Source of the DNA: Acidobacteriota bacterium
GTDB taxonomy: Bacteria; Acidobacteriota; Terriglobia; Bryobacterales; Bryobacteraceae
Direction: 5' to 3'
Length of the DNA stretch: 64,000 bases
Assembly (NCBI GenBank): GCA_016870995.1
Contig: VFZU01000012.1
Location: 1 to 64,000, forward strand
The notes below the pieces were generated by a model. That model ran no database searches and was not told the origin of the DNA. It worked only from the letters and a program-made list of their open reading frames with translations. Made by a program: the position numbers and the translations under genes. Below are positions 1 to 64,000 of this stretch, in pieces. Position 1 is the stretch's first letter, and every line of letters starts with the position of its first letter.

Positions 1-1
1 C

Positions 2-1009
2 CCTCCGGGCTCCTTCCGCAGCCCCGGAATCGTGTTTGTTTTCTCTCGACATCGAACATCTCCTTTCGAACATTTTCTCTATGAAATGTCCCAGGGAGCT
101 GTCCATCAAAATCGCGGAGCGGGAGAACCCTTGTTGAGTCTCCCTACTTTCAGCAGCGGCGCAATCGACCCCGCGGCGCTCGACAAACGAGTAAGCCATC
201 TTTCCAAAGCCCAACAATCTGATCTCAAGAATAGAGAGTCACTTTTTCATCTGGATTACCTCCTTGCTACGCTTCGCGCTCACGGCTTCAAGGAACCAGA
301 TCCAATCCGCTTGATATTTGCAAAAACCTATCCAGTGCTTCGAGTGCAACTAAGCGATCACTGGTCACCCCCAAGTCGATTCGAGCCGGCGCAACTCACA
401 ACAGTCGATCGCGAGAGTTCCCTCGAGATGGTTCGCTGGACCTCCCTCATCAGTCCGCGCTCGATGGAGTGTTGGTTTGCCGCGGGCTGCTGCGCGATTG
501 CATGCAATCTCGATTGGTGGACTGCTGCGTGGGCGAACAAAGGGTATCTTGAGCCATTGTTAAACCCTTCTGTTCCGATCCTTGAAACCGCGGCCCTCTT
601 AATCGCCATTTCACTCTCCGCGAAGAACTTGGCCAAGTCCGCATTGGCAACGGACGCCCTCTTGGCAACGCTTTCTGATGCAAGGATGAATCTCGAAAAG
701 CTCTCCAATGCTCTGATTGTTGCCGCTCAGTCTCGAGTGGTGAAGTTTTCCCGATGGGTGAAAACCCTCAATCAAGTTGCGTCCACATCCCCTGCCATCG
801 CCAAGACCATCTTTCAAGCAATCGAAGGCGTTATCGCGTCAGACACTTTCGACGATTCCCCCGACTTTGGAAAGCTCCTTGAGTTGCAGCTGGAGCTAAA
901 GTACTCGACAGGTCTCGCCCTGACAAACCCTCGTGCGATCCAATATCTGTCTACCCTCAAGGCTGGAGGCAAAACACGAATCGCTGCCCGGCGCCTCCTG
1001 GAAGCCTAG
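2..1009 (+). CDS. DUF6493-like protein, 3' part only
   Basis: The frame is open from the window edge, so the gene probably starts upstream; a GTG at 32 is the first possible start inside the window (325 aa from there). The stretch LLSLPTFSSGAIDPAALDKR resembles the conserved block near the C-terminus of DUF6493 proteins, which often sit beside SWIM zinc-finger and MoxR-type genes, but none of those is visible here. Residues 145-200 are rich in Trp, Cys and Ala and could be helical. The stop is TAG, 5 bases from the end of the convergent RND operon. The family assignment is from memory of the motif; the function is unknown. Confidence 0.6.
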   Translation, partial: PPGSFRSPGIVFVFSRHRTSPFEHFLYEMSQGAVHQNRGAGEPLLSLPTFSSGAIDPAALDKRVSHLSKAQQSDLKNRESLFHLDYLLATLRAHGFKEPDPIRLIFAKTYPVLRVQLSDHWSPPSRFEPAQLTTVDRESSLEMVRWTSLISPRSMECWFAAGCCAIACNLDWWTAAWANKGYLEPLLNPSVPILETAALLIAISLSAKNLAKSALATDALLATLSDARMNLEKLSNALIVAAQSRVVKFSRWVKTLNQVASTSPAIAKTIFQAIEGVIASDTFDDSPDFGKLLELQLELKYSTGLALTNPRAIQYLSTLKAGGKTRIAARRLLEA

Positions 1010-1014
1010 CGAAG

Positions 1015-4000
1015 TCACGCCGTCACCGGCTCGCTCACCTTCACCGGAGCCTTCTGCTTCGTCAGCACCGCCAGATACGTATAAACCACCGGCGTCAGAT
1101 ACAACGTCACCAACTGCGAGAACAGCAGTCCACCGACAACCACCAACCCCAGCGGCTGCCTCGCCTCGCCACCAGCACCATAGCCAACCGCGATCGGCAC
1201 AGCTCCCAACAGCGCGCACATCGTCGTCATCATGATCGGCCGAAACCGCACCAAACAACCCTGATAAATCGCATCAGCCGGCCGCATCCCCTCCCGCTCC
1301 GCCTCAAGCGCAAAGTCAATCTGCATAATCGCATTCTTCTTCACAATGCCAATCAACATGATCAAACCCACAAACGCATAAATGCTCAAATCCATTTGGA
1401 ACAAATACAGCGTCAGCAACGCCCCAAACCCCGCACTCGGCAACCCCGACAGAATCGTAATCGGGTGAATGAAGCTCTCATAGAGAATGCCCAACACGAT
1501 ATACACAACCGCAATCGCCACACCCATCAGAATCCACAAGTTCCCCAGCGAACCATAAAACGCCGACGCCGACCCTTGGAAGCTCGCGCTCACCGTCTCG
1601 GGCAACACTTCCTTCGCGACCTTCGCCACCCCATCGAGCGCAGTCCCCAGCGAAGCACCCGGCTTCACCGCAAACGACACCGTCACCGCCGTCAACTGCC
1701 CATAATGGCTAATCGCCAAAGGCCCACTATCCAGCTCCACCTTCGCCAACGAATCCAGCGGAATCAAACTGTTATTTCCCGCCTTGAAATACAGCATCGA
1801 CAGCAGCTTCGGGTCCGCCTGATACTCCGGCATCAGCTCAAGCAACACCTTGTACTCATTCACAGGTGAATATATCGTCGACGCCCACCTCGGCCCATAC
1901 GCATCGAACAACGCATTCTCGATCTGCGTCACATTCACCTGCATACTCGCCGCCTTATCTCGATCGACCTCAACCTTCACCTGCGGCGACTTGATCATCA
2001 AATCGTTCGTCACATCCGACAGGTACGGCAACTTCTTCAACTCCTCGGTCATCTCCTCGGCTGTCTCATAAAGCGCCTTCTTATCCGGCGAATACAACGT
2101 GTACTGATATGGGCTCTTCGAAACCAATCCACCAATCCGCACCACTGGCGGATTCTGCGGATACACCTTCATCCCGGGGAACTGCGAAATCTGCGGCCGC
2201 AACCGCTCGATGATCTTGTCCACCAACTCGGTCCGCTCATGCCGTGGCTTCAGATGCACCACAATCTGCCCGTAGTTATTGCCCCCCAGCGTGGCCGAAG
2301 CCGACCCGCCCACATTCGAGACCAGCGAATCAATCGCCGGGTCCTGCCGCAGCAACTCGGCGATTTGATTTTGATACTCCACCATCTGCGCAAACGAAGT
2401 CCCTTCCTGCGCCTCGGTGATCACCGTCATCTGGTCCGTATCCTGATCGGGAATAAATCCCTTCGGCACTTCCAGGAACAACCACCACGTCGCACCCAGA
2501 ATCGCAAACGAGAAAACCATCGTCGCGAATCGATGCCGCATCACCCACTTCAGGCTGACGTCATAGCCATGCAACCAAGCCTCAAACCATTTCTCGGTCA
2601 CGTTGTAAAACATCGAATTGTTGCCATGCTGCGCCTTCAAAAACCGGCTCGACAACATCGGCGTCAGCGTCACCGACACCACACCCGAAATCAAAATCGC
2701 CACGCAAATCGTAACCGCGAACTCCTGGAACAACCGCCCCAGCACGCCACCCATAAACAGAATCGGAATAAACACCGCTGCCAGCGAAATCGTCATCGAC
2801 ACAATCGTGAACCCAATTTCCATCGATCCATCGAGCGCGGCCTGCATCGGCGGCTTACCCATTTCCATGTGCCGCACAATGTTCTCGAGCATCACAATCG
2901 CATCGTCCACCACAAACCCAATTGCCAGAATCAACGCCATCATCGACAAGTTGTCGAGCGAATATCCGCACAGATACATCACCGCAAACGTACCCACGAT
3001 AGAGAAGGGAAGCGCCAGGCTCGGAATCAGCGTCGCCGAGAAATTCCGCAGAAACACATAGATCACCATCACGATCAAAACCAGCGTCAGCAGCATCGTG
3101 AACTGCACGTCCTTGTAGCTCTCGCGGATCGTCTCCGACCGGTCATAGAACACCTTCATCTCCACCGAAGGCGGCAAATCATTCTTGAACTGCGGCATCA
3201 ACTTCTTGATCCCGTCCGTCACCGCGATCGTATTCGTCCCCGGCTGCCTCTGAATCCCGAGCACGATCGACCTGCGGCATCCCGCATCGTCACAGAACCA
3301 CGATGCAGTCCGTTCATCCTCCACCCCATCCACCACTCGCCCCAACTCTTCCAGCCGCACCGGCGACCCACGCCGGTAACTCACAATCACCGGCTTAAAC
3401 GCCTCTGCGTTCATCAACTGCCCACTTGCCTGCAACGTAAACGCACGCTGCGGCCCATTGATCGTCCCCGTCGGCAGGTTCGCATTCCAACTCCGCAACG
3501 CCGTCTCCACTTCATTGATTCCGACGCCCCGCGCCGCCATCGCATAAGGGTCCATCTGCGCATGCACGGCATAACGCTGCGACCCCAGGATCGACACCTG
3601 CGCCACGCCCGTCACCTGAGAAATCCGCTGCGCCACCCGCGTCTCAGCGAACTCATTCAACCCATACAGCGGCATCGAGGTCGACGAAAGTGCCAGATAT
3701 AAAATCGGCTGGTCTGCCGGATTCACCTTCGCAAACGTCGGCGGCGTCGGCATCCCCGGTGGCATCATGCGCGACGATTGCGTGATCGCCGCCTGCACAT
3801 CCACAGCCGCCCCATCCAGGCTCCGCGCCAGGTCAAATTCAAGCGTGATCTGTGTCGACCCCAGCGTGTTGATGCTCGTCATCGAAGCAAGGCCGGCAAT
3901 GGTTGAGAACTGCGCCTCAAGCGGCGTCGCCACCGCCGATGCCATCGTCTCCGGGCTCGCACCCGGCAACTGCGCCGTCACCAGCAACGTCGGCAAATCC

Positions 4001-4119
4001 ACATTCGGCAAGTCGCTGACCGGTAGATTGCGATACGCAATCACACCAAACAACCCAATCGCCACCATCAACAGCGTCGTCGCGATCGGACGCTCAATAA
4101 AGACCTTACTTACATTCAT
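1015..4119 (-). CDS. RND multidrug efflux permease, HAE1/MdtC-like
   Basis: Inner-membrane proton-driven pump subunit of 1034 aa, the usual length for the family. It begins with the typical amphipathic start and TM1 (VFIERPIATTLLMVAIG), has two large periplasmic loops, and carries the TM4 proton-relay pair D405-D406 in GFVVDDAIVMLENIVRH. The motif FMGGVLGRLFQEFA follows TM5. Its start ATG overlaps the stop of the preceding permease by 4 bases (ATGA), so the two are translationally coupled. The tandem arrangement of two different HAE1 permeases after one adaptor resembles MdtABC, where MdtB and MdtC form a mixed trimer; that this pair does so is inference. The substrate cannot be read from the sequence. 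Confidence 0.95.
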   Translation of the reverse strand: MNVSKVFIERPIATTLLMVAIGLFGVIAYRNLPVSDLPNVDLPTLLVTAQLPGASPETMASAVATPLEAQFSTIAGLASMTSINTLGSTQITLEFDLARSLDGAAVDVQAAITQSSRMMPPGMPTPPTFAKVNPADQPILYLALSSTSMPLYGLNEFAETRVAQRISQVTGVAQVSILGSQRYAVHAQMDPYAMAARGVGINEVETALRSWNANLPTGTINGPQRAFTLQASGQLMNAEAFKPVIVSYRRGSPVRLEELGRVVDGVEDERTASWFCDDAGCRRSIVLGIQRQPGTNTIAVTDGIKKLMPQFKNDLPPSVEMKVFYDRSETIRESYKDVQFTMLLTLVLIVMVIYVFLRNFSATLIPSLALPFSIVGTFAVMYLCGYSLDNLSMMALILAIGFVVDDAIVMLENIVRHMEMGKPPMQAALDGSMEIGFTIVSMTISLAAVFIPILFMGGVLGRLFQEFAVTICVAILISGVVSVTLTPMLSSRFLKAQHGNNSMFYNVTEKWFEAWLHGYDVSLKWVMRHRFATMVFSFAILGATWWLFLEVPKGFIPDQDTDQMTVITEAQEGTSFAQMVEYQNQIAELLRQDPAIDSLVSNVGGSASATLGGNNYGQIVVHLKPRHERTELVDKIIERLRPQISQFPGMKVYPQNPPVVRIGGLVSKSPYQYTLYSPDKKALYETAEEMTEELKKLPYLSDVTNDLMIKSPQVKVEVDRDKAASMQVNVTQIENALFDAYGPRWASTIYSPVNEYKVLLELMPEYQADPKLLSMLYFKAGNNSLIPLDSLAKVELDSGPLAISHYGQLTAVTVSFAVKPGASLGTALDGVAKVAKEVLPETVSASFQGSASAFYGSLGNLWILMGVAIAVVYIVLGILYESFIHPITILSGLPSAGFGALLTLYLFQMDLSIYAFVGLIMLIGIVKKNAIMQIDFALEAEREGMRPADAIYQGCLVRFRPIMMTTMCALLGAVPIAVGYGAGGEARQPLGLVVVGGLLFSQLVTLYLTPVVYTYLAVLTKQKAPVKVSEPVTA

Positions 4120-7100
4120 GAATGAGCTTCACCAAGTGTGGTTTGTTGCACCGCCACTGCCGGCTTCTTCTTCCAAAGCGATTGCAACTGATCAAGATAC
4201 ACATACACAACCGGCGTCAGGTACAGCGTGATGGCCTGCGAAAACAGCAACCCGCCCACCACCACCAGTCCCAACGGCTTCCGGGAATCCCCGCCCGCCC
4301 CATAACCAATCGCGATCGGCACCGCCCCCAGCAGCGCCGCCGCCGTCGTCATCATGATCGGCCGAAACCGTGTCACGCAACCTTCAAAGATCGCCTGTCC
4401 CGGTGGCAAGCCTCGCGTCCGCTGCGCCTGCAGCGCGAAGTCGATCTGCATAATCGCATTTTTCTTCACCAGTCCAATCAACAGAATCAAACCCACAAAC
4501 GCATACAGGTTCAATTCCACATTCATAATCATCAGCGTCAACAGCGCACCAAACGCAGCGCTCGGCAACCCCGACAAAATCGTCAGCGGATGGATAAAGC
4601 TCTCATACAGCACGCCCAGCACGATATACACAACAAGAATCGCCACAATCAGCAACGTCGTCATATTGCCCAGCGAATCCTGAAACACCTTCGCCGTCCC
4701 GGCAAAACTCAAGTTGATATTCGAAGGCAACTTCTCCTTCGCCATCTCCGTAATTTCTTCCACCGCCTCGCCCAATGCCACACCCGGCTTCAAGTTGAAT
4801 GACACCGTCACGCTCGGTAATTGCCCCGAGTGATTGATCGTCTGCGGCCCCACATCTTCGGTCCGCTTCGTCACTGCCTCCAGCGGAATCAATCGACCAT
4901 CCCCGCTCTTCAGATACAACTTCGAAATCATATCGGCGAACGCCTGATACCGGGGCGACACCTCAAGCATCACCCGGTACTGGTTTTGCGCTCCATAGAT
5001 CGTACTCGCGAAGTTATTACCGTACCCGTTGTAAATCGCCTGCTCGATCATCTGCACGTCAAGGTTGTATGTCGCCGCTTTATCGCGGTCGATCTCGATC
5101 CTCACGCGCGGGCTCCGCATCTGGATGTCGCTATTGATATCGAGCACACTCGGCAGCTTCGCCACTTCCCGCTCAAACTTTTGTCCCTCGCGATACAGCA
5201 CCTGCGTATCCGGCGCCTGCAACGTCACCTGATAACTCGAGCTCGACCCGCGCCCGCCAATGCGCAGCGCCGGCGGCAACGTCGGCACAGCCCTCACGCC
5301 AGGCACCGCCGCGAGCTTCGGCCGCAATCGGTTCGCAATCTCCGCCGCCGACGCCTTCCGCTGCTTCAGCGGCTTCAGCCCCACGTAGAGAGTACCCCGA
5401 TTGCTGCTCCCACCTCCCGGTCCAAACGACCCGCCAACGGTCGACATAAAGCTCTCCACATCCGGGTCAGCCGCCAGAATCTGATTGATCTTCTCTTGGT
5501 ACCCTCGCATCGCCAGATAGCTCGTCCCCTGCGCCATCTCGGTGTTCACATAAATCTGATCGGTGTCCACCTCGGGGATAAACCCTTTCGGCACCCGCTC
5601 AAACAACCAAACTGTCGCCCCGAACATGGCGACAAACACCACCACCATCACAAAGTGATGTTTCACCACCCAACGCAGACTGGTCTCATACAGAAAGGTC
5701 GCAAACGTCAACGGTGCCTCAATGATCCGCGCAAACAGGCTCGGCTTCTCCGGCGTATGCGGCCTCAGGATCCGGCTTGCCAGCATCGGCGTCAGCGACA
5801 CCGACACAAATCCCGAGATCAACACCGCTGTCGTAATCGTCACCGCGAACTCATGAAACAACCGCCCCAGAATTCCGCCCATAAACAGAATCGGGATGAA
5901 TACTGCCGCCAGTGAAATCGTCATGGAAACGATCGTGAACCAGATCTCCCGCGACCCGCGCAACGCCGCCTCCATCACAGATTCTCCGCGCTCGATATGC
6001 CGCACGATGTTTTCAAGCATCACGATCGCGTCATCCACCACAAACCCAACCGAAAGGATAATCGCCATCATCGACAAGTTATTCATCGAGTAACCCAGTA
6101 AGTACATTACTGCGAACGTACCCACCAGCGATACCGGCAGCGCCAGCGTCGGAATGATCGTCGCGCTCGCCTTCCGCAAGAACAGGAAGATCACCATGAT
6201 CACCAGAGCCAGCGACAACAAAAGCGTCATCTGAATATCCGCGAACGCCTCACGAATATTCTTCGAACGGTCGCTGCGCATCGTCAGATCCACCGTCGGC
6301 GGCAACTGCGAGCGAATCATCGGCAATAACTTCTTCACCGCATCGTTCACTTCGATGACGTTACTCCCCGGCTGCCGCATCACCATCAGGTTCACGCCCT
6401 GCGTAAACTTCTTATCCCTGGAATTCCAATTCCAGGCCATCGTCCGTTCGTCTTCGCTACCATCCCTCACCACGCCCAGATCCGCCAGCCGCACCGGTGC
6501 ACCATTGCGATACGTCACGATCAACGACGCGTAATCCTCGGCTGTCGGCAACTGCCCATTGGTCTGGATCGACAGCGCCTGCTGCGGCCCCCACATGGTC
6601 CCGGTCGGGATATTCGCATTCCAGCTCTTGATCGCATCGCTCACTTCGTTGATCCCAATCGACCGCGACGCCAACTTCTCCGGATCCACTTGAATCCTGA
6701 CCGCATACTTCTGCGACCCCATCAGATTCACCGACCCCACGCCATTCACCGACGAGATCCGCTGCCCCACTACCACCTGCGCGTATTCATCCAGCTTCCA
6801 CTTCGGCATCGAATTCGTCGTCATCGCCAGAAACATAATCGGGCTATCGGATGGGTTCGATTTGCGAAACGAAGGCAGCGATGGCATCCCCGGCGGTAAC
6901 AGCGGCATCGCCGCGCTGATCGCCGTCTGCACGTCCACAGCCGCCCCATCAATCTCGCGCGAAAGATCAAACTGCATCGTCACGCTCGTCGATCCGAGCG
7001 AGTTCGAACTGGTCATCGAATCGACGCCGGCGATCCCGCTGAACTGCCTCTCGAGCGGCGTCGCCACTGCTGAAGCCATCGTCGTCGGGTCCGCCCCCGG

Positions 7101-7253
7101 CAACCCCGCCGACACGCTCAACGTCGGGAAATCCACATTCGGCAGATCGCTTACCGGCAGCACCGTATAGCTCAACACACCAAACATGCTGATGCCCAGC
7201 ATCAGCAAAATCGTCGCCACCGGCCGCTTGATAAAGATCGCTGAAAAGTTCAT
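4116..7253 (-). CDS. RND multidrug efflux permease, HAE1/MdtB-like
   Basis: A 1045-aa paralogue of the next permease in the operon, with the same start (IFIKRPVATILLMLG), the same TM4 aspartate pair (D407-D408) and the FMGGILGRLFHEFA motif. The two copies are collinear throughout, so they arose by an old tandem duplication. The gene starts 6 bases after the adaptor stop and overlaps the downstream permease by 4 bases. The most different stretches lie in the periplasmic loops (for example residues 270-290), where drug binding and subunit contacts occur in this family. It probably forms a heteromeric pump with its neighbour and exports through a TolC-type channel; a candidate channel lies about 14 kb away at 21.7-22.9 kb. 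Confidence 0.95.
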   Translation of the reverse strand: MNFSAIFIKRPVATILLMLGISMFGVLSYTVLPVSDLPNVDFPTLSVSAGLPGADPTTMASAVATPLERQFSGIAGVDSMTSSNSLGSTSVTMQFDLSREIDGAAVDVQTAISAAMPLLPPGMPSLPSFRKSNPSDSPIMFLAMTTNSMPKWKLDEYAQVVVGQRISSVNGVGSVNLMGSQKYAVRIQVDPEKLASRSIGINEVSDAIKSWNANIPTGTMWGPQQALSIQTNGQLPTAEDYASLIVTYRNGAPVRLADLGVVRDGSEDERTMAWNWNSRDKKFTQGVNLMVMRQPGSNVIEVNDAVKKLLPMIRSQLPPTVDLTMRSDRSKNIREAFADIQMTLLLSLALVIMVIFLFLRKASATIIPTLALPVSLVGTFAVMYLLGYSMNNLSMMAIILSVGFVVDDAIVMLENIVRHIERGESVMEAALRGSREIWFTIVSMTISLAAVFIPILFMGGILGRLFHEFAVTITTAVLISGFVSVSLTPMLASRILRPHTPEKPSLFARIIEAPLTFATFLYETSLRWVVKHHFVMVVVFVAMFGATVWLFERVPKGFIPEVDTDQIYVNTEMAQGTSYLAMRGYQEKINQILAADPDVESFMSTVGGSFGPGGGSSNRGTLYVGLKPLKQRKASAAEIANRLRPKLAAVPGVRAVPTLPPALRIGGRGSSSSYQVTLQAPDTQVLYREGQKFEREVAKLPSVLDINSDIQMRSPRVRIEIDRDKAATYNLDVQMIEQAIYNGYGNNFASTIYGAQNQYRVMLEVSPRYQAFADMISKLYLKSGDGRLIPLEAVTKRTEDVGPQTINHSGQLPSVTVSFNLKPGVALGEAVEEITEMAKEKLPSNINLSFAGTAKVFQDSLGNMTTLLIVAILVVYIVLGVLYESFIHPLTILSGLPSAAFGALLTLMIMNVELNLYAFVGLILLIGLVKKNAIMQIDFALQAQRTRGLPPGQAIFEGCVTRFRPIMMTTAAALLGAVPIAIGYGAGGDSRKPLGLVVVGGLLFSQAITLYLTPVVYVYLDQLQSLWKKKPAVAVQQTTLGEAHS

Positions 7254-7259
7254 GGCAAC

Positions 7260-8516
7260 TTACTCCGCCTTTTTCTTCTTGCCGCCTCCGCCCCCAGCTC
7301 CTGGTGCCCGTGGATTCACCTTCAAGCCCGGCGCAATCCGCAACTGCCCTTCGGTCACCACCGTCTCACCCTCAGCCAATCCCTTCGCGATCACCAGGTC
7401 CATCCCATTCCGCACACCCAGCGTCACCGGCCGGTTCTCCACACTCCGGTCCTGCTTCACTACATAGACAAACGATCCATCCTGCCCCGTCTGCACTGCT
7501 TGATTCGGCACAACCACGGCCCCTTCCACCACCCCAAGCCGCATGCGCACGCGCACAAATTGCCCGGGCCACATCGTCCGGTCCGCATTCGGGAACGACG
7601 CCCTCAGCCGCAGCGTCCCGGTCGTCGCATCTACCGAGCTCTCAAGAAACGTCAACGTCCCCACCTTCGGCGGCTCGTTCGTATCCTGATGCGTCGCAAA
7701 CACAGAAATGCGCTCTTTCCCAAACCGGCTCGCGATCTTCGTAAACTGCGATTCCGGCACTGCGAACGTCACATTCACAGGCTGTATCTGGCTCACCGTC
7801 ATCAGCTCAGTCGAGTTTGCGGAAACGATATTCCCCGGCTTCACCATCAGGGTCCCCGTCCGTCCTGTGATCGGCGCGGTGATTGTCGTAAACCCAAGCT
7901 GCACCCGCAGATTATCGAGCGTCGCCTTTTTCGCCGCGATGTCGGCCCGCGAACTCTCAATCGCCGCCCGGTCCGCATCCGTCAATTCTTTCTGTGCCTG
8001 CGCTTGTGCCGAAGCCTGCGCCCCTTGCTCCTTCGACGCAATCCCCTCCTTCATCAACATCACATTGCGCTCCGCCACACTCCGCAGATAATCCGCCTGC
8101 GCCATATCCCGCGCTAGGTTCGCGGTTGCTTGTCGCAATTGAGCCTCGCTCCGCGCCAGATTCGCCGTCGCCTGATCCAACTGCGCCGAGAGCGTCCGCT
8201 TATCGATCTCGAACAACTTGTCCCCCGCCTTCACAAAGTCACCCTCTTTGAAGAAAGCCGCCTTCAACTCCCCGCTCACCTGCGGCTTGATGCTCACCGT
8301 CGAACTCGCCTCGACATTGCCGATCACATCCAGGTCCATCGGCACATCTTTCGATACTGCTTTTACGACGACAACCGGCGCCTCGCCCCCTTTTTTTCCC
8401 TTGCCGCCCCCGCCTCCAGGCGCACCCCCGGTCCCCGCCTGCTGCTGGTTACAAGCCGTCTGAAGCAAGGCGCTGCACACGAGCACCCCAACGAAAAGAA
8501 AAATCCGGTTACGCAT
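7260..8516 (-). CDS. RND efflux periplasmic adaptor (membrane fusion protein)
   Basis: HlyD/AcrA-family adaptor of 418 aa linking an RND pump to an outer-membrane channel. A hydrophobic N-terminus ends at Cys22 (LLQTAC), a plausible though non-ideal lipoprotein signal (Gln at -3). A Gly/Lys-rich linker follows, then the barrel-sandwich start (ASSTVSIKPQVSGELKAAFF), a long coiled-coil hairpin rich in Ala/Gln/Arg (about 100-200), the second half of the lipoyl-like domain (TTITAPITGRTGTLMVKPG), a beta-barrel, and a C-terminal GGGGGKKKKAE tail. It is the first gene of the three-gene efflux operon, and a promoter-like pair lies just upstream. Confidence 0.93.
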   Translation of the reverse strand: MRNRIFLFVGVLVCSALLQTACNQQQAGTGGAPGGGGGKGKKGGEAPVVVVKAVSKDVPMDLDVIGNVEASSTVSIKPQVSGELKAAFFKEGDFVKAGDKLFEIDKRTLSAQLDQATANLARSEAQLRQATANLARDMAQADYLRSVAERNVMLMKEGIASKEQGAQASAQAQAQKELTDADRAAIESSRADIAAKKATLDNLRVQLGFTTITAPITGRTGTLMVKPGNIVSANSTELMTVSQIQPVNVTFAVPESQFTKIASRFGKERISVFATHQDTNEPPKVGTLTFLESSVDATTGTLRLRASFPNADRTMWPGQFVRVRMRLGVVEGAVVVPNQAVQTGQDGSFVYVVKQDRSVENRPVTLGVRNGMDLVIAKGLAEGETVVTEGQLRIAPGLKVNPRAPGAGGGGGKKKKAE

Positions 8517-8539
8517 GAGTTGTTGAGAGAAAAAGACTT

Positions 8540-8568
8540 AACATAGCATGACTTCATCCCCCTCACAA
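8540..8568 (-). promoter_or_regulatory. Sigma70-like promoter candidate for the RND operon
   Basis: Read on the minus strand: TTGTGA (8568-8563), a 17-base spacer, then TATGTT (8545-8540), about 24 bases before the adaptor ATG. Each hexamer matches 4 of 6 consensus bases and the spacing is ideal. The lead before the ATG has no clear Shine-Dalgarno. This is a pattern match only. Confidence 0.35.
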
Positions 8569-8747
8569 AAGTTACCCCCCCAACACCTTCAAGGTCGGGT
8601 TGCCAGAACATTCCGGTACTATCGATGGGCCGTTTCGCCATCAGGCTTTCACAGCTTGATGGACAAATCCCTCGCATGGTCCTGGATCCCCTCGATCGGT
8701 TCTTCAGCTCGCTGCCCGCCGCCAGCCGGAACGCATCTCCCGAAGTC

Positions 8748-9764
8748 TCAACGCCGAAGGAATTCCATAATCCGGCGTGCGATGGCATCGTTGTTGTTCT
8801 CCTGCATGAGCAGGTGACTGTTGCCGCGCACTCCCTCCTCTGGCAGCCAAACGACCTCCGCCCGTCCGCCCGCACCTCTCACGAGACTCGCCGTTGCCCG
8901 GCAGGCGTCGAGCCGGCCTTGCATTCCTCGCACGTCGAAGTGATCTCCGAAGACGCCGAAAAAGAACTTCCCGCCCAGAATCTTCTGCACATCGGCCGCC
9001 TCCGCGGGGCAACCCACGGGTTCAACCACAACGATACCGGTGACCAGATCGGGCCGGCGACGCGCCGCTTCGAACCCCGTCATTCCCGCGGCGGAATGAA
9101 CCACCAGCATGGCCGGGCCTGTCTTTTCGAGCAATGATGTCAGGGCCGTGGCTTTCGTTTCATACCCAAACCTGCCTCCGCTGCCGTCGCTGAAGACAGG
9201 GGTCATGGAAGCGTACAACTGATACATGTCCCTCGGATACCGTGCGTCGCCAAAGAACTCATCGGTCTGGGGGCCGATTCCCCAGTTCCGCCACACCGAC
9301 TCGTTGGACCACAGTGTGAGGCCCGGCATTGCCTGTGGCGGCTCCTGTCCTGCCCTGACGGCAGCGAACGGACCGACCGGGAAACCAGACACCGCGTTGT
9401 TCGGCTCGTCGAAAACAAATACAGCGAACCCGTTGCGTGCGAAGATCTCCGCCCAGCCTGCCCTTTGATCGGGCGTTCCAAGGTAAAGATACGACGTGAG
9501 CCCAAACCCCGGCACCATAATGACCGGCGATCTGTAGGTCTGCTGGGAGGGGATGAAGTAGTGGACCATCGCCTGCTCGGCGATCTGCGTCTGCGCAGGG
9601 GTTCCTCGCCCGCCTCCCATAGGAGCTGGTTTTCCTCCAACATAAAGGATTCCCATACGTTCGAGTGACAAGGGTGGGTCCGGCTGTTGACCATGCACCG
9701 CTGAGGCAACAGCAAGCGCGAATACGATTCTGGCGATAGACAATTTCATTACTTTCAGGTGCAT
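8748..9764 (-). CDS. Secreted alpha/beta hydrolase (esterase-like)
   Basis: A signal peptide (KLSIARIVFALAVASAVHG, then QQ) precedes an alpha/beta-hydrolase fold. VPGFG (oxyanion region), the nucleophile elbow VVHSAAGMTG with a Ser where GxSxG is expected (the first Gly is His), a late acid region (VVVEPVG) and a C-terminal His in RGNSHLLMQENNND can be seen. It resembles uncharacterised periplasmic esterases of this fold; the substrate is unknown. The frame is open to 9794, but the first 10 residues there look unlike a signal peptide; the start is either the ATG at 9764 (GGAT upstream) or the one at 9749. The 231-base gap to the efflux operon suggests separate transcription. Confidence 0.8.
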   Translation of the reverse strand: MHLKVMKLSIARIVFALAVASAVHGQQPDPPLSLERMGILYVGGKPAPMGGGRGTPAQTQIAEQAMVHYFIPSQQTYRSPVIMVPGFGLTSYLYLGTPDQRAGWAEIFARNGFAVFVFDEPNNAVSGFPVGPFAAVRAGQEPPQAMPGLTLWSNESVWRNWGIGPQTDEFFGDARYPRDMYQLYASMTPVFSDGSGGRFGYETKATALTSLLEKTGPAMLVVHSAAGMTGFEAARRRPDLVTGIVVVEPVGCPAEAADVQKILGGKFFFGVFGDHFDVRGMQGRLDACRATASLVRGAGGRAEVVWLPEEGVRGNSHLLMQENNNDAIARRIMEFLRR

Positions 9765-9946
9765 TTTACTATCCGTCGAAGACAGCGGCTCCACAACCAG
9801 AGGTGCCCGAGAACCCCCGCAACAGCAAGGCCAAATCGATCGTTTCAGAAATACGATTACTTATGCCACGATCAAGCCCCTTTAGGGCCACCCTTTATTA
9901 GGATGAATACGCCGAACTTGGCCCCAGCCGGGATCGAGAACCTGTA

Positions 9947-10120
9947 GCCTCTCCAGTTGGCCTGACTCCTACTCCCCGGCTGCTTTTTCTGGCCCTCGAC
10001 AAAGTCCGTTCACAATTTATTTCTCAATTGAAATCAACGGACTAGCCCACCCCGAGTTCGGAATCGACTCCTCATCTGATAACTTGCCAACTGGAGAGGC
10101 GCTCTTGCGCCTCTTTTTTT
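9947..10120 (+). ncRNA. Candidate structured RNA ending in a perfect terminator
   Basis: This lies in the longest gene-free stretch (9765-10144). A perfect 15-base inverted repeat (GCCTCTCCAGTTGGC at 9947-9961 and its complement at 10086-10100) would close a stem around 124 bases. Inside, AGTCCGTT (10003-10010) pairs with AACGGACT (10036-10043), topped by CAATT/AATTG (10013-10017/10026-10030). The unpaired flanks between the two stems are 41 and 42 bases, so the shape is a rod with a large symmetric bubble, reminiscent of 6S RNA. The 3' arm overlaps the terminator hairpin, so stem and terminator exclude each other in part. No clear promoter is visible, and the family is not identified. Confidence 0.45.
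10096..10120 (+). terminator. Rho-independent terminator
   Basis: GAGGCGC, loop TCTT, GCGCCTC, then seven T: a perfect 7-bp G+C-rich stem with a U-tract. It sits 24 bases before the ATG of the next gene on the same strand, so it either ends a short upstream RNA or attenuates that gene. Its first five bases are also part of the 15-bp closing stem of the candidate RNA. Confidence 0.8.
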
Positions 10121-10144
10121 ATTTTCAAAACAGGAGTCAACCCC

Positions 10145-10753
10145 ATGCCAAAAGCCGCCCACGGCCTCAAGCCCAACCCAACGGTTCTTTTTGAAGACAA
10201 CCCCCGCGAGTACTCTCGCTACGAATCCCGCAAGAACGAACTGTTCGAGCAAATCCTCCCCGACGGCGAACTCGAGCGCGTCACCTTCGAGCGCTATGTC
10301 TACGCCGTCCACCAATCCGAGCGCATGCGCCAGCACGAACTTGAAGCCCAGGCGCGTTGGACAAACGAACCCGATCACCCCCACTGGTTCACCCAGATGG
10401 AACGCATCCAGAAACTCGTAACCTCAATGGAGCGCCGCGCCGACAAGGCCCTCGCCGAACTCCGCAAGCTCCAGCGCGACCGCATCGCTGCCCTCGAAGT
10501 CGCCAACGAGCTCTACGTCATGGACGAGAAAACCATCATCCCGATCCCCGCAACGCTCCCCGTCGCGGAAATGCGAAAGTCCGATTTCACGAAAACGAAC
10601 CCATTCTTCATGGCCACGATGTTGCTTTCGACGAACCCAAAAATCAAAGCAATCCTAAATCGAGAAGCCGAGCCGGAACCCATAGACATCCCCGCGGATC
10701 TACTCTCGCAGCTGGATCTCTCCAGCGAACCCGCTCCACGCAAAACGCGCTAA
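10145..10753 (+). CDS. Conserved acidobacterial protein of unknown function
   Basis: A soluble, highly charged 202-aa protein without signal peptide or membrane segment. The pattern (GL...VLFEDNPREYSRYES, then a helical Arg/Glu-rich part, ERRADKALAELRKLQRDR) matches a family common in Acidobacteria whose members read HGL...GEDPxEY...LLREL, followed by RxLxALRxLQxxR; I know of no assigned function. The usual N-terminal stretch of that family (N-A-x-x-S-T-G-P-x-T) is absent, so this is a shorter variant. The ATG is preceded by a good AGGAG (10132-10136) and by the terminator/structured RNA described above, which suggests control by attenuation or separate transcription. Confidence 0.75.
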   Translation: MPKAAHGLKPNPTVLFEDNPREYSRYESRKNELFEQILPDGELERVTFERYVYAVHQSERMRQHELEAQARWTNEPDHPHWFTQMERIQKLVTSMERRADKALAELRKLQRDRIAALEVANELYVMDEKTIIPIPATLPVAEMRKSDFTKTNPFFMATMLLSTNPKIKAILNREAEPEPIDIPADLLSQLDLSSEPAPRKTR

Positions 10754-10836
10754 ACGAACCCAATCGCAACCAGGGCCTGCGGGCCCACTGATCTTTGAAA
10801 ATTGAATATCATGGCGGCTGCCGCCAGAGGTGTGTT

Positions 10837-10913
10837 TGGTCGGGGCGGCGGGATTTGAACTCGCGACCCCCTGCGCCCAAGGCAGGTGCGCTACCAGGCT
10901 GCGCTACGCCCCG
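10837..10913 (-). tRNA. tRNA-Pro (UGG)
   Basis: The minus strand folds as a complete cloverleaf: acceptor CGGGGCG/CGCCCCG, a D-arm with GCGCAGCCTGGTAGCGC, anticodon stem CCTGC/GCAGG with loop CTTGGGC (anticodon TGG), and a T-arm with GTTCAAATC. The discriminator is A and the 3' CCA is encoded (10839-10837). It lies just downstream of the HEAT-repeat gene. Confidence 0.96.
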
Positions 10914-10918
10914 ACATA

Positions 10919-10947
10919 CTTCTAGGTTACCATTCCCTTCTTCACAA
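10919..10947 (-). promoter_or_regulatory. Promoter candidate for tRNA-Pro
   Basis: Minus strand: TTGTGA (10947-10942), 17-base spacer, TAGAAG (10924-10919), then 5 bases to the tRNA 5' end. It uses the same TTGTGA -35 as the efflux-operon candidate. It lies inside the last codons of the HEAT gene. Pattern match only. Confidence 0.3.
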
Positions 10948-11737
10948 CTCCGCGGGAAACAGGTTTCGTTGCGTCAAGTCGGACAACCGCAGCCGCTGCC
11001 CTCAACCGGACCTTGTCCTTTTTGTCCGCAAGCAAGCTCTCAACTTGCGGTTGCCACGCACGCATATTCTTGCTCGCCACCAGATACACCCCAGCGGCTC
11101 GCACCGACCAATCCTCATCCGCGAACGAAGCCGCCAGCATCGCATCGCACGCCTTGTTCTTCTCCCGACACACCAGCAGCAACGCAGTCGCTCGCGCACT
11201 AAACTCCGCATTCCCCATCATCCCCATCATCGCCCCGTATCCCGCCCCGACCCCAGGCAACGGAACGAACCCAATCCCATGCTGCACCGTAAACAGAAAC
11301 GCGCTCTTCGGCGTCTTCAGTCGCCTCAAACTGTTCAGCATTTCCTTCTTCATGAAATTGCTGGTGGCTTTCATGTCCCCTTCAAACACAGCTTCCAGCG
11401 CATCGCGGCCTTCCGGTGCCTTCAACACCTACAACGCCTTGGCTGCCGCAAACGCTACCTCCGGCACCTCGTCGTTCAACCGCTCTTTCAACAACCCAAT
11501 CCGCGAGACATCGTTCAACTCCCCAAGCGTCTCCACCGCCGCCACCCGAACCAGATAGTCCTTATCCTTCAGCATCTCCTCAAGCAGCGAGATCGACCGA
11601 TCCTTCGCACTCGTCAGGCTCAGTGCCACCGCCGTCTCCCGCCGCTGGTCACCCTCCTTCGACCGCGCACCCTCTTCTAAAACCTTGCGCGCGTCATCGA
11701 GAGTGACCATCATCACAAGCACGGTCAACAGCGTCAT
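10922..11737 (-). pseudogene. HEAT-repeat protein interrupted by an in-frame TAG
   Basis: Two frames in the same register (103 and 168 codons) are separated only by TAG at 11431-11429. Together they make a secreted HEAT-repeat protein: a hydrophobic N-terminus (TLLTVLVMMV), repeats such as DYLVRVAAVETLGEL and PEVAFAAAKAL before the stop, then EGRDALEAVFEGD, a Gly-rich hydrophobic segment (GIGFVPLPGVGAGYGAMMG) and the repeat DWSVRAAGVYLVA. Relatives in Acidobacteria as I remember them have Trp after AAAKAL, so TGG to TAG is the simplest change. The start is the ATG at 11737 with AGGAG five bases upstream. GTG at 11428 could restart translation of the second half. The real stop is also TAG (10922-10924). 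Confidence 0.8.
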
Positions 11738-11745
11738 CACTACTC

Positions 11746-12945
11746 CTAGTATTTGGCGAAAATCTTCTTCAGGATCTTCACCGCCTTATCGACGTGCTTC
11801 TCCTTCAGAATGTAGGCAGGCAAGAACCGCAACACCGTGTCATGCGTGCAGTTGAACAGCAGCCCATTCGCGATGCCGTCGTTCACCATCTGCTTGCCTA
11901 CAATGTCCATCTCCAGCCCGATCATCAGGCCCGCCCCACGCACTTCTTTGAGGAACGAAAACTGCTTCTTCAACTCCCCAAGCTCGTCCCTAAAGTAGCC
12001 ACCCACACGGTTCATCTGCGGCAGCAACTCATCGAGAATCTCAAAGAACTCGAGCGCCACACGGCACGCCAGCGGTCCCCCGCCAAACGTCGTCCCATGC
12101 ATGCCCGCGCCGAGTGCGTCAGCCGCCTTCTGCTTCATCAACAATCCGCCCAGCGGCAGCCCGCAGGAGATCGGCTTCGCGAACGCGATCACGTCCGGAA
12201 TCACTGGCTTGTTCAACAACTGATAGCTGAAATACTTACCCGGCCTTCCCACTCCGCACTGAATCGCATCGTGGATGAAAATCGCGTTGTACTGGTCGCA
12301 CAACTCCCTCGCCTTGGCAAAGAAGCTCTCCGACACGGGTAGAATCCCACCTTCGCCTTGAATCCCCTCGAAGATGATTCCCGCCGTCTTCTCGCTAAAC
12401 GCAGCAACAAGTGCCGCCTCGTCGTTCCGGTCGATAAACTTCACCCCCGGCAATAACGGCTCAAAATCAGCGCGGTACTTTGGCTGCCCGGTCACGCTCA
12501 ATGCTCCAAACGTCCGGCCGTGAAATGAGTTTTCGAGCGAAATGATTTCGTACTTCTCCGCGCTGATCTTATGCCCGTGCGACCTTGCGATTTTCAATGC
12601 GCCTTCCACCGCCTCAGTCCCCGAGTTGCAGAAAAACGCCCGGTCCAGCCCGCTGATCTCAACCAGCTTCTTCGCCAGTTTGCCCTGATACTCGTGGTAG
12701 TAAAGATTCGAGGTGTGCAGCAGCTTCGCACTCTGGTCGCGGATTACCTTCGTGATCTTCGGATGATTGTGGCCAAGCGAATTCACCCCAATGCCCGACA
12801 GCAGGTCGAGATACTTGTTCCCGTCCACGTCATAAAGGTAGACACCCTTGCCACGATCGAGCGCCAGCGGATAGCGCCCATAGTTTTGTAAGAGGTAAGA
12901 AGTCTCGAGTTGTTGAATCTGTTCGAGCTTCGACGGAGTGCTCAT
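11746..12945 (-). CDS. argD: Class III aminotransferase, acetylornithine transaminase-like
   Basis: PLP-dependent fold-type I enzyme of 399 aa, closest in pattern to ArgD (N-acetylornithine to N-acetylglutamate semialdehyde, arginine synthesis). Visible are the N-terminal YLYDVDGNKYLDLLSGIGV, the NSGTEAVEGALKIAR motif (107-121), HGRTFGALS, and the likely PLP-lysine K257 in DVIAFAKPISCGLPLG. The usual D-E-V-Q before that lysine reads HDAIQ here (E to A), and the residues after the lysine differ from the common A-K-G-L/A, so the substrate may not be acetylornithine. No other arginine gene is nearby. The start overlaps the upstream MauE-type gene by 4 bases; the stop is TAG. Confidence 0.8.
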   Translation of the reverse strand: MSTPSKLEQIQQLETSYLLQNYGRYPLALDRGKGVYLYDVDGNKYLDLLSGIGVNSLGHNHPKITKVIRDQSAKLLHTSNLYYHEYQGKLAKKLVEISGLDRAFFCNSGTEAVEGALKIARSHGHKISAEKYEIISLENSFHGRTFGALSVTGQPKYRADFEPLLPGVKFIDRNDEAALVAAFSEKTAGIIFEGIQGEGGILPVSESFFAKARELCDQYNAIFIHDAIQCGVGRPGKYFSYQLLNKPVIPDVIAFAKPISCGLPLGGLLMKQKAADALGAGMHGTTFGGGPLACRVALEFFEILDELLPQMNRVGGYFRDELGELKKQFSFLKEVRGAGLMIGLEMDIVGKQMVNDGIANGLLFNCTHDTVLRFLPAYILKEKHVDKAVKILKKIFAKY

Positions 12946-13832
12946 TTACTTAATGTAGCGAACCCCGACGCCACCAGGCCATTCGTAAACTCGGGCTCGT
13001 CGAACTTGTTGATCGCCGCCTTCTGCCGGCCATTTTCGATCAACACCAGAAACGGCGGATCCCCGAACGGAAACACCTTCTTCAGCTTGTCCGCATCGTT
13101 GGTCACCTTGGCTTCGAACTTCGTATCTGTCAAGAACTGCCCCGCAAACTGCTTCACTTCCGTCGGCACCGCAATCGTCTTCGTCCCAGTGAAGTTCAGC
13201 TTCGACATCGACTGTGCCGCATGAAAGCAATGCATGCACTGCGGGTCGAAGAAGTACACCAGTTGCCGCCCCTCGCGCAGCGAGTGCGTCGTGCCGTCCA
13301 CAAGCTGCACGCTCTCCGGTGCCACCGCCCCCGTTTGCTTGCTGATCGCCCAAGCATAGTTGCCCACGCCCAACACGGTCAAGGCAACCAGCAGCACCGC
13401 CGGCTTCTTCCACTCCATGTTCCACTTGGCCCAATACCCCGCCACCACAGCGCAGAGCAGCATCAGCGTATCGCCGACAAAGAATCCGGGCCCGACCGCT
13501 CTCTTGATCCAGGGGAAGCAACTGCACTCTTCTCCCTGAAGCGCCGAATAATACCAACCGATCCACGCCATAAACGCGATCAGCATCAGCCCGATCAGCC
13601 AGGCTCCCAGCTTTCGATATTTAGGAATCAATATCAATATGGCTGCAAACGTTTCAGCGATGCCAAAGCTCACGGCTCCGAATTCACTGAGAAATCCTGG
13701 CACTTTAGCCTGTGCCAGCTTGGCTCCCGCGCCAATCGGGTCCGACATTTTCCAGCCCCCGGCCAGCAGAAACAGTGCGGCTACCAACACCGCCCCCACC
13801 CATGCGGCATAGTTCTTCCACGGCTGTGACAT
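12942..13832 (-). CDS. MauE/DoxX-type membrane protein fused to a thioredoxin-like domain
   Basis: The N-terminal half has four or five membrane segments (AAWVGAVLVAALFLLAGGW onwards) and the paired cysteines ECSCFPW typical of MauE/DoxX-type proteins; the C-terminal half has a thioredoxin-like site FFDPQCMHCFHAA. Known relatives act in periplasmic disulfide chemistry or redox maturation; the partner here is unknown. The frame is open to 13919, but the ATG at 13832 has GGAG six bases upstream and directly begins MSQPWKNYAAWVG. It overlaps argD by 4 bases and is divergent to the amidohydrolase, whose start codon is only 10 bases away. Confidence 0.8.
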   Translation of the reverse strand: MSQPWKNYAAWVGAVLVAALFLLAGGWKMSDPIGAGAKLAQAKVPGFLSEFGAVSFGIAETFAAILILIPKYRKLGAWLIGLMLIAFMAWIGWYYSALQGEECSCFPWIKRAVGPGFFVGDTLMLLCAVVAGYWAKWNMEWKKPAVLLVALTVLGVGNYAWAISKQTGAVAPESVQLVDGTTHSLREGRQLVYFFDPQCMHCFHAAQSMSKLNFTGTKTIAVPTEVKQFAGQFLTDTKFEAKVTNDADKLKKVFPFGDPPFLVLIENGRQKAAINKFDEPEFTNGLVASGFATLSK

Positions 13833-13842
13833 ACTGTTCTCC

Positions 13843-15465
13843 ATGTTTTTTATTTTAGTCCTGATTGGTTCAGCTGCCTTCGGGCAGGTCGCCGATTTGG
13901 TTGTCGAGAACGCAACCATCTACACAGTCGATAAGACGAAGCCCGCCGCAAACAGTCTCGCCGTCAAGGACGGTAAGTTCATCGCCGTCGGCGGGGACAT
14001 GAAGAAGCACATCGGCCCGAACACGCGTCGCATCAACGCCACGGGTGCAGCTATTGTTCCCGGCCTCATCGATGCCCATGTCCACATGCGCAGCCTCGGC
14101 GACATGCTTGAGACCTTCGACATGCGCTTCACCAAGACCCGCGAAGAAGTCGCCCAGATGGTCAAGCGTGCCGGCGATAAGCTACCCCTTGGCGAATGGG
14201 TCCGCGGCCGCAACTGGGATCAAACCAACTGGGGCGGGGAATTCCCCAACGCCGACGACATCAGCAAGGTTGTCAATGACCGGCCTGTCTACCTCACCCG
14301 CGTCGACGGTCACGCCGGTTGGGCCAACCGTAAAGCCCTCGAACTTGCTGGCGTCACCAAAGACACCCAGGATCCTCCCGGCGGCCAGATCATCCGCGAC
14401 AAGCAGGGCAACCCCACCGGCGTCTTGATCGATAAAGCCCAAGGCCTGGTCACTCGCAAGATCCCCACGCTCACCTACGAGCAGGTCAAGCGCCGTCTCA
14501 AGCTGGCTGCCGATGCCGCAGTCAAGCTCGGCCTCACTGGCGTCCACGATGCCGGCATTGGCGTCGACGAGCGCAATGCCTATCGCGAGCTCATCAAGGA
14601 GAACGCCCTCCCTCTGCGCATCTACGCCATGATCGGCGGCACTGGCGAACTCTGGCAGCAGTATTCAAAGACCGGCCACGAGATCGGTTCTCACCTCACC
14701 GTTCGCAGCGTCAAGCTCTACGCTGATGGTGCTCTCGGCTCTCGCGGCGCTGCTCTCTGGCAGCCATACAGCGACGACAAGACTACCTCAGGCCTCATGG
14801 TCACTACCAAAGAGACCCTCGAAGATCAGATCGAGGAAGTTGCCGGCAAGGGCTTCCAGGTCAACACCCACGCCATCGGCGACAAGGCGAACCGCGTGGT
14901 TCTCGATGCTTACGCCATGGTGCTCAAGGGCAAGAACGACCGCCGCTTCCGCGTCGAACACTCGCAGATCGTCGCCCTGCCTGACTTCAAGCTCTTCGTC
15001 GACAACAGCGTGATCGCCTCCATGCAGGCCACCCACGCCACCAGCGACATGCGCTGGGCCGAGAAGCGCCTCGGGCCCGACCGCATCGCAGGCGCCTACT
15101 CCTGGCAGCGTTACCTCAAGATGGGCATCCCGCTCGCCAACGGTAGTGACTTCCCCGTAGAGGACCCCAATCCGCTCTACGGCTTCTACTCCAGCTTCAC
15201 CCGTCAGGATCACACCGGCTTCCCCGCCGGTGGTTGGCAGCCCGATCAGAAGCTCACCCGCGAACAGACTCTCGAGAGCTTCACCCTCACACCGGCCTAC
15301 GCCGCCTTCGAAGAAAACCAAAAGGGCTCGATCACAGTCGGCAAGCTTGCCGACTTCATCGTCCTCGAGAAGGACATCATGAAGATCGAGCCCAAAGAAG
15401 TTCTGACCACCAGGATCGCCCACACCTTCGTGGGCGGCAAAGAGGTCTACGCAGCGAAGAACTGA
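13843..15465 (+). CDS. Secreted amidohydrolase, YtcJ-like (Amidohydro_3)
   Basis: A 540-aa metal-dependent hydrolase with a short signal peptide ([14 protein letters not shown], then Q). The beta-sandwich opening [20 protein letters not shown], the metal motif DAHVH (H79, H81), the later HAIGDKAN and EHSQIV segments and the C-terminal [25 protein letters not shown] pattern are those of the exoenzyme-regulatory/YtcJ branch. The exact amide or cyclic substrate is unknown. There is no Shine-Dalgarno before the ATG, and the divergent gene starts 10 bases upstream, so the mRNA may be leaderless. Its last 19 bases overlap the convergent hemL. Confidence 0.9.
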
Positions 15466-16709
15466 CGCGCCGCCTCGCGCGTCGCTTCAATATCGGCGTC
15501 CTCGTGTGCCAGGCCAACAAACCCAGCCTCAAACTGCGAGGGCGCCAGATACACGCCATGCTCAAGCATGTGATGGAAGAACGCTGCGAACCGCTTCGTG
15601 TCGCACTTCTTCGCCGACTCGTAGTCATACACAGGTTCGGTCGTAAAGAAGAACGTGAACATCGATCCCACCCGGTTCACGGTCACGCCCGGCAGGTTGT
15701 CTGAACACAGCGCCGCCGTCCGTTTTTCAAGAGTCGTATAGACTTCCGGATGTTCCTTCAGGTAGGTCAGCATCGCAAGGCCGGCCGACACCGCCAGCGG
15801 ATTTCCCGACAACGTCCCTGCCTGATAAATCGGTCCAACCGGGGCGACATAGTTCATCACTTCCGCCTTGCCACCATAGGCCGCAATCGGTAGCCCACCG
15901 CCGATGATCTTGCCAAACGCGGTCATGTCCGGCGTCACGCCATAGAGCCCCTGCGCACCACCAAACGAGACACGGAACCCGCACATCACTTCGTCAAAAA
16001 TCAGCAATGCCTCGTTGTCGGTACACAGCTTCCGCAAGCCTTCAAGAAAGCCCGGAGCGGGAGGTACGCAACCCATATTGCCGGCCACTGGTTCCACCAT
16101 CACGCTCGCGATCTTGCCCTTGTGATTCTCAAACGCCGCTGCCACCGCGTTCAGGTCATTGAACGGCACAGAGATCGTCGTGGCTGCGAACGCGGGTGGC
16201 ACCCCAGCGCTATCGCTCAGCCCGAGCGTTGCAAGCCCAGAGCCCGCCTTCACCAACAGTGAATCGACATGGCCGTGATAGCAGCCTTCAAACTTGATAC
16301 AGAGATCACGCCCGGTGAATCCTCGCGCCACACGCAGCGCGCTCATCGCCGCCTCGGTACCGCTATTCACCAAGCGAACCATCTCCATCGAAGGCACCGC
16401 GTCGCGGATCGCTTCGGCGAGATGGATTTCCCTTTCGGTCGGCGCGCCAAAGCTCGTGCCAATCTCAAGCACTGCCTCGATCGCCTCGATCACACACTTC
16501 GGCCGGTGTCCCAGAATCAGCGGACCCCAACTGCCGATGTAGTCGATGAGGGCATTGCCGTCTTCGTCGATCAGCCGGCAGCCTTCGCCCTTCTTGATAA
16601 ACAGCGGTCCGCCACCAACGCTGCGGAACGCTCTCACGGGGGAGTTCACGCCCCCAGGAATCACCTTGCTCGCTCTCTCAAGCATGCTCGTCGATCGGGT
16701 TTTCTTCAT
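15447..16709 (-). CDS. hemL: Glutamate-1-semialdehyde 2,1-aminomutase
   Basis: PLP enzyme converting glutamate-1-semialdehyde to 5-aminolevulinate in the C5 route to haem. Diagnostic segments: [49 protein letters not shown], the PLP-binding DEVMCGFR, and the catalytic lysine in [19 protein letters not shown] (K267 from this start). The ATG at 16709 lies 4 bases after the stop of the upstream flavoprotein gene; the frame extends to a TTG at 16739 inside that gene, which is less likely. No other hem gene is visible. The stop is TAG, overlapping the convergent amidohydrolase by 19 bases. Confidence 0.95.
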
Positions 16710-16713
16710 GTTC

Positions 16714-17913
16714 TTATCGGACTTCGGCCCGTACGCCAACCGGAGGCTCCGGGATGATGCGCTGGAAGATAAAGTTGACGACTGCCTCGTTCACCGTGCC
16801 GTTCAGGTTGCGGAACAGCCGGTTGCGCAGCGTCAGATAGTCCTGCGTGCCGGAGAAGATGTCCTGCATCAGCTCATACAGCTTCGGGCTGCGCTTCATG
16901 TAGTCCACAATGCAGCTCGGGATGCTCTTGAAGAAGAAGCGTCCCAAATACAACTTCTGCGCAAAGCTCGCGCCAAACTCAAGGTCGAGCAGGAAGTCGT
17001 CTTCGATTCGTCCGCGATAAACCGCTCCCGAGGTAAGCGGGTCGAAGCCGCCTGCAGTGATCACCTGGCTTGCGAGATCGGCCGAGCGCATCGCGTAGTA
17101 AATTCCTTCTCCCGTGATCGGATCCACCAGACCCGCCGCATCGCCCACTGCCATCCAACGCTTGCCCGCCACCCGGTTTGTCCGCCAGTGCCTGCGGGAA
17201 AGCGAAGGCAGCATGTGTGCATAGAGCTGGCCTTGCTTCCAGTTGATGCCCTTCTCATCGAGATAGCGCTCTAGCCGCAGCCGTAGTCGCTGCGCCGTCT
17301 CGCCTCTGCCGCAAATTCCTGCCGAGAGATGCCCGTTGCGAGGAAAGATCCAGATGTAGCCTTCGAGCCGGTCGAGAAACTGGATGTCGATGTGATCCTG
17401 ATTGGTCGGGATGTAGTATCCGAGAGCAACCATCGTGTCCTCGGGCGTCCACTCGGTGCCCATTTCGCGAAGCGGGTTTCTGGCTCCCGTCGCTACAACG
17501 ACATAGTCGGCGTCAATGTTGCCTGATTTGGTGTTCAGCGTCCAACCGTGTTCGCGCTCGACGATCCCCGTGACGCGTTGCTTTTCAATTTGAGCGCCCG
17601 CCGCTTCGGCTCGATCGAGCAGCATCTGATTCAGCTCTTTGCGCGAAAAGATCAGGATCGGTTGATTCAAGCCCAGCATCGCCGGAACTGACTTGTAAGC
17701 ACCGATATAGGACTCGGTGACGATCTTCTTTTGAGTCTGGTTTTCGAACAGGTAAGGGTACCTCTCGTACGCCTTGTAGGTGACGCCGCCGCCGCAGGGT
17801 TTTTCCCAGGCGAGCTTTTCGTCAATCAGGATTGTGTCGAGTCCGGAAGCCACCAGCTTTTCCGCAGCATGGGCTCCGGCCGGTCCGCCGCCGAGGACCG
17901 CGACGCGTTTCAC
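16714..17913 (-). CDS. Geranylgeranyl-reductase family FAD oxidoreductase
   Basis: Flavoprotein of about 399 aa that would reduce isoprenoid double bonds or a related substrate. It begins with the FAD dinucleotide motif [17 protein letters not shown], followed by [11 protein letters not shown], a GGR-family hallmark, then VVVATGARN and the second FAD motif [21 protein letters not shown]. The start is GTG at 17913, which overlaps the stop of the upstream lipoprotein (GTGA) and has AAGGTGG seven bases before; the longer frame to 18003 lies inside that lipoprotein gene and is rejected. Co-location with hemL could mean a tetrapyrrole or quinone side-chain role, but no bacteriochlorophyll gene is seen, so menaquinone or lipid reduction is equally possible. 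Confidence 0.85.
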
Positions 17914-18287
17914 TTGCTGCCACCTTGAGACGCCGGCGGGTGGCCAGGCGGCAATTGCGATCCACCACCACCCATTCCGCCACTCGAAGATTTCACGATC
18001 CAAATATCGCCTTGCCGCTCGAGCTTGTAGCTCATGTTCAGCATGCTGTCATTTGTGCCCTTTGCCTTAAAAGCAACCTGAGCGTCAGCGTTGTTTCCCT
18101 GAAAGGAGACATTGGTGATCTCAACATCCATACCAGCCAGATTCAGGCCAGATACGGTAGTCAATCGTTTGAGAACTGCCTCTTTGACTGCTTCCTTATT
18201 GTTGATATCTTTGGCGCAACCGGAAAGAAGCAGAGCCGCCATCAAAGCTGTTGTGAGAAAAGCAAAACGCACAAGAGAATTATACAT
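17910..18287 (-). CDS. Small lipoprotein of unknown function
   Basis: A 125-aa protein with a clear lipoprotein signal: Arg7, a hydrophobic stretch and lipobox LSGC (Cys24). The mature part is a compact alpha/beta stretch (residues 30-100, including VEITNVSFQGNNADAQVAFKA) of the kind found in small NTF2-like or DUF4878-type lipoproteins, then a Gly/Pro/Ser-rich tail (SSGGMGGGGSQLPPGHPPASQ). It is the first gene of an operon with the GGR-type flavoprotein and hemL; the overlap with the flavoprotein start is 4 bases. Its function is not known. Confidence 0.75.
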   Translation of the reverse strand: MYNSLVRFAFLTTALMAALLLSGCAKDINNKEAVKEAVLKRLTTVSGLNLAGMDVEITNVSFQGNNADAQVAFKAKGTNDSMLNMSYKLERQGDIWIVKSSSGGMGGGGSQLPPGHPPASQGGSK

Positions 18288-18297
18288 ACCCCGCCAG

Positions 18298-21200
18298 CTA
18301 CTTCACGGCAACCGAAGGCCGGACTGCATCGATAAACCGGTTTTCCACTGTCCCAACCCGGATCGTTACGTCAAGATCGTCTCCCCGCATGCGGTCGCCA
18401 GGAACGTAGATGTTGATCTGGTAGAGCCCGACAAAGCCTGGCACGAGACCAGCCCACTTGACGATCATTTCGGCCTGGCTGTATCGCTTATCGCCGAAGA
18501 ACACTTTGATTGGGTCGGCGATTTCAGCCGGGGTGGCGCTAGGTGAGGCAGCTCCTGCGGCAACACGGGTACCTTTGGTTGGGCCGAGGCCAAGGGCGTA
18601 GATGACGAGACGGCGATCACGAGTCGTAGGGTTGCTCGCGTTGATGGCATTGCCTTCTAAATCGTAGATCGCAGCCTGTTTTGTGGCTGGGTCGACCAAA
18701 ACAGAAGGAGCTGCGCGGACGACGCGCACGTTCTGCTGCAGGCTGGCAACTTTACGGTTGGTGTCGCGAACGATCAATGGGAAAGTACCCGCGGCGCGGT
18801 CGAATGGAATCTGAACATTGATCTGGCCGCTGGAGGTAGAGAACAGGGGCAGCGGCGTATTGTTCAGGGTGACGCAAACGCCATTAATCAAGGTAGGCAG
18901 CGGGTTGGTGGAAGCCACGCCAGAGGGGCCGAAGCCGCGCCCGAAGATCGAGGCAATTCCGCCTGCCGGGAGGTCGGTGGTGTAGCTGCCGAGAGACACG
19001 GTGCCGCCATTGCTGATGGTGGGGCGATCGAGCAGATTGGGAGCTTCGAGGCTGACGATATGCAGGCCGCTGGTCGTGAGGACGTAGGCGTTGTTGCCAG
19101 AGGCGTCGACGACCATCGTGCGGCCATCGATGTTGGTCCGCTGTGTGCCGATGACACTGGCGATCGGGCCCTCAAGGGCCGGGAGCCGACGTAGCATCTG
19201 GCCCGTATCGGTGTTTACGAGTTCGACCGCAGGCAGTGCGGTGACCACCGCAGTGGCATTTGCGCGGACAGGCATCGAGAAGCGGGCGTACTGGTTGTTG
19301 CCGACTGCCGTGACTGCGGGGATCGTTGCCGTCGCAAGCTGGCCGGGAGCGGTGGTGCCACTAATCGGCGTCAGCGACTGATTGAGTACGGTTCCATTGA
19401 CCACGTAGTAAGAGCCGCGAGGACCTGCTGTGATCGGGCCAAAGTAGCCCTGCAACTGGGTGCCGGTGAAAATCTGACGAGACTGGACAATGTCGTCAGC
19501 GATTGCGTCGTAGAGGAACACCGAACCGTTCCCCGCTAGCAGGATCGTGAACTCGCCGTTAGAAGTGGATGCCATGGTGCGCGGCGCAGGAAGGTTGTTG
19601 GCTCCGAGAATATTCCAGTTGGTTCGAGGCACGAGCTGATTGCCGATCGCTGTCCACAGCGAGCCATTGTTCATCATGACGAGCAAGCCACGCTGAGTGG
19701 CCGCGATCTGTGAAGGGTAGAGGAGCGGTACGTTCGCGAGTACCGGCAGAGCGGGGAAGGTGAGGCGTCCGGTCACGCGATTGGTGGTCGGATCGATGAT
19801 GGTGATGTATTCAGAACTGGAGTTGGCCACGTAGAGCGCACTGCCATCGCTCGCAAGAGCGATCGACCTCGGAAGCTGGCCGACTTTGATCGGATCGAGC
19901 ATACGGCCCGCACGTTCATCGAATACTTCGATGCGATTCAGGCCGGAGTTGGCAATGTAGAGACGACGACGGTTCGCGTCGTAAGCCATGTCGACCAGGC
20001 CTTCAGAAACGGAGATGCCCTGATCGATTTGCACAAGGTCGCCTTTGGCCTCAGCGTTGCGATTGTTCTGGAAGACGCGGACCAGAGAAGGGATGTTGAC
20101 TGCCTCTGGGGATTGGACTAGGAAGTTGGTGGGAGCAGTACTGCCGAGGTTCTGGTTGTTGCTGTTGTATCCGAAATTGATCGTGGGCCCATCGGCGGTG
20201 TTGGTGTTCTGAACCGTAGGCGATGCATTAGTGACGGCTGGATTGGGAGCTGGGTTTGCTCCGCCGACAGGACGGCCGAGATCGATCGGAATTCCACCTG
20301 GAACTCCGGGGAGCGGAACCACGACAATAACGCCGCCGGGGAGGCCACCACCAGGGCCACCAGGACCACCGATCCCTGCGGTGCCAGTGACGTTCGTCAG
20401 GATTTGGGCTGTGGCCGTAAGGCGGCCCGCACCCATATTGCGCACAACAATCGAGGTGCGGCGCTGGTCGGCGGTCACTCCGCACTGGTCGTTCGCCAGC
20501 AGAAGAGCGACCCGTTCTGGGCTTGCCAGCGGACTGTTGCGGAGCTGGCCGACCGGAATGGTGACGAAGCCCGATTCAGAAATGGCAAAGATGGTGTTGC
20601 CGTCAGGAGTGATGACCATCTTGCCAGCGAGGTTCTCGGGCATCTGGATACCCATGTTGATGAGCAGGTTGTCGGCATCGGAAATTTGCAACTGGCCGAC
20701 GTTGGCGCGAGCAGGCGGGTTCTGCGTAGGGGCAATGTTGAAGGCGGAGTAGATCGTGCGGCCATCGGGGGAGAAAACGCTTCCGCCCTGGTTGGTCTGG
20801 ACGTTGAAGTTGACTGCCGCGGCGATCGGGTAAGGTGCGTTTGCGAGATTCTGCTGGCCGAGGACTGCGAGCGTATCGGTCTCAAAAAGGTTGAGACCGG
20901 CCATAAACTTGTTGCCGTCTGGTGCGACCGAGAGGACGCTCGAGATGTTGTTGACAATGCGTGAGCGAAGCATCGTGCTCGAGCTGACTTCGTAAACGAA
21001 TACGGCGCGGAGGGTAGCATTCGGGATATTGACTCCGACAATATAGCGGCCGTCGCGAGAGGTAGAGAGGAAGCTACGGTTGGTCTGGAGGATCTGGCCC
21101 GTCGTCGTTGTGCCCGGGGAGGCGGGAGTGGGCGGTACCAGGGTCAGGGCAGTCAGATTGCGGGAGTCGGTGAGACCAGGGTCGTACAGGAGCAATGTGT

Positions 21201-21609
21201 TTTGCGAGTTATTGACGCCGGTGCCGATGGTAGTGATCAGAACGCGGCCGTCCCCACCAACTGCGATGCCTTCAGGACGCGAGGGAAGACTGATGCGATT
21301 GACGACTCCCAATTGGTCGAGGTCGATCACATTGACTGTGGCGGCGTTATGGCAGGCGACGTAGAGCGACTTACCGTCTGGGCTCATAGCGGCAGACAGC
21401 GGGAGCGAGTCCGTTGTGATCGGAGTGAGGAAGCGTCGTTGCGGGATCGAGTAGATCTCAATCTTGTTCGGAACGCCGACGAGGTAGAGCCGCTGACGTG
21501 CCGAGTCGAGCACGATATCAGCGACGCCGCCGGTGAGCGGGGTCACCGTGCCGAATGTGGCACACCAGGCGGAAATGGCAAATGTGAAAAGAAATAGAAT
21601 GCGCACCAT
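18298..21609 (-). CDS. Large secreted beta-propeller protein with Solibacter C-terminal domain (TIGR03437)
   Basis: An 1103-aa exported protein: signal peptide MVRILFLFTFAISAWCA, then two runs of YVTN/NHL-like propeller blades (for example LSAAMSPDGKSLYVACHNAATVNVIDL, and again around residues 540-640 with RSIALASDGSALYVANSSSEY), separated by a Gly/Pro/Asn-rich linker (about 410-480). The end, from LPAGGIASIFGRGFGPSG to the C-terminus (about 890-1103), is the TIGR03437 domain with LPLFSTSSGQINVQIPF and VIYALGLGPT. This domain is abundant in Solibacter-type genomes and is thought to be a surface-associated or adhesive end domain. Role unknown. The stop is TAG, 10 bases before the lipoprotein gene. 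Confidence 0.88.
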   Translation of the reverse strand: MVRILFLFTFAISAWCATFGTVTPLTGGVADIVLDSARQRLYLVGVPNKIEIYSIPQRRFLTPITTDSLPLSAAMSPDGKSLYVACHNAATVNVIDLDQLGVVNRISLPSRPEGIAVGGDGRVLITTIGTGVNNSQNTLLLYDPGLTDSRNLTALTLVPPTPASPGTTTTGQILQTNRSFLSTSRDGRYIVGVNIPNATLRAVFVYEVSSSTMLRSRIVNNISSVLSVAPDGNKFMAGLNLFETDTLAVLGQQNLANAPYPIAAAVNFNVQTNQGGSVFSPDGRTIYSAFNIAPTQNPPARANVGQLQISDADNLLINMGIQMPENLAGKMVITPDGNTIFAISESGFVTIPVGQLRNSPLASPERVALLLANDQCGVTADQRRTSIVVRNMGAGRLTATAQILTNVTGTAGIGGPGGPGGGLPGGVIVVVPLPGVPGGIPIDLGRPVGGANPAPNPAVTNASPTVQNTNTADGPTINFGYNSNNQNLGSTAPTNFLVQSPEAVNIPSLVRVFQNNRNAEAKGDLVQIDQGISVSEGLVDMAYDANRRRLYIANSGLNRIEVFDERAGRMLDPIKVGQLPRSIALASDGSALYVANSSSEYITIIDPTTNRVTGRLTFPALPVLANVPLLYPSQIAATQRGLLVMMNNGSLWTAIGNQLVPRTNWNILGANNLPAPRTMASTSNGEFTILLAGNGSVFLYDAIADDIVQSRQIFTGTQLQGYFGPITAGPRGSYYVVNGTVLNQSLTPISGTTAPGQLATATIPAVTAVGNNQYARFSMPVRANATAVVTALPAVELVNTDTGQMLRRLPALEGPIASVIGTQRTNIDGRTMVVDASGNNAYVLTTSGLHIVSLEAPNLLDRPTISNGGTVSLGSYTTDLPAGGIASIFGRGFGPSGVASTNPLPTLINGVCVTLNNTPLPLFSTSSGQINVQIPFDRAAGTFPLIVRDTNRKVASLQQNVRVVRAAPSVLVDPATKQAAIYDLEGNAINASNPTTRDRRLVIYALGLGPTKGTRVAAGAASPSATPAEIADPIKVFFGDKRYSQAEMIVKWAGLVPGFVGLYQINIYVPGDRMRGDDLDVTIRVGTVENRFIDAVRPSVAVK

Positions 21610-21665
21610 GAGCTAACCAGTTTGAACCCTCAAGAATATCCCAAGTTGCGATGAACTCTTGCGAA

Positions 21666-22946
21666 TTAGTTTGACGCAAGCGTCATCAATCCGCCGGTGG
21701 CGGCCAAAAGAGAGACGCGCGCTCGGTCCAAGAGGAACTGCGCATCCCAGTAAGCGATCCATTTTTCGGCTTCCAGATAGCGGGCTTCCTCCACCTCGCG
21801 GCGTGAGGCTTTACCTTCTTCGAGTTGGGCAAGGTTGATGACAATCTGTTCGCGGGCGACTTCGAGGTCAAGCTTAGCCAGTTCCCGGTTCTCCTTTTGA
21901 AGCTGCAAATCTTCATAAAGGCGTCTGGTTTCGAGTTCGATCCGGTTTCGAGTATTGCTGACACGCAGGCGCAGGCGGCTGATCTCATTTTGGGCCTGAG
22001 CAGCGAGTGCGGCGGTGGCTGGGCCGGGAACAATCGGGAACTTGAAGCTGACGCCGAGTTGGGCGTTATTCGACTGGAACCGGTTGAAGTACTGGTCGAG
22101 ATTGTTGAACCGCGAGAACAAGGCATATTGAGCGATCAGATCGACCTGCGGGAGCCAGGCGGATTTGTTGGCCTGAACTTCAAGCGTCTTTGCCTGCAGG
22201 TCGCTCTGGAGCTTGCGAAGCTCGCGGCTGCTGTCGAGGGCTTCGCGGATTGCGAGTTCAGGTGCTGTGGCAACAGTGATATCGAGTGTGCTTTCGCCGT
22301 CGACCTGGACGCGGTCTTCAGATTCATAGCCGAGAACGAAGGCAAGGGTGTGCTCGGTCTGCTTGAGGTCGCTTGAAAGGATGCGTTGCCGCTGGCGGGC
22401 TTTCTTGAGGTTGACGTCGGCGCGTTGCAGTTCGATTGGAAGCGCACGGCCTTCATCGAGGCGGGCGCGAATCGAAGCCAAAACTGTTTCGAGGTTGGCG
22501 ATCTGGCCGGTAACGATTTTGAGATTGCGGACAGCGCGGTCGGCGTCGAGGTAGATCTTGGCCGTGCGCTCGAGGACTTCATCGCGGCGCATCTGAACGG
22601 ATTGCTGGGCCCCTTTGACTTCGACCTTGGCCTTGGCCAGCATGTAGCTCTGAGGCCGGTTGATGATGCTCTGGCTGGCCTTGACCTGAAAGAGGGAGGG
22701 GGCGCTGCCTTCGATGCTCATCGGGAACCCGTAGGTGTATGCGAGTCCGCTGCCGACGACGAGTTTGGGTGCAAAGGGGTCTTTTGCGATTTGAACCGCT
22801 TGCTGTGCGTTGGCTTCGTCGAAGCGGGTGAGGAGGATGTCCGGGGACTGTTCCATGGCGCGGCGCAGGGCGCCCTTGAGATCTAGTCGGTGGGTTTCGG
22901 CGGCGAAACAAGACCAGGCAAGACAAAGACAGGCAAAGAATTTCAT
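21666..22946 (-). CDS. TolC-family outer-membrane efflux protein
   Basis: Outer-membrane channel subunit with signal peptide MKFFACLCLAWSCFAA and the two-fold repeated helical/beta architecture of TolC: the opening ETHRLDLKGALRRAMEQSPDILL, a first strand pair, long coiled-coil helices (about 90-190), then a second copy (ELAIREALDSSRELRKLQSDLQAKTLEVQANKS). It could be the outer partner for the RND pump at 1-8.5 kb, though it is about 14 kb away and not in that operon. Starts at 22946 or 22961 are both possible; neither has a strong Shine-Dalgarno. The frame to 23162 would overlap the divergent TonB-receptor gene and is rejected. Confidence 0.88.
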   Translation of the reverse strand: MKFFACLCLAWSCFAAETHRLDLKGALRRAMEQSPDILLTRFDEANAQQAVQIAKDPFAPKLVVGSGLAYTYGFPMSIEGSAPSLFQVKASQSIINRPQSYMLAKAKVEVKGAQQSVQMRRDEVLERTAKIYLDADRAVRNLKIVTGQIANLETVLASIRARLDEGRALPIELQRADVNLKKARQRQRILSSDLKQTEHTLAFVLGYESEDRVQVDGESTLDITVATAPELAIREALDSSRELRKLQSDLQAKTLEVQANKSAWLPQVDLIAQYALFSRFNNLDQYFNRFQSNNAQLGVSFKFPIVPGPATAALAAQAQNEISRLRLRVSNTRNRIELETRRLYEDLQLQKENRELAKLDLEVAREQIVINLAQLEEGKASRREVEEARYLEAEKWIAYWDAQFLLDRARVSLLAATGGLMTLASN

Positions 22947-22971
22947 AGGTCCAAATTTCATGCTAACGGAG

Positions 22972-23000
22972 TTGATTCTTCCGTTCTTTTGATGTAAAGT
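22972..23000 (+). promoter_or_regulatory. Sigma70-like promoter candidate for the TonB receptor
   Basis: TTGATT (22972-22977), a 17-base spacer, then TAAAGT (22995-23000), 22 bases before the TTG start. Each hexamer matches 4 of 6. The Shine-Dalgarno AAAGGAG (23008-23014) follows. It lies in the 76-base divergent gap. Confidence 0.35.
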
Positions 23001-23022
23001 CTCGCCGAAAGGAGTCTGAGGA

Positions 23023-26000
23023 TTGACCCAAAACTTCCGTGTAGCAGTACTTTTTCTCATTTCAGCTTCAATAATGCTGAGCCAAACATTTACCGGCACG
23101 ATCGCCGGAACCGTAACGGACGCCAATGGCGCTGCGGTTGTGGGCGCCAAAATGACAGTCAAGAACGAGGGTACCGGTGATATCCGGCAAGCTACGTCGG
23201 GGGGCGATGGCAGCTACATCTTCTCGCAGTTGATCCCGGCCAGTTATGAAGTGACGGCGGAAGCGCCAGGCTTCAAAAAGTCAGTGAGCACGAACGCGGT
23301 GCTGCGCGTGAATCAGACCGTTGAGTTGAACATCTCTCTCCAAGTGGGTGATGTGTCGCAGGCGATCGAGGTTTCAGCCGGTGTGACGCTGCTTGATACG
23401 CAATCGGCAAACCGGGCGGTGACGCTCGATCAGCAGGCGGTGCTGGATCTGCCGACGAACGCCCGCAATCCATTCCAGTTGGTACACATCAATGCCGGTG
23501 TGATCGCGGTACGCACCGGGATTTCGCAAGCGACGCAGGATCAGAACCACAACCGGTTCTCGATGAACGGCGGACGCGGACAGGCTGGGTTGACGCTGAT
23601 CGACGGCGTGCCGGCGGCGGCGGTGGACTGGGGCGGGTTGATCGCTTCGCCTTCGGTGGATTCGGTGCAGGAAATGAACATCCAGCGCAATCAGTTCGAT
23701 GCGCAGTTTGGCAAGTCGGACGGCGGCGCTGTGAACATGATCACCAAAGGCGGATCGAATGAGATTCACGGGTCGTTCTTTGAGTTCTTGCGCAATAACA
23801 AGCTGGATGCCAATTCGTGGGCGAACAACCGCTCGCGGTTGGCGCGGCCGGTGTTTCAACGCAACCAGTTTGGAGCGTCGATCGGTGGGCCGCTCTGGAA
23901 GTCGAAGCGGCTTTTCTACTTTGGCACCTACGAAGGGATGAGGCAGCAGAGCCCGAACACGCTCATCACGACGGTGCCGACGGCGTTACAACGGAGCGGA
24001 AACTTTTCCGAGACGCGCAACGCGGATGGGTCCGTTTCGGCCATTTTCAATCCGTTTACGACGAGGCCGAATCCGAACGGAGCGGGGTTTGTGCGGGATG
24101 CGTTTCCCGGCAACATCATTCCGCAATCGCTGTTCGATCCGGTTGGGGCCCGAGTGCTAGCACTTTATCCGGGTGCAAACAATCCGGGCGACGTCAGGAC
24201 CAACACGTTAAACTTCGCGCTGGCCGACAAGACCCGCACTGTGAACGACCGCATGGACTTGCGTATCGATTGGGCGAAGAACGAGAAGTTCACCATGTTT
24301 GGCCGCATGACGAAAGCCTGGCAGGAGAACGTGGCACCGAAGTTTTTCGGCAATGGCGCGGACTCAAACTTCAGCGACGTCAATCCGCGGCACCATGCGG
24401 TGATCGGGGCGACGCTGACGCCTTCGCCGAGCTGGGTATTGAACATCCTACTTGGATCGGGACGGTGGCGTGAGAATCAGGTGTCTCCCTCGCAGGGACA
24501 GAACGCGACGAGTCTTGGCTTGCCGGCGGCGCTGGTTGCACAGTTTCAACCGCAGACGCTGCCCGGATTCCGGATGCAGGGTTATGGCGATATTGGAAAT
24601 CCACGCTTCTTGAATGTGCCCAGGGAAACGCATAACCTGCAGGTGAATGCGACGAAAGAACTTGGCAAGCACTCGCTGAAGTTTGGCTGGATGGGCGAGA
24701 TCGCGAGGTTGAACCTGACGGATTTCAACACGCCGACGTTCAGCTTCACGCGCGGACTCACTTCGGGGCCGAATGCGACTGTGGCGGCAACGACGACGGG
24801 CGATGGATTAGCAAGTCTTTTGTTGGGTGTGGGCGCGAGCGGTTCGGCACCGATCGGGGCTGCGACGGCGATCACTTCGCCTTACTACGGCTTGTACCTT
24901 CAGGACGCCTGGCGCGTGAACCGCAAGCTGACCCTGAACGTTGGCATCCGTTGGGAGGCACAATTAGGACGTACAGAGCGCTACAACCGGCTAAACAACT
25001 TCAATCCGAACATTGCGAGCCCGCTTGCGCAGCCGGCGGGATTGCCGCTGACGGGTGGATTGGTGTTTGCGACCGAGAAGAACCGCACTGCCTGGGACAC
25101 GGATTGGATCAACTTTGCTCCGCGCATTGGCCTTGCCTACAAGCTGACCGACAAACTTGTGTTTCGCGGCGGCTATGGCATGTTTTATCCGCAGACCGGC
25201 GGGGGCACGAATCAGGGCTTCTCGACGACGACGACCTGGGTCTCAACTAACGGCGGCGACGGTCTCAACCCGAACACCGGAGCTCTGTTGCGGAACCCGT
25301 TCCCGCAAGGTTTGAATCAACCGATTGGTTCGAGCCAGGGATTGCGCACACAGGTGGGCGACTCGGTGAACTTCTTCCCTCGGCTTCACCCATTGAGTTA
25401 TGTGCAGAACTTCTCGTTCGATTTCCAATACGAGATCCAACGCGGCATGGTGCTCGAATTGGGCTTCACGGGCTCGCAGGGCCGCAAGCTGGTGTACGGC
25501 ACCGGGCAGCAGGCGAATCAACTCGAGACTTCGCTGCTCTCGCGTGGCGCGGCACTCGATGCGTCCGTTCCGAATCCGTTTCGCGGAGTGATTCCAACGG
25601 GCATCCTTGCCGGGGCGACCGTGCCGGCCAACCGCCTGCTGCGTCCGTTCCCGCAGTTCACCGCAGTGAACCTGAGCGGTGATACGCCGGGGGCGAGTTC
25701 GAGCTTCAATGCGCTGGTGGTCCGCTACAACTGGCAGATCTCGGGCGGCTTGAATTTGCTGACGACTTATCAGTGGTCGAAGGCGATCGACAACGCGAGC
25801 GAATGGCAAGGCTGGGAAGTGGGCGACACGATGCGCGATTACTACAACCAGAGGATCGACCGATCGATCTCGGCTCATGACTTGCCACAGAGCTTTGTGA
25901 ATGCGCTGGTGTACGAGATGCCGGTGGGTAAGGGCCGCAAGTTCCTGACTGATCTTCATCCTGTGGCGAATGCCATCATTGGCGGTTGGCAGGTGAGCTC

Positions 26001-26433
26001 GATCGTTCGATTCGGATCGGGTTTGCCGCTGGGCTTTACGGCCCCGAACACGCTGGCGAATTATGGCTTCCAGGTGCAGCGGCCGAATGTGGCTGACCTG
26101 AAGACGGCGGCCGCCGAGAATCCGACTCCCAACCAGTGGTTCAACCAAGCGGCGTTTACTCGCCCGGGGACGTACGAGCTGAGCACGATGACGCGGTGGG
26201 TTCCGAACATCCGGTTTGGCCCGACCAATCACGCGGATGTGGCAATTTTGAAGAACTTCCGGTTTCTGGAGCGCTTCAAGGTGTAGTTCCGCGCGGAGAT
26301 GTTCAACATGACGAACACACCACAGTTCGGGCGTGCCAATACGGATATCTCGAGTCCCAACTTCGGGGTTGTGACTGGGACCACGAATGTGGGCCCGCGC
26401 AACGTGCAGATGGGGCTAAGAGTGCAGTACTAA
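23023..26433 (+). pseudogene. TonB-dependent receptor (Oar-like) with premature TAG near its end
   Basis: Outer-membrane receptor: signal peptide (VAVLFLISASIMLSQ), a carboxypeptidase-regulatory/CNA-B-like domain (GTIAGTVTDANGAAVVGAKM, about 25-110), plug (LDLPTNARNPFQLVHINAGV), then a long barrel. TTG start with GGAG eight bases upstream. The frame reads LERFKV then TAG (26284-26286), and continues in the same register for 48 more codons (FRAEMFNMTNTPQFGRANTD through to LRVQY, TAA at 26431-26433), which is the normal C-terminal strand pair of this family; the residue at the stop is usually Gln (CAG to TAG). Without it the receptor lacks its last barrel strands and terminal Tyr. The read-through end overlaps the convergent MGMT-like gene by 18 bases. 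Confidence 0.88.
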
Positions 26434-26808
26434 ACCTTCTTCGCGGAGGCGGCGGGCCTGTTCGGCCGCGCCTCCGGGAAACTTATCATTCAGTTGGCCG
26501 TTGGCCCGGAGGACTCGCCACCAGGGGACTCCGGGCTTTCCTGTTTCTGCTTCGCGTTCGGCGTGTGCGCGAGCGGCGATGTTGAGAAAGATGGCCGTCG
26601 ACATGGCGCAGGTGAGATCGGCACGGTGAGCCTTGGCGAGTTGGTTGCGGAGATCAGACAGAGTGATGACGTGGCCGGCTGGGATCTTGGCGACGAAGGA
26701 TTCCACCTCTTCGGGCGAAGAGAGCAGCATGCGGCCGTCTTTGTAGTCTTCGACGATCTTGGGCTGCTTGCCGCACTTCAGTTTTGCCCAAGCGGTTTTC
26801 TTTTTCAT
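26416..26808 (-). CDS. MGMT-like protein without alkyl-acceptor cysteine
   Basis: A 130-aa protein of the methyltransferase-like (ATL/MGMT C-domain) fold. It contains VITLSDLRNQLAKAHRADLTC, the segment MSTAIFLNIAARAHAE, and VPWWRVLRANGQLNDKFPGG where true alkyltransferases have P-C-H-R; the Cys is replaced by Trp, so it cannot accept alkyl groups at that site and is more likely a DNA-binding or lesion-sensing protein. The ATG at 26808 overlaps the stop of the MerR-type gene (4 bases). The open frame upstream to 27231 is a shadow of that gene. Confidence 0.8.
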   Translation of the reverse strand: MKKKTAWAKLKCGKQPKIVEDYKDGRMLLSSPEEVESFVAKIPAGHVITLSDLRNQLAKAHRADLTCAMSTAIFLNIAARAHAEREAETGKPGVPWWRVLRANGQLNDKFPGGAAEQARRLREEGLVLHS

Positions 26809-27607
26809 GCGGATTTCTCCACAGGGAACTGGATCTCGGTGACGTAGTTGGGGTCGTCCTGACGGACAGGGTTGCCGATGCTGAGATAGATTTCGCGGCA
26901 GGAGCCTGATGGTTGCCAGCCGGTGTCTTCCATCCAAAGGGTGAGGCGATCGTAGACGCTGCGAAATTGCTCGAAGCTGCCGTGGTGGACGTAGCTGGCG
27001 ACGCGCACCGCGGGGAGTTGATAGCACTTGAGCTCGCCTGAGACGGCGATGGGTTCGTTGAATAGCACCCCTGCCTCTCCATTGATGTCGCCTGGCTGAT
27101 TTGCCGGGCAGTGCCAGATGGCGATGGGAGTACCCTGCATGGCCCTCGCGCCGAGTTGCTGATAGACCAGCGGGTAGAGACGACCGATTTCGGGGTAGCT
27201 CTGGAGGATGCCGCGTGTGCTTACGATCCACTGCGGCATGGAGTCTTTGATCGCGACTTCAAGCGGGGTGCCCTCGCGGGCGATTTCTTCAATCATCTGT
27301 TCAATCGCGATCATACGGCCGCGCTCCTGTTCGATTTTGGATTCCTGTTCGGCGCGGCGCAAGCGGAGCATGCCCATCAGTTCAAACTCGTTGATGCCCT
27401 CGTCGATCAGAGGTGCAATCTGATCGAGCGAAAAGCCGAGTTCTTTGAGGACGAGGACGCGATTGAGACGCGGGAGTTGCGAAGCCTTGTAAAGTAGCCT
27501 GAGTCGCGATCGACGTGAGCGGGCTTGAATAGCCCCGCCTCGTCGTAATGGCGGAGGGTTTTGACGGTAACGCGAGCGAGTCTCGAAAATTCACCGATGG
27601 CGAACAT
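26805..27607 (-). pseudogene. MerR-family activator with GyrI-like effector domain, frameshifted
   Basis: The N-terminal part reads as a MerR winged helix (FAIGEFSRLARVTVKTLRHY, DRDSGY). After GY the frame breaks: the DNA continues in the next frame as KASQLPRLNRVLVLKELGFS and on through the dimerisation helix (QESKIEQERGRMIAIEQMI) into a GyrI-like ligand domain (SYVHHGSFEQFRSVYDRL). One missing base in the A-run at 27491-27493 (TTT for TTTT on the coding strand) explains it, giving G-Y-F-Y-K when restored. Such regulators activate their own promoter upon binding a hydrophobic ligand. The promoter and the downstream MGMT-like gene are intact. Confidence 0.8.
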
Positions 27608-27613
27608 AACTTG

Positions 27614-27644
27614 ATTGAAGAGCCTCCTGTAAGGGGAGGGTCAA
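27614..27644 (-). promoter_or_regulatory. MerR-type promoter/operator with 19-bp spacer
   Basis: Minus strand: TTGACC (27644-27639), a 19-base spacer holding the inverted repeat CCTCC...GGAGG, then TTCAAT (27619-27614). An over-long 19-bp spacer with an inverted repeat in it is the hallmark of promoters activated by MerR-family proteins. The -10 ends 6 bases before the ATG (27607), so transcription would start at the ATG itself. It overlaps the end of the DUF1080 gene. Confidence 0.75.
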
Positions 27645-28315
27645 GAGATTTTTTTGATCCAGATGTTTTTGAAGTGGATGACGGAGAACTGATCGTGGAG
27701 CTGGAGGCCGATGGGGCCGCTTGAGGCGCGTTTGGGGTCAGGCTTGGTGCGGGCGACTTCGCAGCCGTTGAGCTTGACAACGATCGCATCCTTGCGGACG
27801 GAGATGTCCATTGCGTTCCACTGGTTTTCTTTGAGTGCGTCCTTAGGGGCGTCCATGAAGCTGTAGATACTGCCGGTGGGATGAGGGTCAGGATAGTTGT
27901 TGTTGATCTGGATCTCGTAGGCGGTGCGAGCGGGAGTTTTGGTGAAGTCGGGCGGGAAGGCGATGGCGTGCTGGGCGCGGGATTTGTCGTGGAGGGAGAT
28001 GCCAGAGTTGCCGTGGTCTTTCGTCCAGAACTCGACATGCAAGTCGTATTGTTCAAACTCGGCTGTTGTGTAAAGCCAGGCTTGATGGTTGAGCCACATC
28101 AGGTAATCCTTCTCGGTGGAGAAGCGCTTGCCAGGGGCGAGGGACTTGGAATCGAAATCGCGCTGTCCGACCAGAACGCCGTTCGCGATGACGATCCATT
28201 TGCCGTCGCCACGCGGTTCCCAACCATTGAGGTCTTTGCCGTTGAACAAAGCCTGATAGCCTTTAGGCTGTGCCGTGAGGATCGTGGCGAATGCGACCAG
28301 AAGAAGAATTTTCAT
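27641..28315 (-). CDS. Secreted DUF1080 protein (3-keto-disaccharide hydrolase-like)
   Basis: A 224-aa jelly-roll protein with signal peptide MKILLLVAFATILTAQ. The motifs LFNGKDLNGWEPRGDGKWIVIANGVL, the WTKDHGNSGISLHDKS strand, AYEIQINNNYPDPHPTGSIY and the closing GPIGLQLHDQFSVIHFKNIWIKK are diagnostic of DUF1080, a family tied to glycoside degradation through 3-keto-sugars. The start is placed at the second Met (28315), which gives a better signal peptide than 28324. No other sugar-catabolic gene is adjacent. The stop (27641-27643) overlaps the MerR promoter. Confidence 0.9.
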   Translation of the reverse strand: MKILLLVAFATILTAQPKGYQALFNGKDLNGWEPRGDGKWIVIANGVLVGQRDFDSKSLAPGKRFSTEKDYLMWLNHQAWLYTTAEFEQYDLHVEFWTKDHGNSGISLHDKSRAQHAIAFPPDFTKTPARTAYEIQINNNYPDPHPTGSIYSFMDAPKDALKENQWNAMDISVRKDAIVVKLNGCEVARTKPDPKRASSGPIGLQLHDQFSVIHFKNIWIKKIS

Positions 28316-28355
28316 GCACCCCACAGTTTATCCTTAGGTAGAAGCAACCAATAGA

Positions 28356-30026
28356 ATGCCAACAGGCAAATTACAAGTAATCCCTCTCGGGGGCCTTGGC
28401 GAGTTCGGGATGAACTCGATGGCCCTTCGCTATAACGACGTCATGATTGTCATAGACGCCGGAATGATGTTTCCGGATTCGGAGCTGCTCGGCGTAGATG
28501 TCGTGACGCCAGACTTTGCGTATCTCAAAGACAACCGCGAGATGGTGCGGGCACTGATTCTCACCCATGCGCATGAGGATCATATCGGTGGCGTGCCGTA
28601 TCTGCTGTCGCAGATGAATATCCCGGTGTATGGGACTCCCTTTACGCTGGCGATGGCGGAGCGGCGGCTTGAAGAGCACCGGCTGCTCAAAGACGCTGAC
28701 TTGAACGAGGTGGAGCCGGGCGACAAGATTGAGCTTGGCCCGTTCAGCGTTCACTTTATCCGGGTGACGCACTCGACAGTGAGCTGCGTCGCGCTGGCGA
28801 TCACGACGCCGTTGGGCGTGGTGTTGCATACCGCAGACTTCAAAATCGATCAGACGCCGATCGATGACGAGCATTTCGATTTGCACGCTTTTGCCGAATA
28901 TGGCAAGCGGGGCGTGTTGCTGTTGATGAGCGACTCGACTAACGTTGAGCGGCCAGGCTATAGCGAGTCGGAGAAGGCTGTGCGGCCGAGACTGGAACAG
29001 ATTTTTGCGAGTGCCACGCGAAAGCTGGTGTTCTCCTGCTTCTCAAGTTCGATCCATCGCATCCAGCAGATTCTCGATGTGGCAGCGAAGTATGACCGCA
29101 AGGTGGCGCTGCTGGGGCGGAGTATGCTCGCGACCACGGAGATCTCGCATGATCTGGGGTTGTTGCGGATTCCCGATAACCTCTTGTTGAGGCCGCAGGA
29201 CATTATGGATACGGTGCCGCATCGAGTGTGCTGCATTGTGTCGGGGACGCAGGGCGAGCCGATGTCGAGCCTGTCGCGGGTGGCTGTAGATAATCACAAG
29301 AACCTGTCGGTGAAGGCAGGCGACACGGTGGTATTGTCGAGCCGCGTGATCCCTGGCAACGAGAAGCCGATCGGGCGGATGATGAATCACTTTGCGCGAC
29401 GTGGCGCGGATTTGATCTATGGCGGCGGTGGGCCGCCCGTGCACGTCTCAGGACATGGTTTCCGCGAGGAATTGACTCTGATTTTGAACCTGGTGAGGCC
29501 GAAGTACTTCATGCCGGTGCATGGCGAATACCTGCAACTGGTGCGGCATGCCAAGCTGGCTTCGCACCTTGAAGGCAACGGACTTGAGTCGACCTTTATC
29601 ATCGAGAACGGCGAGAGCCTGGTGATCGACGAGAAGGGTGCGCGCAAGGGTGAAAAGATCAACACGGGACGGATCTGTATCGACTCGGGTTCATTGGGTG
29701 ATGTGGTTGAGGATATGGTGATCCGTGATCGCCGGCATCTGGCCGAGGACGGGTTTGTGATCCCGGTGATTGCGATCGAAAAGGCGACCGGGCAGGTGCA
29801 AGGATTACCCGAGATCATCAGCCGCGGGTTTGTGTCGCTTGAGGAATCGAGCGAGTTGCTGCCGTATGCCAAGCAGTTGGTGATCAAGACGCTGGAGAGT
29901 TCGAACGCGGAAGAACGATCGGACTGGGGCGTGATGCAGGAGAAGATCCGGACGGATCTGAAGCGGTTCCTCAACAAGGAAACGCAGCGGCGGCCTTTGA
30001 TTGTGCCGGTGATTCTGGAGGTTTAG
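28356..30026 (+). CDS. rnj: Ribonuclease J
   Basis: A 556-aa metallo-beta-lactamase/beta-CASP nuclease that acts as 5'-3' exonuclease and endonuclease in RNA decay and rRNA maturation. The start LQVIPLGGLGEFGMN, the metal motif HAHEDH (H71, H73, D75, H76), the motif D-S-T-N-V-E-R-P-G with the beta-CASP domain (about 210-360), and MPVHGEYLQL are all present; a C-terminal domain with KRFLNKETQRRPLIVPVI completes it. It is cotranscribed with the downstream flavin oxidase (6 bases between stop and ATG). The stop is TAG. Confidence 0.97.
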   Translation: MPTGKLQVIPLGGLGEFGMNSMALRYNDVMIVIDAGMMFPDSELLGVDVVTPDFAYLKDNREMVRALILTHAHEDHIGGVPYLLSQMNIPVYGTPFTLAMAERRLEEHRLLKDADLNEVEPGDKIELGPFSVHFIRVTHSTVSCVALAITTPLGVVLHTADFKIDQTPIDDEHFDLHAFAEYGKRGVLLLMSDSTNVERPGYSESEKAVRPRLEQIFASATRKLVFSCFSSSIHRIQQILDVAAKYDRKVALLGRSMLATTEISHDLGLLRIPDNLLLRPQDIMDTVPHRVCCIVSGTQGEPMSSLSRVAVDNHKNLSVKAGDTVVLSSRVIPGNEKPIGRMMNHFARRGADLIYGGGGPPVHVSGHGFREELTLILNLVRPKYFMPVHGEYLQLVRHAKLASHLEGNGLESTFIIENGESLVIDEKGARKGEKINTGRICIDSGSLGDVVEDMVIRDRRHLAEDGFVIPVIAIEKATGQVQGLPEIISRGFVSLEESSELLPYAKQLVIKTLESSNAEERSDWGVMQEKIRTDLKRFLNKETQRRPLIVPVILEV

Positions 30027-30032
30027 CAGGCG

Positions 30033-31397
30033 ATGTGGAACTACCTTGAAGACGCTTCGAACTATCAGGGCCATGCCGAGAAGATTCTGATTCCGGAAAC
30101 GGAAGCCGAGCTTGTGGGGATCCTTGCCGAGGCTCAGGCCAGTGGAACGCCAGTGACGATTGCTGGTGGCGGTAGTGGACTGACGGGAGGCCGGGTGCCC
30201 GAGGGCGGCTGGTCGATCTCGCTTGAGAAGTTCAACAAGATGGAGATCCACGAGGGCCGCGCGGTGTGTGGCGCGGGTGTGATTCTGCGGGATCTGCACG
30301 CGGCCGCGCGGCGCAGCGGACAGTTTTATCCGCCCGACCCAACCGAGACGATGGCGGCGATCGGCGGGACGATCTCATGCAATGCGTGCGGATCGCGGAG
30401 CTTTATGTACGGCGCGACGCGCCGATGGATTGAACGCCTGCGCGTGGCGCTAATGGATGGACGCGTGCTCGACTTGCGGCGCGGGGACAAGATTGATTTT
30501 GGAGTGAAGCCGGTGCACCGGCCGCGGTCGACGAAGCATTCGGCGGGGTATCCGCTGGAGCCTGGAATGGACTGGATCGATCTATTCACGGGATCGGAAG
30601 GCACGCTGGGTGTGGTGATCGAGGCGGAGTTGAAGTTGCTGCCGCTGCCCAAGGAATTGTTGAACGGGATCGTGTTTTTCGCCAAAGACGAAGACGCGAT
30701 CAATGCTGTTGAGGCCTGGCGTAGTGTCGAAGGCTTGCGGATGCTCGAGTATGCCGACAAGCCGTCGCTCGATCTGATTCGCGAGAAGTACAACGACCTG
30801 CCGGAGAAGGCTGCAGCGTGCGTGATTGTCGAGCAGATTGTCGAGGATGACAGCGCGGTGGATGCCTGGGTGGAGCGGCTCGAAGCGCACCATGCGATGG
30901 GCGAGGAAAGCTGGTTTGGATCGAATGAGGCGGACCGGGAACGGTTTCGCGCGTTTCGTCATGCGCTGCCTGAGAGGGTGATCCAACTGGTGCGGCAGAT
31001 GGGGTTTCCGAAGCTGGGATCGGACTTCAGTGTGCCTGTTGAAAAAAACCGGGAGATGCTGGATTACTATCGCGGCCAGATTGCGGCTCGGTTTCCGGCT
31101 CCGCATGCGATCTTTGGGCACATTGGTGACGCGCACGTGCACGTGAACCTATTTCCAGCGAGCGAAGAACTGATCGCCGAAGGCAAGAAGCTGATGGATG
31201 ACTTTGCGCGCAAGAGCGTGGAACTGGGTGGGACCGTAGCGGCCGAGCACGGGCTGGGTAAGCGGAAGCGGCACTTCTTGCCGTTTCTCTACAGCGAAGC
31301 CGAAATCGAGGCGATGAAGGACGTTAAGAGACTGTTGGATCCGAAGTGGCTCTTGGGCCGCGGTAATCTATTCCCCATGTCTCCAGAGCATCCCTGA
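30033..31397 (+). CDS. FAD-linked oxidase, GlcD/D-lactate dehydrogenase type
   Basis: A 454-aa flavoprotein of the glycolate oxidase GlcD/D-2-hydroxyacid dehydrogenase family. The N-terminal PCMH FAD domain is visible (LAEAQASGTPVTIAGGGSGLTGG, IGGTISCNACGSRSFMYGATRRWIERLRVA), as is the C-terminal substrate domain with FGHIGDAHVHVNLFP and the final GGTVAAEHGLGKRKRHFL and LLDPKWLLGRGNLFP. Substrate likely glycolate or D-lactate; a D-lactate-dehydrogenase-like gene lies at 46.3 kb but is not linked. It follows RNase J directly. The last 74 bases overlap the convergent hybrid kinase, an unusually long overlap. Confidence 0.9.
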   Translation: MWNYLEDASNYQGHAEKILIPETEAELVGILAEAQASGTPVTIAGGGSGLTGGRVPEGGWSISLEKFNKMEIHEGRAVCGAGVILRDLHAAARRSGQFYPPDPTETMAAIGGTISCNACGSRSFMYGATRRWIERLRVALMDGRVLDLRRGDKIDFGVKPVHRPRSTKHSAGYPLEPGMDWIDLFTGSEGTLGVVIEAELKLLPLPKELLNGIVFFAKDEDAINAVEAWRSVEGLRMLEYADKPSLDLIREKYNDLPEKAAACVIVEQIVEDDSAVDAWVERLEAHHAMGEESWFGSNEADRERFRAFRHALPERVIQLVRQMGFPKLGSDFSVPVEKNREMLDYYRGQIAARFPAPHAIFGHIGDAHVHVNLFPASEELIAEGKKLMDDFARKSVELGGTVAAEHGLGKRKRHFLPFLYSEAEIEAMKDVKRLLDPKWLLGRGNLFPMSPEHP

Positions 31398-34300
31398 GTT
31401 TGTTGAAGTCGATGGGTTTGGTGAGGTAGCTGTCCATGCCGGCCTCGAGGCATTTCTCAAGGTCGGATTCCATGGCGTTGGCGGTGATGGCGACGATGGG
31501 GATGTGGCGATTGGAGTGTTCGCGCTCCCGGATGCGGCGGGTGGCTTCATAGCCATCCATCAGAGGCATTTGGCAATCCATCAGGATGAGATCGAATTTT
31601 TGCGTGTCGAGAAGTTCAAGGGCCTCAATGCCGCTCTCGGCAACTCTGGCCTGACAGCCGAGACGCTCAAGCAGGCGCAAGGCGAGTTTCTGATTAACCT
31701 TGTTGTCTTCGACAAGAAGAATTTCAAGGGAATCGCTGAGGGGTTGAAGAGCTTCGACGGTGGAGTGCTTGCGTTGGAGCGTGCTCTCCGGTGCGGCGTC
31801 GAGCTGAAGATGGAGGCGGAATTCACTGCCTTCGCCAACGACACTTGAGGCATCAATGGAGCCGCCCATGAGGCTCGCCAGGCTTTGTGAGATCGAGAGA
31901 CCGAGGCCGCTGCCGCCGTAGCGGCGCGTCGTCGAGACGTCGGCCTGGGTGAACTTTTGGAAGACCAACTGGAGCTTGTCTTCGGGGATGCCGATGCCGG
32001 TATCTTTGACCGTGATGTCGAGGTTGAAGGCGCTGCCGACGTTGTAGCTGATCGCGGCTTCGATGCGAATGCCGCCTTCGTGAGTAAACTTTACGGCGTT
32101 GCCGGTGAGATTGAAGAGGATCTGACGGATGCGGAGTGCGTCGCCGTAGAAGGCGCGTGGAGCGTCTTTGGGGTAGATGACTTCCAGCTTGAGGTGTTTT
32201 TCTTCGGCACGGACCCTCATGAGCTGGGCCACTTCTTTGAGGAGCTCGGCAAGGTCGAGCGGAGCACGCTCGATGGTGAGCTTGCCGGCTTCGATGCGGG
32301 AAAAATCGAGGACGTCGTTGATGAGTGCGAGTAGCGATTGAGCGGAGTAAGAGATGGTTTCGGCGTAATCCTGTTGCTCGCGGTTGAGGTTGGATTCGAT
32401 CAGAAGCTGGCACATGCCCGTGATGCCGTTCATGGGGGTGCGGATTTCGTGGCTGATCATGGCGAGGAAGTCGCTCTTGGCCTGGTTGGCGTTTTCGGCT
32501 TTCTGGCGGGCTTCGGCTGCGGCGATTTCGGCGTTGGTGGAATCGGTGATGTCGCGGAGGTTGGTGACAATGGCGCCCACGGCCGGGTTATCGAACAGGT
32601 TGCGCGAGATGACTTCGATCCAACGGTACTCGCCGTTCTTGTGCTTCATGCGGATGCGCGAGCGTTGAGTCTGGCCGGGAGTTTCGAGGAGGCTCGAGAG
32701 GCGGCTGTTGCTCGAGTCGCGGTCATCTGGGTGGATCAGGTCAGGGCGGAATTCTCCGATGAGCTCGCTGGTTTCGTAGCCGAGGATGATGGTGACGGCA
32801 GGGCTGACGTAGAAAACCCGGCGGTTGCGGTCCCAGAGCGTGATGCCGACAGAGCTGTATTCAATGAGTGCGCGGAAGCTTTCTTCTTTTTCGGCGAGTT
32901 GCTTGTTGTGCTTGTAGGTGCGAGAAACAAAGCCATAGATCGCAATGAGGGCGGCGATGAGGCTGAGCCCGACGGGGATCAGAAAGACTGGCTGCATCCA
33001 GAGCGGTGGGCTAATCGAGAAGGCCAGCGGAGCGGAGATGGCGGACATGGATCCGAAGCGGTCGCGAGACTGGAGTTCGACCTGCTGGACTCCATAGGAC
33101 AACCCTGAAAGGGTGCTGGAGGAGGCAGGCTGCCATGGCGACCAGGCACCTCCGTTGAGACGGAAACGGGAGCTATGGTTGGCCGATTCGGAAGAGTCTT
33201 CGCTGGAGTGGACACGCCAATCGAGTTGAGCGGTCGCACCGTCGACGCGCGCCGTGGGTTGCGAGACAACCGGTGGCTTGCGTTTGAGTACATCCAGGTC
33301 GAGGCAGAACAGGCCACCTCCATCGCTGCCGGTACAGAGATGACCGCGCCAGAAGGCGAGTGGCCAGAGGAGGGGATTACTAAGCCCATCTGCCTGGGCA
33401 AGATTCGACCAGGCACCATTGCGGCGCAGCGCAAGGCCGGCCCGAGTGGCGACCCAAAGGTTAGACTCGGCGTCTTCGACAACGGACCAGCCATGGCGGC
33501 CCGTTGAAAGCGCAGAGGTATCCTCGTAGGCGACCGTGTCGTCCTTGCGTATCATGCCGAGGCCATTGCGCCGGTCCACAAAATAGACGCCACCCTGGCG
33601 GGCGGATTGGATGTTAAAGACGGCGCCGGGACGAAGGCCCGTTTGGGTAGTCCAATTGGTCCAGACTCCTTTTGCAAAGCGGCTAATGCCACTGAAAGAA
33701 GCAAACCAGAGGGTGCCATCCGCCGTGGATGCCATGGCATAAGCGCGAGGGTCTTTGAGGCCTGCGATTTGATCCCAATTTGAGAAGCGTACGCCATCGA
33801 ACCGATAGACGCCGCGAAGGGCATCCGCGCGTCCCCGCCCCGTGGAGAGAGCCCAGAGGTGGCCGTCCGGATCTACGTGGAGGTTGTGATAGTAGGTTGC
33901 CCCCAGCCCGTCGGACGTGCCGAAGTGGCGCCAGAGGCCGTCGGAGTAACGGTAGACCCCTTCGAAGGCGGCACCACTGGAACACCAGATCGCGCCAGAA
34001 GTGTCCTGGGCGAGAGCAGTGACGAAACTCAGAGACTTACCGAGGACCGAAGAGATGAACTCAATGCGGCCATTGGGATGGACAATCGAAATTCCCTTGG
34101 AAGTGCCAAGCCAGAGCTTGCCGTCGCGGGCGGACAAGAGAGAATGCACGTAGTTGCCCCGGTTTGGGGAGGAAAACTGTATCCTGGACCAATCTGAACG
34201 GTGTGAACGCAAGAGGTGGATGCCGTTGCTGGTTGCGACCCAAAGACGGTCCTGGCTGTCGAAAAAGACATGCCTGGCGTTGCGAAGAGGAGCGGGGGTC

Positions 34301-35106
34301 GGCAGGAGAGGCTCCCAAACGCCAGCCTGTTTGATCCAGACATCTTCCGTATCAAAAGAGACGATTGCTTCCCCCTGGCGTGAGATTGCGACGATGTTTG
34401 CAATCAGGCCACTTGATTGCGGGATGCGGCGAGGCTGAGCCCCTTTTGACCATTCCCAAACGCCTTGCCATGCCTGCGGGAACCCAACGGAGAAGAGGCC
34501 TTCGCCGAGTGTGTTGTCCGCCGCGGCACGGACCGTTGTAGCGGAGATGTGATCTGGATTGGGAAGAGTGCTGACTGGCAGGGCGACGGACCAACCCGAT
34601 GGGTCGAGCTTTAATAGGCCCTGCTTACCGGCAATGAAGGTTGGGCGGCCTGGAGTGAAGCTGAGTGGGGAGCCGAAATATTCGGTTCCATTCAGGACTA
34701 CCGCCCCGAGGGCAGATCGACGACCGTCCCATACGTGGAAGTTGCGCTCATTTGTCTGCACAATCGTCTTGCCGTCGGCCGCTGGCGCACTGGTTGTAAC
34801 TCGAACGGATTTGCCATTGAAAGTGAAGCTGATCGGTTGGCAGTCTGTGCGGGAGTAAATGACCGGGAGACGATCTCCCGTGGCGAGGATGCGATCTCTA
34901 TCGAGAGGTTGCATGCGGAGGTGGGATTCGATTTTTGCGCCGCCGAGGCAGTAAGGCTGGTGCCAGGCGAATCCGTCGTACCAGACAACACCGTCACCCG
35001 TGTTGGCCCAGATGGTGCCGTCGGGGGATTCCACGATCTGGAGGATGTCCGTGCTGGGAAGGCCGTCGCGCTGGGAAAAGTTCACCCAGCGCCAGGTCTC
35101 CTGCAT
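31324..35106 (-). CDS. Hybrid two-component histidine kinase with periplasmic propeller sensor
   Basis: A membrane sensor of at least 1260 aa. Domains in order: two-component-regulator propeller blades (from about 12 to 620, such as RDGLPSTDILQIVESPDGTIW), Y_Y_Y domain (about 640-730), one membrane helix (FLIPVGLSLIAALIAIYGF), PAS (about 770-890), HisKA with phospho-acceptor His in ISHEIRTPMNG, HATPase (DTGIGIPEDK, GGSGLGLSI), and a receiver with Asp in LILMDCQMPLMDG. It ends the ECF-sigma operon. The first ATG (35106) leaves no signal peptide; the same frame runs upstream through a signal-like stretch (see next entry). The receiver is complete; the tail overlaps the convergent oxidase gene by 74 bases. 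Confidence 0.92.
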   Translation of the reverse strand: MQETWRWVNFSQRDGLPSTDILQIVESPDGTIWANTGDGVVWYDGFAWHQPYCLGGAKIESHLRMQPLDRDRILATGDRLPVIYSRTDCQPISFTFNGKSVRVTTSAPAADGKTIVQTNERNFHVWDGRRSALGAVVLNGTEYFGSPLSFTPGRPTFIAGKQGLLKLDPSGWSVALPVSTLPNPDHISATTVRAAADNTLGEGLFSVGFPQAWQGVWEWSKGAQPRRIPQSSGLIANIVAISRQGEAIVSFDTEDVWIKQAGVWEPLLPTPAPLRNARHVFFDSQDRLWVATSNGIHLLRSHRSDWSRIQFSSPNRGNYVHSLLSARDGKLWLGTSKGISIVHPNGRIEFISSVLGKSLSFVTALAQDTSGAIWCSSGAAFEGVYRYSDGLWRHFGTSDGLGATYYHNLHVDPDGHLWALSTGRGRADALRGVYRFDGVRFSNWDQIAGLKDPRAYAMASTADGTLWFASFSGISRFAKGVWTNWTTQTGLRPGAVFNIQSARQGGVYFVDRRNGLGMIRKDDTVAYEDTSALSTGRHGWSVVEDAESNLWVATRAGLALRRNGAWSNLAQADGLSNPLLWPLAFWRGHLCTGSDGGGLFCLDLDVLKRKPPVVSQPTARVDGATAQLDWRVHSSEDSSESANHSSRFRLNGGAWSPWQPASSSTLSGLSYGVQQVELQSRDRFGSMSAISAPLAFSISPPLWMQPVFLIPVGLSLIAALIAIYGFVSRTYKHNKQLAEKEESFRALIEYSSVGITLWDRNRRVFYVSPAVTIILGYETSELIGEFRPDLIHPDDRDSSNSRLSSLLETPGQTQRSRIRMKHKNGEYRWIEVISRNLFDNPAVGAIVTNLRDITDSTNAEIAAAEARQKAENANQAKSDFLAMISHEIRTPMNGITGMCQLLIESNLNREQQDYAETISYSAQSLLALINDVLDFSRIEAGKLTIERAPLDLAELLKEVAQLMRVRAEEKHLKLEVIYPKDAPRAFYGDALRIRQILFNLTGNAVKFTHEGGIRIEAAISYNVGSAFNLDITVKDTGIGIPEDKLQLVFQKFTQADVSTTRRYGGSGLGLSISQSLASLMGGSIDASSVVGEGSEFRLHLQLDAAPESTLQRKHSTVEALQPLSDSLEILLVEDNKVNQKLALRLLERLGCQARVAESGIEALELLDTQKFDLILMDCQMPLMDGYEATRRIREREHSNRHIPIVAITANAMESDLEKCLEAGMDSYLTKPIDFNKLRDALETWGIDYRGPRATSDPTVS

Positions 35107-35226
35107 GGCTGCGCCGAGACGAGGCCGCTGCTTTAGCTGAAAGTTTTCAGTTTCCGCCGGAAACAGAATCCCTTGCGATAGCAGGAAGACCGCAACTAAT
35201 GTAAGACAAAACGGAATCGGGCTAAT
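35107..35226 (-). other. Probable signal-peptide extension of the hybrid kinase without a usual start codon
   Basis: Upstream of the ATG at 35106 the same frame encodes IPFCLTLVAVFLLSQG followed by ILFPAETENFQLKQRPR, a convincing export signal, which a periplasmic propeller needs. Back to the in-frame TAG that ends the upstream gene (35296) there is no ATG, GTG or TTG. ATT at 35217 has GAGAGG nine bases upstream (35232-35227), so a rare ATT start is the best guess; a lost ATG is the alternative. Confidence 0.55.
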
Positions 35227-35295
35227 CCTCTCTAAGGCGTATCGACCAAAAACTGCTCCCTTGATAATAGAATGCCCGACTCCGTTAAGAAATCC

Positions 35296-36105
35296 CTAGT
35301 TTGACTTACGAATGTAAATTTTGCCGTTGAAATTCTTGAAAGAGTAGTCTGGTCCGCCGCCGTTGATGGTCCCCAACGAGCTGGTGTTCATCCGGACCCG
35401 GCTGCTGTTGCGCGGAGTGGATCGCGGCTCGGACTTTTCAATGGTGGTGGAGGTCGGCTGCATTTTCACGTCGAAATCGGTGAAGATGTCCCCCATTGAG
35501 TTCTGCATCTTGAGGTTGGCTTTGATCGAGGCCGGGAGTGTGACGTCGATCGTTCCATTCATGGAGCTGAAGCTCATGGGCTTGGTGGGATCGACGGACT
35601 TGAACTTAGCCAAGAGTTTGCCGTTGAGGGCGTGTGCGACGACAGAGCCAGAAACATCGTTGAGCTGGATGCCGCCGTTGGTTGAGTTCAGCTCCATGTC
35701 GCCATCGACACCATCGACGGTGAGCATTTTGCCGTTGACGACCGAGAGTTTGAGTGATGTTTTTGCCGGGACGTAGATCGTGTAGTTTTCGCTGCGGGAT
35801 TTCCAGCCAAGAGAGATGGTGACGACGTTGTTTTCTTCTTCGAGAGTGATGGAGGAGCCGATCGTGTTGAGGCGCTTGAGGCCTCTGGCGGATTCCGGTA
35901 CCTCTCGTTCGGTCTCTTTCTCGGAGGTCGAAATGGATTCGACCTGGACATCCTTGCCCGCATGGGCCTTGACGGCGATGGAGCCGTGGAGGATGTTCAT
36001 TTTGACTGTGCCAGCACGAGCCGGGTCGCTGAAGGCGATGGTGAGCTTTTCGCTTTGAGTTTGTGCAAAGAGGTTGGCGGCGAGCAGTAATAGAGCCAGT
36101 TTCAT
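35296..36105 (-). CDS. Secreted DUF4097-like beta-repeat protein
   Basis: A 269-aa exported protein (signal MKLALLLLAANLFAQ). The body has the repeated short strands with N-G/D-G turns seen in DUF4097 putative adhesins (LSVVNGKMLTVDGVDGDMELNSTNGGIQL, VVAHALNGKLLAKF, FSSMNGTIDVTLP), a right-handed beta-helix-like pattern. It ends with KNFNGKIYIRK. It follows another DUF4097 protein in the same operon (12 bases between). In known contexts DUF4097 proteins accompany sigma/anti-sigma pairs and probably sense or modify the envelope; the exact role is unknown. The stop is TAG. Confidence 0.8.
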   Translation of the reverse strand: MKLALLLLAANLFAQTQSEKLTIAFSDPARAGTVKMNILHGSIAVKAHAGKDVQVESISTSEKETEREVPESARGLKRLNTIGSSITLEEENNVVTISLGWKSRSENYTIYVPAKTSLKLSVVNGKMLTVDGVDGDMELNSTNGGIQLNDVSGSVVAHALNGKLLAKFKSVDPTKPMSFSSMNGTIDVTLPASIKANLKMQNSMGDIFTDFDVKMQPTSTTIEKSEPRSTPRNSSRVRMNTSSLGTINGGGPDYSFKNFNGKIYIRKSN

Positions 36106-36117
36106 GGGTGTTTGTGT

Positions 36118-36804
36118 TTAAGCCTTTCTGTCGGTGATGCGGATATCGCCGTTGAGTCCCTCGATGTGGATGTGAATCCCCCCTCGCCCGAGGCGACCGC
36201 CCGCAAAGCGGTTTCTGCTAACAATACGCTTCATGCCGTTGTCTGTCACTTTCGTCTCTGACATATCGGCGATTGGAGTCATGTCCCATTGCGAATAGAT
36301 GTGACCGTTGAGGGTTTTGATCTCGAAGTCGGCGTTGGGTTGGGACGGGAAAGCGAGGACGATCTCGCCATTGATGTTCTTGATGTAGACGTCTTTGGTT
36401 GGTTGCGTCGCGCAGGTGAGATCGATGCTGCCGTTGATGCCTCTGAGGAGCAAACGGGTCGAGGCGGGCGCTTCAATCTCCACATTGTGACGGTGCTTGT
36501 AGCGTTGCCAGCGGCGTTGCTCGGGTGCTTCTACCCAGACCTTAAGGGTGTTGCCGTCGAGGCGCGGCTCGAAACGGACTTCGCGCTTGGCGAGTTCGAG
36601 ATCTTCCGGAGTGGGTGCGGTGAGCTGGATGTCAGCCCGGACTGTGATCTGGTTTGAATTGCTCAGCAGAAGCTTGATGTTGCCGCTGGGAATCTCGACG
36701 TCGAGAGTTTGCGGAGCCAGAGGAAACGACTTGCTGTGACGGTAGTCATGCTGTTGCGCCCCGAGAAGGGCGAGCGGAGTGAGGAAGATGGCACGACGAT
36801 TCAT
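36118..36804 (-). CDS. DUF4097 family protein
   Basis: A 228-aa protein with a short export signal (MNRRAIFLTPLALLGAQ). It shows DUF4097 strands: TLDVEIPSGNIKLLLSNSNQITVRA, RLLLRGINGSIDLTCA, VYIKNINGEIVLAFPSQPNADFEIKTLNGHIYSQW and the final IHIHIEGLNGDIRITDRK. Its start overlaps the anti-sigma gene by 4 bases, so the pair is translationally coupled; this links it functionally to the sigma system (inference). It is a distant paralogue of the following gene product. Confidence 0.85.
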   Translation of the reverse strand: MNRRAIFLTPLALLGAQQHDYRHSKSFPLAPQTLDVEIPSGNIKLLLSNSNQITVRADIQLTAPTPEDLELAKREVRFEPRLDGNTLKVWVEAPEQRRWQRYKHRHNVEIEAPASTRLLLRGINGSIDLTCATQPTKDVYIKNINGEIVLAFPSQPNADFEIKTLNGHIYSQWDMTPIADMSETKVTDNGMKRIVSRNRFAGGRLGRGGIHIHIEGLNGDIRITDRKA

Positions 36805-37556
36805 TGGACTTTGAGCTCCTCAAGGGCGGTGGCGATGCGGGTTTTGACGGCCGGATTGGTGGCGGTGTCGCTGGCGAGACTTTTGAAGGCGCCGGCAGCG
36901 CGGCCTTCCCGGAAGTCGACCATGGCATCGATGAGAGCGATCTGCACCAGGGGCGAGCCTTGCAAAGCAAGGGCTTCAATAAATGCCTGGCGCACAATGG
37001 GGCGGTCGCTGTACTTCTTGAGGGCGTCGGTTGCGGCGAGGCGGACATCGACGCTCGAATCAGACCGGAGGGTCTGGACCAGGGAGGCGACAACGTCTTC
37101 ATCGGGGTTGTCGAGTGCGACCGAATAGCTGACCCCGCGAAGCCGTTGGACCGCGCTTTGCTGCTGGAGCAGGCTGGTGGCAACCAGACCACGGAGGTTG
37201 CGGAGTTCGCCACGGAGTTCGGTAATTTCCGGCTGGCGGCGCTCAGAGGCCGAATAGTTGCCAGCGAAGAAGCCACCAACGGCGAATAGCGCGGCGGCAG
37301 CCCAGGGCAGCCAGGGCCGGCCGGACTGGTGTGGGCGTTCGGCGGCCAGCATGTTGTTGAAATTGGTACGGAATCGGGGGCTCGGACCGGGGGCGGGCAA
37401 GGACTCGAGTTGGTCCCAGAGAGCTAGCTCAGCGCTGCAGATTTCGCAGGTGTTCGCGTGTTCGCGGAATGCGTCGCGATCGCCGGCCTGGAGACGATTT
37501 TCGAGATAGGCGGTCAGTTGGCGCTCGCCAGTTGGGCAAAAGCTGCGGGGTTGCAT
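36801..37556 (-). CDS. Anti-sigma factor: zf-HC2 domain, membrane helix and HEAT repeats
   Basis: A 251-aa type II membrane protein. Residues 1-45 form a zinc-binding anti-sigma domain (H33xxxC37xxC40 in REHANTCEICSAEL), then one membrane helix (WLPWAAAALFAVGGFFAG), then a periplasmic part with HEAT-like helices (SSVDVRLAATDALKKYSDRPIVRQAFIEAL). It would hold the adjacent ECF sigma factor at the membrane and release it on an envelope signal. The HEAT repeats as sensor are unusual for the fold. Its ATG (37556) overlaps the sigma stop (ATGA); the longer frame to 37649 lies in the sigma gene and is rejected. Confidence 0.88.
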   Translation of the reverse strand: MQPRSFCPTGERQLTAYLENRLQAGDRDAFREHANTCEICSAELALWDQLESLPAPGPSPRFRTNFNNMLAAERPHQSGRPWLPWAAAALFAVGGFFAGNYSASERRQPEITELRGELRNLRGLVATSLLQQQSAVQRLRGVSYSVALDNPDEDVVASLVQTLRSDSSVDVRLAATDALKKYSDRPIVRQAFIEALALQGSPLVQIALIDAMVDFREGRAAGAFKSLASDTATNPAVKTRIATALEELKVQ

Positions 37557-38101
37557 CAGGCGGATCTCCTTTGGGTGAGGTCGAGGTAGATGTCTTTGAG
37601 AGAGGCTATGGCGCGGTGGAGGCGAACGCGAGCGGCGACCGTTTCGCAACCGATGATTTCGGCAATTTGTTCGTGGCGGAGGTTTTCAAAGCGGGCCATG
37701 ATGAGGATCTCGCGTTTGCTCGGCGGGAGTTGGGCAAGAGCCTGATGGAGCAAATCGGTTTGTTGTTGCTGCTCAAGGCTGGTGGCCGCCGGAGCAGGAG
37801 CGTCGTAAGATTCGTCCCAATCGGCTTCGAAGCGCTTTTTGCGCCAATGGTCCATTTGCAGGTTTCGAACGATGGAGTAGATCCAGGCCTGGAAGCTGTG
37901 GCCGTCGCGGAAGCTCGATCGGAAGCGCAGCATGCGGCAGAAGGCCTCCTGGACGAGGTCCTCGGAGAGCTGACGATCCTGATTCATGCGCCAGCAATAG
38001 CGGAAGAGCTTTTCGCCGTGCCGGTCGAACAGGATGCTGAGCTGAGACGAATCGCCGTCGCGGACGCGGGCCATGAGGGCTTCGTCGGAAATGGGTTGCA
38101 A
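37556..38101 (-). CDS. ECF RNA polymerase sigma factor
   Basis: A 181-aa sigma-70 family ECF factor: region 2 (LFRYCWRMNQDRQLSEDLVQEAFCRML, SFQAWIYSIVRNLQMDHWRKK) and region 4 (LAQLPPSKREILIMARFENLRHEQIAEIIGCETVAARVRLHRAI). The start is a TTG (38101), which gives the usual opening S-D-E-A-L-M-A-R-V-R-D-G-D; the next in-frame Met is ten codons later. It is coupled to the anti-sigma gene and sits 22 bases after the stop of a beta-lactamase-like gene on the same strand, so its own promoter may lie inside that gene. Target promoters are not known. Confidence 0.93.
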   Translation of the reverse strand: MQPISDEALMARVRDGDSSQLSILFDRHGEKLFRYCWRMNQDRQLSEDLVQEAFCRMLRFRSSFRDGHSFQAWIYSIVRNLQMDHWRKKRFEADWDESYDAPAPAATSLEQQQQTDLLHQALAQLPPSKREILIMARFENLRHEQIAEIIGCETVAARVRLHRAIASLKDIYLDLTQRRSA

Positions 38102-38123
38102 GATTTCGAGCGCCTACTAGAGG

Positions 38124-39221
38124 TTAACGTTCGGTGCCGGCGGGTGTTACAGGTTTTGTTGTCGCAAGTTTGAAGATTTGGCGGGAGAGGGGTAGGCGGT
38201 CGTCGACGCCCTCCAGATTGGTGAGCCAGACAAAGGCGAATTGCTGGTCGGGGCGGAGGTAGAGGATGGTGCTGGTGCCTTGCTGGCCACCGGTGTGATA
38301 GATTTCCCGGTCGCCTTCGGGAGCCTTGGCGATCGACCAGCCGAGGCCGTAGCCGGTGGAAGAGCCGGATCGAAGCTTGCCTGCAGTCCACATCAGGTCA
38401 ATGGTTTCGCTCTTCAGGAGACGCTGGCGGAAGAGACCTTCGGAGAATTTGAGGAGGTCTTCGACGTTCGAGACGTAGCCGCCGCCAGGGATTTTGGCTG
38501 TGTTGTCGTTGACGGCGCATTCGGTGATTTCGTGAGAGGTATTCTTTCGGTAACCGAGGGCACGGCGGAGGGATAGCCCGCGACCGTTGTCGGGGGCCGT
38601 GTTGCACATGCCGACCGTTGCGAGAACCTTGTCGGCCATCCATTGCTCGTAGGACATGCCGGAGGCGCCTTCGATCGCGCAGCCGACGAGATTGAAGCCG
38701 TAGGTGGAGTAGAGGAATTTGGTGCCAGGCTCGTGTTCGAGCGGGTCAGCGGAAAACTTCTTGAGGGCCTCGATGACGTTGGGAAAGTGAATGGCGTTAT
38801 TGGCGTCGGTCGGGTCGCCAGTGCGGTAGTGACGGATGCCGCCGAGGTGGCCGAGCAGTTGGGCGAGCGTGATGGGATGAGGTTTGGCGGGAAACGCAGC
38901 GCAGTTTTTGCGGATGTTGTCTTCGAGGGTGACCTTGCGCAGTTCAAGCAACTGGAGAAAGCCAACGGCAGTCATGGGCTTTGAAATGGATGCGAGGCGA
39001 AAGGGCGTGTCGCGCTGGACAGGTCGGTTGGTTTTGAGGTCGGCCGTGCCGCCGGCGCGTGTCCAGAGGATTTCACCTTTGTAGAAGATGCCGGCGGCGT
39101 GGCCTGGGATTTTGAGGCGGGTTCGCTCGGATTCGATGAGACGCGTCAGGGCTGCGAGGTCCTGTCCGAGCAGGCCAAGTACCTGAAAATTGAGAAGGAT
39201 TAAGAAAAACGCGCGAGGCAT
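38124..39221 (-). CDS. Secreted serine beta-lactamase-like hydrolase (class C fold)
   Basis: A 365-aa exported enzyme (signal FFLILLNFQVLGLLGQ). The catalytic motif SxxK is S78-I-S-K81 (FRLASISKPMTAVGFL); LYSTYGFNLVG provides the Y171 region, with Thr where the classical YSN has Asn; HTGG is in IYHTGGQQGTS. Such proteins are usually esterases or D-aminopeptidases acting at the cell wall, not antibiotic-degrading enzymes. It lies immediately upstream of the ECF sigma gene on the same strand (22-base gap), which may tie it to the envelope response. Confidence 0.88.
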   Translation of the reverse strand: MPRAFFLILLNFQVLGLLGQDLAALTRLIESERTRLKIPGHAAGIFYKGEILWTRAGGTADLKTNRPVQRDTPFRLASISKPMTAVGFLQLLELRKVTLEDNIRKNCAAFPAKPHPITLAQLLGHLGGIRHYRTGDPTDANNAIHFPNVIEALKKFSADPLEHEPGTKFLYSTYGFNLVGCAIEGASGMSYEQWMADKVLATVGMCNTAPDNGRGLSLRRALGYRKNTSHEITECAVNDNTAKIPGGGYVSNVEDLLKFSEGLFRQRLLKSETIDLMWTAGKLRSGSSTGYGLGWSIAKAPEGDREIYHTGGQQGTSTILYLRPDQQFAFVWLTNLEGVDDRLPLSRQIFKLATTKPVTPAGTER

Positions 39222-39249
39222 CTGGCGAAGCAGATCCCTATTTTAGCGA

Positions 39250-40476
39250 TTAGACGTTGGATTCGCTATCGGAAAGTTGTGCGATTCGCGAGGCACCGAA
39301 CTTGAAGAGCTCGCCGAACCCGCGGATTTCCTTCTTCTTCGCCTTGTCGTCAGGAGCAGTGGCGGCACGTTCGAGCAGTTGACCGGCGAATGCCGAAATC
39401 TGCCTGCCGAGCTCGGAGTTGGGGGCGATTTGTTTGCCATCGGCGACGGCTTGAGATACGCCGCCGTAGTCGTTTGCGAAGGTGAGGGCAACGGGTGCGC
39501 CAAGCAGATTCTGAATTTGCTCGATCTGGAGAAGGTCAGACCTGGAATGACGGTTGAGGAGGAATTTCACTTTTTCGCCGAGGCCTTCGGCCTTGAGGAA
39601 CTGGAATTTCTCAAGCGCCAAGTGCAGGGAGGGGATCTCGGGAGTGCAGACGATGAAGGTGCTTTTCGATTCCTGCATGATCTCCATTGAATAGCGCTCC
39701 ATGTTGCCGGAAAGATCGACGCAGATGGCCTTGTATTGCTTGCGGACGTAATCGATGAGCGCGCGGGCTTGCTCGACTTCAATCCGTATGCCTGGGGTGA
39801 TGCGAGCCGTGTGGATGACGTCGAGGTTGCCGACCGGGCAAACGAGCTGAGACCAAAGAGCTTCATCCATTGCGGTGGCGTGCCGGGCGGCCTCAAGGAT
39901 CGTGTGTTCGTTGTCAAGTTTGAGCAGGAAGCGCACGAGGCCGCTGTTTAGATCAAGGTCCATCAAAAGGGAATTGGCGTCGGGGTACTTCGACATGGCG
40001 ACGGCGGTGTTAATCGCGAGAGTTGTGGTGCCGGAGCCGGGCTTGGAGGGCAGAAATGAGTAAACGAAGTTGGTGGTAGAGGGGGTGATGGGGTGCTTGA
40101 GTGCGGCGTCGCGGAGACGGATCAGGACTGCGGCGAGCTGGTCTGCTTCAAAGGGAGGCGCGATGTACTCACGGATGCCGTGCTGCATCAGCTTGAGCAG
40201 CAGTTGAGGCTCGACGGTCTCATTGAAAACAGCGATCTGGATGCCGGGAAACTCACTTTGGAGTAGTTCGATCAAGGCGAAGCTACGGTCTTTATCGGAA
40301 AGGTCGAGGCAGATGAACTTCGGCGCAATGCTGCGGACCATGCGAATCGCTTCGCGATCCTGAGGGTATTGCGCAAGATCACGCAGAACGGCTATGCCGC
40401 CCAGTTCTTTAAACGCCAGCAGCAACTGACTGGTGAGCACACGATCTGGACCGATGACAACACAAGGGAGGTTCAT
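39250..40476 (-). CDS. TadZ/CpaE-like ATPase with receiver-like N-domain
   Basis: A 408-aa cytosolic protein: an N-terminal response-regulator-like domain (CVVIGPDRVLTSQLLLAF, KLMQHGIREYIAPPFE, about 1-115) and a C-terminal MinD/ParA-like ATPase. The P-loop reads SKPGSGTTTLAIN; as in CpaE/TadZ the second Walker Lys is missing. LLMDLDLNSGLVRFLL and AICVDLSGNME follow. TadZ/CpaE proteins place pilus-assembly machines at the pole, but no other tad gene is present, so the partner is elsewhere. The ATG at 40476 has AGGAAA upstream; the frame to 40593 is not supported. Confidence 0.85.
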   Translation of the reverse strand: MNLPCVVIGPDRVLTSQLLLAFKELGGIAVLRDLAQYPQDREAIRMVRSIAPKFICLDLSDKDRSFALIELLQSEFPGIQIAVFNETVEPQLLLKLMQHGIREYIAPPFEADQLAAVLIRLRDAALKHPITPSTTNFVYSFLPSKPGSGTTTLAINTAVAMSKYPDANSLLMDLDLNSGLVRFLLKLDNEHTILEAARHATAMDEALWSQLVCPVGNLDVIHTARITPGIRIEVEQARALIDYVRKQYKAICVDLSGNMERYSMEIMQESKSTFIVCTPEIPSLHLALEKFQFLKAEGLGEKVKFLLNRHSRSDLLQIEQIQNLLGAPVALTFANDYGGVSQAVADGKQIAPNSELGRQISAFAGQLLERAATAPDDKAKKKEIRGFGELFKFGASRIAQLSDSESNV

Positions 40477-40513
40477 ATAGTGTTTCCTTATCGGCTTGCG
40501 ATAGCATTTCAAT

Positions 40514-42108
<1,595 letters not shown>

Positions 42109-42123
42109 TTAGCTTTTTGAAGT

Positions 42124-42729
42124 GTGGAAGTGCTGAGTGTTTTAATTCCGTTGGCTGTCGTGCAGTTGGCGGCAGTGATGAGCCCGGGCCCGACGTTTTT
42201 TCTGATCAGCCAGACCGCGGCGCGGCATGGGCGCGCCGAAGGGATGCGAACGGTGTTGGGGGCTACCCTGGCCGCATTGTTGTGGGGAGGAGCCGCGATG
42301 CTTGGCCTGGAGGCGCTGTTTCAGAAAGCCGCCTGGGTTTTGCGTTGGATGCAGTTTGCCGGAGGAGCCTATCTGATTTGGATCGGGTATCGGTTGTGGC
42401 GCAAGCCGGTGTCAGCGGAAACGAACATGAATTCGCGCGGGGGCTTTGTGAGTGGATTCCTCACGAGTGTGGGGAACCCCAAGGTAATTCTGTTCTTCGG
42501 CAGTATCCTGGCAGCGGTGTTTGACCCCGCGTTGCCGGGGTGGGTGAAGCTGGCGGCGATGGGTGTCATCGCTTTTAATGAGCTGGCCTGGTACTCGACG
42601 GTGGCAACGTTGTTTTCGCTGGAGCGAGTGAGAAAGCAGTACCGTTCCGCCGAGCGGGTGCTGGACCGCGTGTTTGGTGCGTTGATGATCGGGTTTGGGT
42701 TGAAGCTGGCTTGGGGCGCGCGGGACTAA
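42124..42729 (+). CDS. LysE/RhtB-family amino-acid exporter
   Basis: A 201-aa inner-membrane protein with six predicted helices. AAVMSPGPTFFLISQTAARHGRAEGMRTVLG is the family signature (SPGP); LRWMQFAGGAYLIWIGYRLWR and SGFLTSVGNPKVILFFGSIL are the second and third diagnostic segments. The start is a GTG (42124) and the metY start is 27 bases away in the opposite direction; export of homoserine, threonine or a related compound is a guess based on that neighbour. Confidence 0.9.
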   Translation: MEVLSVLIPLAVVQLAAVMSPGPTFFLISQTAARHGRAEGMRTVLGATLAALLWGGAAMLGLEALFQKAAWVLRWMQFAGGAYLIWIGYRLWRKPVSAETNMNSRGGFVSGFLTSVGNPKVILFFGSILAAVFDPALPGWVKLAAMGVIAFNELAWYSTVATLFSLERVRKQYRSAERVLDRVFGALMIGFGLKLAWGARD

Positions 42730-42745
42730 AAAGAGGCTGGCTCGC

Positions 42746-43228
42746 CTAGCGCTTGTAGCCAAACTTGCGGAGAAGGCCGTGACGCCATTCCACGCCTTCA
42801 GGGCCTTCGATGCCGAGAGGGCTGCCACCGTCGATCACGCCGAGGACGCCTCGGCCCTGCGCGGATTCGGCAACGATGACTTGTACCGGGTTGGCTGTGG
42901 CGCAGAAGAGTGTGACAACTTCGGGGACATCTTTAATGCGGCCGAGGATGTTGATGGGGAAACCGTTGCGAAGGAAGATGAAAAAGGTGTGGCCAGCGGC
43001 GACGGCCTGGGCGTTTTCAACCGCTGCCGCCTTCATGGCTTCGTTGTTCCCTTCTACGCGGATCAAGCGCTCACCTGAGGCTTCGCAGAAGGCGATGCCA
43101 AATTCGATAGCCGGGTTTGTGTTGATGATGGCTTCGTAGAGATCTTCGACTGTCTTGATGAAGTGGCTCTGGCCAAAGACGAGGTTGGCGCCTTCGGGGA
43201 TGGCGAGTTGAACGCTCTTCAATTCCAT
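42746..43228 (-). CDS. Adenosine-specific kinase-like protein (PF04008)
   Basis: A 160-aa protein very like the archaeal/bacterial adenosine-specific kinase family: ELKSVQLAIPEGANLVFGQSHFIKTVEDLYEA, FGIAFCEASGERLIRVEGN, AAGHTFFIFLRNGFPINILGRIKDVPEVVTLFCATANPVQVIVAE, QGRGVLGVIDGGSP. Members have been reported to bind adenosine and ATP. The ATG at 43228 starts MELKSVQ exactly as in relatives; the longer frame to 43480 is antisense to the FG-GAP gene. It is divergent from that gene with a 22-base gap. Confidence 0.9.
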   Translation of the reverse strand: MELKSVQLAIPEGANLVFGQSHFIKTVEDLYEAIINTNPAIEFGIAFCEASGERLIRVEGNNEAMKAAAVENAQAVAAGHTFFIFLRNGFPINILGRIKDVPEVVTLFCATANPVQVIVAESAQGRGVLGVIDGGSPLGIEGPEGVEWRHGLLRKFGYKR

Positions 43229-43250
43229 TCTTATATTCTGGACCGTAAGT

Positions 43251-44537
43251 ATGCCTTGGTTGTTGTTGCTGATGGCGATTGAGTTTCGCGTGCATGAGTT
43301 GCCGTTCGCGCAGGTGAGCGGCGAGGGTGCGCGGAAGTACATGCCGGGGACGATGGGTGGCGGCCTGGCGGTGCTGGATTTCGATGGGGATGGGCGGCCG
43401 GATTTGTTTTTTGCCAACGGGGCGGAGTTGCCGTCGCTCGAAAAGAAGTCGGAGAAACAGTGGAGCCGGCTGTTGCGCAATCTGGGCGGGGGGAAGTTTG
43501 AGGATGTGACGGTGGGGTCGGGATTGCGGCAAAAGGGTTATGCAATGGGGGCCGCGGCCGGGGATGTGGATGGCGACGGCAAGGTGGATCTGGTGGTGTT
43601 GGGCGTCGGATTTATCGAGTTGTATCGCAACCTGGGCGGCGGGAAATTCGGGTTGACCGAGATTGAGAATGGGGGCCGTTGGGCCTATGCGGCGAAGTTT
43701 GCCGACCTCGACGGGGATGGCGATCAGGATCTGTTTGTGGTGAATTATGTGCGTTGGTCGGCAGCGGGGGATCGGGAGTGCGTGGTGAATGGAAAACCGG
43801 ATTATTGCCATCCGCGGTATTACAAGCCGAGTGCGAATCAGTTGTTTGAGAATGTTGGGGGCGGGAAGTTGAAGGATGTGTCAGCGACCTCGGGGATTGG
43901 TGCGCATGAAGGGAAGGGCATGGGGTTGGCTGTTGCCGATTTGACGGGGGACGGGAAGCTGGATGTCTTTGTCACGAACGATCGCGAGTGGAATTTCTTG
44001 TTCGTCAATCAGGGCGGATTGAAGTTTGTGGAAAAGGGATTTGATTGGGGCGTGGCGGTGCCCTCGGACGGCAAGAGCCCTTCGGCGATGGGTGTGGCCG
44101 CTTTGGATTATGACAGGGACGGCAAGACGGACCTGGTGTACACGGCGCTTAAGGAAGAGACCTTTCCGCTGTTGAAGAACAATGGCAAGACGATGGTGGA
44201 GGCAGGGATTGAAACCGGCCTCGCGCGCGTGACGCGCGGGATGAGCGGATGGGGCGTCGGGGCAGCCGATTTCAATGGGGATGGGTTTGTGGATTTGATT
44301 GTGGGCCGGAGCGACGCGTTGTCTCCGCAAGGTGGCAAAGGTGCAGCAGCTCGGGAGCCGTTGTCAGTGATTTGGAATCGTGGCGGCAAGCGGTTTGAGA
44401 TGGGTGCGGAATTGAAGAGCGAGTCGCGGATGTGGCGTTGGCTTGAGGTGGCAGATCTGAGCGGCGATGGCTGCCTCGATGCGGTAGTGACGGCGCTCGA
44501 CGCAACGGCGGTTTGGGTGGAGGGAGTGTGCAAGTGA
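43251..44537 (+). CDS. Secreted FG-GAP/VCBS repeat protein
   Basis: A 428-aa exported protein with several calcium-binding-like blades: LDFDGDGRPDLFFANG, GDVDGDGKVDLVVLG, ADLDGDGDQDLFVVN, ADLTGDGKLDVFVTN, LDYDRDGKTDLVYT and ADFNGDGFVDLIVG, a beta-propeller of the integrin-alpha type. In Acidobacteria such proteins are often joined to an ASPIC/UnbV domain; that domain is missing here, although the end (LEVADLSGDGCLDAVVTALD) is complete. Its stop overlaps the GTG start of the TPR protein (GTGA), so the two are coupled. Role: probably extracellular binding; ligand unknown. Confidence 0.88.
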   Translation: MPWLLLLMAIEFRVHELPFAQVSGEGARKYMPGTMGGGLAVLDFDGDGRPDLFFANGAELPSLEKKSEKQWSRLLRNLGGGKFEDVTVGSGLRQKGYAMGAAAGDVDGDGKVDLVVLGVGFIELYRNLGGGKFGLTEIENGGRWAYAAKFADLDGDGDQDLFVVNYVRWSAAGDRECVVNGKPDYCHPRYYKPSANQLFENVGGGKLKDVSATSGIGAHEGKGMGLAVADLTGDGKLDVFVTNDREWNFLFVNQGGLKFVEKGFDWGVAVPSDGKSPSAMGVAALDYDRDGKTDLVYTALKEETFPLLKNNGKTMVEAGIETGLARVTRGMSGWGVGAADFNGDGFVDLIVGRSDALSPQGGKGAAAREPLSVIWNRGGKRFEMGAELKSESRMWRWLEVADLSGDGCLDAVVTALDATAVWVEGVCK

Positions 44538-45460
44538 TCTGGCTGATGACGTTGTTGTTGCTGGGGCAGGCGGAGGCAGCGCGAGAGGCAATGCGGTTGG
44601 GACGATTTGACGAGGCGGCGCGCTTGTACGGAGCGCTGGCCAAGCAGTATCCGGAAGCAGTGATGTTGCGCTACAACGTGGGGTTGGCGTTGTACAGCGC
44701 AAAGAAGTATGGGCCAGCTGTCGCCGAGCTAAAGGTGTTTTTGAAGTCGCAGCCGGATTCGCCCCAAGGGAATTTGATTGCGGGGGCTGCGTTGTTGAAG
44801 TTGAAGGAAGCGTGCCCGGCGTTGCCGTATTTGAAGAAGGCGGCGAGCTTCAGCTCAACACCGGAATATCTGGAGCAGCGTGGCGAAGCGGAGGCCGCTT
44901 GTGGGAATGCGGCGGAGGCGGAGCGATGGTTTGCCTTGTTGACGGGAAAGCAGACGGCAAATCCGCGGGGCTGGTATGGGCTAGGGCTGGCGCAGGTGGC
45001 GCAGGGCAAAGAAGCAGAGGCGAAGGTGGTCTTTGAAAGGCTGGCGGCGCTGGGGCCAACGCCCGAGTTGCGGCGGCTCGAGCGGGATATTGCGCGAGGG
45101 CTTTGGACGGCGGGGCGGTATGCGGAGGCGCGAGAAGCTCTACAAAGAGTGAAGGCGCTCGGGTTGCGCGAGGCGGCGTTGGAATATGAGTTGGGGGATT
45201 CCACAGAGAAGCTGGATGGACCCGAGGCGGCGTTGCCGTTTTATCGCGATGCGGTGAAGCTGGATCCGAAGCTCGTGAGTGCGCAGGCAGCGCTGGGGCG
45301 GGCTTTGGTGACGCTAAAGCTACCGCAAGAGGCGATTGGACCGCTTGAGATTGCAGCAAGAGCAAATATTGACAAATCGCTTTGGGTGGCACTGGCGAAT
45401 GCCTACCGGGTGGTGGGCCGTGATGCAGATGCGAAGTTGGCGCTCCAAAAGGGGCGTTAA
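44534..45460 (+). CDS. Exported TPR-repeat protein
   Basis: A 308-aa protein with a short signal (VIWLMTLLLLGQAEA) and about seven TPR-like helix pairs (AMRLGRFDEAARLYGALAKQYPEAVML, GLALYSAKKYGPAVAELKVFL, GLAQVAQGKEAEAKVVFERL, ALVTLKLPQEAIGPLEIA). The start is set at the GTG in the FG-GAP stop with GGAGGGAG eight bases before; the frame to 44513 is not needed. TPR proteins coupled to FG-GAP proteins are common in this phylum; they may form a complex. Confidence 0.85.
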   Translation: MIWLMTLLLLGQAEAAREAMRLGRFDEAARLYGALAKQYPEAVMLRYNVGLALYSAKKYGPAVAELKVFLKSQPDSPQGNLIAGAALLKLKEACPALPYLKKAASFSSTPEYLEQRGEAEAACGNAAEAERWFALLTGKQTANPRGWYGLGLAQVAQGKEAEAKVVFERLAALGPTPELRRLERDIARGLWTAGRYAEAREALQRVKALGLREAALEYELGDSTEKLDGPEAALPFYRDAVKLDPKLVSAQAALGRALVTLKLPQEAIGPLEIAARANIDKSLWVALANAYRVVGRDADAKLALQKGR

Positions 45461-45479
45461 CCCTCTATCCTGAAGTGTG

Positions 45480-46289
45480 ATGTCCGGTTTGCCTGGCTAC
45501 GGCTTTCTTACCAATCTGATCGAACGCCGCAGCCTTCTTTATCAGATGGTGCGGCGCGACTTCGAGCGCCGTTATGTCGGCTCGATGGGTGGCTGGTTGT
45601 GGGGCCTTGTGCAGCCTATGGTGTTGCTGCTGAGCTGGACGTTTGTCTTTCACGTGTGCTTGAAGATGGGCGTGCCGCCAGGGCAGGGCACATCAAACTA
45701 CACGATCTTTCTATTTACGGGCTACCTGCCATGGATGCTGTTCTCGGAGGCATTGACGAGAAGTTCGACTGCGTTGCTCGAACATTCGAACCTGATCACG
45801 AAGACGGTTTTCCCGAGTGAGATTATTCCGGTCAGCGTGTTTTTGTCTTCACTGGTGAACCACGCATTGACGTTTGCGATTGCCTTGTTTGCGGTGATCG
45901 TTTTTGATGGCGGAATCAGCGAGTTCGCTCTGGTTTTGCCGGCCTATGTAGTGTTGCTTGGGTTCTTCACGATCGGACTTTCGTGGATGGTGGCGGCGTT
46001 TCAAGTGTATTTGCGGGATACGGCACAGGTGGTGACGGTGTTGTTGAGCTTGTGGTTCTGGATCACGCCGATATTCATTGATATCGAGCAGATTCCGGAG
46101 CACTTTCGATTTTTGCCGGCACTCAATCCGCTTTCGTTTCTGGTGCGGGCTTATCGTGACCGGATGCTGACGCATCGGATGCCGGATTGGAGTGAATTCG
46201 CGATGCTCGCGGTTTGGGCTGCGGCTGCGTTTGTGGCGGGTGGGTTGGTCTTTAAGCAGTTGAAGAAAGGGTTTGCGGACGTTTTATGA
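45480..46289 (+). CDS. ABC-2 type polysaccharide/O-antigen export permease
   Basis: A 269-aa membrane protein of the Wzm/KpsM/TagG family: LIERRSLLYQMVRRDFERRYVGSMGGWLWGLVQP is the typical N-terminal cytosolic helix and TM1 entry; then LFTGYLPWMLFSEALTRSS, SLVNHALTFAIALF and LNPLSFLVRAYRDRML follow. Six membrane segments are visible. The ATP-binding partner (Wzt/KpsT) normally follows, but the next gene is a 2-hydroxyacid dehydrogenase starting in the last 4 bases (ATGA). The partner must be elsewhere or this subunit is orphan. Confidence 0.9.
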   Translation: MSGLPGYGFLTNLIERRSLLYQMVRRDFERRYVGSMGGWLWGLVQPMVLLLSWTFVFHVCLKMGVPPGQGTSNYTIFLFTGYLPWMLFSEALTRSSTALLEHSNLITKTVFPSEIIPVSVFLSSLVNHALTFAIALFAVIVFDGGISEFALVLPAYVVLLGFFTIGLSWMVAAFQVYLRDTAQVVTVLLSLWFWITPIFIDIEQIPEHFRFLPALNPLSFLVRAYRDRMLTHRMPDWSEFAMLAVWAAAAFVAGGLVFKQLKKGFADVL

Positions 46290-47281
46290 AGGTTGCGTTT
46301 TTCAGTGCGAAGGATTTTGAGCATGGCGTGTTTGATCCGTACAACGCTCGCAAAGGGCATGTGCTTCGATACCTGGATCCTCATTTGAATGCGGATACGG
46401 CGAGTCTGGCGGCCGGCCATGATTGCGTGTGCGTGTTTGTCAACGATGTCCTGAATGCGGAAGTGATTGAGAAGCTGGCTGTGTTGGGCGTGAAGTTGAT
46501 TGCGGCCCGGTCGGCGGGGATCAATCACATCGACCTTGAGGCGGCAAAGAAGAATCAGGTGGCCGTGGTGAGGGTGCCGGCCTATTCACCGTTTGCGGTG
46601 GCCGAGCATGCGGTGGCGATGATTCTGACGCTGAATCGCAAGACTCATCGGGCCTACAACCGGGTGAGAGAAGGGAACTTTGCGCTTGACGGCTTGCTGG
46701 GTTTCGATTTGCACGGCAAGAGTGTAGGTGTGGTGGGGACAGGCAAGATCGGGCAGGTGTTCGCCAGGATCATGCTTGGCTTCGGGTGCGAAGTGCTGGC
46801 CTATGATGTTGCGCCGAATGTGAGCGTGAGAGAGATGGGGGTGCAGTATCTGCCGATGGCGGATGTGTTGCGCAAGAGCGATATTGTGAGTCTGCATTGC
46901 CCGCTGCTGGCGGCAACGCGATATCTGATCTGCGAAGAAACGTTGGACAAGATGAAGCCTGGGGCGATGTTGATCAACACTTCACGCGGTGGCCTGGTGG
47001 ATACCAAAGCAGTGATCGAGGCTCTGAAGACGGGGCAACTTGGTTCGCTGGGTCTGGATGTTTATGAGGAAGAAGCAGAGCTGTTCTTTGAGGACTTAAG
47101 CGGACAAGTGCTGCAGGACGATGTGTTCGCGCGTTTGCTGACATTCCCCAATGTTTTGATCACGGGGCATCAGGCGTTCTTCACAAGCGAGGCACTGCAG
47201 GGCATCGCGATGACGACTCTCGACAACATTAGTGAGTTCGAATCGACCGGGGATTCAAAGAACCGGATTCGCGGGAAGTAA
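46286..47281 (+). CDS. D-2-hydroxyacid dehydrogenase (D-lactate dehydrogenase-like)
   Basis: A 331-aa NAD-dependent enzyme. Rossmann motif VGVVGTGKIGQ (GxGxxG), catalytic Arg in NTSRGGLVDTKAV, Glu in LGLDVYEEEAELFFED and His in VLITGHQAFFTSEAL are all present; the pattern EEEAELFFEDLSG is the LdhA-type (fermentative D-lactate dehydrogenase) insertion. It reduces pyruvate to D-lactate or acts on a similar keto acid. It is coupled to the ABC-2 permease by 4 overlapping bases. The end overlaps the convergent DsbD-alpha-like gene by 27 bases. Confidence 0.92.
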   Translation: MKVAFFSAKDFEHGVFDPYNARKGHVLRYLDPHLNADTASLAAGHDCVCVFVNDVLNAEVIEKLAVLGVKLIAARSAGINHIDLEAAKKNQVAVVRVPAYSPFAVAEHAVAMILTLNRKTHRAYNRVREGNFALDGLLGFDLHGKSVGVVGTGKIGQVFARIMLGFGCEVLAYDVAPNVSVREMGVQYLPMADVLRKSDIVSLHCPLLAATRYLICEETLDKMKPGAMLINTSRGGLVDTKAVIEALKTGQLGSLGLDVYEEEAELFFEDLSGQVLQDDVFARLLTFPNVLITGHQAFFTSEALQGIAMTTLDNISEFESTGDSKNRIRGK

Positions 47282-47668
47282 TTTCGCCTCGAGTGTGCGT
47301 GTGGTCGGCGGCAGGCAGATCTGGTCGCTACAGGATTGGTAGCGGACCTCAATGTGGATTGTGAGCGGATCCGGCCCGAGCTTGCGACGGAGGCGATAGG
47401 GGATTGCGATCTCGGTCTCGCCGGTGAGTGTGTCGCCGGTTTGGGTAGCGACCGGTTTGCCGAGCTTGACCCAGGCCGCTTCAAGCACTCGAATCTGGAG
47501 AGGGATGGGGCCAGGGGTGGATTTGGTTGGGGAGAAGAGCTTGTAGTCCTGGGCGATGCTGGCGTGGAGCTTGAAGTGTGTTGGCTCGACGCGGAGGGAC
47601 CAGGCGATGGGATTCAGGTTGGGGGCGAAGGCGTAAAGTGTGGCCGCGAATATGAGGCTGAGACGCAT
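47255..47668 (-). CDS. Stand-alone DsbD-alpha-like periplasmic domain (copy B)
   Basis: A 137-aa exported protein with the beta-sandwich pattern of the N-terminal domain of DsbD (thiol-disulfide interchange). The signature YQSCSDQICLPP has two Cys four residues apart, aligning with the redox pair of DsbD-alpha. It opens LIFAATLYAFAPNLNPIAW. The DsbD membrane and thioredoxin domains are missing, so it must get electrons from another protein; its DUF1223 neighbour (5 bases upstream) is a thioredoxin-fold candidate. It is the paralogue of 48390-48788. It overlaps the D-hydroxyacid dehydrogenase gene at its 3' end. Confidence 0.85.
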   Translation of the reverse strand: MRLSLIFAATLYAFAPNLNPIAWSLRVEPTHFKLHASIAQDYKLFSPTKSTPGPIPLQIRVLEAAWVKLGKPVATQTGDTLTGETEIAIPYRLRRKLGPDPLTIHIEVRYQSCSDQICLPPTTRTLEAKLLPANPVL

Positions 47669-47672
47669 GAGC

Positions 47673-48383
47673 TTAGAGCTTGGATTGGGCTACGGCGAGG
47701 ATGCGGCCGGTCTTGCTGTCCTGGACAAAGGCGACGACACGGAAGTTGTCGACAATCGGAGGCATGGGGAGATCGACTGTAGTGTCAAAGCGTAGGCCCT
47801 CGGCGGTTCCGATCGTGTGAAGGGCACGGACGACGGCAGTGTGTTTGAGCGTCTTGCCTGCGTTTTCACCCTTGGAGACTTTTGTCTCAGCCAGGTTCTC
47901 GGCAATCGCGACCAGCACTGTCGCACCGGACAGGCCGAAGAAAGAAACGTTGGTTTTGATCTTGCCGTTGATACGATTCGCAGTGATTTCCATCTGGGGC
48001 TTGGGTTGCTTGAGGGCTTCGAGGATCAGGCGTTTGGCCTCAGGGCCATTGCCGCCCGTGCATTCGTATTGGCCATCGATGATCAGTTGCGGAGTGTAGA
48101 CTCCTTCGATCTTGAGCAGCTTGGCGTAGCCGAGCTGACGATTCGTAAGGGCAGTGGAGGCGAAGCGGTCTCTTGAGGAAGTATCCCAGTAAGTAACGTG
48201 TTCTGAGAGCACGATCAGGTTCGCAGTGGGTATGGGTTGGATTTGATCGATGGCAGTGATGAGTTCGTCAGCGGGAGGACACGCGCCGCAGCCCTCGGCG
48301 GTGAAGAGTTCAACGAGGATGGGCGTGCGTGGCTGTGCCTGTGAGCAAAGGCACAGGCCAAGCATAAGGAGGAGAAACTTCAT
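47673..48383 (-). CDS. DUF1223 thioredoxin-like exported protein (copy B)
   Basis: A 236-aa protein with signal peptide (MKFLLLMLGLCLCSQAQ) and redox motif CxxC in LFTAEGCGACPPADELI. The next segments (LSEHVTYWDTSSRDRFAS, GVYTPQLIIDGQYECTGGNG) are those of DUF1223, a thioredoxin-fold family. It ends AVAQSKL and stops at TAA, five bases before the next ATG. Sequence, length and order match copy A (48743-49498), showing tandem duplication. Likely role: periplasmic thiol-disulfide exchange with the adjacent DsbD-alpha-like protein (inference). Confidence 0.88.
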   Translation of the reverse strand: MKFLLLMLGLCLCSQAQPRTPILVELFTAEGCGACPPADELITAIDQIQPIPTANLIVLSEHVTYWDTSSRDRFASTALTNRQLGYAKLLKIEGVYTPQLIIDGQYECTGGNGPEAKRLILEALKQPKPQMEITANRINGKIKTNVSFFGLSGATVLVAIAENLAETKVSKGENAGKTLKHTAVVRALHTIGTAEGLRFDTTVDLPMPPIVDNFRVVAFVQDSKTGRILAVAQSKL

Positions 48384-48389
48384 CTCCTC

Positions 48390-48788
48390 CTAGTGTGACG
48401 CAGAGTGAAGCGTCACTTCGAGCTCGCGGCGGGTCGGCGGCAGGCAGATCTGGTCGCTGCAGGATTGGTAGCGGAGATCGACATGAAGCTGCAATCCTTC
48501 AGCAGGAATGGGCTTGATCAGCTTCAGGGGGATTGTGAAGTCGACCTCACCAGACAATTGATGCGCGGGATTCGGTTGTGTGGGATGAATGGCCGGAACG
48601 TAATTGGTTTCGCGGAACTTGATTTCGAGCGGGATTGGGCCGCCTTTGGGTTTGGTGAGTGAGTAGAGTTTGTAATGCTCTGAAATGCTGGCATGAAGCA
48701 CGAGCTGCTTGGGCGTGCCGGTGAGCGTCCACTGGACCGGGTTTAGATTGGGGGCGAAGTAAGCGAGCAGGAGCAGTGAATAGAACAT
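48390..48788 (-). CDS. Stand-alone DsbD-alpha-like periplasmic domain (copy A)
   Basis: A 132-aa exported protein with the same pattern as copy B: FAPNLNPVQW opening after a short signal (MFYSLLLLAY), beta-sandwich strands, and YQSCSDQICLPP with its Cys pair near the end. The conserved pair is exact in both copies; the middle region differs (KFRETNYVPAIHPTQPNP here). Its start lies inside the end of the upstream DUF1223 gene (46-base overlap) because that gene has lost its stop. It is followed 6 bases later by the copy-B DUF1223 gene. Confidence 0.85.
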   Translation of the reverse strand: MFYSLLLLAYFAPNLNPVQWTLTGTPKQLVLHASISEHYKLYSLTKPKGGPIPLEIKFRETNYVPAIHPTQPNPAHQLSGEVDFTIPLKLIKPIPAEGLQLHVDLRYQSCSDQICLPPTRRELEVTLHSASH

Positions 48789-49498
48789 GAGAGTTTCTCC
48801 TGGGCGACGCCGAGCACGCGGCCCGTGGCCTTGTCCTGAATGAAAGCAACGACGCGAAGGCCGTTGAGATTTTTCGGCAGGGTGAGTTCGAGCTCTTTCT
48901 CGAAGTTATTGGTGATGTCCCCGATGGCTTGCAGAGAGCGGACGACGGCGATGTGTTTGAGATGACGGCCGGCGTTTTCCCCGCGCGTCACATTGGACTG
49001 TGCCTGGCTCTCAGCCAGAGCAAGAAAGACGGTGGCGCCTTTGGAGCTAAGACCATCGACATGAACGCTGGCCTTGAGGGTGTTGCCGTCTGATCGGGCC
49101 TTGAGCGTGACGGGATGCTTTTGGCTCATGAGCGCTTTTTGAATGGCGGATTTGGCGTCGCCGCCGTGGCTGCCGACAAACTCACTTTGGCCATCGACGA
49201 CGAGTTGGGGCGTGTAGACGCCGGACAGGCCGAAGTACTTCGCATAGGCCCACTGGCGTTTGGTGAAGGCCGGGGAGGAAAAGCGGTCTTTCCAGGAGCC
49301 ATCCCAATAGTCGACATGCTCGCCAAGAACGATGAGGTCGGCGCCGGAGACGGGTTGTTGGTCGAGGGACTCGAGGAGTCTGTCAGCAGGTGGGCAAGAT
49401 GAGCAGCCCTCGGAAGTGAAGAGTTCGAGGAGGATGGGAGACCTGGTTTGCGCGGTGGCGGCGATGGTTGCGGCGAGGAGTAAAGTTTGGAGTTTCAT
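48743..49498 (-). CDS. DUF1223 thioredoxin-like exported protein (copy A), extended C-terminus
   Basis: A 251-aa exported protein: signal MKLQTLLLAATIAATAQ, CxxC in LFTSEGCSSCPPADRLLESL, then LGEHVDYWDGSWKDRFSS and GVYTPQLVVDGQSEFVGSHGGDA. Copy B ends AVAQSKL-stop; here the reading frame runs through GVAQEKL into SCSIHCSCSLTSPPI, 15 extra residues. Compared with copy B (CTCTAAGCTCATG), the sequence CTCTCATG lacks five bases between two CTC repeats, which removed the TAA. The start at 49498 has no Shine-Dalgarno; the frame to 49525 (TTG) is an alternative. Confidence 0.85.
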   Translation of the reverse strand: MKLQTLLLAATIAATAQTRSPILLELFTSEGCSSCPPADRLLESLDQQPVSGADLIVLGEHVDYWDGSWKDRFSSPAFTKRQWAYAKYFGLSGVYTPQLVVDGQSEFVGSHGGDAKSAIQKALMSQKHPVTLKARSDGNTLKASVHVDGLSSKGATVFLALAESQAQSNVTRGENAGRHLKHIAVVRSLQAIGDITNNFEKELELTLPKNLNGLRVVAFIQDKATGRVLGVAQEKLSCSIHCSCSLTSPPI

Positions 49499-49555
49499 AC
49501 GCGTCAGGTTACGATTCGCCGCCAAGGTACGAAAAGTTACGCTGGGTGATCGAGG

Positions 49556-51349
49556 TCAGATCGACTTTGGGCCAAGGCTACGGTAAGCGGCCCGGGCAAG
49601 CTCTCGCATTGTGCCCTCGGTATCGGGAATGCCCGGGATGCGAGTGCGCATGGCCGCGCGGTCGTCTTTGGTGAGGACCTTGTCTGGTGTGGCGCGGTAG
49701 CCAAGGTTCAAGCCGCGGGCTCCTAACCACTGGAAGGCGGCAAAGTCGGGGTCGTCAAAGGGGAGATCTTCAAAAAACGTGATGACACCTTTGCGTTCGA
49801 CCAAGAGCTTCTGTAGAAGAGGCACAGGGATCGCACGGAGCTGTTTACGTTTCGTGATCGCAAGGTGAGCCGCGATGCCGGATGCCTCGCCCAAGGCCAT
49901 GAAGACGGGCTCCATGCGGAGGGCGTTGTAAGCCACGTGGCTTGCGGAGCAGGCGACGGGAACGAGCAGGCCATCGATCTTCTTTGGGACCAGGATGCCG
50001 TAGGGCACCTGGAACGGTTCATGAAGGACGAAGAAGTAGCCTTCGCGCACGCCGGGATGGGCGGGGTCGTATTTGTGGTGGCCGTGCGGGTCAAAGGCCC
50101 ATTCGATGACGGCGATCGAGTCGTTGCGTAAAGCGGTTCGGCCAAGTTTCGGATCGACGTTGGCGTCGAGCTCTGTGAGTGTCACCTCGCCGACAATGCG
50201 ACGACCTTGCCGGACATAGACCTGGCGCGGCATGTGATTGTTGGTGGGCCACTCGTCGCGGTGCCAGCCCCACTGTTGGGCATCTTTGCGGATGGACTCG
50301 GGAACTTCGGGGTCGTTCTGGAGGAACCAAATGAGACCGACGTTGTGCGTGAGTATGCGCTGGTAAGGCTTGCGGCGCTGGGCCTGGGTGGCAGTGGGCC
50401 AGGACCAATTGTCTTCGGTGAGATCCAGCGATTCGCTGGGCGCGCCCGTATCCGGGTGCGGGTGGTCGCTGTTGAGCTCAAAGCGCCCGTTGGGCATTGC
50501 GTACACCTGGATCACGTCGCGAAAGCGCTTGACGCGTCCGGCGCGGATGTCCTCGATCGTGGCCTGATAGTCGGCTCGATTCATGCCTTCGGGCCTGGCG
50601 ATCGGGATGCGCTTTTCCGGGACGTTGGTGACGTGAAACCGGAAGCAGTAGCCTTGGACGGCCTGGTCGCCTTCTCCCGTAGAGCCGGGCAGGAGTTGAT
50701 TCTCGCGGAATTTCACGTAGACGCGACCGGCGTGGGGTTCGTTGAATTCTGATCGACCTTCGCGGCCCGTGCGGAACGGGGCCCCGGCCAGGGCGGCGAG
50801 GTCGCCTTCATAAGTGGCGTCCACGAAGACTTTTGCGCGGACTTCAATTCGCGCGGTGGTCTTGAGATCTTCGAGCAGGATGGCAGTTAACTGGTTGCTG
50901 CGAACGGTTGCCTTCTTGAGGTCGTGGCTGAGCAGCAGGCGGACGCGGCCGCCGGTGGAGCCGATCAGATCGTGGAAGATCTTCTCAGCCACGCTGGCTT
51001 CATACCAATAGCCGTCGCGGCAGAGCTTTACGTTTGGTTGATTCGGGTTGCCGAGGTCTTGCCGGCGATAGTGATCGAGGACGCGCCGGGTGAATTCATA
51101 GAACAGTCCACCGACGGCCTAGCGCTTGCCGATGTCGGCGTTGGTGAGCCCGTTTGAGACAATGCCGCCGATGTGGTCTTCATACTCGCAAAGAATGACG
51201 GAGTGGCCCAGTCGACCGGCTGCAACGGCTGCAGCGATACCTCCGGGTGTTGCACCGTAGATGCAAACCTCACAGGTTTGCGGGGCTGCATTGAGGAGGC
51301 TTGGGAATGCTGCCAGAGCGGAGCGCTGAAGGAGTTCTCTGCGATTCAT
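49556..51349 (-). pseudogene. Tat-exported FAD-dependent oxidoreductase interrupted by an in-frame TAG
   Basis: The first part (51349-51119) is a twin-arginine signal (NRRELLQRSALAAF) and FAD-binding domain (VCIYGATPGGIAAAVAAGRLGHSV, IGGIVSNGLTNADIGKR). TAG at 51121-51119 interrupts it. The same frame continues AVGGLFYEFTRRVLDHY, KLCRDGYWYEASVAEKIF, and on to the end (ARAAYRSLGPKSI, 49556), with typical internal segments FVDATYEGDLAALAGAPF and PVACSASHVAYNALRMEPVFMALGEA. Relatives have Gln after GKR in this motif, so CAG to TAG is likely. A restart at 50992 would lack the FAD motif. Substrate unknown; relatives are secreted FAD-dependent oxidoreductases of carbohydrate-degrading bacteria. Confidence 0.82.
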
Positions 51350-51369
51350 CACTTGAGAGCATATCAGCT

Positions 51370-52149
51370 TTAGCGATCCTGGACACAGCGCCAGCCGATG
51401 TAGCCGCGGCGGTCTTTGTGGGTGGTCTTAACAACCCAGCCGTTGTAGCTAACGAAGGTGGGGTTGCCAGCGGTCCACATGTAGATGATTTGGGAGTGCT
51501 TGTTCCAGAGCGGCGCGTCCTTGGTGGTTTGGCTGGGGAACACTTTGTGATGCGGGAGTGCCGCCTTCATCTCTTCAACGGTGGGCAGGCGCCAGGGGGC
51601 GGCGCAGGCGTTGTGAGCCTCTTGCCAGGAGCCGCCGATTTTCTGCGGTTAGCCTGGGCCGGCAGGCGCCCAGAGCAGGTTGTTGATAACGACAGGGCCG
51701 GTGGTGCTGAGTGGAATACGAGTGAAGGCAAGGTAGGCGGGGCCGATGCCGTAGCCGATGGCGGTGAGCACGGGGAGGATCAGGGCGGCGCGGGTAACCC
51801 AGAGATGCGGCTTGGGCCGCGACCAGAAGTAGGCGGCAGCGAGGCCCAGCAACGGAGGCCAGAGCCACCAAGCACCTTGCCTGCGCCAGCCAAAGAGGTA
51901 GAGAACGCCGGAGGCGAGAGCGACGTGAAGCAACGCACCAAGGCGGGGCCATCTGAGGCTGAGCAGCGCGAGTGCCCAGAAGCCCAGCATGGGGACGAAG
52001 TATTGGCCGAGGGCGAGCAGGAGATTGTGCCAGAGGCTTTCGAAATACCAGCCCTCGTGGAAGTTCTCGACTGCGCCCCAGAAGCCCCAGAAACAAGCGA
52101 GGGCCGTGCTGACGAAGATGGCGAGGTACCCAACGATGAGCTTAGGCAT
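51370..52149 (-). pseudogene. Membrane protein with C-terminal WRLPT-type module, split by in-frame TAA
   Basis: Residues 1-167 (from the ATG at 52149, which overlaps the TrmH stop) form about five membrane helices (LIVGYLAIFVSTALACFWGFW, ALGQYFVPMLGFWALALLSL). The frame reads WAPAGPG then TAA (51651-51649), and continues in register for 92 codons: PQKIGGSWQEAHNACAAPWRLPTVEE, DAPLWNKHSQIIYMWTAG and YIGWRCVQDR. Together these match a module often found after membrane segments (LWAPxGPG...W.EA...WRLPTVEE...PLW..HS..IY.WTA) whose family name I do not recall. So one gene appears cut just after the fourth conserved Gly-Pro-Gly. The function is unknown. Confidence 0.65.
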
Positions 52150-52663
52150 GGCGGTACTTGCGCAGGAGTTCGTAAAGCACGATGGCGGCAGCGTTTGAGA
52201 CGTTGAGGCTGTGCTTGAGGCCGAGCATGGGAAGTCGAACAAAGGTGTCGCAGCGATTGAGGAGTTCGTCGCCGATGCCGTCGACTTCGTGGCCAAACAA
52301 GAGAAGCACGGGCCAGCGGGGTTGCCAATCGTAGAGGTCAACGGCGGTGACTGCAGTTTCGATCGCGGCGATTTCGTAGCCGCGAGAGCGTAAAGTGTCG
52401 ACGGTTTCGACGGCGCTTGAGGAGGGATGCCAGACGACGGAGTCTTCGGCGCCGAGGGCGGTCTTGGTGATGGCGCTCTTGGGTGGGCGGGCGGTGATGC
52501 CGCTCAGATATAGTGCTTCGGCGCCAGCGCCGTCGGCGGTGCGGAAGAAGCTGCCGACGTTGTACATGCTGCGAATGTTGTCGAGCAAGAGGGACACCGG
52601 GAGCTTTTGGATGTGGTCGTATTGACGGGCGGCGTGAGTGACGCGGAAGGGGACGCGTTCCAT
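52142..52663 (-). CDS. SpoU/TrmH-family RNA 2'-O-methyltransferase
   Basis: A 173-aa SPOUT-fold enzyme: SLLLDNIRSMYNVGSFFRTADGAGAEALYLSGIT (motif 1), VLLLFGHEVDGIGDELL (motif 2) and LPMLGLKHSLNVSNAAAIVLYELLR (motif 3 with Ser-Leu-Asn-Val-Ser). It lacks an N-terminal RNA-binding extension and is close to small TrmH-like proteins acting on tRNA or rRNA. The ATG at 52663 is 4 bases after the site-2 protease stop; the frame to 52816 overlaps that gene. Downstream, the membrane-protein gene starts inside its last codons. Confidence 0.9.
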   Translation of the reverse strand: MERVPFRVTHAARQYDHIQKLPVSLLLDNIRSMYNVGSFFRTADGAGAEALYLSGITARPPKSAITKTALGAEDSVVWHPSSSAVETVDTLRSRGYEIAAIETAVTAVDLYDWQPRWPVLLLFGHEVDGIGDELLNRCDTFVRLPMLGLKHSLNVSNAAAIVLYELLRKYRHA

Positions 52664-52667
52664 GCGA

Positions 52668-53693
52668 TTAACCGCCGTTGAGGAGGTTGCGGTCCCAGTG
52701 GGCCGTCCAGTTGCTGAGGAATCCGAAGGCGACGAGCAAGCCGACAAACTGCCAGAAAATGCCCTGGTCGTTTTGCTCGGGGACATCCTTGGTGAACATG
52801 CGATAGGTTGCGCCAAGTGCGATGAGGAAGAACATCGTCTCGCTGGTGAAGTACCACAGGAGAAGCATTGTCGCGAGAATCATGCCGCGGCGTAATTTGT
52901 CGAGGACTTTGTAGGCGTGGCTGCCGTCGAGGCCAAAGACCGGAACGAGGTTGAAGAGGTTGATGATCGCTCCCGTGTGGGCGACGGCGGACATCCAGCG
53001 TTGGCCGAAGTATTGCGAGGCTGCCTCGAAAAGAAGGCAGGCGCCGAGGCCCCACCAGGGGCCACCGAGACCGATGCGGGCGTCGTCGCCGGCGGTGGCG
53101 ATGGGGGCCTGGCTGCGGACAAAGGCCCCAAAGCCGGGGATGAACATTGGTGCGCTGGCCGGGACGCCGAAGCGGCGGAAGGCCCACATGTGGCCCATTT
53201 CGTGAAGGTAGATGCTGAGGATCAAGCCGACGGCGTAGCGCCAGCCGTAGAGAGCCCAGTAGACGCCAGCCGAGGCGAACATCGAGAACAGAGTTGGAAG
53301 TTTGGTGAGGCCGAGCAGAAGGAACTTGCCTTTGGTGAGCAGGAGAATTGCGAAGGCCTTGAACTTCCAGATCAGTGCGCCGACAACGCCGAGGCTGGTG
53401 ATGAGCTTGCGCCAGGGTTGCTCGTCCGCCTTGGGATGATCCTTCGGTGGGGGTAGTGCGGCCAGGCGGGCAGTGACGGAATCGTATTGCGATGTGCCTA
53501 GAGGAAGGAGCTGCAGCATTTGTTGCAGGATGGCGCGAGTCTCGTCGGTGTTGCCGACGGCTTCCGTGGAGCGGGCGCGGTCGGCGAGTTGCTGGAGTTC
53601 ACTCGCGAAGACGAGGCGGTGGCAGGCTGGGCAAGCAAGTGCGCCAGGTGTGAGTTTTTCGCCGCATTGGTGGCAGAAGGTGGGTGCGTCCAT
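52668..53693 (-). CDS. Site-2 protease family protein with N-terminal zinc ribbon
   Basis: A 341-aa membrane metalloprotease. Residues 7-24 form a zinc ribbon (CHQC...CPAC); residues 30-80 have a helical region; the peptidase core has the active site HEMGH (164-168) and the NLVPVFGLDG motif with Asp256, the S2P/FtsH-independent intramembrane protease pair. About six membrane segments are visible. The N-terminal zinc ribbon on the cytosolic side is unusual for S2P. The upstream gene in the same operon also has a zinc ribbon. Substrate unknown; possibly an anti-sigma factor or a lipoprotein. Confidence 0.88.
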   Translation of the reverse strand: MDAPTFCHQCGEKLTPGALACPACHRLVFASELQQLADRARSTEAVGNTDETRAILQQMLQLLPLGTSQYDSVTARLAALPPPKDHPKADEQPWRKLITSLGVVGALIWKFKAFAILLLTKGKFLLLGLTKLPTLFSMFASAGVYWALYGWRYAVGLILSIYLHEMGHMWAFRRFGVPASAPMFIPGFGAFVRSQAPIATAGDDARIGLGGPWWGLGACLLFEAASQYFGQRWMSAVAHTGAIINLFNLVPVFGLDGSHAYKVLDKLRRGMILATMLLLWYFTSETMFFLIALGATYRMFTKDVPEQNDQGIFWQFVGLLVAFGFLSNWTAHWDRNLLNGG

Positions 53694-53696
53694 GGG

Positions 53697-54329
53697 TTAG
53701 TTCGAAGGATTGACAGGGACGGAATAGGGGCCAGCGAGGGAGACGTTGATGGCGCGAGTCTGTTGCCAGGCTTGTTGGAGGCCGAAGAAGAGGATCACAA
53801 GGCCGATGATGCCCTGGAAGCCTTCTTGTATGTCGAAGAAGGGTCTACCCATGGAGACGATGAACAGGTGAACGTAGCCGAAGACAGTCGGGATGGATTT
53901 GCCCGACTGAGAGGCGACGTAAAGGATTTGAAAGAAGAGCGTGCCGCTGATCGAGATGTAGGTTGCGGCGACGGCAATGTATTGGGCAGTGCGGCCGCCG
54001 ACGCCTGCCGTGGCGATGCGGGTAGCCTTGCCGATGAGCCAGCCGACAGCGATGGCGATGAGGGCGAGGTCGTACCTGGTGATGATGAGGATCGCAGCGT
54101 AGGCGATGGAACACCCAATGGCTGCACCCGCAGCGCAGAGAGCTGTTTTGCTGAGTAGCTGAGAGGACGGGGCTTGCTGTATGTCGGCCATCAACTGAGC
54201 GCAGACGGGGCAGACGGTCTGTCCGTTGGCGTGCCAGTACTCGTCGCTTATGCCTTTGCCGCAGTTGGCGCAGGGGCCGGCTGCGGCTGGGCCAGAATAC
54301 TCGGCCTGATTGAACTGCAAATCGTCCAT
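53697..54329 (-). CDS. Zinc-ribbon membrane protein of unknown function
   Basis: A 210-aa protein with an N-terminal zinc ribbon (C20xxC23...C40xxC43, in GPCANCGKGISDEYWHANGQTVCPVC) and four or five membrane helices (TALCAAGAAIGCSIAYAAILI, LALIAIAVGWLIGKATRIAT, IAVAATYISISGTLFFQIL, GFQGIIGLVILFFGLQQAWQQ). It begins the operon with S2P, TrmH and the split membrane protein (3 bases to S2P). I do not recognise a named family; the architecture resembles other zinc-ribbon membrane proteins of Acidobacteria. Confidence 0.75.
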   Translation of the reverse strand: MDDLQFNQAEYSGPAAAGPCANCGKGISDEYWHANGQTVCPVCAQLMADIQQAPSSQLLSKTALCAAGAAIGCSIAYAAILIITRYDLALIAIAVGWLIGKATRIATAGVGGRTAQYIAVAATYISISGTLFFQILYVASQSGKSIPTVFGYVHLFIVSMGRPFFDIQEGFQGIIGLVILFFGLQQAWQQTRAINVSLAGPYSVPVNPSN

Positions 54330-54384
54330 GAAACTTTAGGCTAGCAGTGATCCGGGGGTAAGCAAGCGCTTTGCCCCCGGTCCA

Positions 54385-57000
54385 TTAAGACTCTTCCGTC
54401 GTGAAGCTGAGGCTGCCGGTAAAACGATCGTGGTCGATGTGGACGCGTGTGTTGTCGCGAACTTCGCCAGCGAGGAGCTTGCGGGCCAGGGGAGTTTCGA
54501 TCTCCTTCTGGATCGCGCGCTTGAGTGGGCGTGCGCCGTAGGTCGGGTCGTAGCCCATGCGGACCAGATGAGCGCGAGCCGCATCGGTCAGCACCAGTTC
54601 GATCTTGCGATCGGTGAGGCGCTTGCGGACGCCGTGGAGTTGGATCCCGACGATGTCCTTGAGGTGCTCCTCGGTGAGAGCGTGGAAGACGATTGTCTCG
54701 TCGACGCGATTGAGGAACTCAGGGCGGAAGAACTTGCGGAGTTCTTCCATCACCGAGATCTTCATCATGTCGTACTCGCCGCCTTCGTAGCTGCCGCGGT
54801 AATCGAGGATGCGGTGGCTGCCGAGGTTGGAGGTCATGATGATGATCGTGTTCTTGAAGTCGACCCTTCGGCCCTGGCCATCGGTAAGGTGGCCTTCGTC
54901 GAGGATCTGCAGGAGAACGTTGAACACATCCGGGTGTGCTTTTTCGATTTCGTCGAAGAGCACGACGCAGTAGGGGCGTCGACGAACAAGCTCTGTCAGT
55001 TGGCCGCCTTCCTCATAGCCGACGTAACCGGGAGGCGCGCCGATCAGGCGCGAGACGTTGTGCTTCTCCTGATACTCGGTCATGTCGATGCGGACCATCG
55101 CCCGCTCGTCGTCAAACAAGTAGGCGGCGAGGGCTCTGGCGAGCTCCGTCTTGCCGACGCCCGTGGGGCCGAGGAAGATGAAGCTGCCGATGGGGCGCTG
55201 GGGATCTTTGATGCCGCTGCGGGCGCGGAGCACGGCTTCGCTGACAGCGGTGACGGCTTCGGCCTGACCGATGACGCGCTCGTGGAGTTCGGACTCAAGC
55301 TGAAGCAGCTTTTTCATTTCGCCTTCGAGGAGTTTTGAGACCGGGACGCCTGTCCAGCGGGCGACAACGGCAGCGATGTCCTCTTCGTCGACGACTTCTT
55401 TGAGAAGCTTCGCCTGGCCCTGGTTTGAGGCAAGTTTTGCTTCGGTGTCGGCGAGTTCTTTCTCGAGATTGGGGATCTCGCCGAACTTGATGCGCGCGGC
55501 GGCGTTGTAGTCGGCCTGGCGCTCGACGCGGTCGAGATCGACGCGCAGTTGTTCGAGCTTTTCGCGGATTTGGCGGAGGCGATCGACGCCGCCTTTCTCG
55601 AGATCCCACTGGGCGCGGAGGCCGTCAGACTCACCCTTGAGGTCAGCCAGCTCTTTGTCGAGCTTTTCCAGGCGATCTTTGGAGGCATCGTCGCTTTCTT
55701 TCGACAGAGCCGTGCGTTCGATCTCAAGTTGCATGACGCGGCGGGAGATCTCGTCGAGCTCAGAAGGCATTGAGTCGATCTCGGTGCGGAGCTTGGCGGC
55801 CGATTCGTCGACGAGGTCGATGGCCTTGTCCGGGAGGAAGCGGTCGGCGATGTAGCGATTGGAGAGCACGGCGGCGGCGACCAGCGCGGCATCTTTGATG
55901 CGGACGCCGTGGTGGACTTCGTAGCGTTCCTTGAGGCCACGCAGGATCGAGATCGTATCCTCGACCGTCGGCTGATCCACCAGCACGGGCTGGAAGCGGC
56001 GCTCGAGGGCAGCGTCCTTCTCGATGTACTTGCGATATTCGTCGAGCGTGGTGGCGCCGATGCAATGCAGTTCGCCGCGGGCGAGCATGGGCTTGAGCAA
56101 GTTGCCTGCGTCCATGGAGCCTTCGGTTTTGCCCGCGCCGACGACCGTGTGAAGTTCGTCGATGAAGAGGATCACCTGGCCTTGCGAGGAGGTGACTTCT
56201 TTGAGCACGGCCTTGAGGCGCTCTTCGAATTCACCGCGGTACTTGGCGCCGGCGATCAACGCGCCCATGTCGAGCGAGACGACGCGCTTGTTCTTGAGGC
56301 CCTCGGGGACGTCGCCGCGGACGATGCGCTGGGCGAGGCCTTCGGCGATTGCCGTCTTGCCAACGCCGGGCTCGCCGATGAGCACGGGGTTGTTCTTGGT
56401 ACGGCGTGACAGGACCTGGATGACGCGGCGGATCTCTTCGTCGCGACCGATGACAGGGTCGAGTTTGCCCTCGGCGGCCGACTTGGTGAGGTCACGGCCG
56501 TATTTCTCGAGAGCTTCGTAGGTCTCCTCAGGGTTCTGGCTGGTGACGCGCTGCGCACCGCGGACGCCCTGAATTGCTCCTTCAAGCCGGGGACGGCTGA
56601 GGCCTGCCTCCTTGAGGATGCGGCCGGCAGCGCCGGTGTCTGCCAAAGCGGCGAGCAGGATGTGCTCGACGCTGAGGAAGTCATCCTTGCGCTTCTTGGC
56701 TTCGTCTTCGGCGTCGGCGAAGAGCTTGGTGAGGCGCTGGGTGACGTAAATCTGATCGGGGCCACCCGTTTGGGTGGAGACCTTGGGGAGCTTGTCGATC
56801 TCGCGCTCGAGGCGCTGCTTGACCGTGTCGGGCTGCAGGTCAGCCTTCTTGAGCAGGGCCGGGGCGAGGCCGTTTTGCTGATCCAGCAGGGCGACGAGCT
56901 CGTGCTCCACATCGACCTGTTGATTCTGTTGACGCATCGCCAGGGTCTGCGCCGACCGGAGTGACTCTTGAACTTTTTCGGTGAATCGATTGAAATCCAT
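54385..57000 (-). CDS. clpB: ATP-dependent chaperone ClpB
   Basis: An 871-aa Hsp100 disaggregase that works with DnaK to rescue aggregates. The N-domain begins [21 protein letters not shown]; two AAA+ modules carry Walker [10 protein letters not shown] and GPTGVGKTE with Walker B regions [15 protein letters not shown] and [16 protein letters not shown]; a long coiled-coil M domain lies between (about 400-530). The true start is the ATG at 57000; the frame to 57186 has no homology. The upstream 95 bases contain no CIRCE element that I can see. Confidence 0.97.
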
Positions 57001-57095
57001 ATGAACCGCTAAAAGCACTATAACATTATCTGAGTGTGAAACGCTAAGATATTTTTCGTTTCGTTGACGGCGGCAGGCGTATATGCTGTGTAGAG

Positions 57096-57506
57096 ATGCG
57101 AATCGCAGCGATTGTTTTTGGGTTGATCGGGTTGTGGGGATGCGGGGCGGGTGCGCCTGGAACGAAGGCAAGTCCTGCAGAAGCAAAGGCTTACGTGCGG
57201 GAGCTGGGTCTGAGCGACGTGGAAATGAAGGCAGCCGAGAGCTTTGGCGGCCAGCAATTGGTTGAAATCACCGGGAATGTGACGAACAAGGGCGGGAAGG
57301 CCTTGAAGCGGGTGGAGCTGACTTGCGTGTTTTACGACCCCTACAACCAGCAGGTGCTGCGCGAGGTGGTTCCGATCGTGAGGGATGACCGGGGAGGGCT
57401 GAAGCCGGGGGAGACGAAGCCGTTCCGGCTGCCGTTCGACAACTTGCCGAAGACCTGGAACCAGGCGATGCCCAACATGGTGATGGCCGGATTGGTGTTT
57501 GAATAG
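57096..57506 (+). CDS. Small lipoprotein, FxLYD-like
   Basis: A 136-aa lipoprotein: signal [16 protein letters not shown] (lipobox LWGC, Cys17). The mature part is a beta-sandwich with [41 protein letters not shown] and [21 protein letters not shown], the pattern of FxLYD/DUF3426-type domains that occur in membrane-tethered regulators. It is divergent from clpB (95-base gap) and its stop TAG overlaps the next start by one base. Role unknown. Confidence 0.75.
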
Positions 57507-58726
57507 TGGGGCGCGTGCGGATTGTCGAGGATGACCGCGACCAGCGCGAGTTGCGGGGGATGCTGATGGAGGCCAAAGGGCATCAGGTGGTAGAGACGGA
57601 TGCGGAGGCCGAGGTGGTGGTGATGGATTTGCGGATTCCTACTTTGGCGGATGGTCTCGAGCGGATTCGTGCCATCAAGAATTCAGCGAGTGCGCCGAAG
57701 CTGGTTGTTTTGAGTGGCGCGGTCAGTGAGTTGCGCGGCACTGCGGAGGAACAAATGGTGGATGCAATTCTTGAGAAGCCTTGCCCGAGTGGGAAGCTCT
57801 TGCAGACAGTGGCGGCCTTGTTGCTGCTGGCAATGACGCTGCTGGGGCAAACGCCGGATGTGAATCGACACGCGCCGATCTTGTATCAGCGAGCCGACAC
57901 GGTAGGGACAGACAATGACATTCCGCTGGCGATGTATGCGGAGTGGAACGCGACAGAGCAGTCGCTCACCTACACGGTGATCTTCTCGAACGAAGATGGC
58001 GGAACCTCGACGCGGGACTTGATGGCAAGGTGGGGGCGGGCGACGGACATCGAATACGTTTACAAGGTTTGGTTGGACGATACGGGTAAGGCAGTGCGGC
58101 GGGAAGTGCAAGGGGCGGGGCATAAGGATGTGGCGTTTACAGGGCCTTTTGAGGGGGATCGGCCCGTCTTGCGGCCGGTGACGAGGAACAACATGGTGGC
58201 GGGTGCTGTCGAAAAGAGCGGGCGACGGTTTGATGTGGCACCGATGTTGGTGGATTTGAGTGAGCACTCGCGCGAGTATGTGATGGACCAGAAGCCAGAG
58301 ACGTGGAAGATGATGGGCGAGGAGTTGCGGCGGGAAGGGAAGCTGCGGCCCTACGGTGTGGTGAGGGGCGAGGATATCAGCGACCCGGCCAATTACGCGT
58401 ATGCCGAGTTTCGCTCGACGCAAAAGGATGGCGGCCGTGTGGCGGTGGGCTATGCGTTGCCGGGGGGAAGGCGCGTGCAGATGAGTCATTTGGGTAAGGC
58501 CGGCAATACCGTGGAGCGGAGCGGGTGGATGCGGCTGGCGACGGAGTTGCCGCCAGGCACTACGATCCAGAATCTCGGGGCGGTTGTGTTTGCGTGTTAC
58601 GGGCAAGGGAGTTGTGTTGTGGAGAAGGTGTCGTTTGTGGATGTGAAGGGGCAACGGCGGCAGGTGGAATGGGATGGGCCAAGGGAGATCCCGGCGGGTG
58701 AGATTTGGTTGACACGATTAAAGTAG
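57506..58726 (+). CDS. Receiver domain fused in frame to a signal-peptide-like segment and an extracytoplasmic domain
   Basis: Residues 1-105 are a complete CheY-like receiver (acidic pair in RIVEDDRDQREL, phospho-Asp in VVVMDLRIP, Ser in VVLSGA, Lys in ILEKPCPSG). The last helix runs into LLQTVAALLLLAMTLLGQ, which reads as a signal peptide, then TPDVNRHAPILYQRADTVG and a beta-rich 280-residue domain. The receiver would be in the cytosol and the rest exported, so this may be two overlapping genes (the second starting at an internal TTG/GTG near residue 100) or a true one-pass signal protein. The second domain is not one I recognise. The start is GTG. Confidence 0.65.
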   Translation: MGRVRIVEDDRDQRELRGMLMEAKGHQVVETDAEAEVVVMDLRIPTLADGLERIRAIKNSASAPKLVVLSGAVSELRGTAEEQMVDAILEKPCPSGKLLQTVAALLLLAMTLLGQTPDVNRHAPILYQRADTVGTDNDIPLAMYAEWNATEQSLTYTVIFSNEDGGTSTRDLMARWGRATDIEYVYKVWLDDTGKAVRREVQGAGHKDVAFTGPFEGDRPVLRPVTRNNMVAGAVEKSGRRFDVAPMLVDLSEHSREYVMDQKPETWKMMGEELRREGKLRPYGVVRGEDISDPANYAYAEFRSTQKDGGRVAVGYALPGGRRVQMSHLGKAGNTVERSGWMRLATELPPGTTIQNLGAVVFACYGQGSCVVEKVSFVDVKGQRRQVEWDGPREIPAGEIWLTRLK

Positions 58727-58917
58727 TTCCCCGGGCGAACCGCAGCGAGGTGGTGGGGCGGATGGAGGATGGGGCTCTGAAGGTGAAGGTAGCCGCGGTG
58801 CCTGAAGACGGGAAGGCGAACGAGGAGCTTTGCCGCGTGCTGGCAGCTTACTTCGGCGTAGCTCGTGTCGAGGTGATTGCGGGTAAAACTGGGACGCGGA
58901 AAATGGTGCGCTACTAG
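58705..58917 (+). CDS. DUF167 / YggU-family protein
   Basis: A 70-aa small protein: IKVVPRANRSEVVGRMEDGALKVKVAAVPEDGKANEELCRVLAAYFGVARVEVIAGKTGTRK is the DUF167 pattern (K-V-x-P-x-x-x-x, D-G-K-A-N). It is slightly short at the N-terminus for the family. The start is a TTG (58705) inside the previous gene. The role is unknown; it is widespread in bacteria. Its stop overlaps the convergent gene by 4 bases. Confidence 0.88.
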   Translation: MVDTIKVVPRANRSEVVGRMEDGALKVKVAAVPEDGKANEELCRVLAAYFGVARVEVIAGKTGTRKMVRY

Positions 58918-59591
58918 TCGTTGGTCTTGGCGACTTGGGCTGGTAGTTTTTTCGCTTTCTCGAAGTCGGCGCGGAGCTGGCGGGTGATCTTGTCTGCCAC
59001 ATCGGCGGAGGCGCCACGGAATTTGGCTCCGTAGCTTTCCTGCGTGGTGGACCAGAGAACGTCGCCCTCTTTGTTGACGATGCGCACGGCGGCGACGGCC
59101 TCGTGCTTGCGCTCGTTGATTTTCACTTCTTCGTTTTGGCTGAGGCCAACGGAGGCGGCGGCCCGCTCACCAGCGCGTCCAGCAAAGCCACCGCGTCCTG
59201 TTGAGACGCCACTGCGGATGCCGATGCTGTCCTGGGAGCTGAATTGTTCATTGAAGACAAGGTCTTCGGCGGTGCCTTTGAGGTAGGCGTCGGCGCGTTC
59301 GGGGTTCTCGGTGACAGAGAACAGACCGGTCGCTTGCAGCGCGGCGATGATCATGTCGCGGATCTGGCTGGCCGCCTCGCCACCGGAGAGTTCCTGGACA
59401 TGTAGCCGGCGGATTCGCAGGAGCTGACTTAAGCCCTCATCCAGAGGACTCATGGATGAGACGGGCTCGAGCCGGGGAGTTTGAGGAGGAGGGAAGGGAG
59501 GGTACGGTGGATCTGCGGCTGCCGAAGCAATCCCTGACCAACCGAAACCGAGGAGCAGCTGTTTAGCCGCGGTACGCCTTCCGGGCTTCAT
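58914..59591 (-). CDS. Exported protein of unknown function (surface-lipoprotein-assembly-like)
   Basis: A 225-aa exported protein (TAAKQLLLGFGWSGIASAAA), a Pro-rich linker (PPYPPFPPPQTP), then an alpha/beta domain (MIIAALQATGLFSVTENPERADAYLKGTAEDLVFN and VAAVRIVNKEGDVLWSTTQES) of the kind found in CsgG-related and DUF4410-like outer-membrane lipoproteins: ATGLFxVxxxxxxADxxLxGxA. This similarity is by pattern only. The start overlaps the upstream gene by 29 bases. Function unknown. Confidence 0.7.
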   Translation of the reverse strand: MKPGRRTAAKQLLLGFGWSGIASAAADPPYPPFPPPQTPRLEPVSSMSPLDEGLSQLLRIRRLHVQELSGGEAASQIRDMIIAALQATGLFSVTENPERADAYLKGTAEDLVFNEQFSSQDSIGIRSGVSTGRGGFAGRAGERAAASVGLSQNEEVKINERKHEAVAAVRIVNKEGDVLWSTTQESYGAKFRGASADVADKITRQLRADFEKAKKLPAQVAKTND

Positions 59592-60033
59592 CGTCCTGTA
59601 CCTTTACCTTCAAACCAGTTCGCGCTTCGAGACTCGCAAGCGTGGGCCGAACCGACGATCGTGGCAATCGTAGGACGATTGCCTGATCATATCCTTTTTC
59701 GTCGCGATAGTGAATGGTCAAGAAGTGGTCGCGCTTCTTGGCCAACAAAAACATGGGGGAAAGCAGGACGGCTTCGAGGTAGCGACGGTCTACTTTCTGC
59801 CCGTATTCAATCGAGCGAACTTGCGAGTAAGGGATCGTTACCGAAACCTGTTTGTTGCCGAATGAGAGTTGCTCTGGTGTGTCGAGAGCCAGTCGGCCAT
59901 CTTGTCCAGTCTTGAATGCGGAAAGTGTGCCGCCCACAAACTCGGCCTTGCCGTCGGCGGCGTGCAGCGCCATCAGGCACAGCACCAGGCAGAGCAGAAG
60001 TTCAGGACGGAGGACACCGAATTGTCGCATCAT
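59563..60033 (-). CDS. Exported protein of unknown function
   Basis: A 156-aa exported protein with an N-terminal hydrophobic segment (LLLCLVLCLMALHA). The mature part starts ADGKAEFVGGTL and shows SVTIPYSQVRSIEYGQKVDRRY and FLTIHYRDEKGYDQAIVLRLPRSSVRPTLASLEARTG, a small beta-rich PH-like pattern. It is probably cotranscribed with the following 225-aa protein. I do not recognise a family. Divergent from the flavin/Fe-S gene with an 84-base gap. Confidence 0.75.
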   Translation of the reverse strand: MMRQFGVLRPELLLCLVLCLMALHAADGKAEFVGGTLSAFKTGQDGRLALDTPEQLSFGNKQVSVTIPYSQVRSIEYGQKVDRRYLEAVLLSPMFLLAKKRDHFLTIHYRDEKGYDQAIVLRLPRSSVRPTLASLEARTGLKVKVQDDEARKAYRG

Positions 60034-60117
60034 GTTGGTAGTGGAAAGTCTGTGGAAAAACTCTCAATAATTTCTCGGGCCTCGTCCCTAGTCGGTACTA
60101 TCACGGGTTCTGCTGAT

Positions 60118-62109
60118 ATGCCGACGCGGAGACCGATGCTGCGAGAGCATTTTGAGAGTTCCGTGGATGGGTTGTTTGTTGTGGGGGATCTGGCGGGAGC
60201 GCCTGTTATCAAGCTGGCGATTGAACAGGGCGAAGAAGTGGCGCAACATCTCGCCGGGCGGTTGAAAACACCGGGTGGCGATGCGGAACTGGATGTTCTG
60301 GTGGCCGGGGCTGGGGCGGCTGGCTTGGCGGTAGCGCTGCGGCTGCACTCGCTGGGATATCGCGTTTTGGTGGTGGAGAAGTCAGAGCTGGCTGCGACTT
60401 TCCGTGACTTCCCGGAGGGCAAGAAGATTTACGCCGAGCCGGTGGGCAGAGTGAATTTCTCTCTGCTCGAGTTTGAAGAAGCGCCAAAAGAAGAGCTGGT
60501 GGAGCGGTGGCAGCAGCAGGTGGCGCGGGCGGGCGTGAAGTTGCAATGCGGTGAGGCGATCGAGGGCGTTAAGCCGGGGACGCCGATGGTGGTGACCACG
60601 AACCGGGGCACTTATCGCGCCAGGTTTGTCGTGCTGGCGACGGGGTTGCGGGGCAACCCGCGCAAGCTGGGACTGGCTGGCGAAGACAATCCCAAGGTGT
60701 TGCACAAGCTGTATAGCCCGGGGGCGTTTGCGGGCAAGAAGGTGTTGGTGGTGGGCGGAGGTAACTCGGCGGCTGAGGCAGCGATTGCGTTGAGCGAGCG
60801 CAGTGACGTGACGTTGATGCATCGCGGGGCTGCGCTAGAACGGTTGACGGCTGAGAATCGTAGGCGGCTCGCAGCCGCGCCCGTCAAGGTGAGGCTGAAT
60901 GAAGAACTGAAATCGTTCGACGTCGATTACGATCAGATCTTCGTTTTGATCGGGGCGGATCTTCCCGTGGCGTTCTTGAAGTCGCTGGGGGTAAAGCTTG
61001 AAAACGAATGGGACTGGAAGCGGTGGTTGGGCTTGCTCGTGTCCTTTGCGATTGCGTATTCGATTTACGGCATCAAGCTGGGTAAAGGTGAGGAGTTTTG
61101 GCCTTACCGCGGCTGGGGTTATGAGGCAATGAGCTTCTTTGGCCGGTGCTGGAGTTTTTGGTACACCGTCCTGTACACGGCTGTCGTGACGGTGTTTGGA
61201 TTGCAGGCGATGAAGCGTTGGGGCATCGACCGCAAGGACAAGTTTCAGATCGCTCGGTTTGCTTCACTGATCGGGTTTCAGTGGATCTTCTTCTTTCTGA
61301 TTCCGGAGTTTCTGTTTGCCTGGGCGGTGAAGTATCAGTGGGTGGGCGCGAGTTTGGCGTCGGATCCGAATTTCGCTAATAACGCCTGGCGGAGCTACGG
61401 GATTGTGTACGCCTGGCCGCTGTTCTTCTATACGTTCTTCTCGAATCCGTCGCAGGTCTGGGTGGTTTGGGGCGTGATCTTGAGCTTCGTCCTCTTGCCG
61501 GTGCTGGTGTTGTTGCACGGCAAACGGTACTGCTCCTGGATCTGCGGATGCGGTGGGCTGGCCGAGACGCTGGGGGATCATTGGCGGCATCTGGCACCGA
61601 AGGGCAAGGCCTCGATCCGCTGGGAACAAATGAATCTCTTTGTGTTGGGTGCGGCCGTTGTTGTAACGATTCTGATGCTGGGGCAGGATGTGGTGAAGGC
61701 GTTCCGTGAACCGGCTGACACGGGGATCAAGTATTACCGGCTTGTGGTGGATACGTGGCTGGTGGGGATTCTCCCGGTGGCGCTTTATCCGTTCTTCGGC
61801 GGCAAGGTGTGGTGCCGGTACTGGTGCCCGCTGGCGAAGATGATGCAGGTGTGGTCGAGCTTCTACACGAGGATGCGCTGGAGCCGATTCAAGATCGAGG
61901 CCACCGACAAATGCATCGCCTGCGGAGAATGTTCGCGAAACTGCCAGGTGGGTATCGACGTCATGAGTTATGCGTTGCAGCAAAAGGAATTGAACAACGA
62001 GAATTCATCCTGCATTGGCTGCGGGATTTGCATCACCGTTTGCCCGATGACAGTTTTGAATTTTGGTGACATCCCGAAGCAAGGTGCGCTCATCCAAATC
62101 TCCAGATGA
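60118..62109 (+). CDS. FAD-dependent polyferredoxin: NAD(P)-binding domain, membrane helices and 4Fe-4S clusters
   Basis: About 663 aa. The N-terminal stretch (MLREHFESSVDGLFVVGDLAGAPVIK) is like the end of a thioredoxin-reductase-type FAD domain; a second full FAD/NAD motif follows (LDVLVAGAGAAGLAVALRLH, KKVLVVGGGNSAAEAAI). Then about six membrane helices with CSWICGCGGLAETLG and CRYWCPLAK (NapH/PolyFd type), and two 4Fe-4S ferredoxin motifs CIACGECSRNCQVG and CIGCGICITVCP. It could carry electrons from NAD(P)H across the membrane to the periplasm. The start is ATG 60118; the frame to 59869 is antisense to the neighbour and is rejected. The stop overlaps the molybdopterin gene. Confidence 0.88.
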   Translation: MPTRRPMLREHFESSVDGLFVVGDLAGAPVIKLAIEQGEEVAQHLAGRLKTPGGDAELDVLVAGAGAAGLAVALRLHSLGYRVLVVEKSELAATFRDFPEGKKIYAEPVGRVNFSLLEFEEAPKEELVERWQQQVARAGVKLQCGEAIEGVKPGTPMVVTTNRGTYRARFVVLATGLRGNPRKLGLAGEDNPKVLHKLYSPGAFAGKKVLVVGGGNSAAEAAIALSERSDVTLMHRGAALERLTAENRRRLAAAPVKVRLNEELKSFDVDYDQIFVLIGADLPVAFLKSLGVKLENEWDWKRWLGLLVSFAIAYSIYGIKLGKGEEFWPYRGWGYEAMSFFGRCWSFWYTVLYTAVVTVFGLQAMKRWGIDRKDKFQIARFASLIGFQWIFFFLIPEFLFAWAVKYQWVGASLASDPNFANNAWRSYGIVYAWPLFFYTFFSNPSQVWVVWGVILSFVLLPVLVLLHGKRYCSWICGCGGLAETLGDHWRHLAPKGKASIRWEQMNLFVLGAAVVVTILMLGQDVVKAFREPADTGIKYYRLVVDTWLVGILPVALYPFFGGKVWCRYWCPLAKMMQVWSSFYTRMRWSRFKIEATDKCIACGECSRNCQVGIDVMSYALQQKELNNENSSCIGCGICITVCPMTVLNFGDIPKQGALIQISR

Positions 62110-62696
62110 TGATTTCTCCCGATACAAAACGTGACCGGCGGATTCCGCCGGGGCAGAGCCAGACCGTGAAGTGGCCTGTGCTTGACGCCAGCGGTACGCC
62201 GCCGATCGATATGACCAAGTGGCGGCTGGAGCTGTTCGGGTTAGTAGAGCGCGAAGTGTCGCTGACCTGGGAGGAATTTCTCGCGCTGCCCAAAGTTGAG
62301 GTGTTCAGCGATTTTCACTGTGTGACGCGCTGGTCGCGGCTGGACAATACGTGGACCGGGGTGTCGGTGGCGACACTGGTTGAACTGGCTGGTGGCGTGA
62401 AGCCGGGGGCGAAGTTTGTGAGTGCGCTCGGTTATGACTACGGCTGGACGACAAATCTGCCGCTTGAGGACTTTTTGTCAGAGGACGCGCTGGTGGCGAC
62501 GCATCACGATGGCGTGGCCTTGACGCCTGAACATGGTGGGCCCGCCCGGTTGGTGGTGCCGCAGCTGTATGCCTGGAAGAGCGCGAAGTGGCTGGGCGGG
62601 ATCGAAGTAATGGCCGAGGACCGGCCGGGCTTCTGGGAACGCAATGGTTATCACAACCACGGTGACCCTTGGAAGGAGGAGCGGTTTGGCTATTAG
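62106..62696 (+). CDS. Sulfite oxidase-like molybdopterin oxidoreductase (YuiH type)
   Basis: A 196-aa protein of the oxidoreductase-molybdopterin-binding family: WRLELFGLVEREVSLTWEEFLALP and the molybdenum-ligand Cys in FHCVTRWSRLDNTWTGV, then LTPEHGGPARLVVPQLYAWKSAKWLGGIEVM. It lacks the dimerisation domain of full sulfite oxidases and has no signal peptide, so it acts in the cytosol. It overlaps the Fe-S flavoprotein stop and is followed by the metallo-hydrolase; as the second gene in a coupled operon it probably takes electrons from, or gives them to, the polyferredoxin (inference). Confidence 0.9.
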   Translation: MMISPDTKRDRRIPPGQSQTVKWPVLDASGTPPIDMTKWRLELFGLVEREVSLTWEEFLALPKVEVFSDFHCVTRWSRLDNTWTGVSVATLVELAGGVKPGAKFVSALGYDYGWTTNLPLEDFLSEDALVATHHDGVALTPEHGGPARLVVPQLYAWKSAKWLGGIEVMAEDRPGFWERNGYHNHGDPWKEERFGY

Positions 62697-63615
62697 CCGG
62701 CGCAAGGTGTTTTTGTCGGGCGGCCTGGGGGTGGCCGGCTTGGCGTTGTATCAACAGGCGCCGATCTTCTGGAATCAGTTTGGTCAGGAGATGTTCACCA
62801 CGATTGCCGCGCCTGAAAAAACTCCGAAGCTGGATGACTGGCCGGAGCGGGGATTGCATGTGGCCTGGCTCGGGCATGCGACGACGCTGATCCGGATCGA
62901 CGGATTCACGATTCTGACCGACCCGGTTTTCAGCAACCGTTGCGGCATTGATCTGCTGGTTGGAACAATGGGGCCGAAGCGGCTTGTGGCGCCGGCGGTG
63001 GCGATTGAAAAGTTGCCGAAGATTGATCTGGTGCTGTTGAGCCACGCGCACTTCGATCATTGGGACATGCCATCTTTGCGCGCGATCTCGAACCAAGGGA
63101 TTCCCGTGATTTGCGCACGTGAGACGCAAGACCTGTTGACGGCCTCGCGATGGAAAAGCGTGCGGGAACTGGGTTGGAGAGAGCGTACGCAAGAGGGACC
63201 CGTGACAGTGACGGGCGTTGAAGTGAAACATTGGGGCGCCCGCGTGCGGCGCGATACGCATCGCGGCTACAACGGGTATGTGATCGAGAGCGGCCGCTAC
63301 AAGGTATTTTTCTCAGGGGATTCTGCCCACACGCGGTTGTTCGAGCAGTTGCGTGGCGGGCGGCCGATCGACCTCGCGATCATGCCGATTGGGGCCTATG
63401 ACCCGTGGATCATGAATCACTGCACGCCAGAGCAAGCCATCGAGATGGCGAACTGGGCCGGGGCCCAGCGGATCATGCCCGTGCACCACCAGACGTTTGT
63501 ATTAAGTCGCGAACCGGTGAATGAGCCGATCGAGCGCTTCATGACCTCGATGCGCGGTGACGATGCTCGAGTGGTGGCACACACCATTGGGTCGGAGTGG
63601 GGTGTTATTACTTAG
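62686..63615 (+). CDS. Tat-exported metallo-beta-lactamase-fold hydrolase (NAPE-PLD/UlaG-like)
   Basis: A 309-aa protein with a twin-arginine signal (ISRRKVFLSGGLGVAGLALY) and the metal motif LSHAHFDHWD (HxHxDH). LHVAWLGHATTLIRIDGFTILTDPVFSNR, FFSGDSAHTRLFEQL and MPIGAYDPWIMNHCTPEQAIE are family-typical for phospholipase-D-like or lactonase-like MBL proteins. The start is TTG (62686) with AAGGAGG six bases upstream, overlapping the molybdopterin gene; the ATG at 62644 lies inside that gene and is rejected. Substrate unknown. Confidence 0.9.
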   Translation: MAISRRKVFLSGGLGVAGLALYQQAPIFWNQFGQEMFTTIAAPEKTPKLDDWPERGLHVAWLGHATTLIRIDGFTILTDPVFSNRCGIDLLVGTMGPKRLVAPAVAIEKLPKIDLVLLSHAHFDHWDMPSLRAISNQGIPVICARETQDLLTASRWKSVRELGWRERTQEGPVTVTGVEVKHWGARVRRDTHRGYNGYVIESGRYKVFFSGDSAHTRLFEQLRGGRPIDLAIMPIGAYDPWIMNHCTPEQAIEMANWAGAQRIMPVHHQTFVLSREPVNEPIERFMTSMRGDDARVVAHTIGSEWGVIT

Positions 63616-63618
63616 GGA

Positions 63619-64000
63619 GTGCGAATCCTCCTGTTGATCTTGTTGGTGTTGAGTTCCTGCCGCCAGAGCGAGAAGGGTCAGGGCGGCAGCGAGGTGTCTG
63701 GATCGGCTGGGAGCGCGGGTGCCAAGAACGCAGCCAAAGATCTGATGCGCTGCGCCGCGCCGGTGGCGACTGTGGCGTTGATGGAAGACCCGAACGGCTA
63801 TGCATACATGTCGCGCTATTCGCTGCCCTCGCCGTTGACGTTGGTTCGATTGTTGATGCAACAGAGCGGATGCTTCCGGGTGGTGGATCGCTCGGCTGGA
63901 ATTGAAGCGGCCAAGCGCGAGCAGGAACTCGAACAATCCGGCATGCTGCGCAAAGATCAGACGATCCGTAAGCGGCAGGTGATCGAGGCGCAGTACACGA
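63619..64000 (+). CDS. CsgG-like lipoprotein, 5' part only
   Basis: The frame starts at GTG 63619, 3 bases after the metallo-hydrolase stop, and runs to the window edge. It encodes a lipoprotein signal (LLLILLVLSSC, lipobox SSC, Cys14), then a Gly/Ser-rich linker, VATVALMEDPNGYAYMSRYSLPSPLTLVRLLMQQSGCFRVVDRSAGIEAAKREQELEQSGMLR. This is the start of a CsgG/HfaB-family domain (outer-membrane curli-type secretion or assembly). The C-terminal part is outside the window. Confidence 0.75.
   Translation, partial: MRILLLILLVLSSCRQSEKGQGGSEVSGSAGSAGAKNAAKDLMRCAAPVATVALMEDPNGYAYMSRYSLPSPLTLVRLLMQQSGCFRVVDRSAGIEAAKREQELEQSGMLRKDQTIRKRQVIEAQYT

Follow-up and report, generated by a model that had tools for sequence, protein, structure and literature searches.

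In this study, a stretch of 64,000 nucleotides of bacterial DNA (hereafter the window) was investigated, and we observed that the region at 9947-10120 very probably comprises the promoter of the gene at 10145 together with its 5' leader, which bears a hairpin, as judged from comparison with related leaders. Provided that this leader reading holds, the hairpin is somewhat better explained as terminating transcription than as protecting the message, and the complete proposal, a promoter and leader whose hairpin acts mainly as a promoter-proximal intrinsic terminator, falls just short of an even chance. In the proposed mechanism, RNA polymerase would use the extended -10 TGATAACTT (10077-10085) and start at about 10092, and the mRNA would open directly with a GC hairpin at 10093-10116, behind which a U-tract and a short linker lead to the Shine-Dalgarno sequence and the ATG. 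At the hairpin, some of the transcripts would terminate about 30 nt from their start, whereby expression would be kept low; the start site, the partial termination and the low expression are what we infer. The element is of an ordinary kind, a promoter with a 5'-UTR hairpin, and belongs to an uncharacterised and strongly expanded gene family.

The preliminary description of this DNA had depicted a rod-like structured RNA closed by a 15-bp inverted repeat, and its anatomy proved correct to the base. As read directly from the sequence, GCCTCTCCAGTTGGC at 9947-9961 is fully complementary to GCCAACTGGAGAGGC at 10086-10100, with an outer span of 154 nt, and an inner 8-bp stem pairs AGTCCGTT (10003-10010) with AACGGACT (10036-10043), leaving bubble sides of 41 and 42 nt; all features described here lie on the forward strand. 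The hairpin core consists of GAGGCGC (10096-10102), a TCTT loop and GCGCCTC (10107-10113), a T7 tract follows at 10114-10120, and the five bases at 10096-10100 are common to the hairpin and the 3' arm of the closing stem, which spans the predicted start. Folding of 9947-10127 with RNAfold gave -54.9 kcal/mol (z -5.73), and none of 200 shuffles was as good. Exact inverted repeats of at least 15 bp with a gap of 20-400 nt were found once in the window against 0.1 expected per 64 kb from 40 first-order Markov simulations; the closing stem by itself is of modest significance, and chance is not negligible. The exact 15-mer occurs at two places in the genome, namely the two arms themselves, and at 25 places when up to two mismatches are allowed, against 13 for a reversed control pattern. 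Taken alone, the terminator-type site is no more than a simple scan would yield by chance (one site, shuffle mean 1.1). At least 30 other contigs of the assembly carry a nearly identical copy of the first 126 or so bases of the window (1-126) at an end, and this sequence is probably a high-copy repeat at which the assembly breaks.

During the comparative analysis, we considered 84 leaders (66, 17 further ones and that of the window), each with a start codon, an STGP-like motif, HG[LMI] and enough upstream sequence, and since paralogues are not independent, the counts of leaders overstate the evidence. Comparison at the sequence level showed a common order of elements, a stem that is kept under sequence change, and rod stems that were found in no other leader. 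The order in the family is a CGTTCACA/AT-rich block, a -35-like element (GTTCGG), about 17 nt, an extended -10, a GC hairpin, a U-rich tail, a Shine-Dalgarno sequence and the ATG. Inspection of many leaders by eye disclosed CGTTCACA with an AT-rich block ending near TCAACAACTT, then GTTCGGATTC, about 17 nt and a TGCTAGCTT-type box, after which the GC hairpin, the U-rich tail, AGGA and the ATG were likewise noticed by eye in many of them. The motif TGnTAnnnT, which we take to be an extended -10, was sought within -115 to -18 of the ATG and detected in 39 of the 84 leaders, whereas 30 rounds of shuffling gave 2.4 on average and never more than 5; its strict form is missing from the remaining 45. 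A standard consensus scan of the region found no promoter, the hexamers being far from consensus.

In the window, CGTTCACA (10007-10014), found in many family leaders, opens the AT-rich block and forms the 5' edge of the shared unit, at the position from which the leader of the C6 paralogue aligns. The -35-like TTCGGA (10057-10062) lies within the conserved GTTCGGAATC, its conservation being judged by eye and its consensus match being weak, and the Shine-Dalgarno sequence AGGAG was read directly at 10132-10136. The order of these elements suggests that transcription probably starts at the base of the hairpin, at about 10092, and most of the rod would thus lie outside the transcript; since the conserved promoter-like elements at 10057-10085 sit inside the supposed RNA, the 5' arm would not normally be part of a transcript. 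Copies within the same genome share sequence as far up as ATG-144, and a search of 41 genomes found matches to the leader in three other members of the genus, beginning no earlier than 10055 and reaching no further than 10151. At the loci beside the same tRNA-Pro gene, only 10056-10133 (genome G002) and 10055-10129 (G005) align within 9801-10144, the G007 copy of this locus ending early at a contig end, and in G006, a locus that belongs to the same conserved block was searched for a leader match and gave none.

The 5'-UTR hairpin is of the terminator-like kind, and the window UTR folds with a z of -2.78. Between the -10 and the ATG, the median folding z was -2.69, with 36 of 61 leaders below -2, and the 60 nt 5' of the -10 gave a median of +0.36 with two of 61 below -2; the 23 of the 84 leaders in which a usable -10 is missing were left out of this test. 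Because the loops are of 4 or 5 nt (one is truncated), automatic alignment of the leaders misplaces the hairpin arms, and it was not used for pair counts or a covariance model; persistence of the stem was judged copy by copy, and hairpins found in this way change in sequence between copies while the stem persists. A set of 35 leaders, obtained after 47 were dropped for lacking the strict motif in range and two for lacking a strong hairpin, displayed a T fraction of 0.46 over the 8 nt that follow the first helix and of 0.17 elsewhere in the UTR. The distance from the -10 to the first helix, measured in the same leaders with the start site predicted, had a median of 7 nt and a range of 0-10, and in 10 of the 35 the first predicted pair falls 1 nt after the -10, that is, 5' of the likely start. 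Several copies from the same genome, L008, L011 and L016 among them, carry a 4-bp mini-hairpin and no T-run, L005 and L007 have a hairpin with little T-run, and L059, L086 and L087 have no hairpin, their -10-like box being separated from the Shine-Dalgarno sequence by almost no UTR. This variability among copies suggests an accessory role for the hairpin within the leader of the gene itself. In L086 and L087, a CTTTCG...CGAAAG inverted repeat of operator-like appearance surrounds the -10-like box, from about ATG-42 to ATG-9.

The size and the rod-with-bubble outline of the region fit a regulatory RNA of the 6S kind with ends at about 9940 and 10120, as had been suggested, but we regard this as highly improbable. 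Searches with Rfam 15 gave no match to 6S (RF00013) at the gathering score in the window and none at E up to 10 in 9880-10200, and likewise none to Acido-1 (RF01686) or Acido-Lenti-1 (RF01687) in the region at E up to 10. All three candidates were rejected on these covariance models, and five weak matches (TarB, STnc40, Srn266, suhB and SQ1002), each under its gathering score, were treated as chance. Moreover, the closing stem and the full inner stem were found in no other leader examined: the best match to the 15-mer arm among the other 83 leaders is 11 of 15, and the inner stem, whose placement was allowed by 58 of the 84 leaders, is paired at 8 of 8 positions in the window only, the values of 3-7 of 8 in the other copies being partly due to chance, as the score is the best of several placements. 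The rod stems are therefore without covariation in relatives, a result that the preliminary description had itself named as speaking against a structured RNA. The long rod looks like a coincidence rather than a 6S-like RNA; its arms are private to the window copy, the 5' arm is judged not functional, and the closing and inner stems are judged to be a coincidence or a local inverted micro-duplication. A MITE or other small repeat bounded by the 15-bp arms would account for the inverted repeats, and the larger unit of leader plus gene is indeed dispersed and copied en bloc (L014 and L018 agree at 94% over 842 bp, from ATG-144 to about stop+62). Nevertheless, the 15-mer is confined to its two arms in the genome assembly, with no further copies having the same ends, a query of 191 bases found one further genome match, a partial one from 10007, and the shared unit begins at the CGTTCAC block, inside the rod. 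Several copies with shared terminal repeats were looked for and not seen, and the MITE was rejected as scarcely credible; the preliminary description, in which no target-site duplication was seen, had also held it less likely.

It had also been proposed that the mutual exclusion of stem and terminator suits an attenuator for the gene at 10145, in which a longer leader RNA from about 9940 would fold either into the 15-bp closing stem, allowing read-through, or into the terminator. In favour of this, the two structures overlap at 10096-10100, the rod is stable, one copy (L002) carries its own 10-bp arm opposite the hairpin, and a terminator hairpin with a T-tract does lie 5' of the gene, where the site alone is at chance level in the scan and the hairpin recurs in relatives. 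The 5' arm, however, precedes the promoter-like elements and belongs to sequence for which the loci beside the same tRNA-Pro gene give no alignment, and in 60 leaders (24 of the 84 had no usable -10 and were left out) pairing with the hairpin region was close to that in shuffles, both for far-upstream sequence (5.78 against 5.51 bp) and for the -35/-10 spacer (4.70 against 4.45 bp). Strong pairing was noticed in single copies, namely L002, L067 (spacer), and L077, L050 and others (upstream). A conserved anti-terminator was rejected on the mean values, and we consider the attenuator improbable; of the earlier proposal, the leader hairpin with its T-run stands, with hairpins of changed sequence at the same position in many related leaders, and a conserved anti-terminator role of the closing stem is not supported. 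A more serious competitor, which we hold to be possible at perhaps one chance in three, keeps the same promoter and leader and takes the hairpin as a 5'-terminal protective stem-loop that would hinder 5'-end-dependent decay and lengthen the life of the mRNA. This is consistent with a hairpin that begins at about the predicted start in many leaders, and it also suits the hairpin copies with little T-run (L005 and L007), but the U-rich tail directly after the helix would not be needed for protection. As a U-rich stretch tends to come after these hairpins, we favour, tentatively, the reading of a mainly promoter-proximal intrinsic terminator.

The gene served by this leader encodes 202 aa (10145-10753) and is without about 30 N-terminal residues that include the KSTGP motif (10145-10180), and it keeps the promoter and leader hairpin despite this loss. 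Family matches number 20 in the same genome (30 by profile), relatives occur in all eight genomes of the genus and, among 61 genomes sampled from the taxonomic family, in 48, the genome under study being included in both counts, and the richest genome has at least 47 matches. In a phylum-wide sample scored to nine candidates, five of 297 genomes match, namely the genome under study, one of the same taxonomic family and three others, one of which is marginal. Most of 26 aligned members display ANxxNAxxSTGPxT...HGL near the start, and the protein is predicted to be all-helical (mean pLDDT 81.9). Sequence searches of Pfam, NCBIfam, PHROGs and the PDB returned weak matches only, and where a database has a curated cut-off, no match exceeded it. 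The predicted helical model gave no Foldseek match with an E-value of 0.001 or lower, and no account of the family was met among the literature matches listed. It is a large, uncharacterised family of Bryobacter-like bacteria, for which these searches gave no accepted match in Pfam, NCBIfam, PHROGs or the PDB. The word AACGAACCCAAT, with up to one mismatch, occurs four times in 0.9 kb on the forward strand (10364, 10594, 10753 and 11264; 0.32 expected in the window) and is present in many other family copies toward the 3' end, both within and after the coding sequence. The family copy L020 (G000:C19) is broken by a stop codon, and the ORFs beside it resemble, by eye, a cytosine methylase and a Vsr-type endonuclease.

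As for genomic position, 57 pairs of loci from different genomes, falling into seven groups, share at least 400 nt downstream of the family gene, and the upstream side is shared in none of the 27 of these pairs that could be judged, numbers that are overcounted because some loci were taken twice; in one other pair (L094 and L097) the upstream side is shared. From the tRNA-Pro gene of the window to 29963, the gene order is that of G002:C8 except for a short stretch after the tRNA, and upstream of the window leader only scattered matching pieces of at most 41 aa were found against G002:C8. The window segment 1017-8390 is kept as a block in G002 and, whole or in part, in the six other genomes; in G002 and G006 it lies on a different contig from the tRNA-Pro side, and three loci of this type that were examined had no family gene. 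Two further positions show the same edge pattern, with weak and scattered upstream matches. Among the best 25 of 76 Pfam families in the upstream flanks (115 ORFs, 62 flanks) were PIN (6), DUF433 (2), PemK (2), BrnT (1) and PSK_trans_fac (1), none of which is among the best 25 of 66 families downstream (120 ORFs, 61 flanks); the upstream ORFs also include one C-5 methylase. Empty sites were sought and not found, as the upstream flanks had changed and the candidate L177 stops at a contig end. Additionally, a 35-bp, partly palindromic word at L049:2325-2359 was met again at numerous positions in G002, G005 and G007.

These comparisons offer a lead, rather than a result, that the family genes stand at edges of conserved gene order where this can be judged: species share the downstream flanks, and unrelated DNA, in which toxin-antitoxin modules are frequent, occupies the leader side. 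A further idea, which we consider rather unlikely, is that the leader-plus-gene unit is the fixed edge of variable chromosome segments, in that the DNA downstream of the family genes would be in stable order across species of Bryobacter-like genomes, and unrelated DNA, often with toxin-antitoxin or defence modules, would begin near the 5' end of the leader. On this idea, the undescribed helical protein family and its CGTTCACA-promoter-hairpin leader could belong to a system that marks or makes sites of insertion and rearrangement. The recurrent edge position is a concrete lead on the gain and shuffling of accessory genes in these bacteria. With respect to the region itself, a false 6S or attenuator candidate is removed, and in its place stands a testable promoter and 5'-UTR architecture that is common to many genes of the family.

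In comparison with known systems, the region resembles 6S RNA (RF00013) in length and in its rod-with-bubble outline but differs in giving no covariance-model match and in having stems that are not conserved, and it also differs from Acido-1 (RF01686) and Acido-Lenti-1 (RF01687), which appear among the RNAs listed from Acidobacteria (PMC2864571), in giving no Rfam 15 match. Stem-loops of the 5' UTR that stabilise mRNA are treated in a review (PMC7509114), and the window hairpin is like the 5'-terminal stem-loops of the ompA type outlined there in lying a few nt from the predicted 5' end and 5' of the Shine-Dalgarno sequence; it differs in the U-rich tract behind it, and an effect on half-life here would be putative. 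With promoter-proximal intrinsic terminators (attenuators), it shares a GC hairpin and T-tract placed between promoter and Shine-Dalgarno sequence, whereas the window hairpin, a putative site of termination, stands almost at the predicted start and has no conserved anti-terminator arm.
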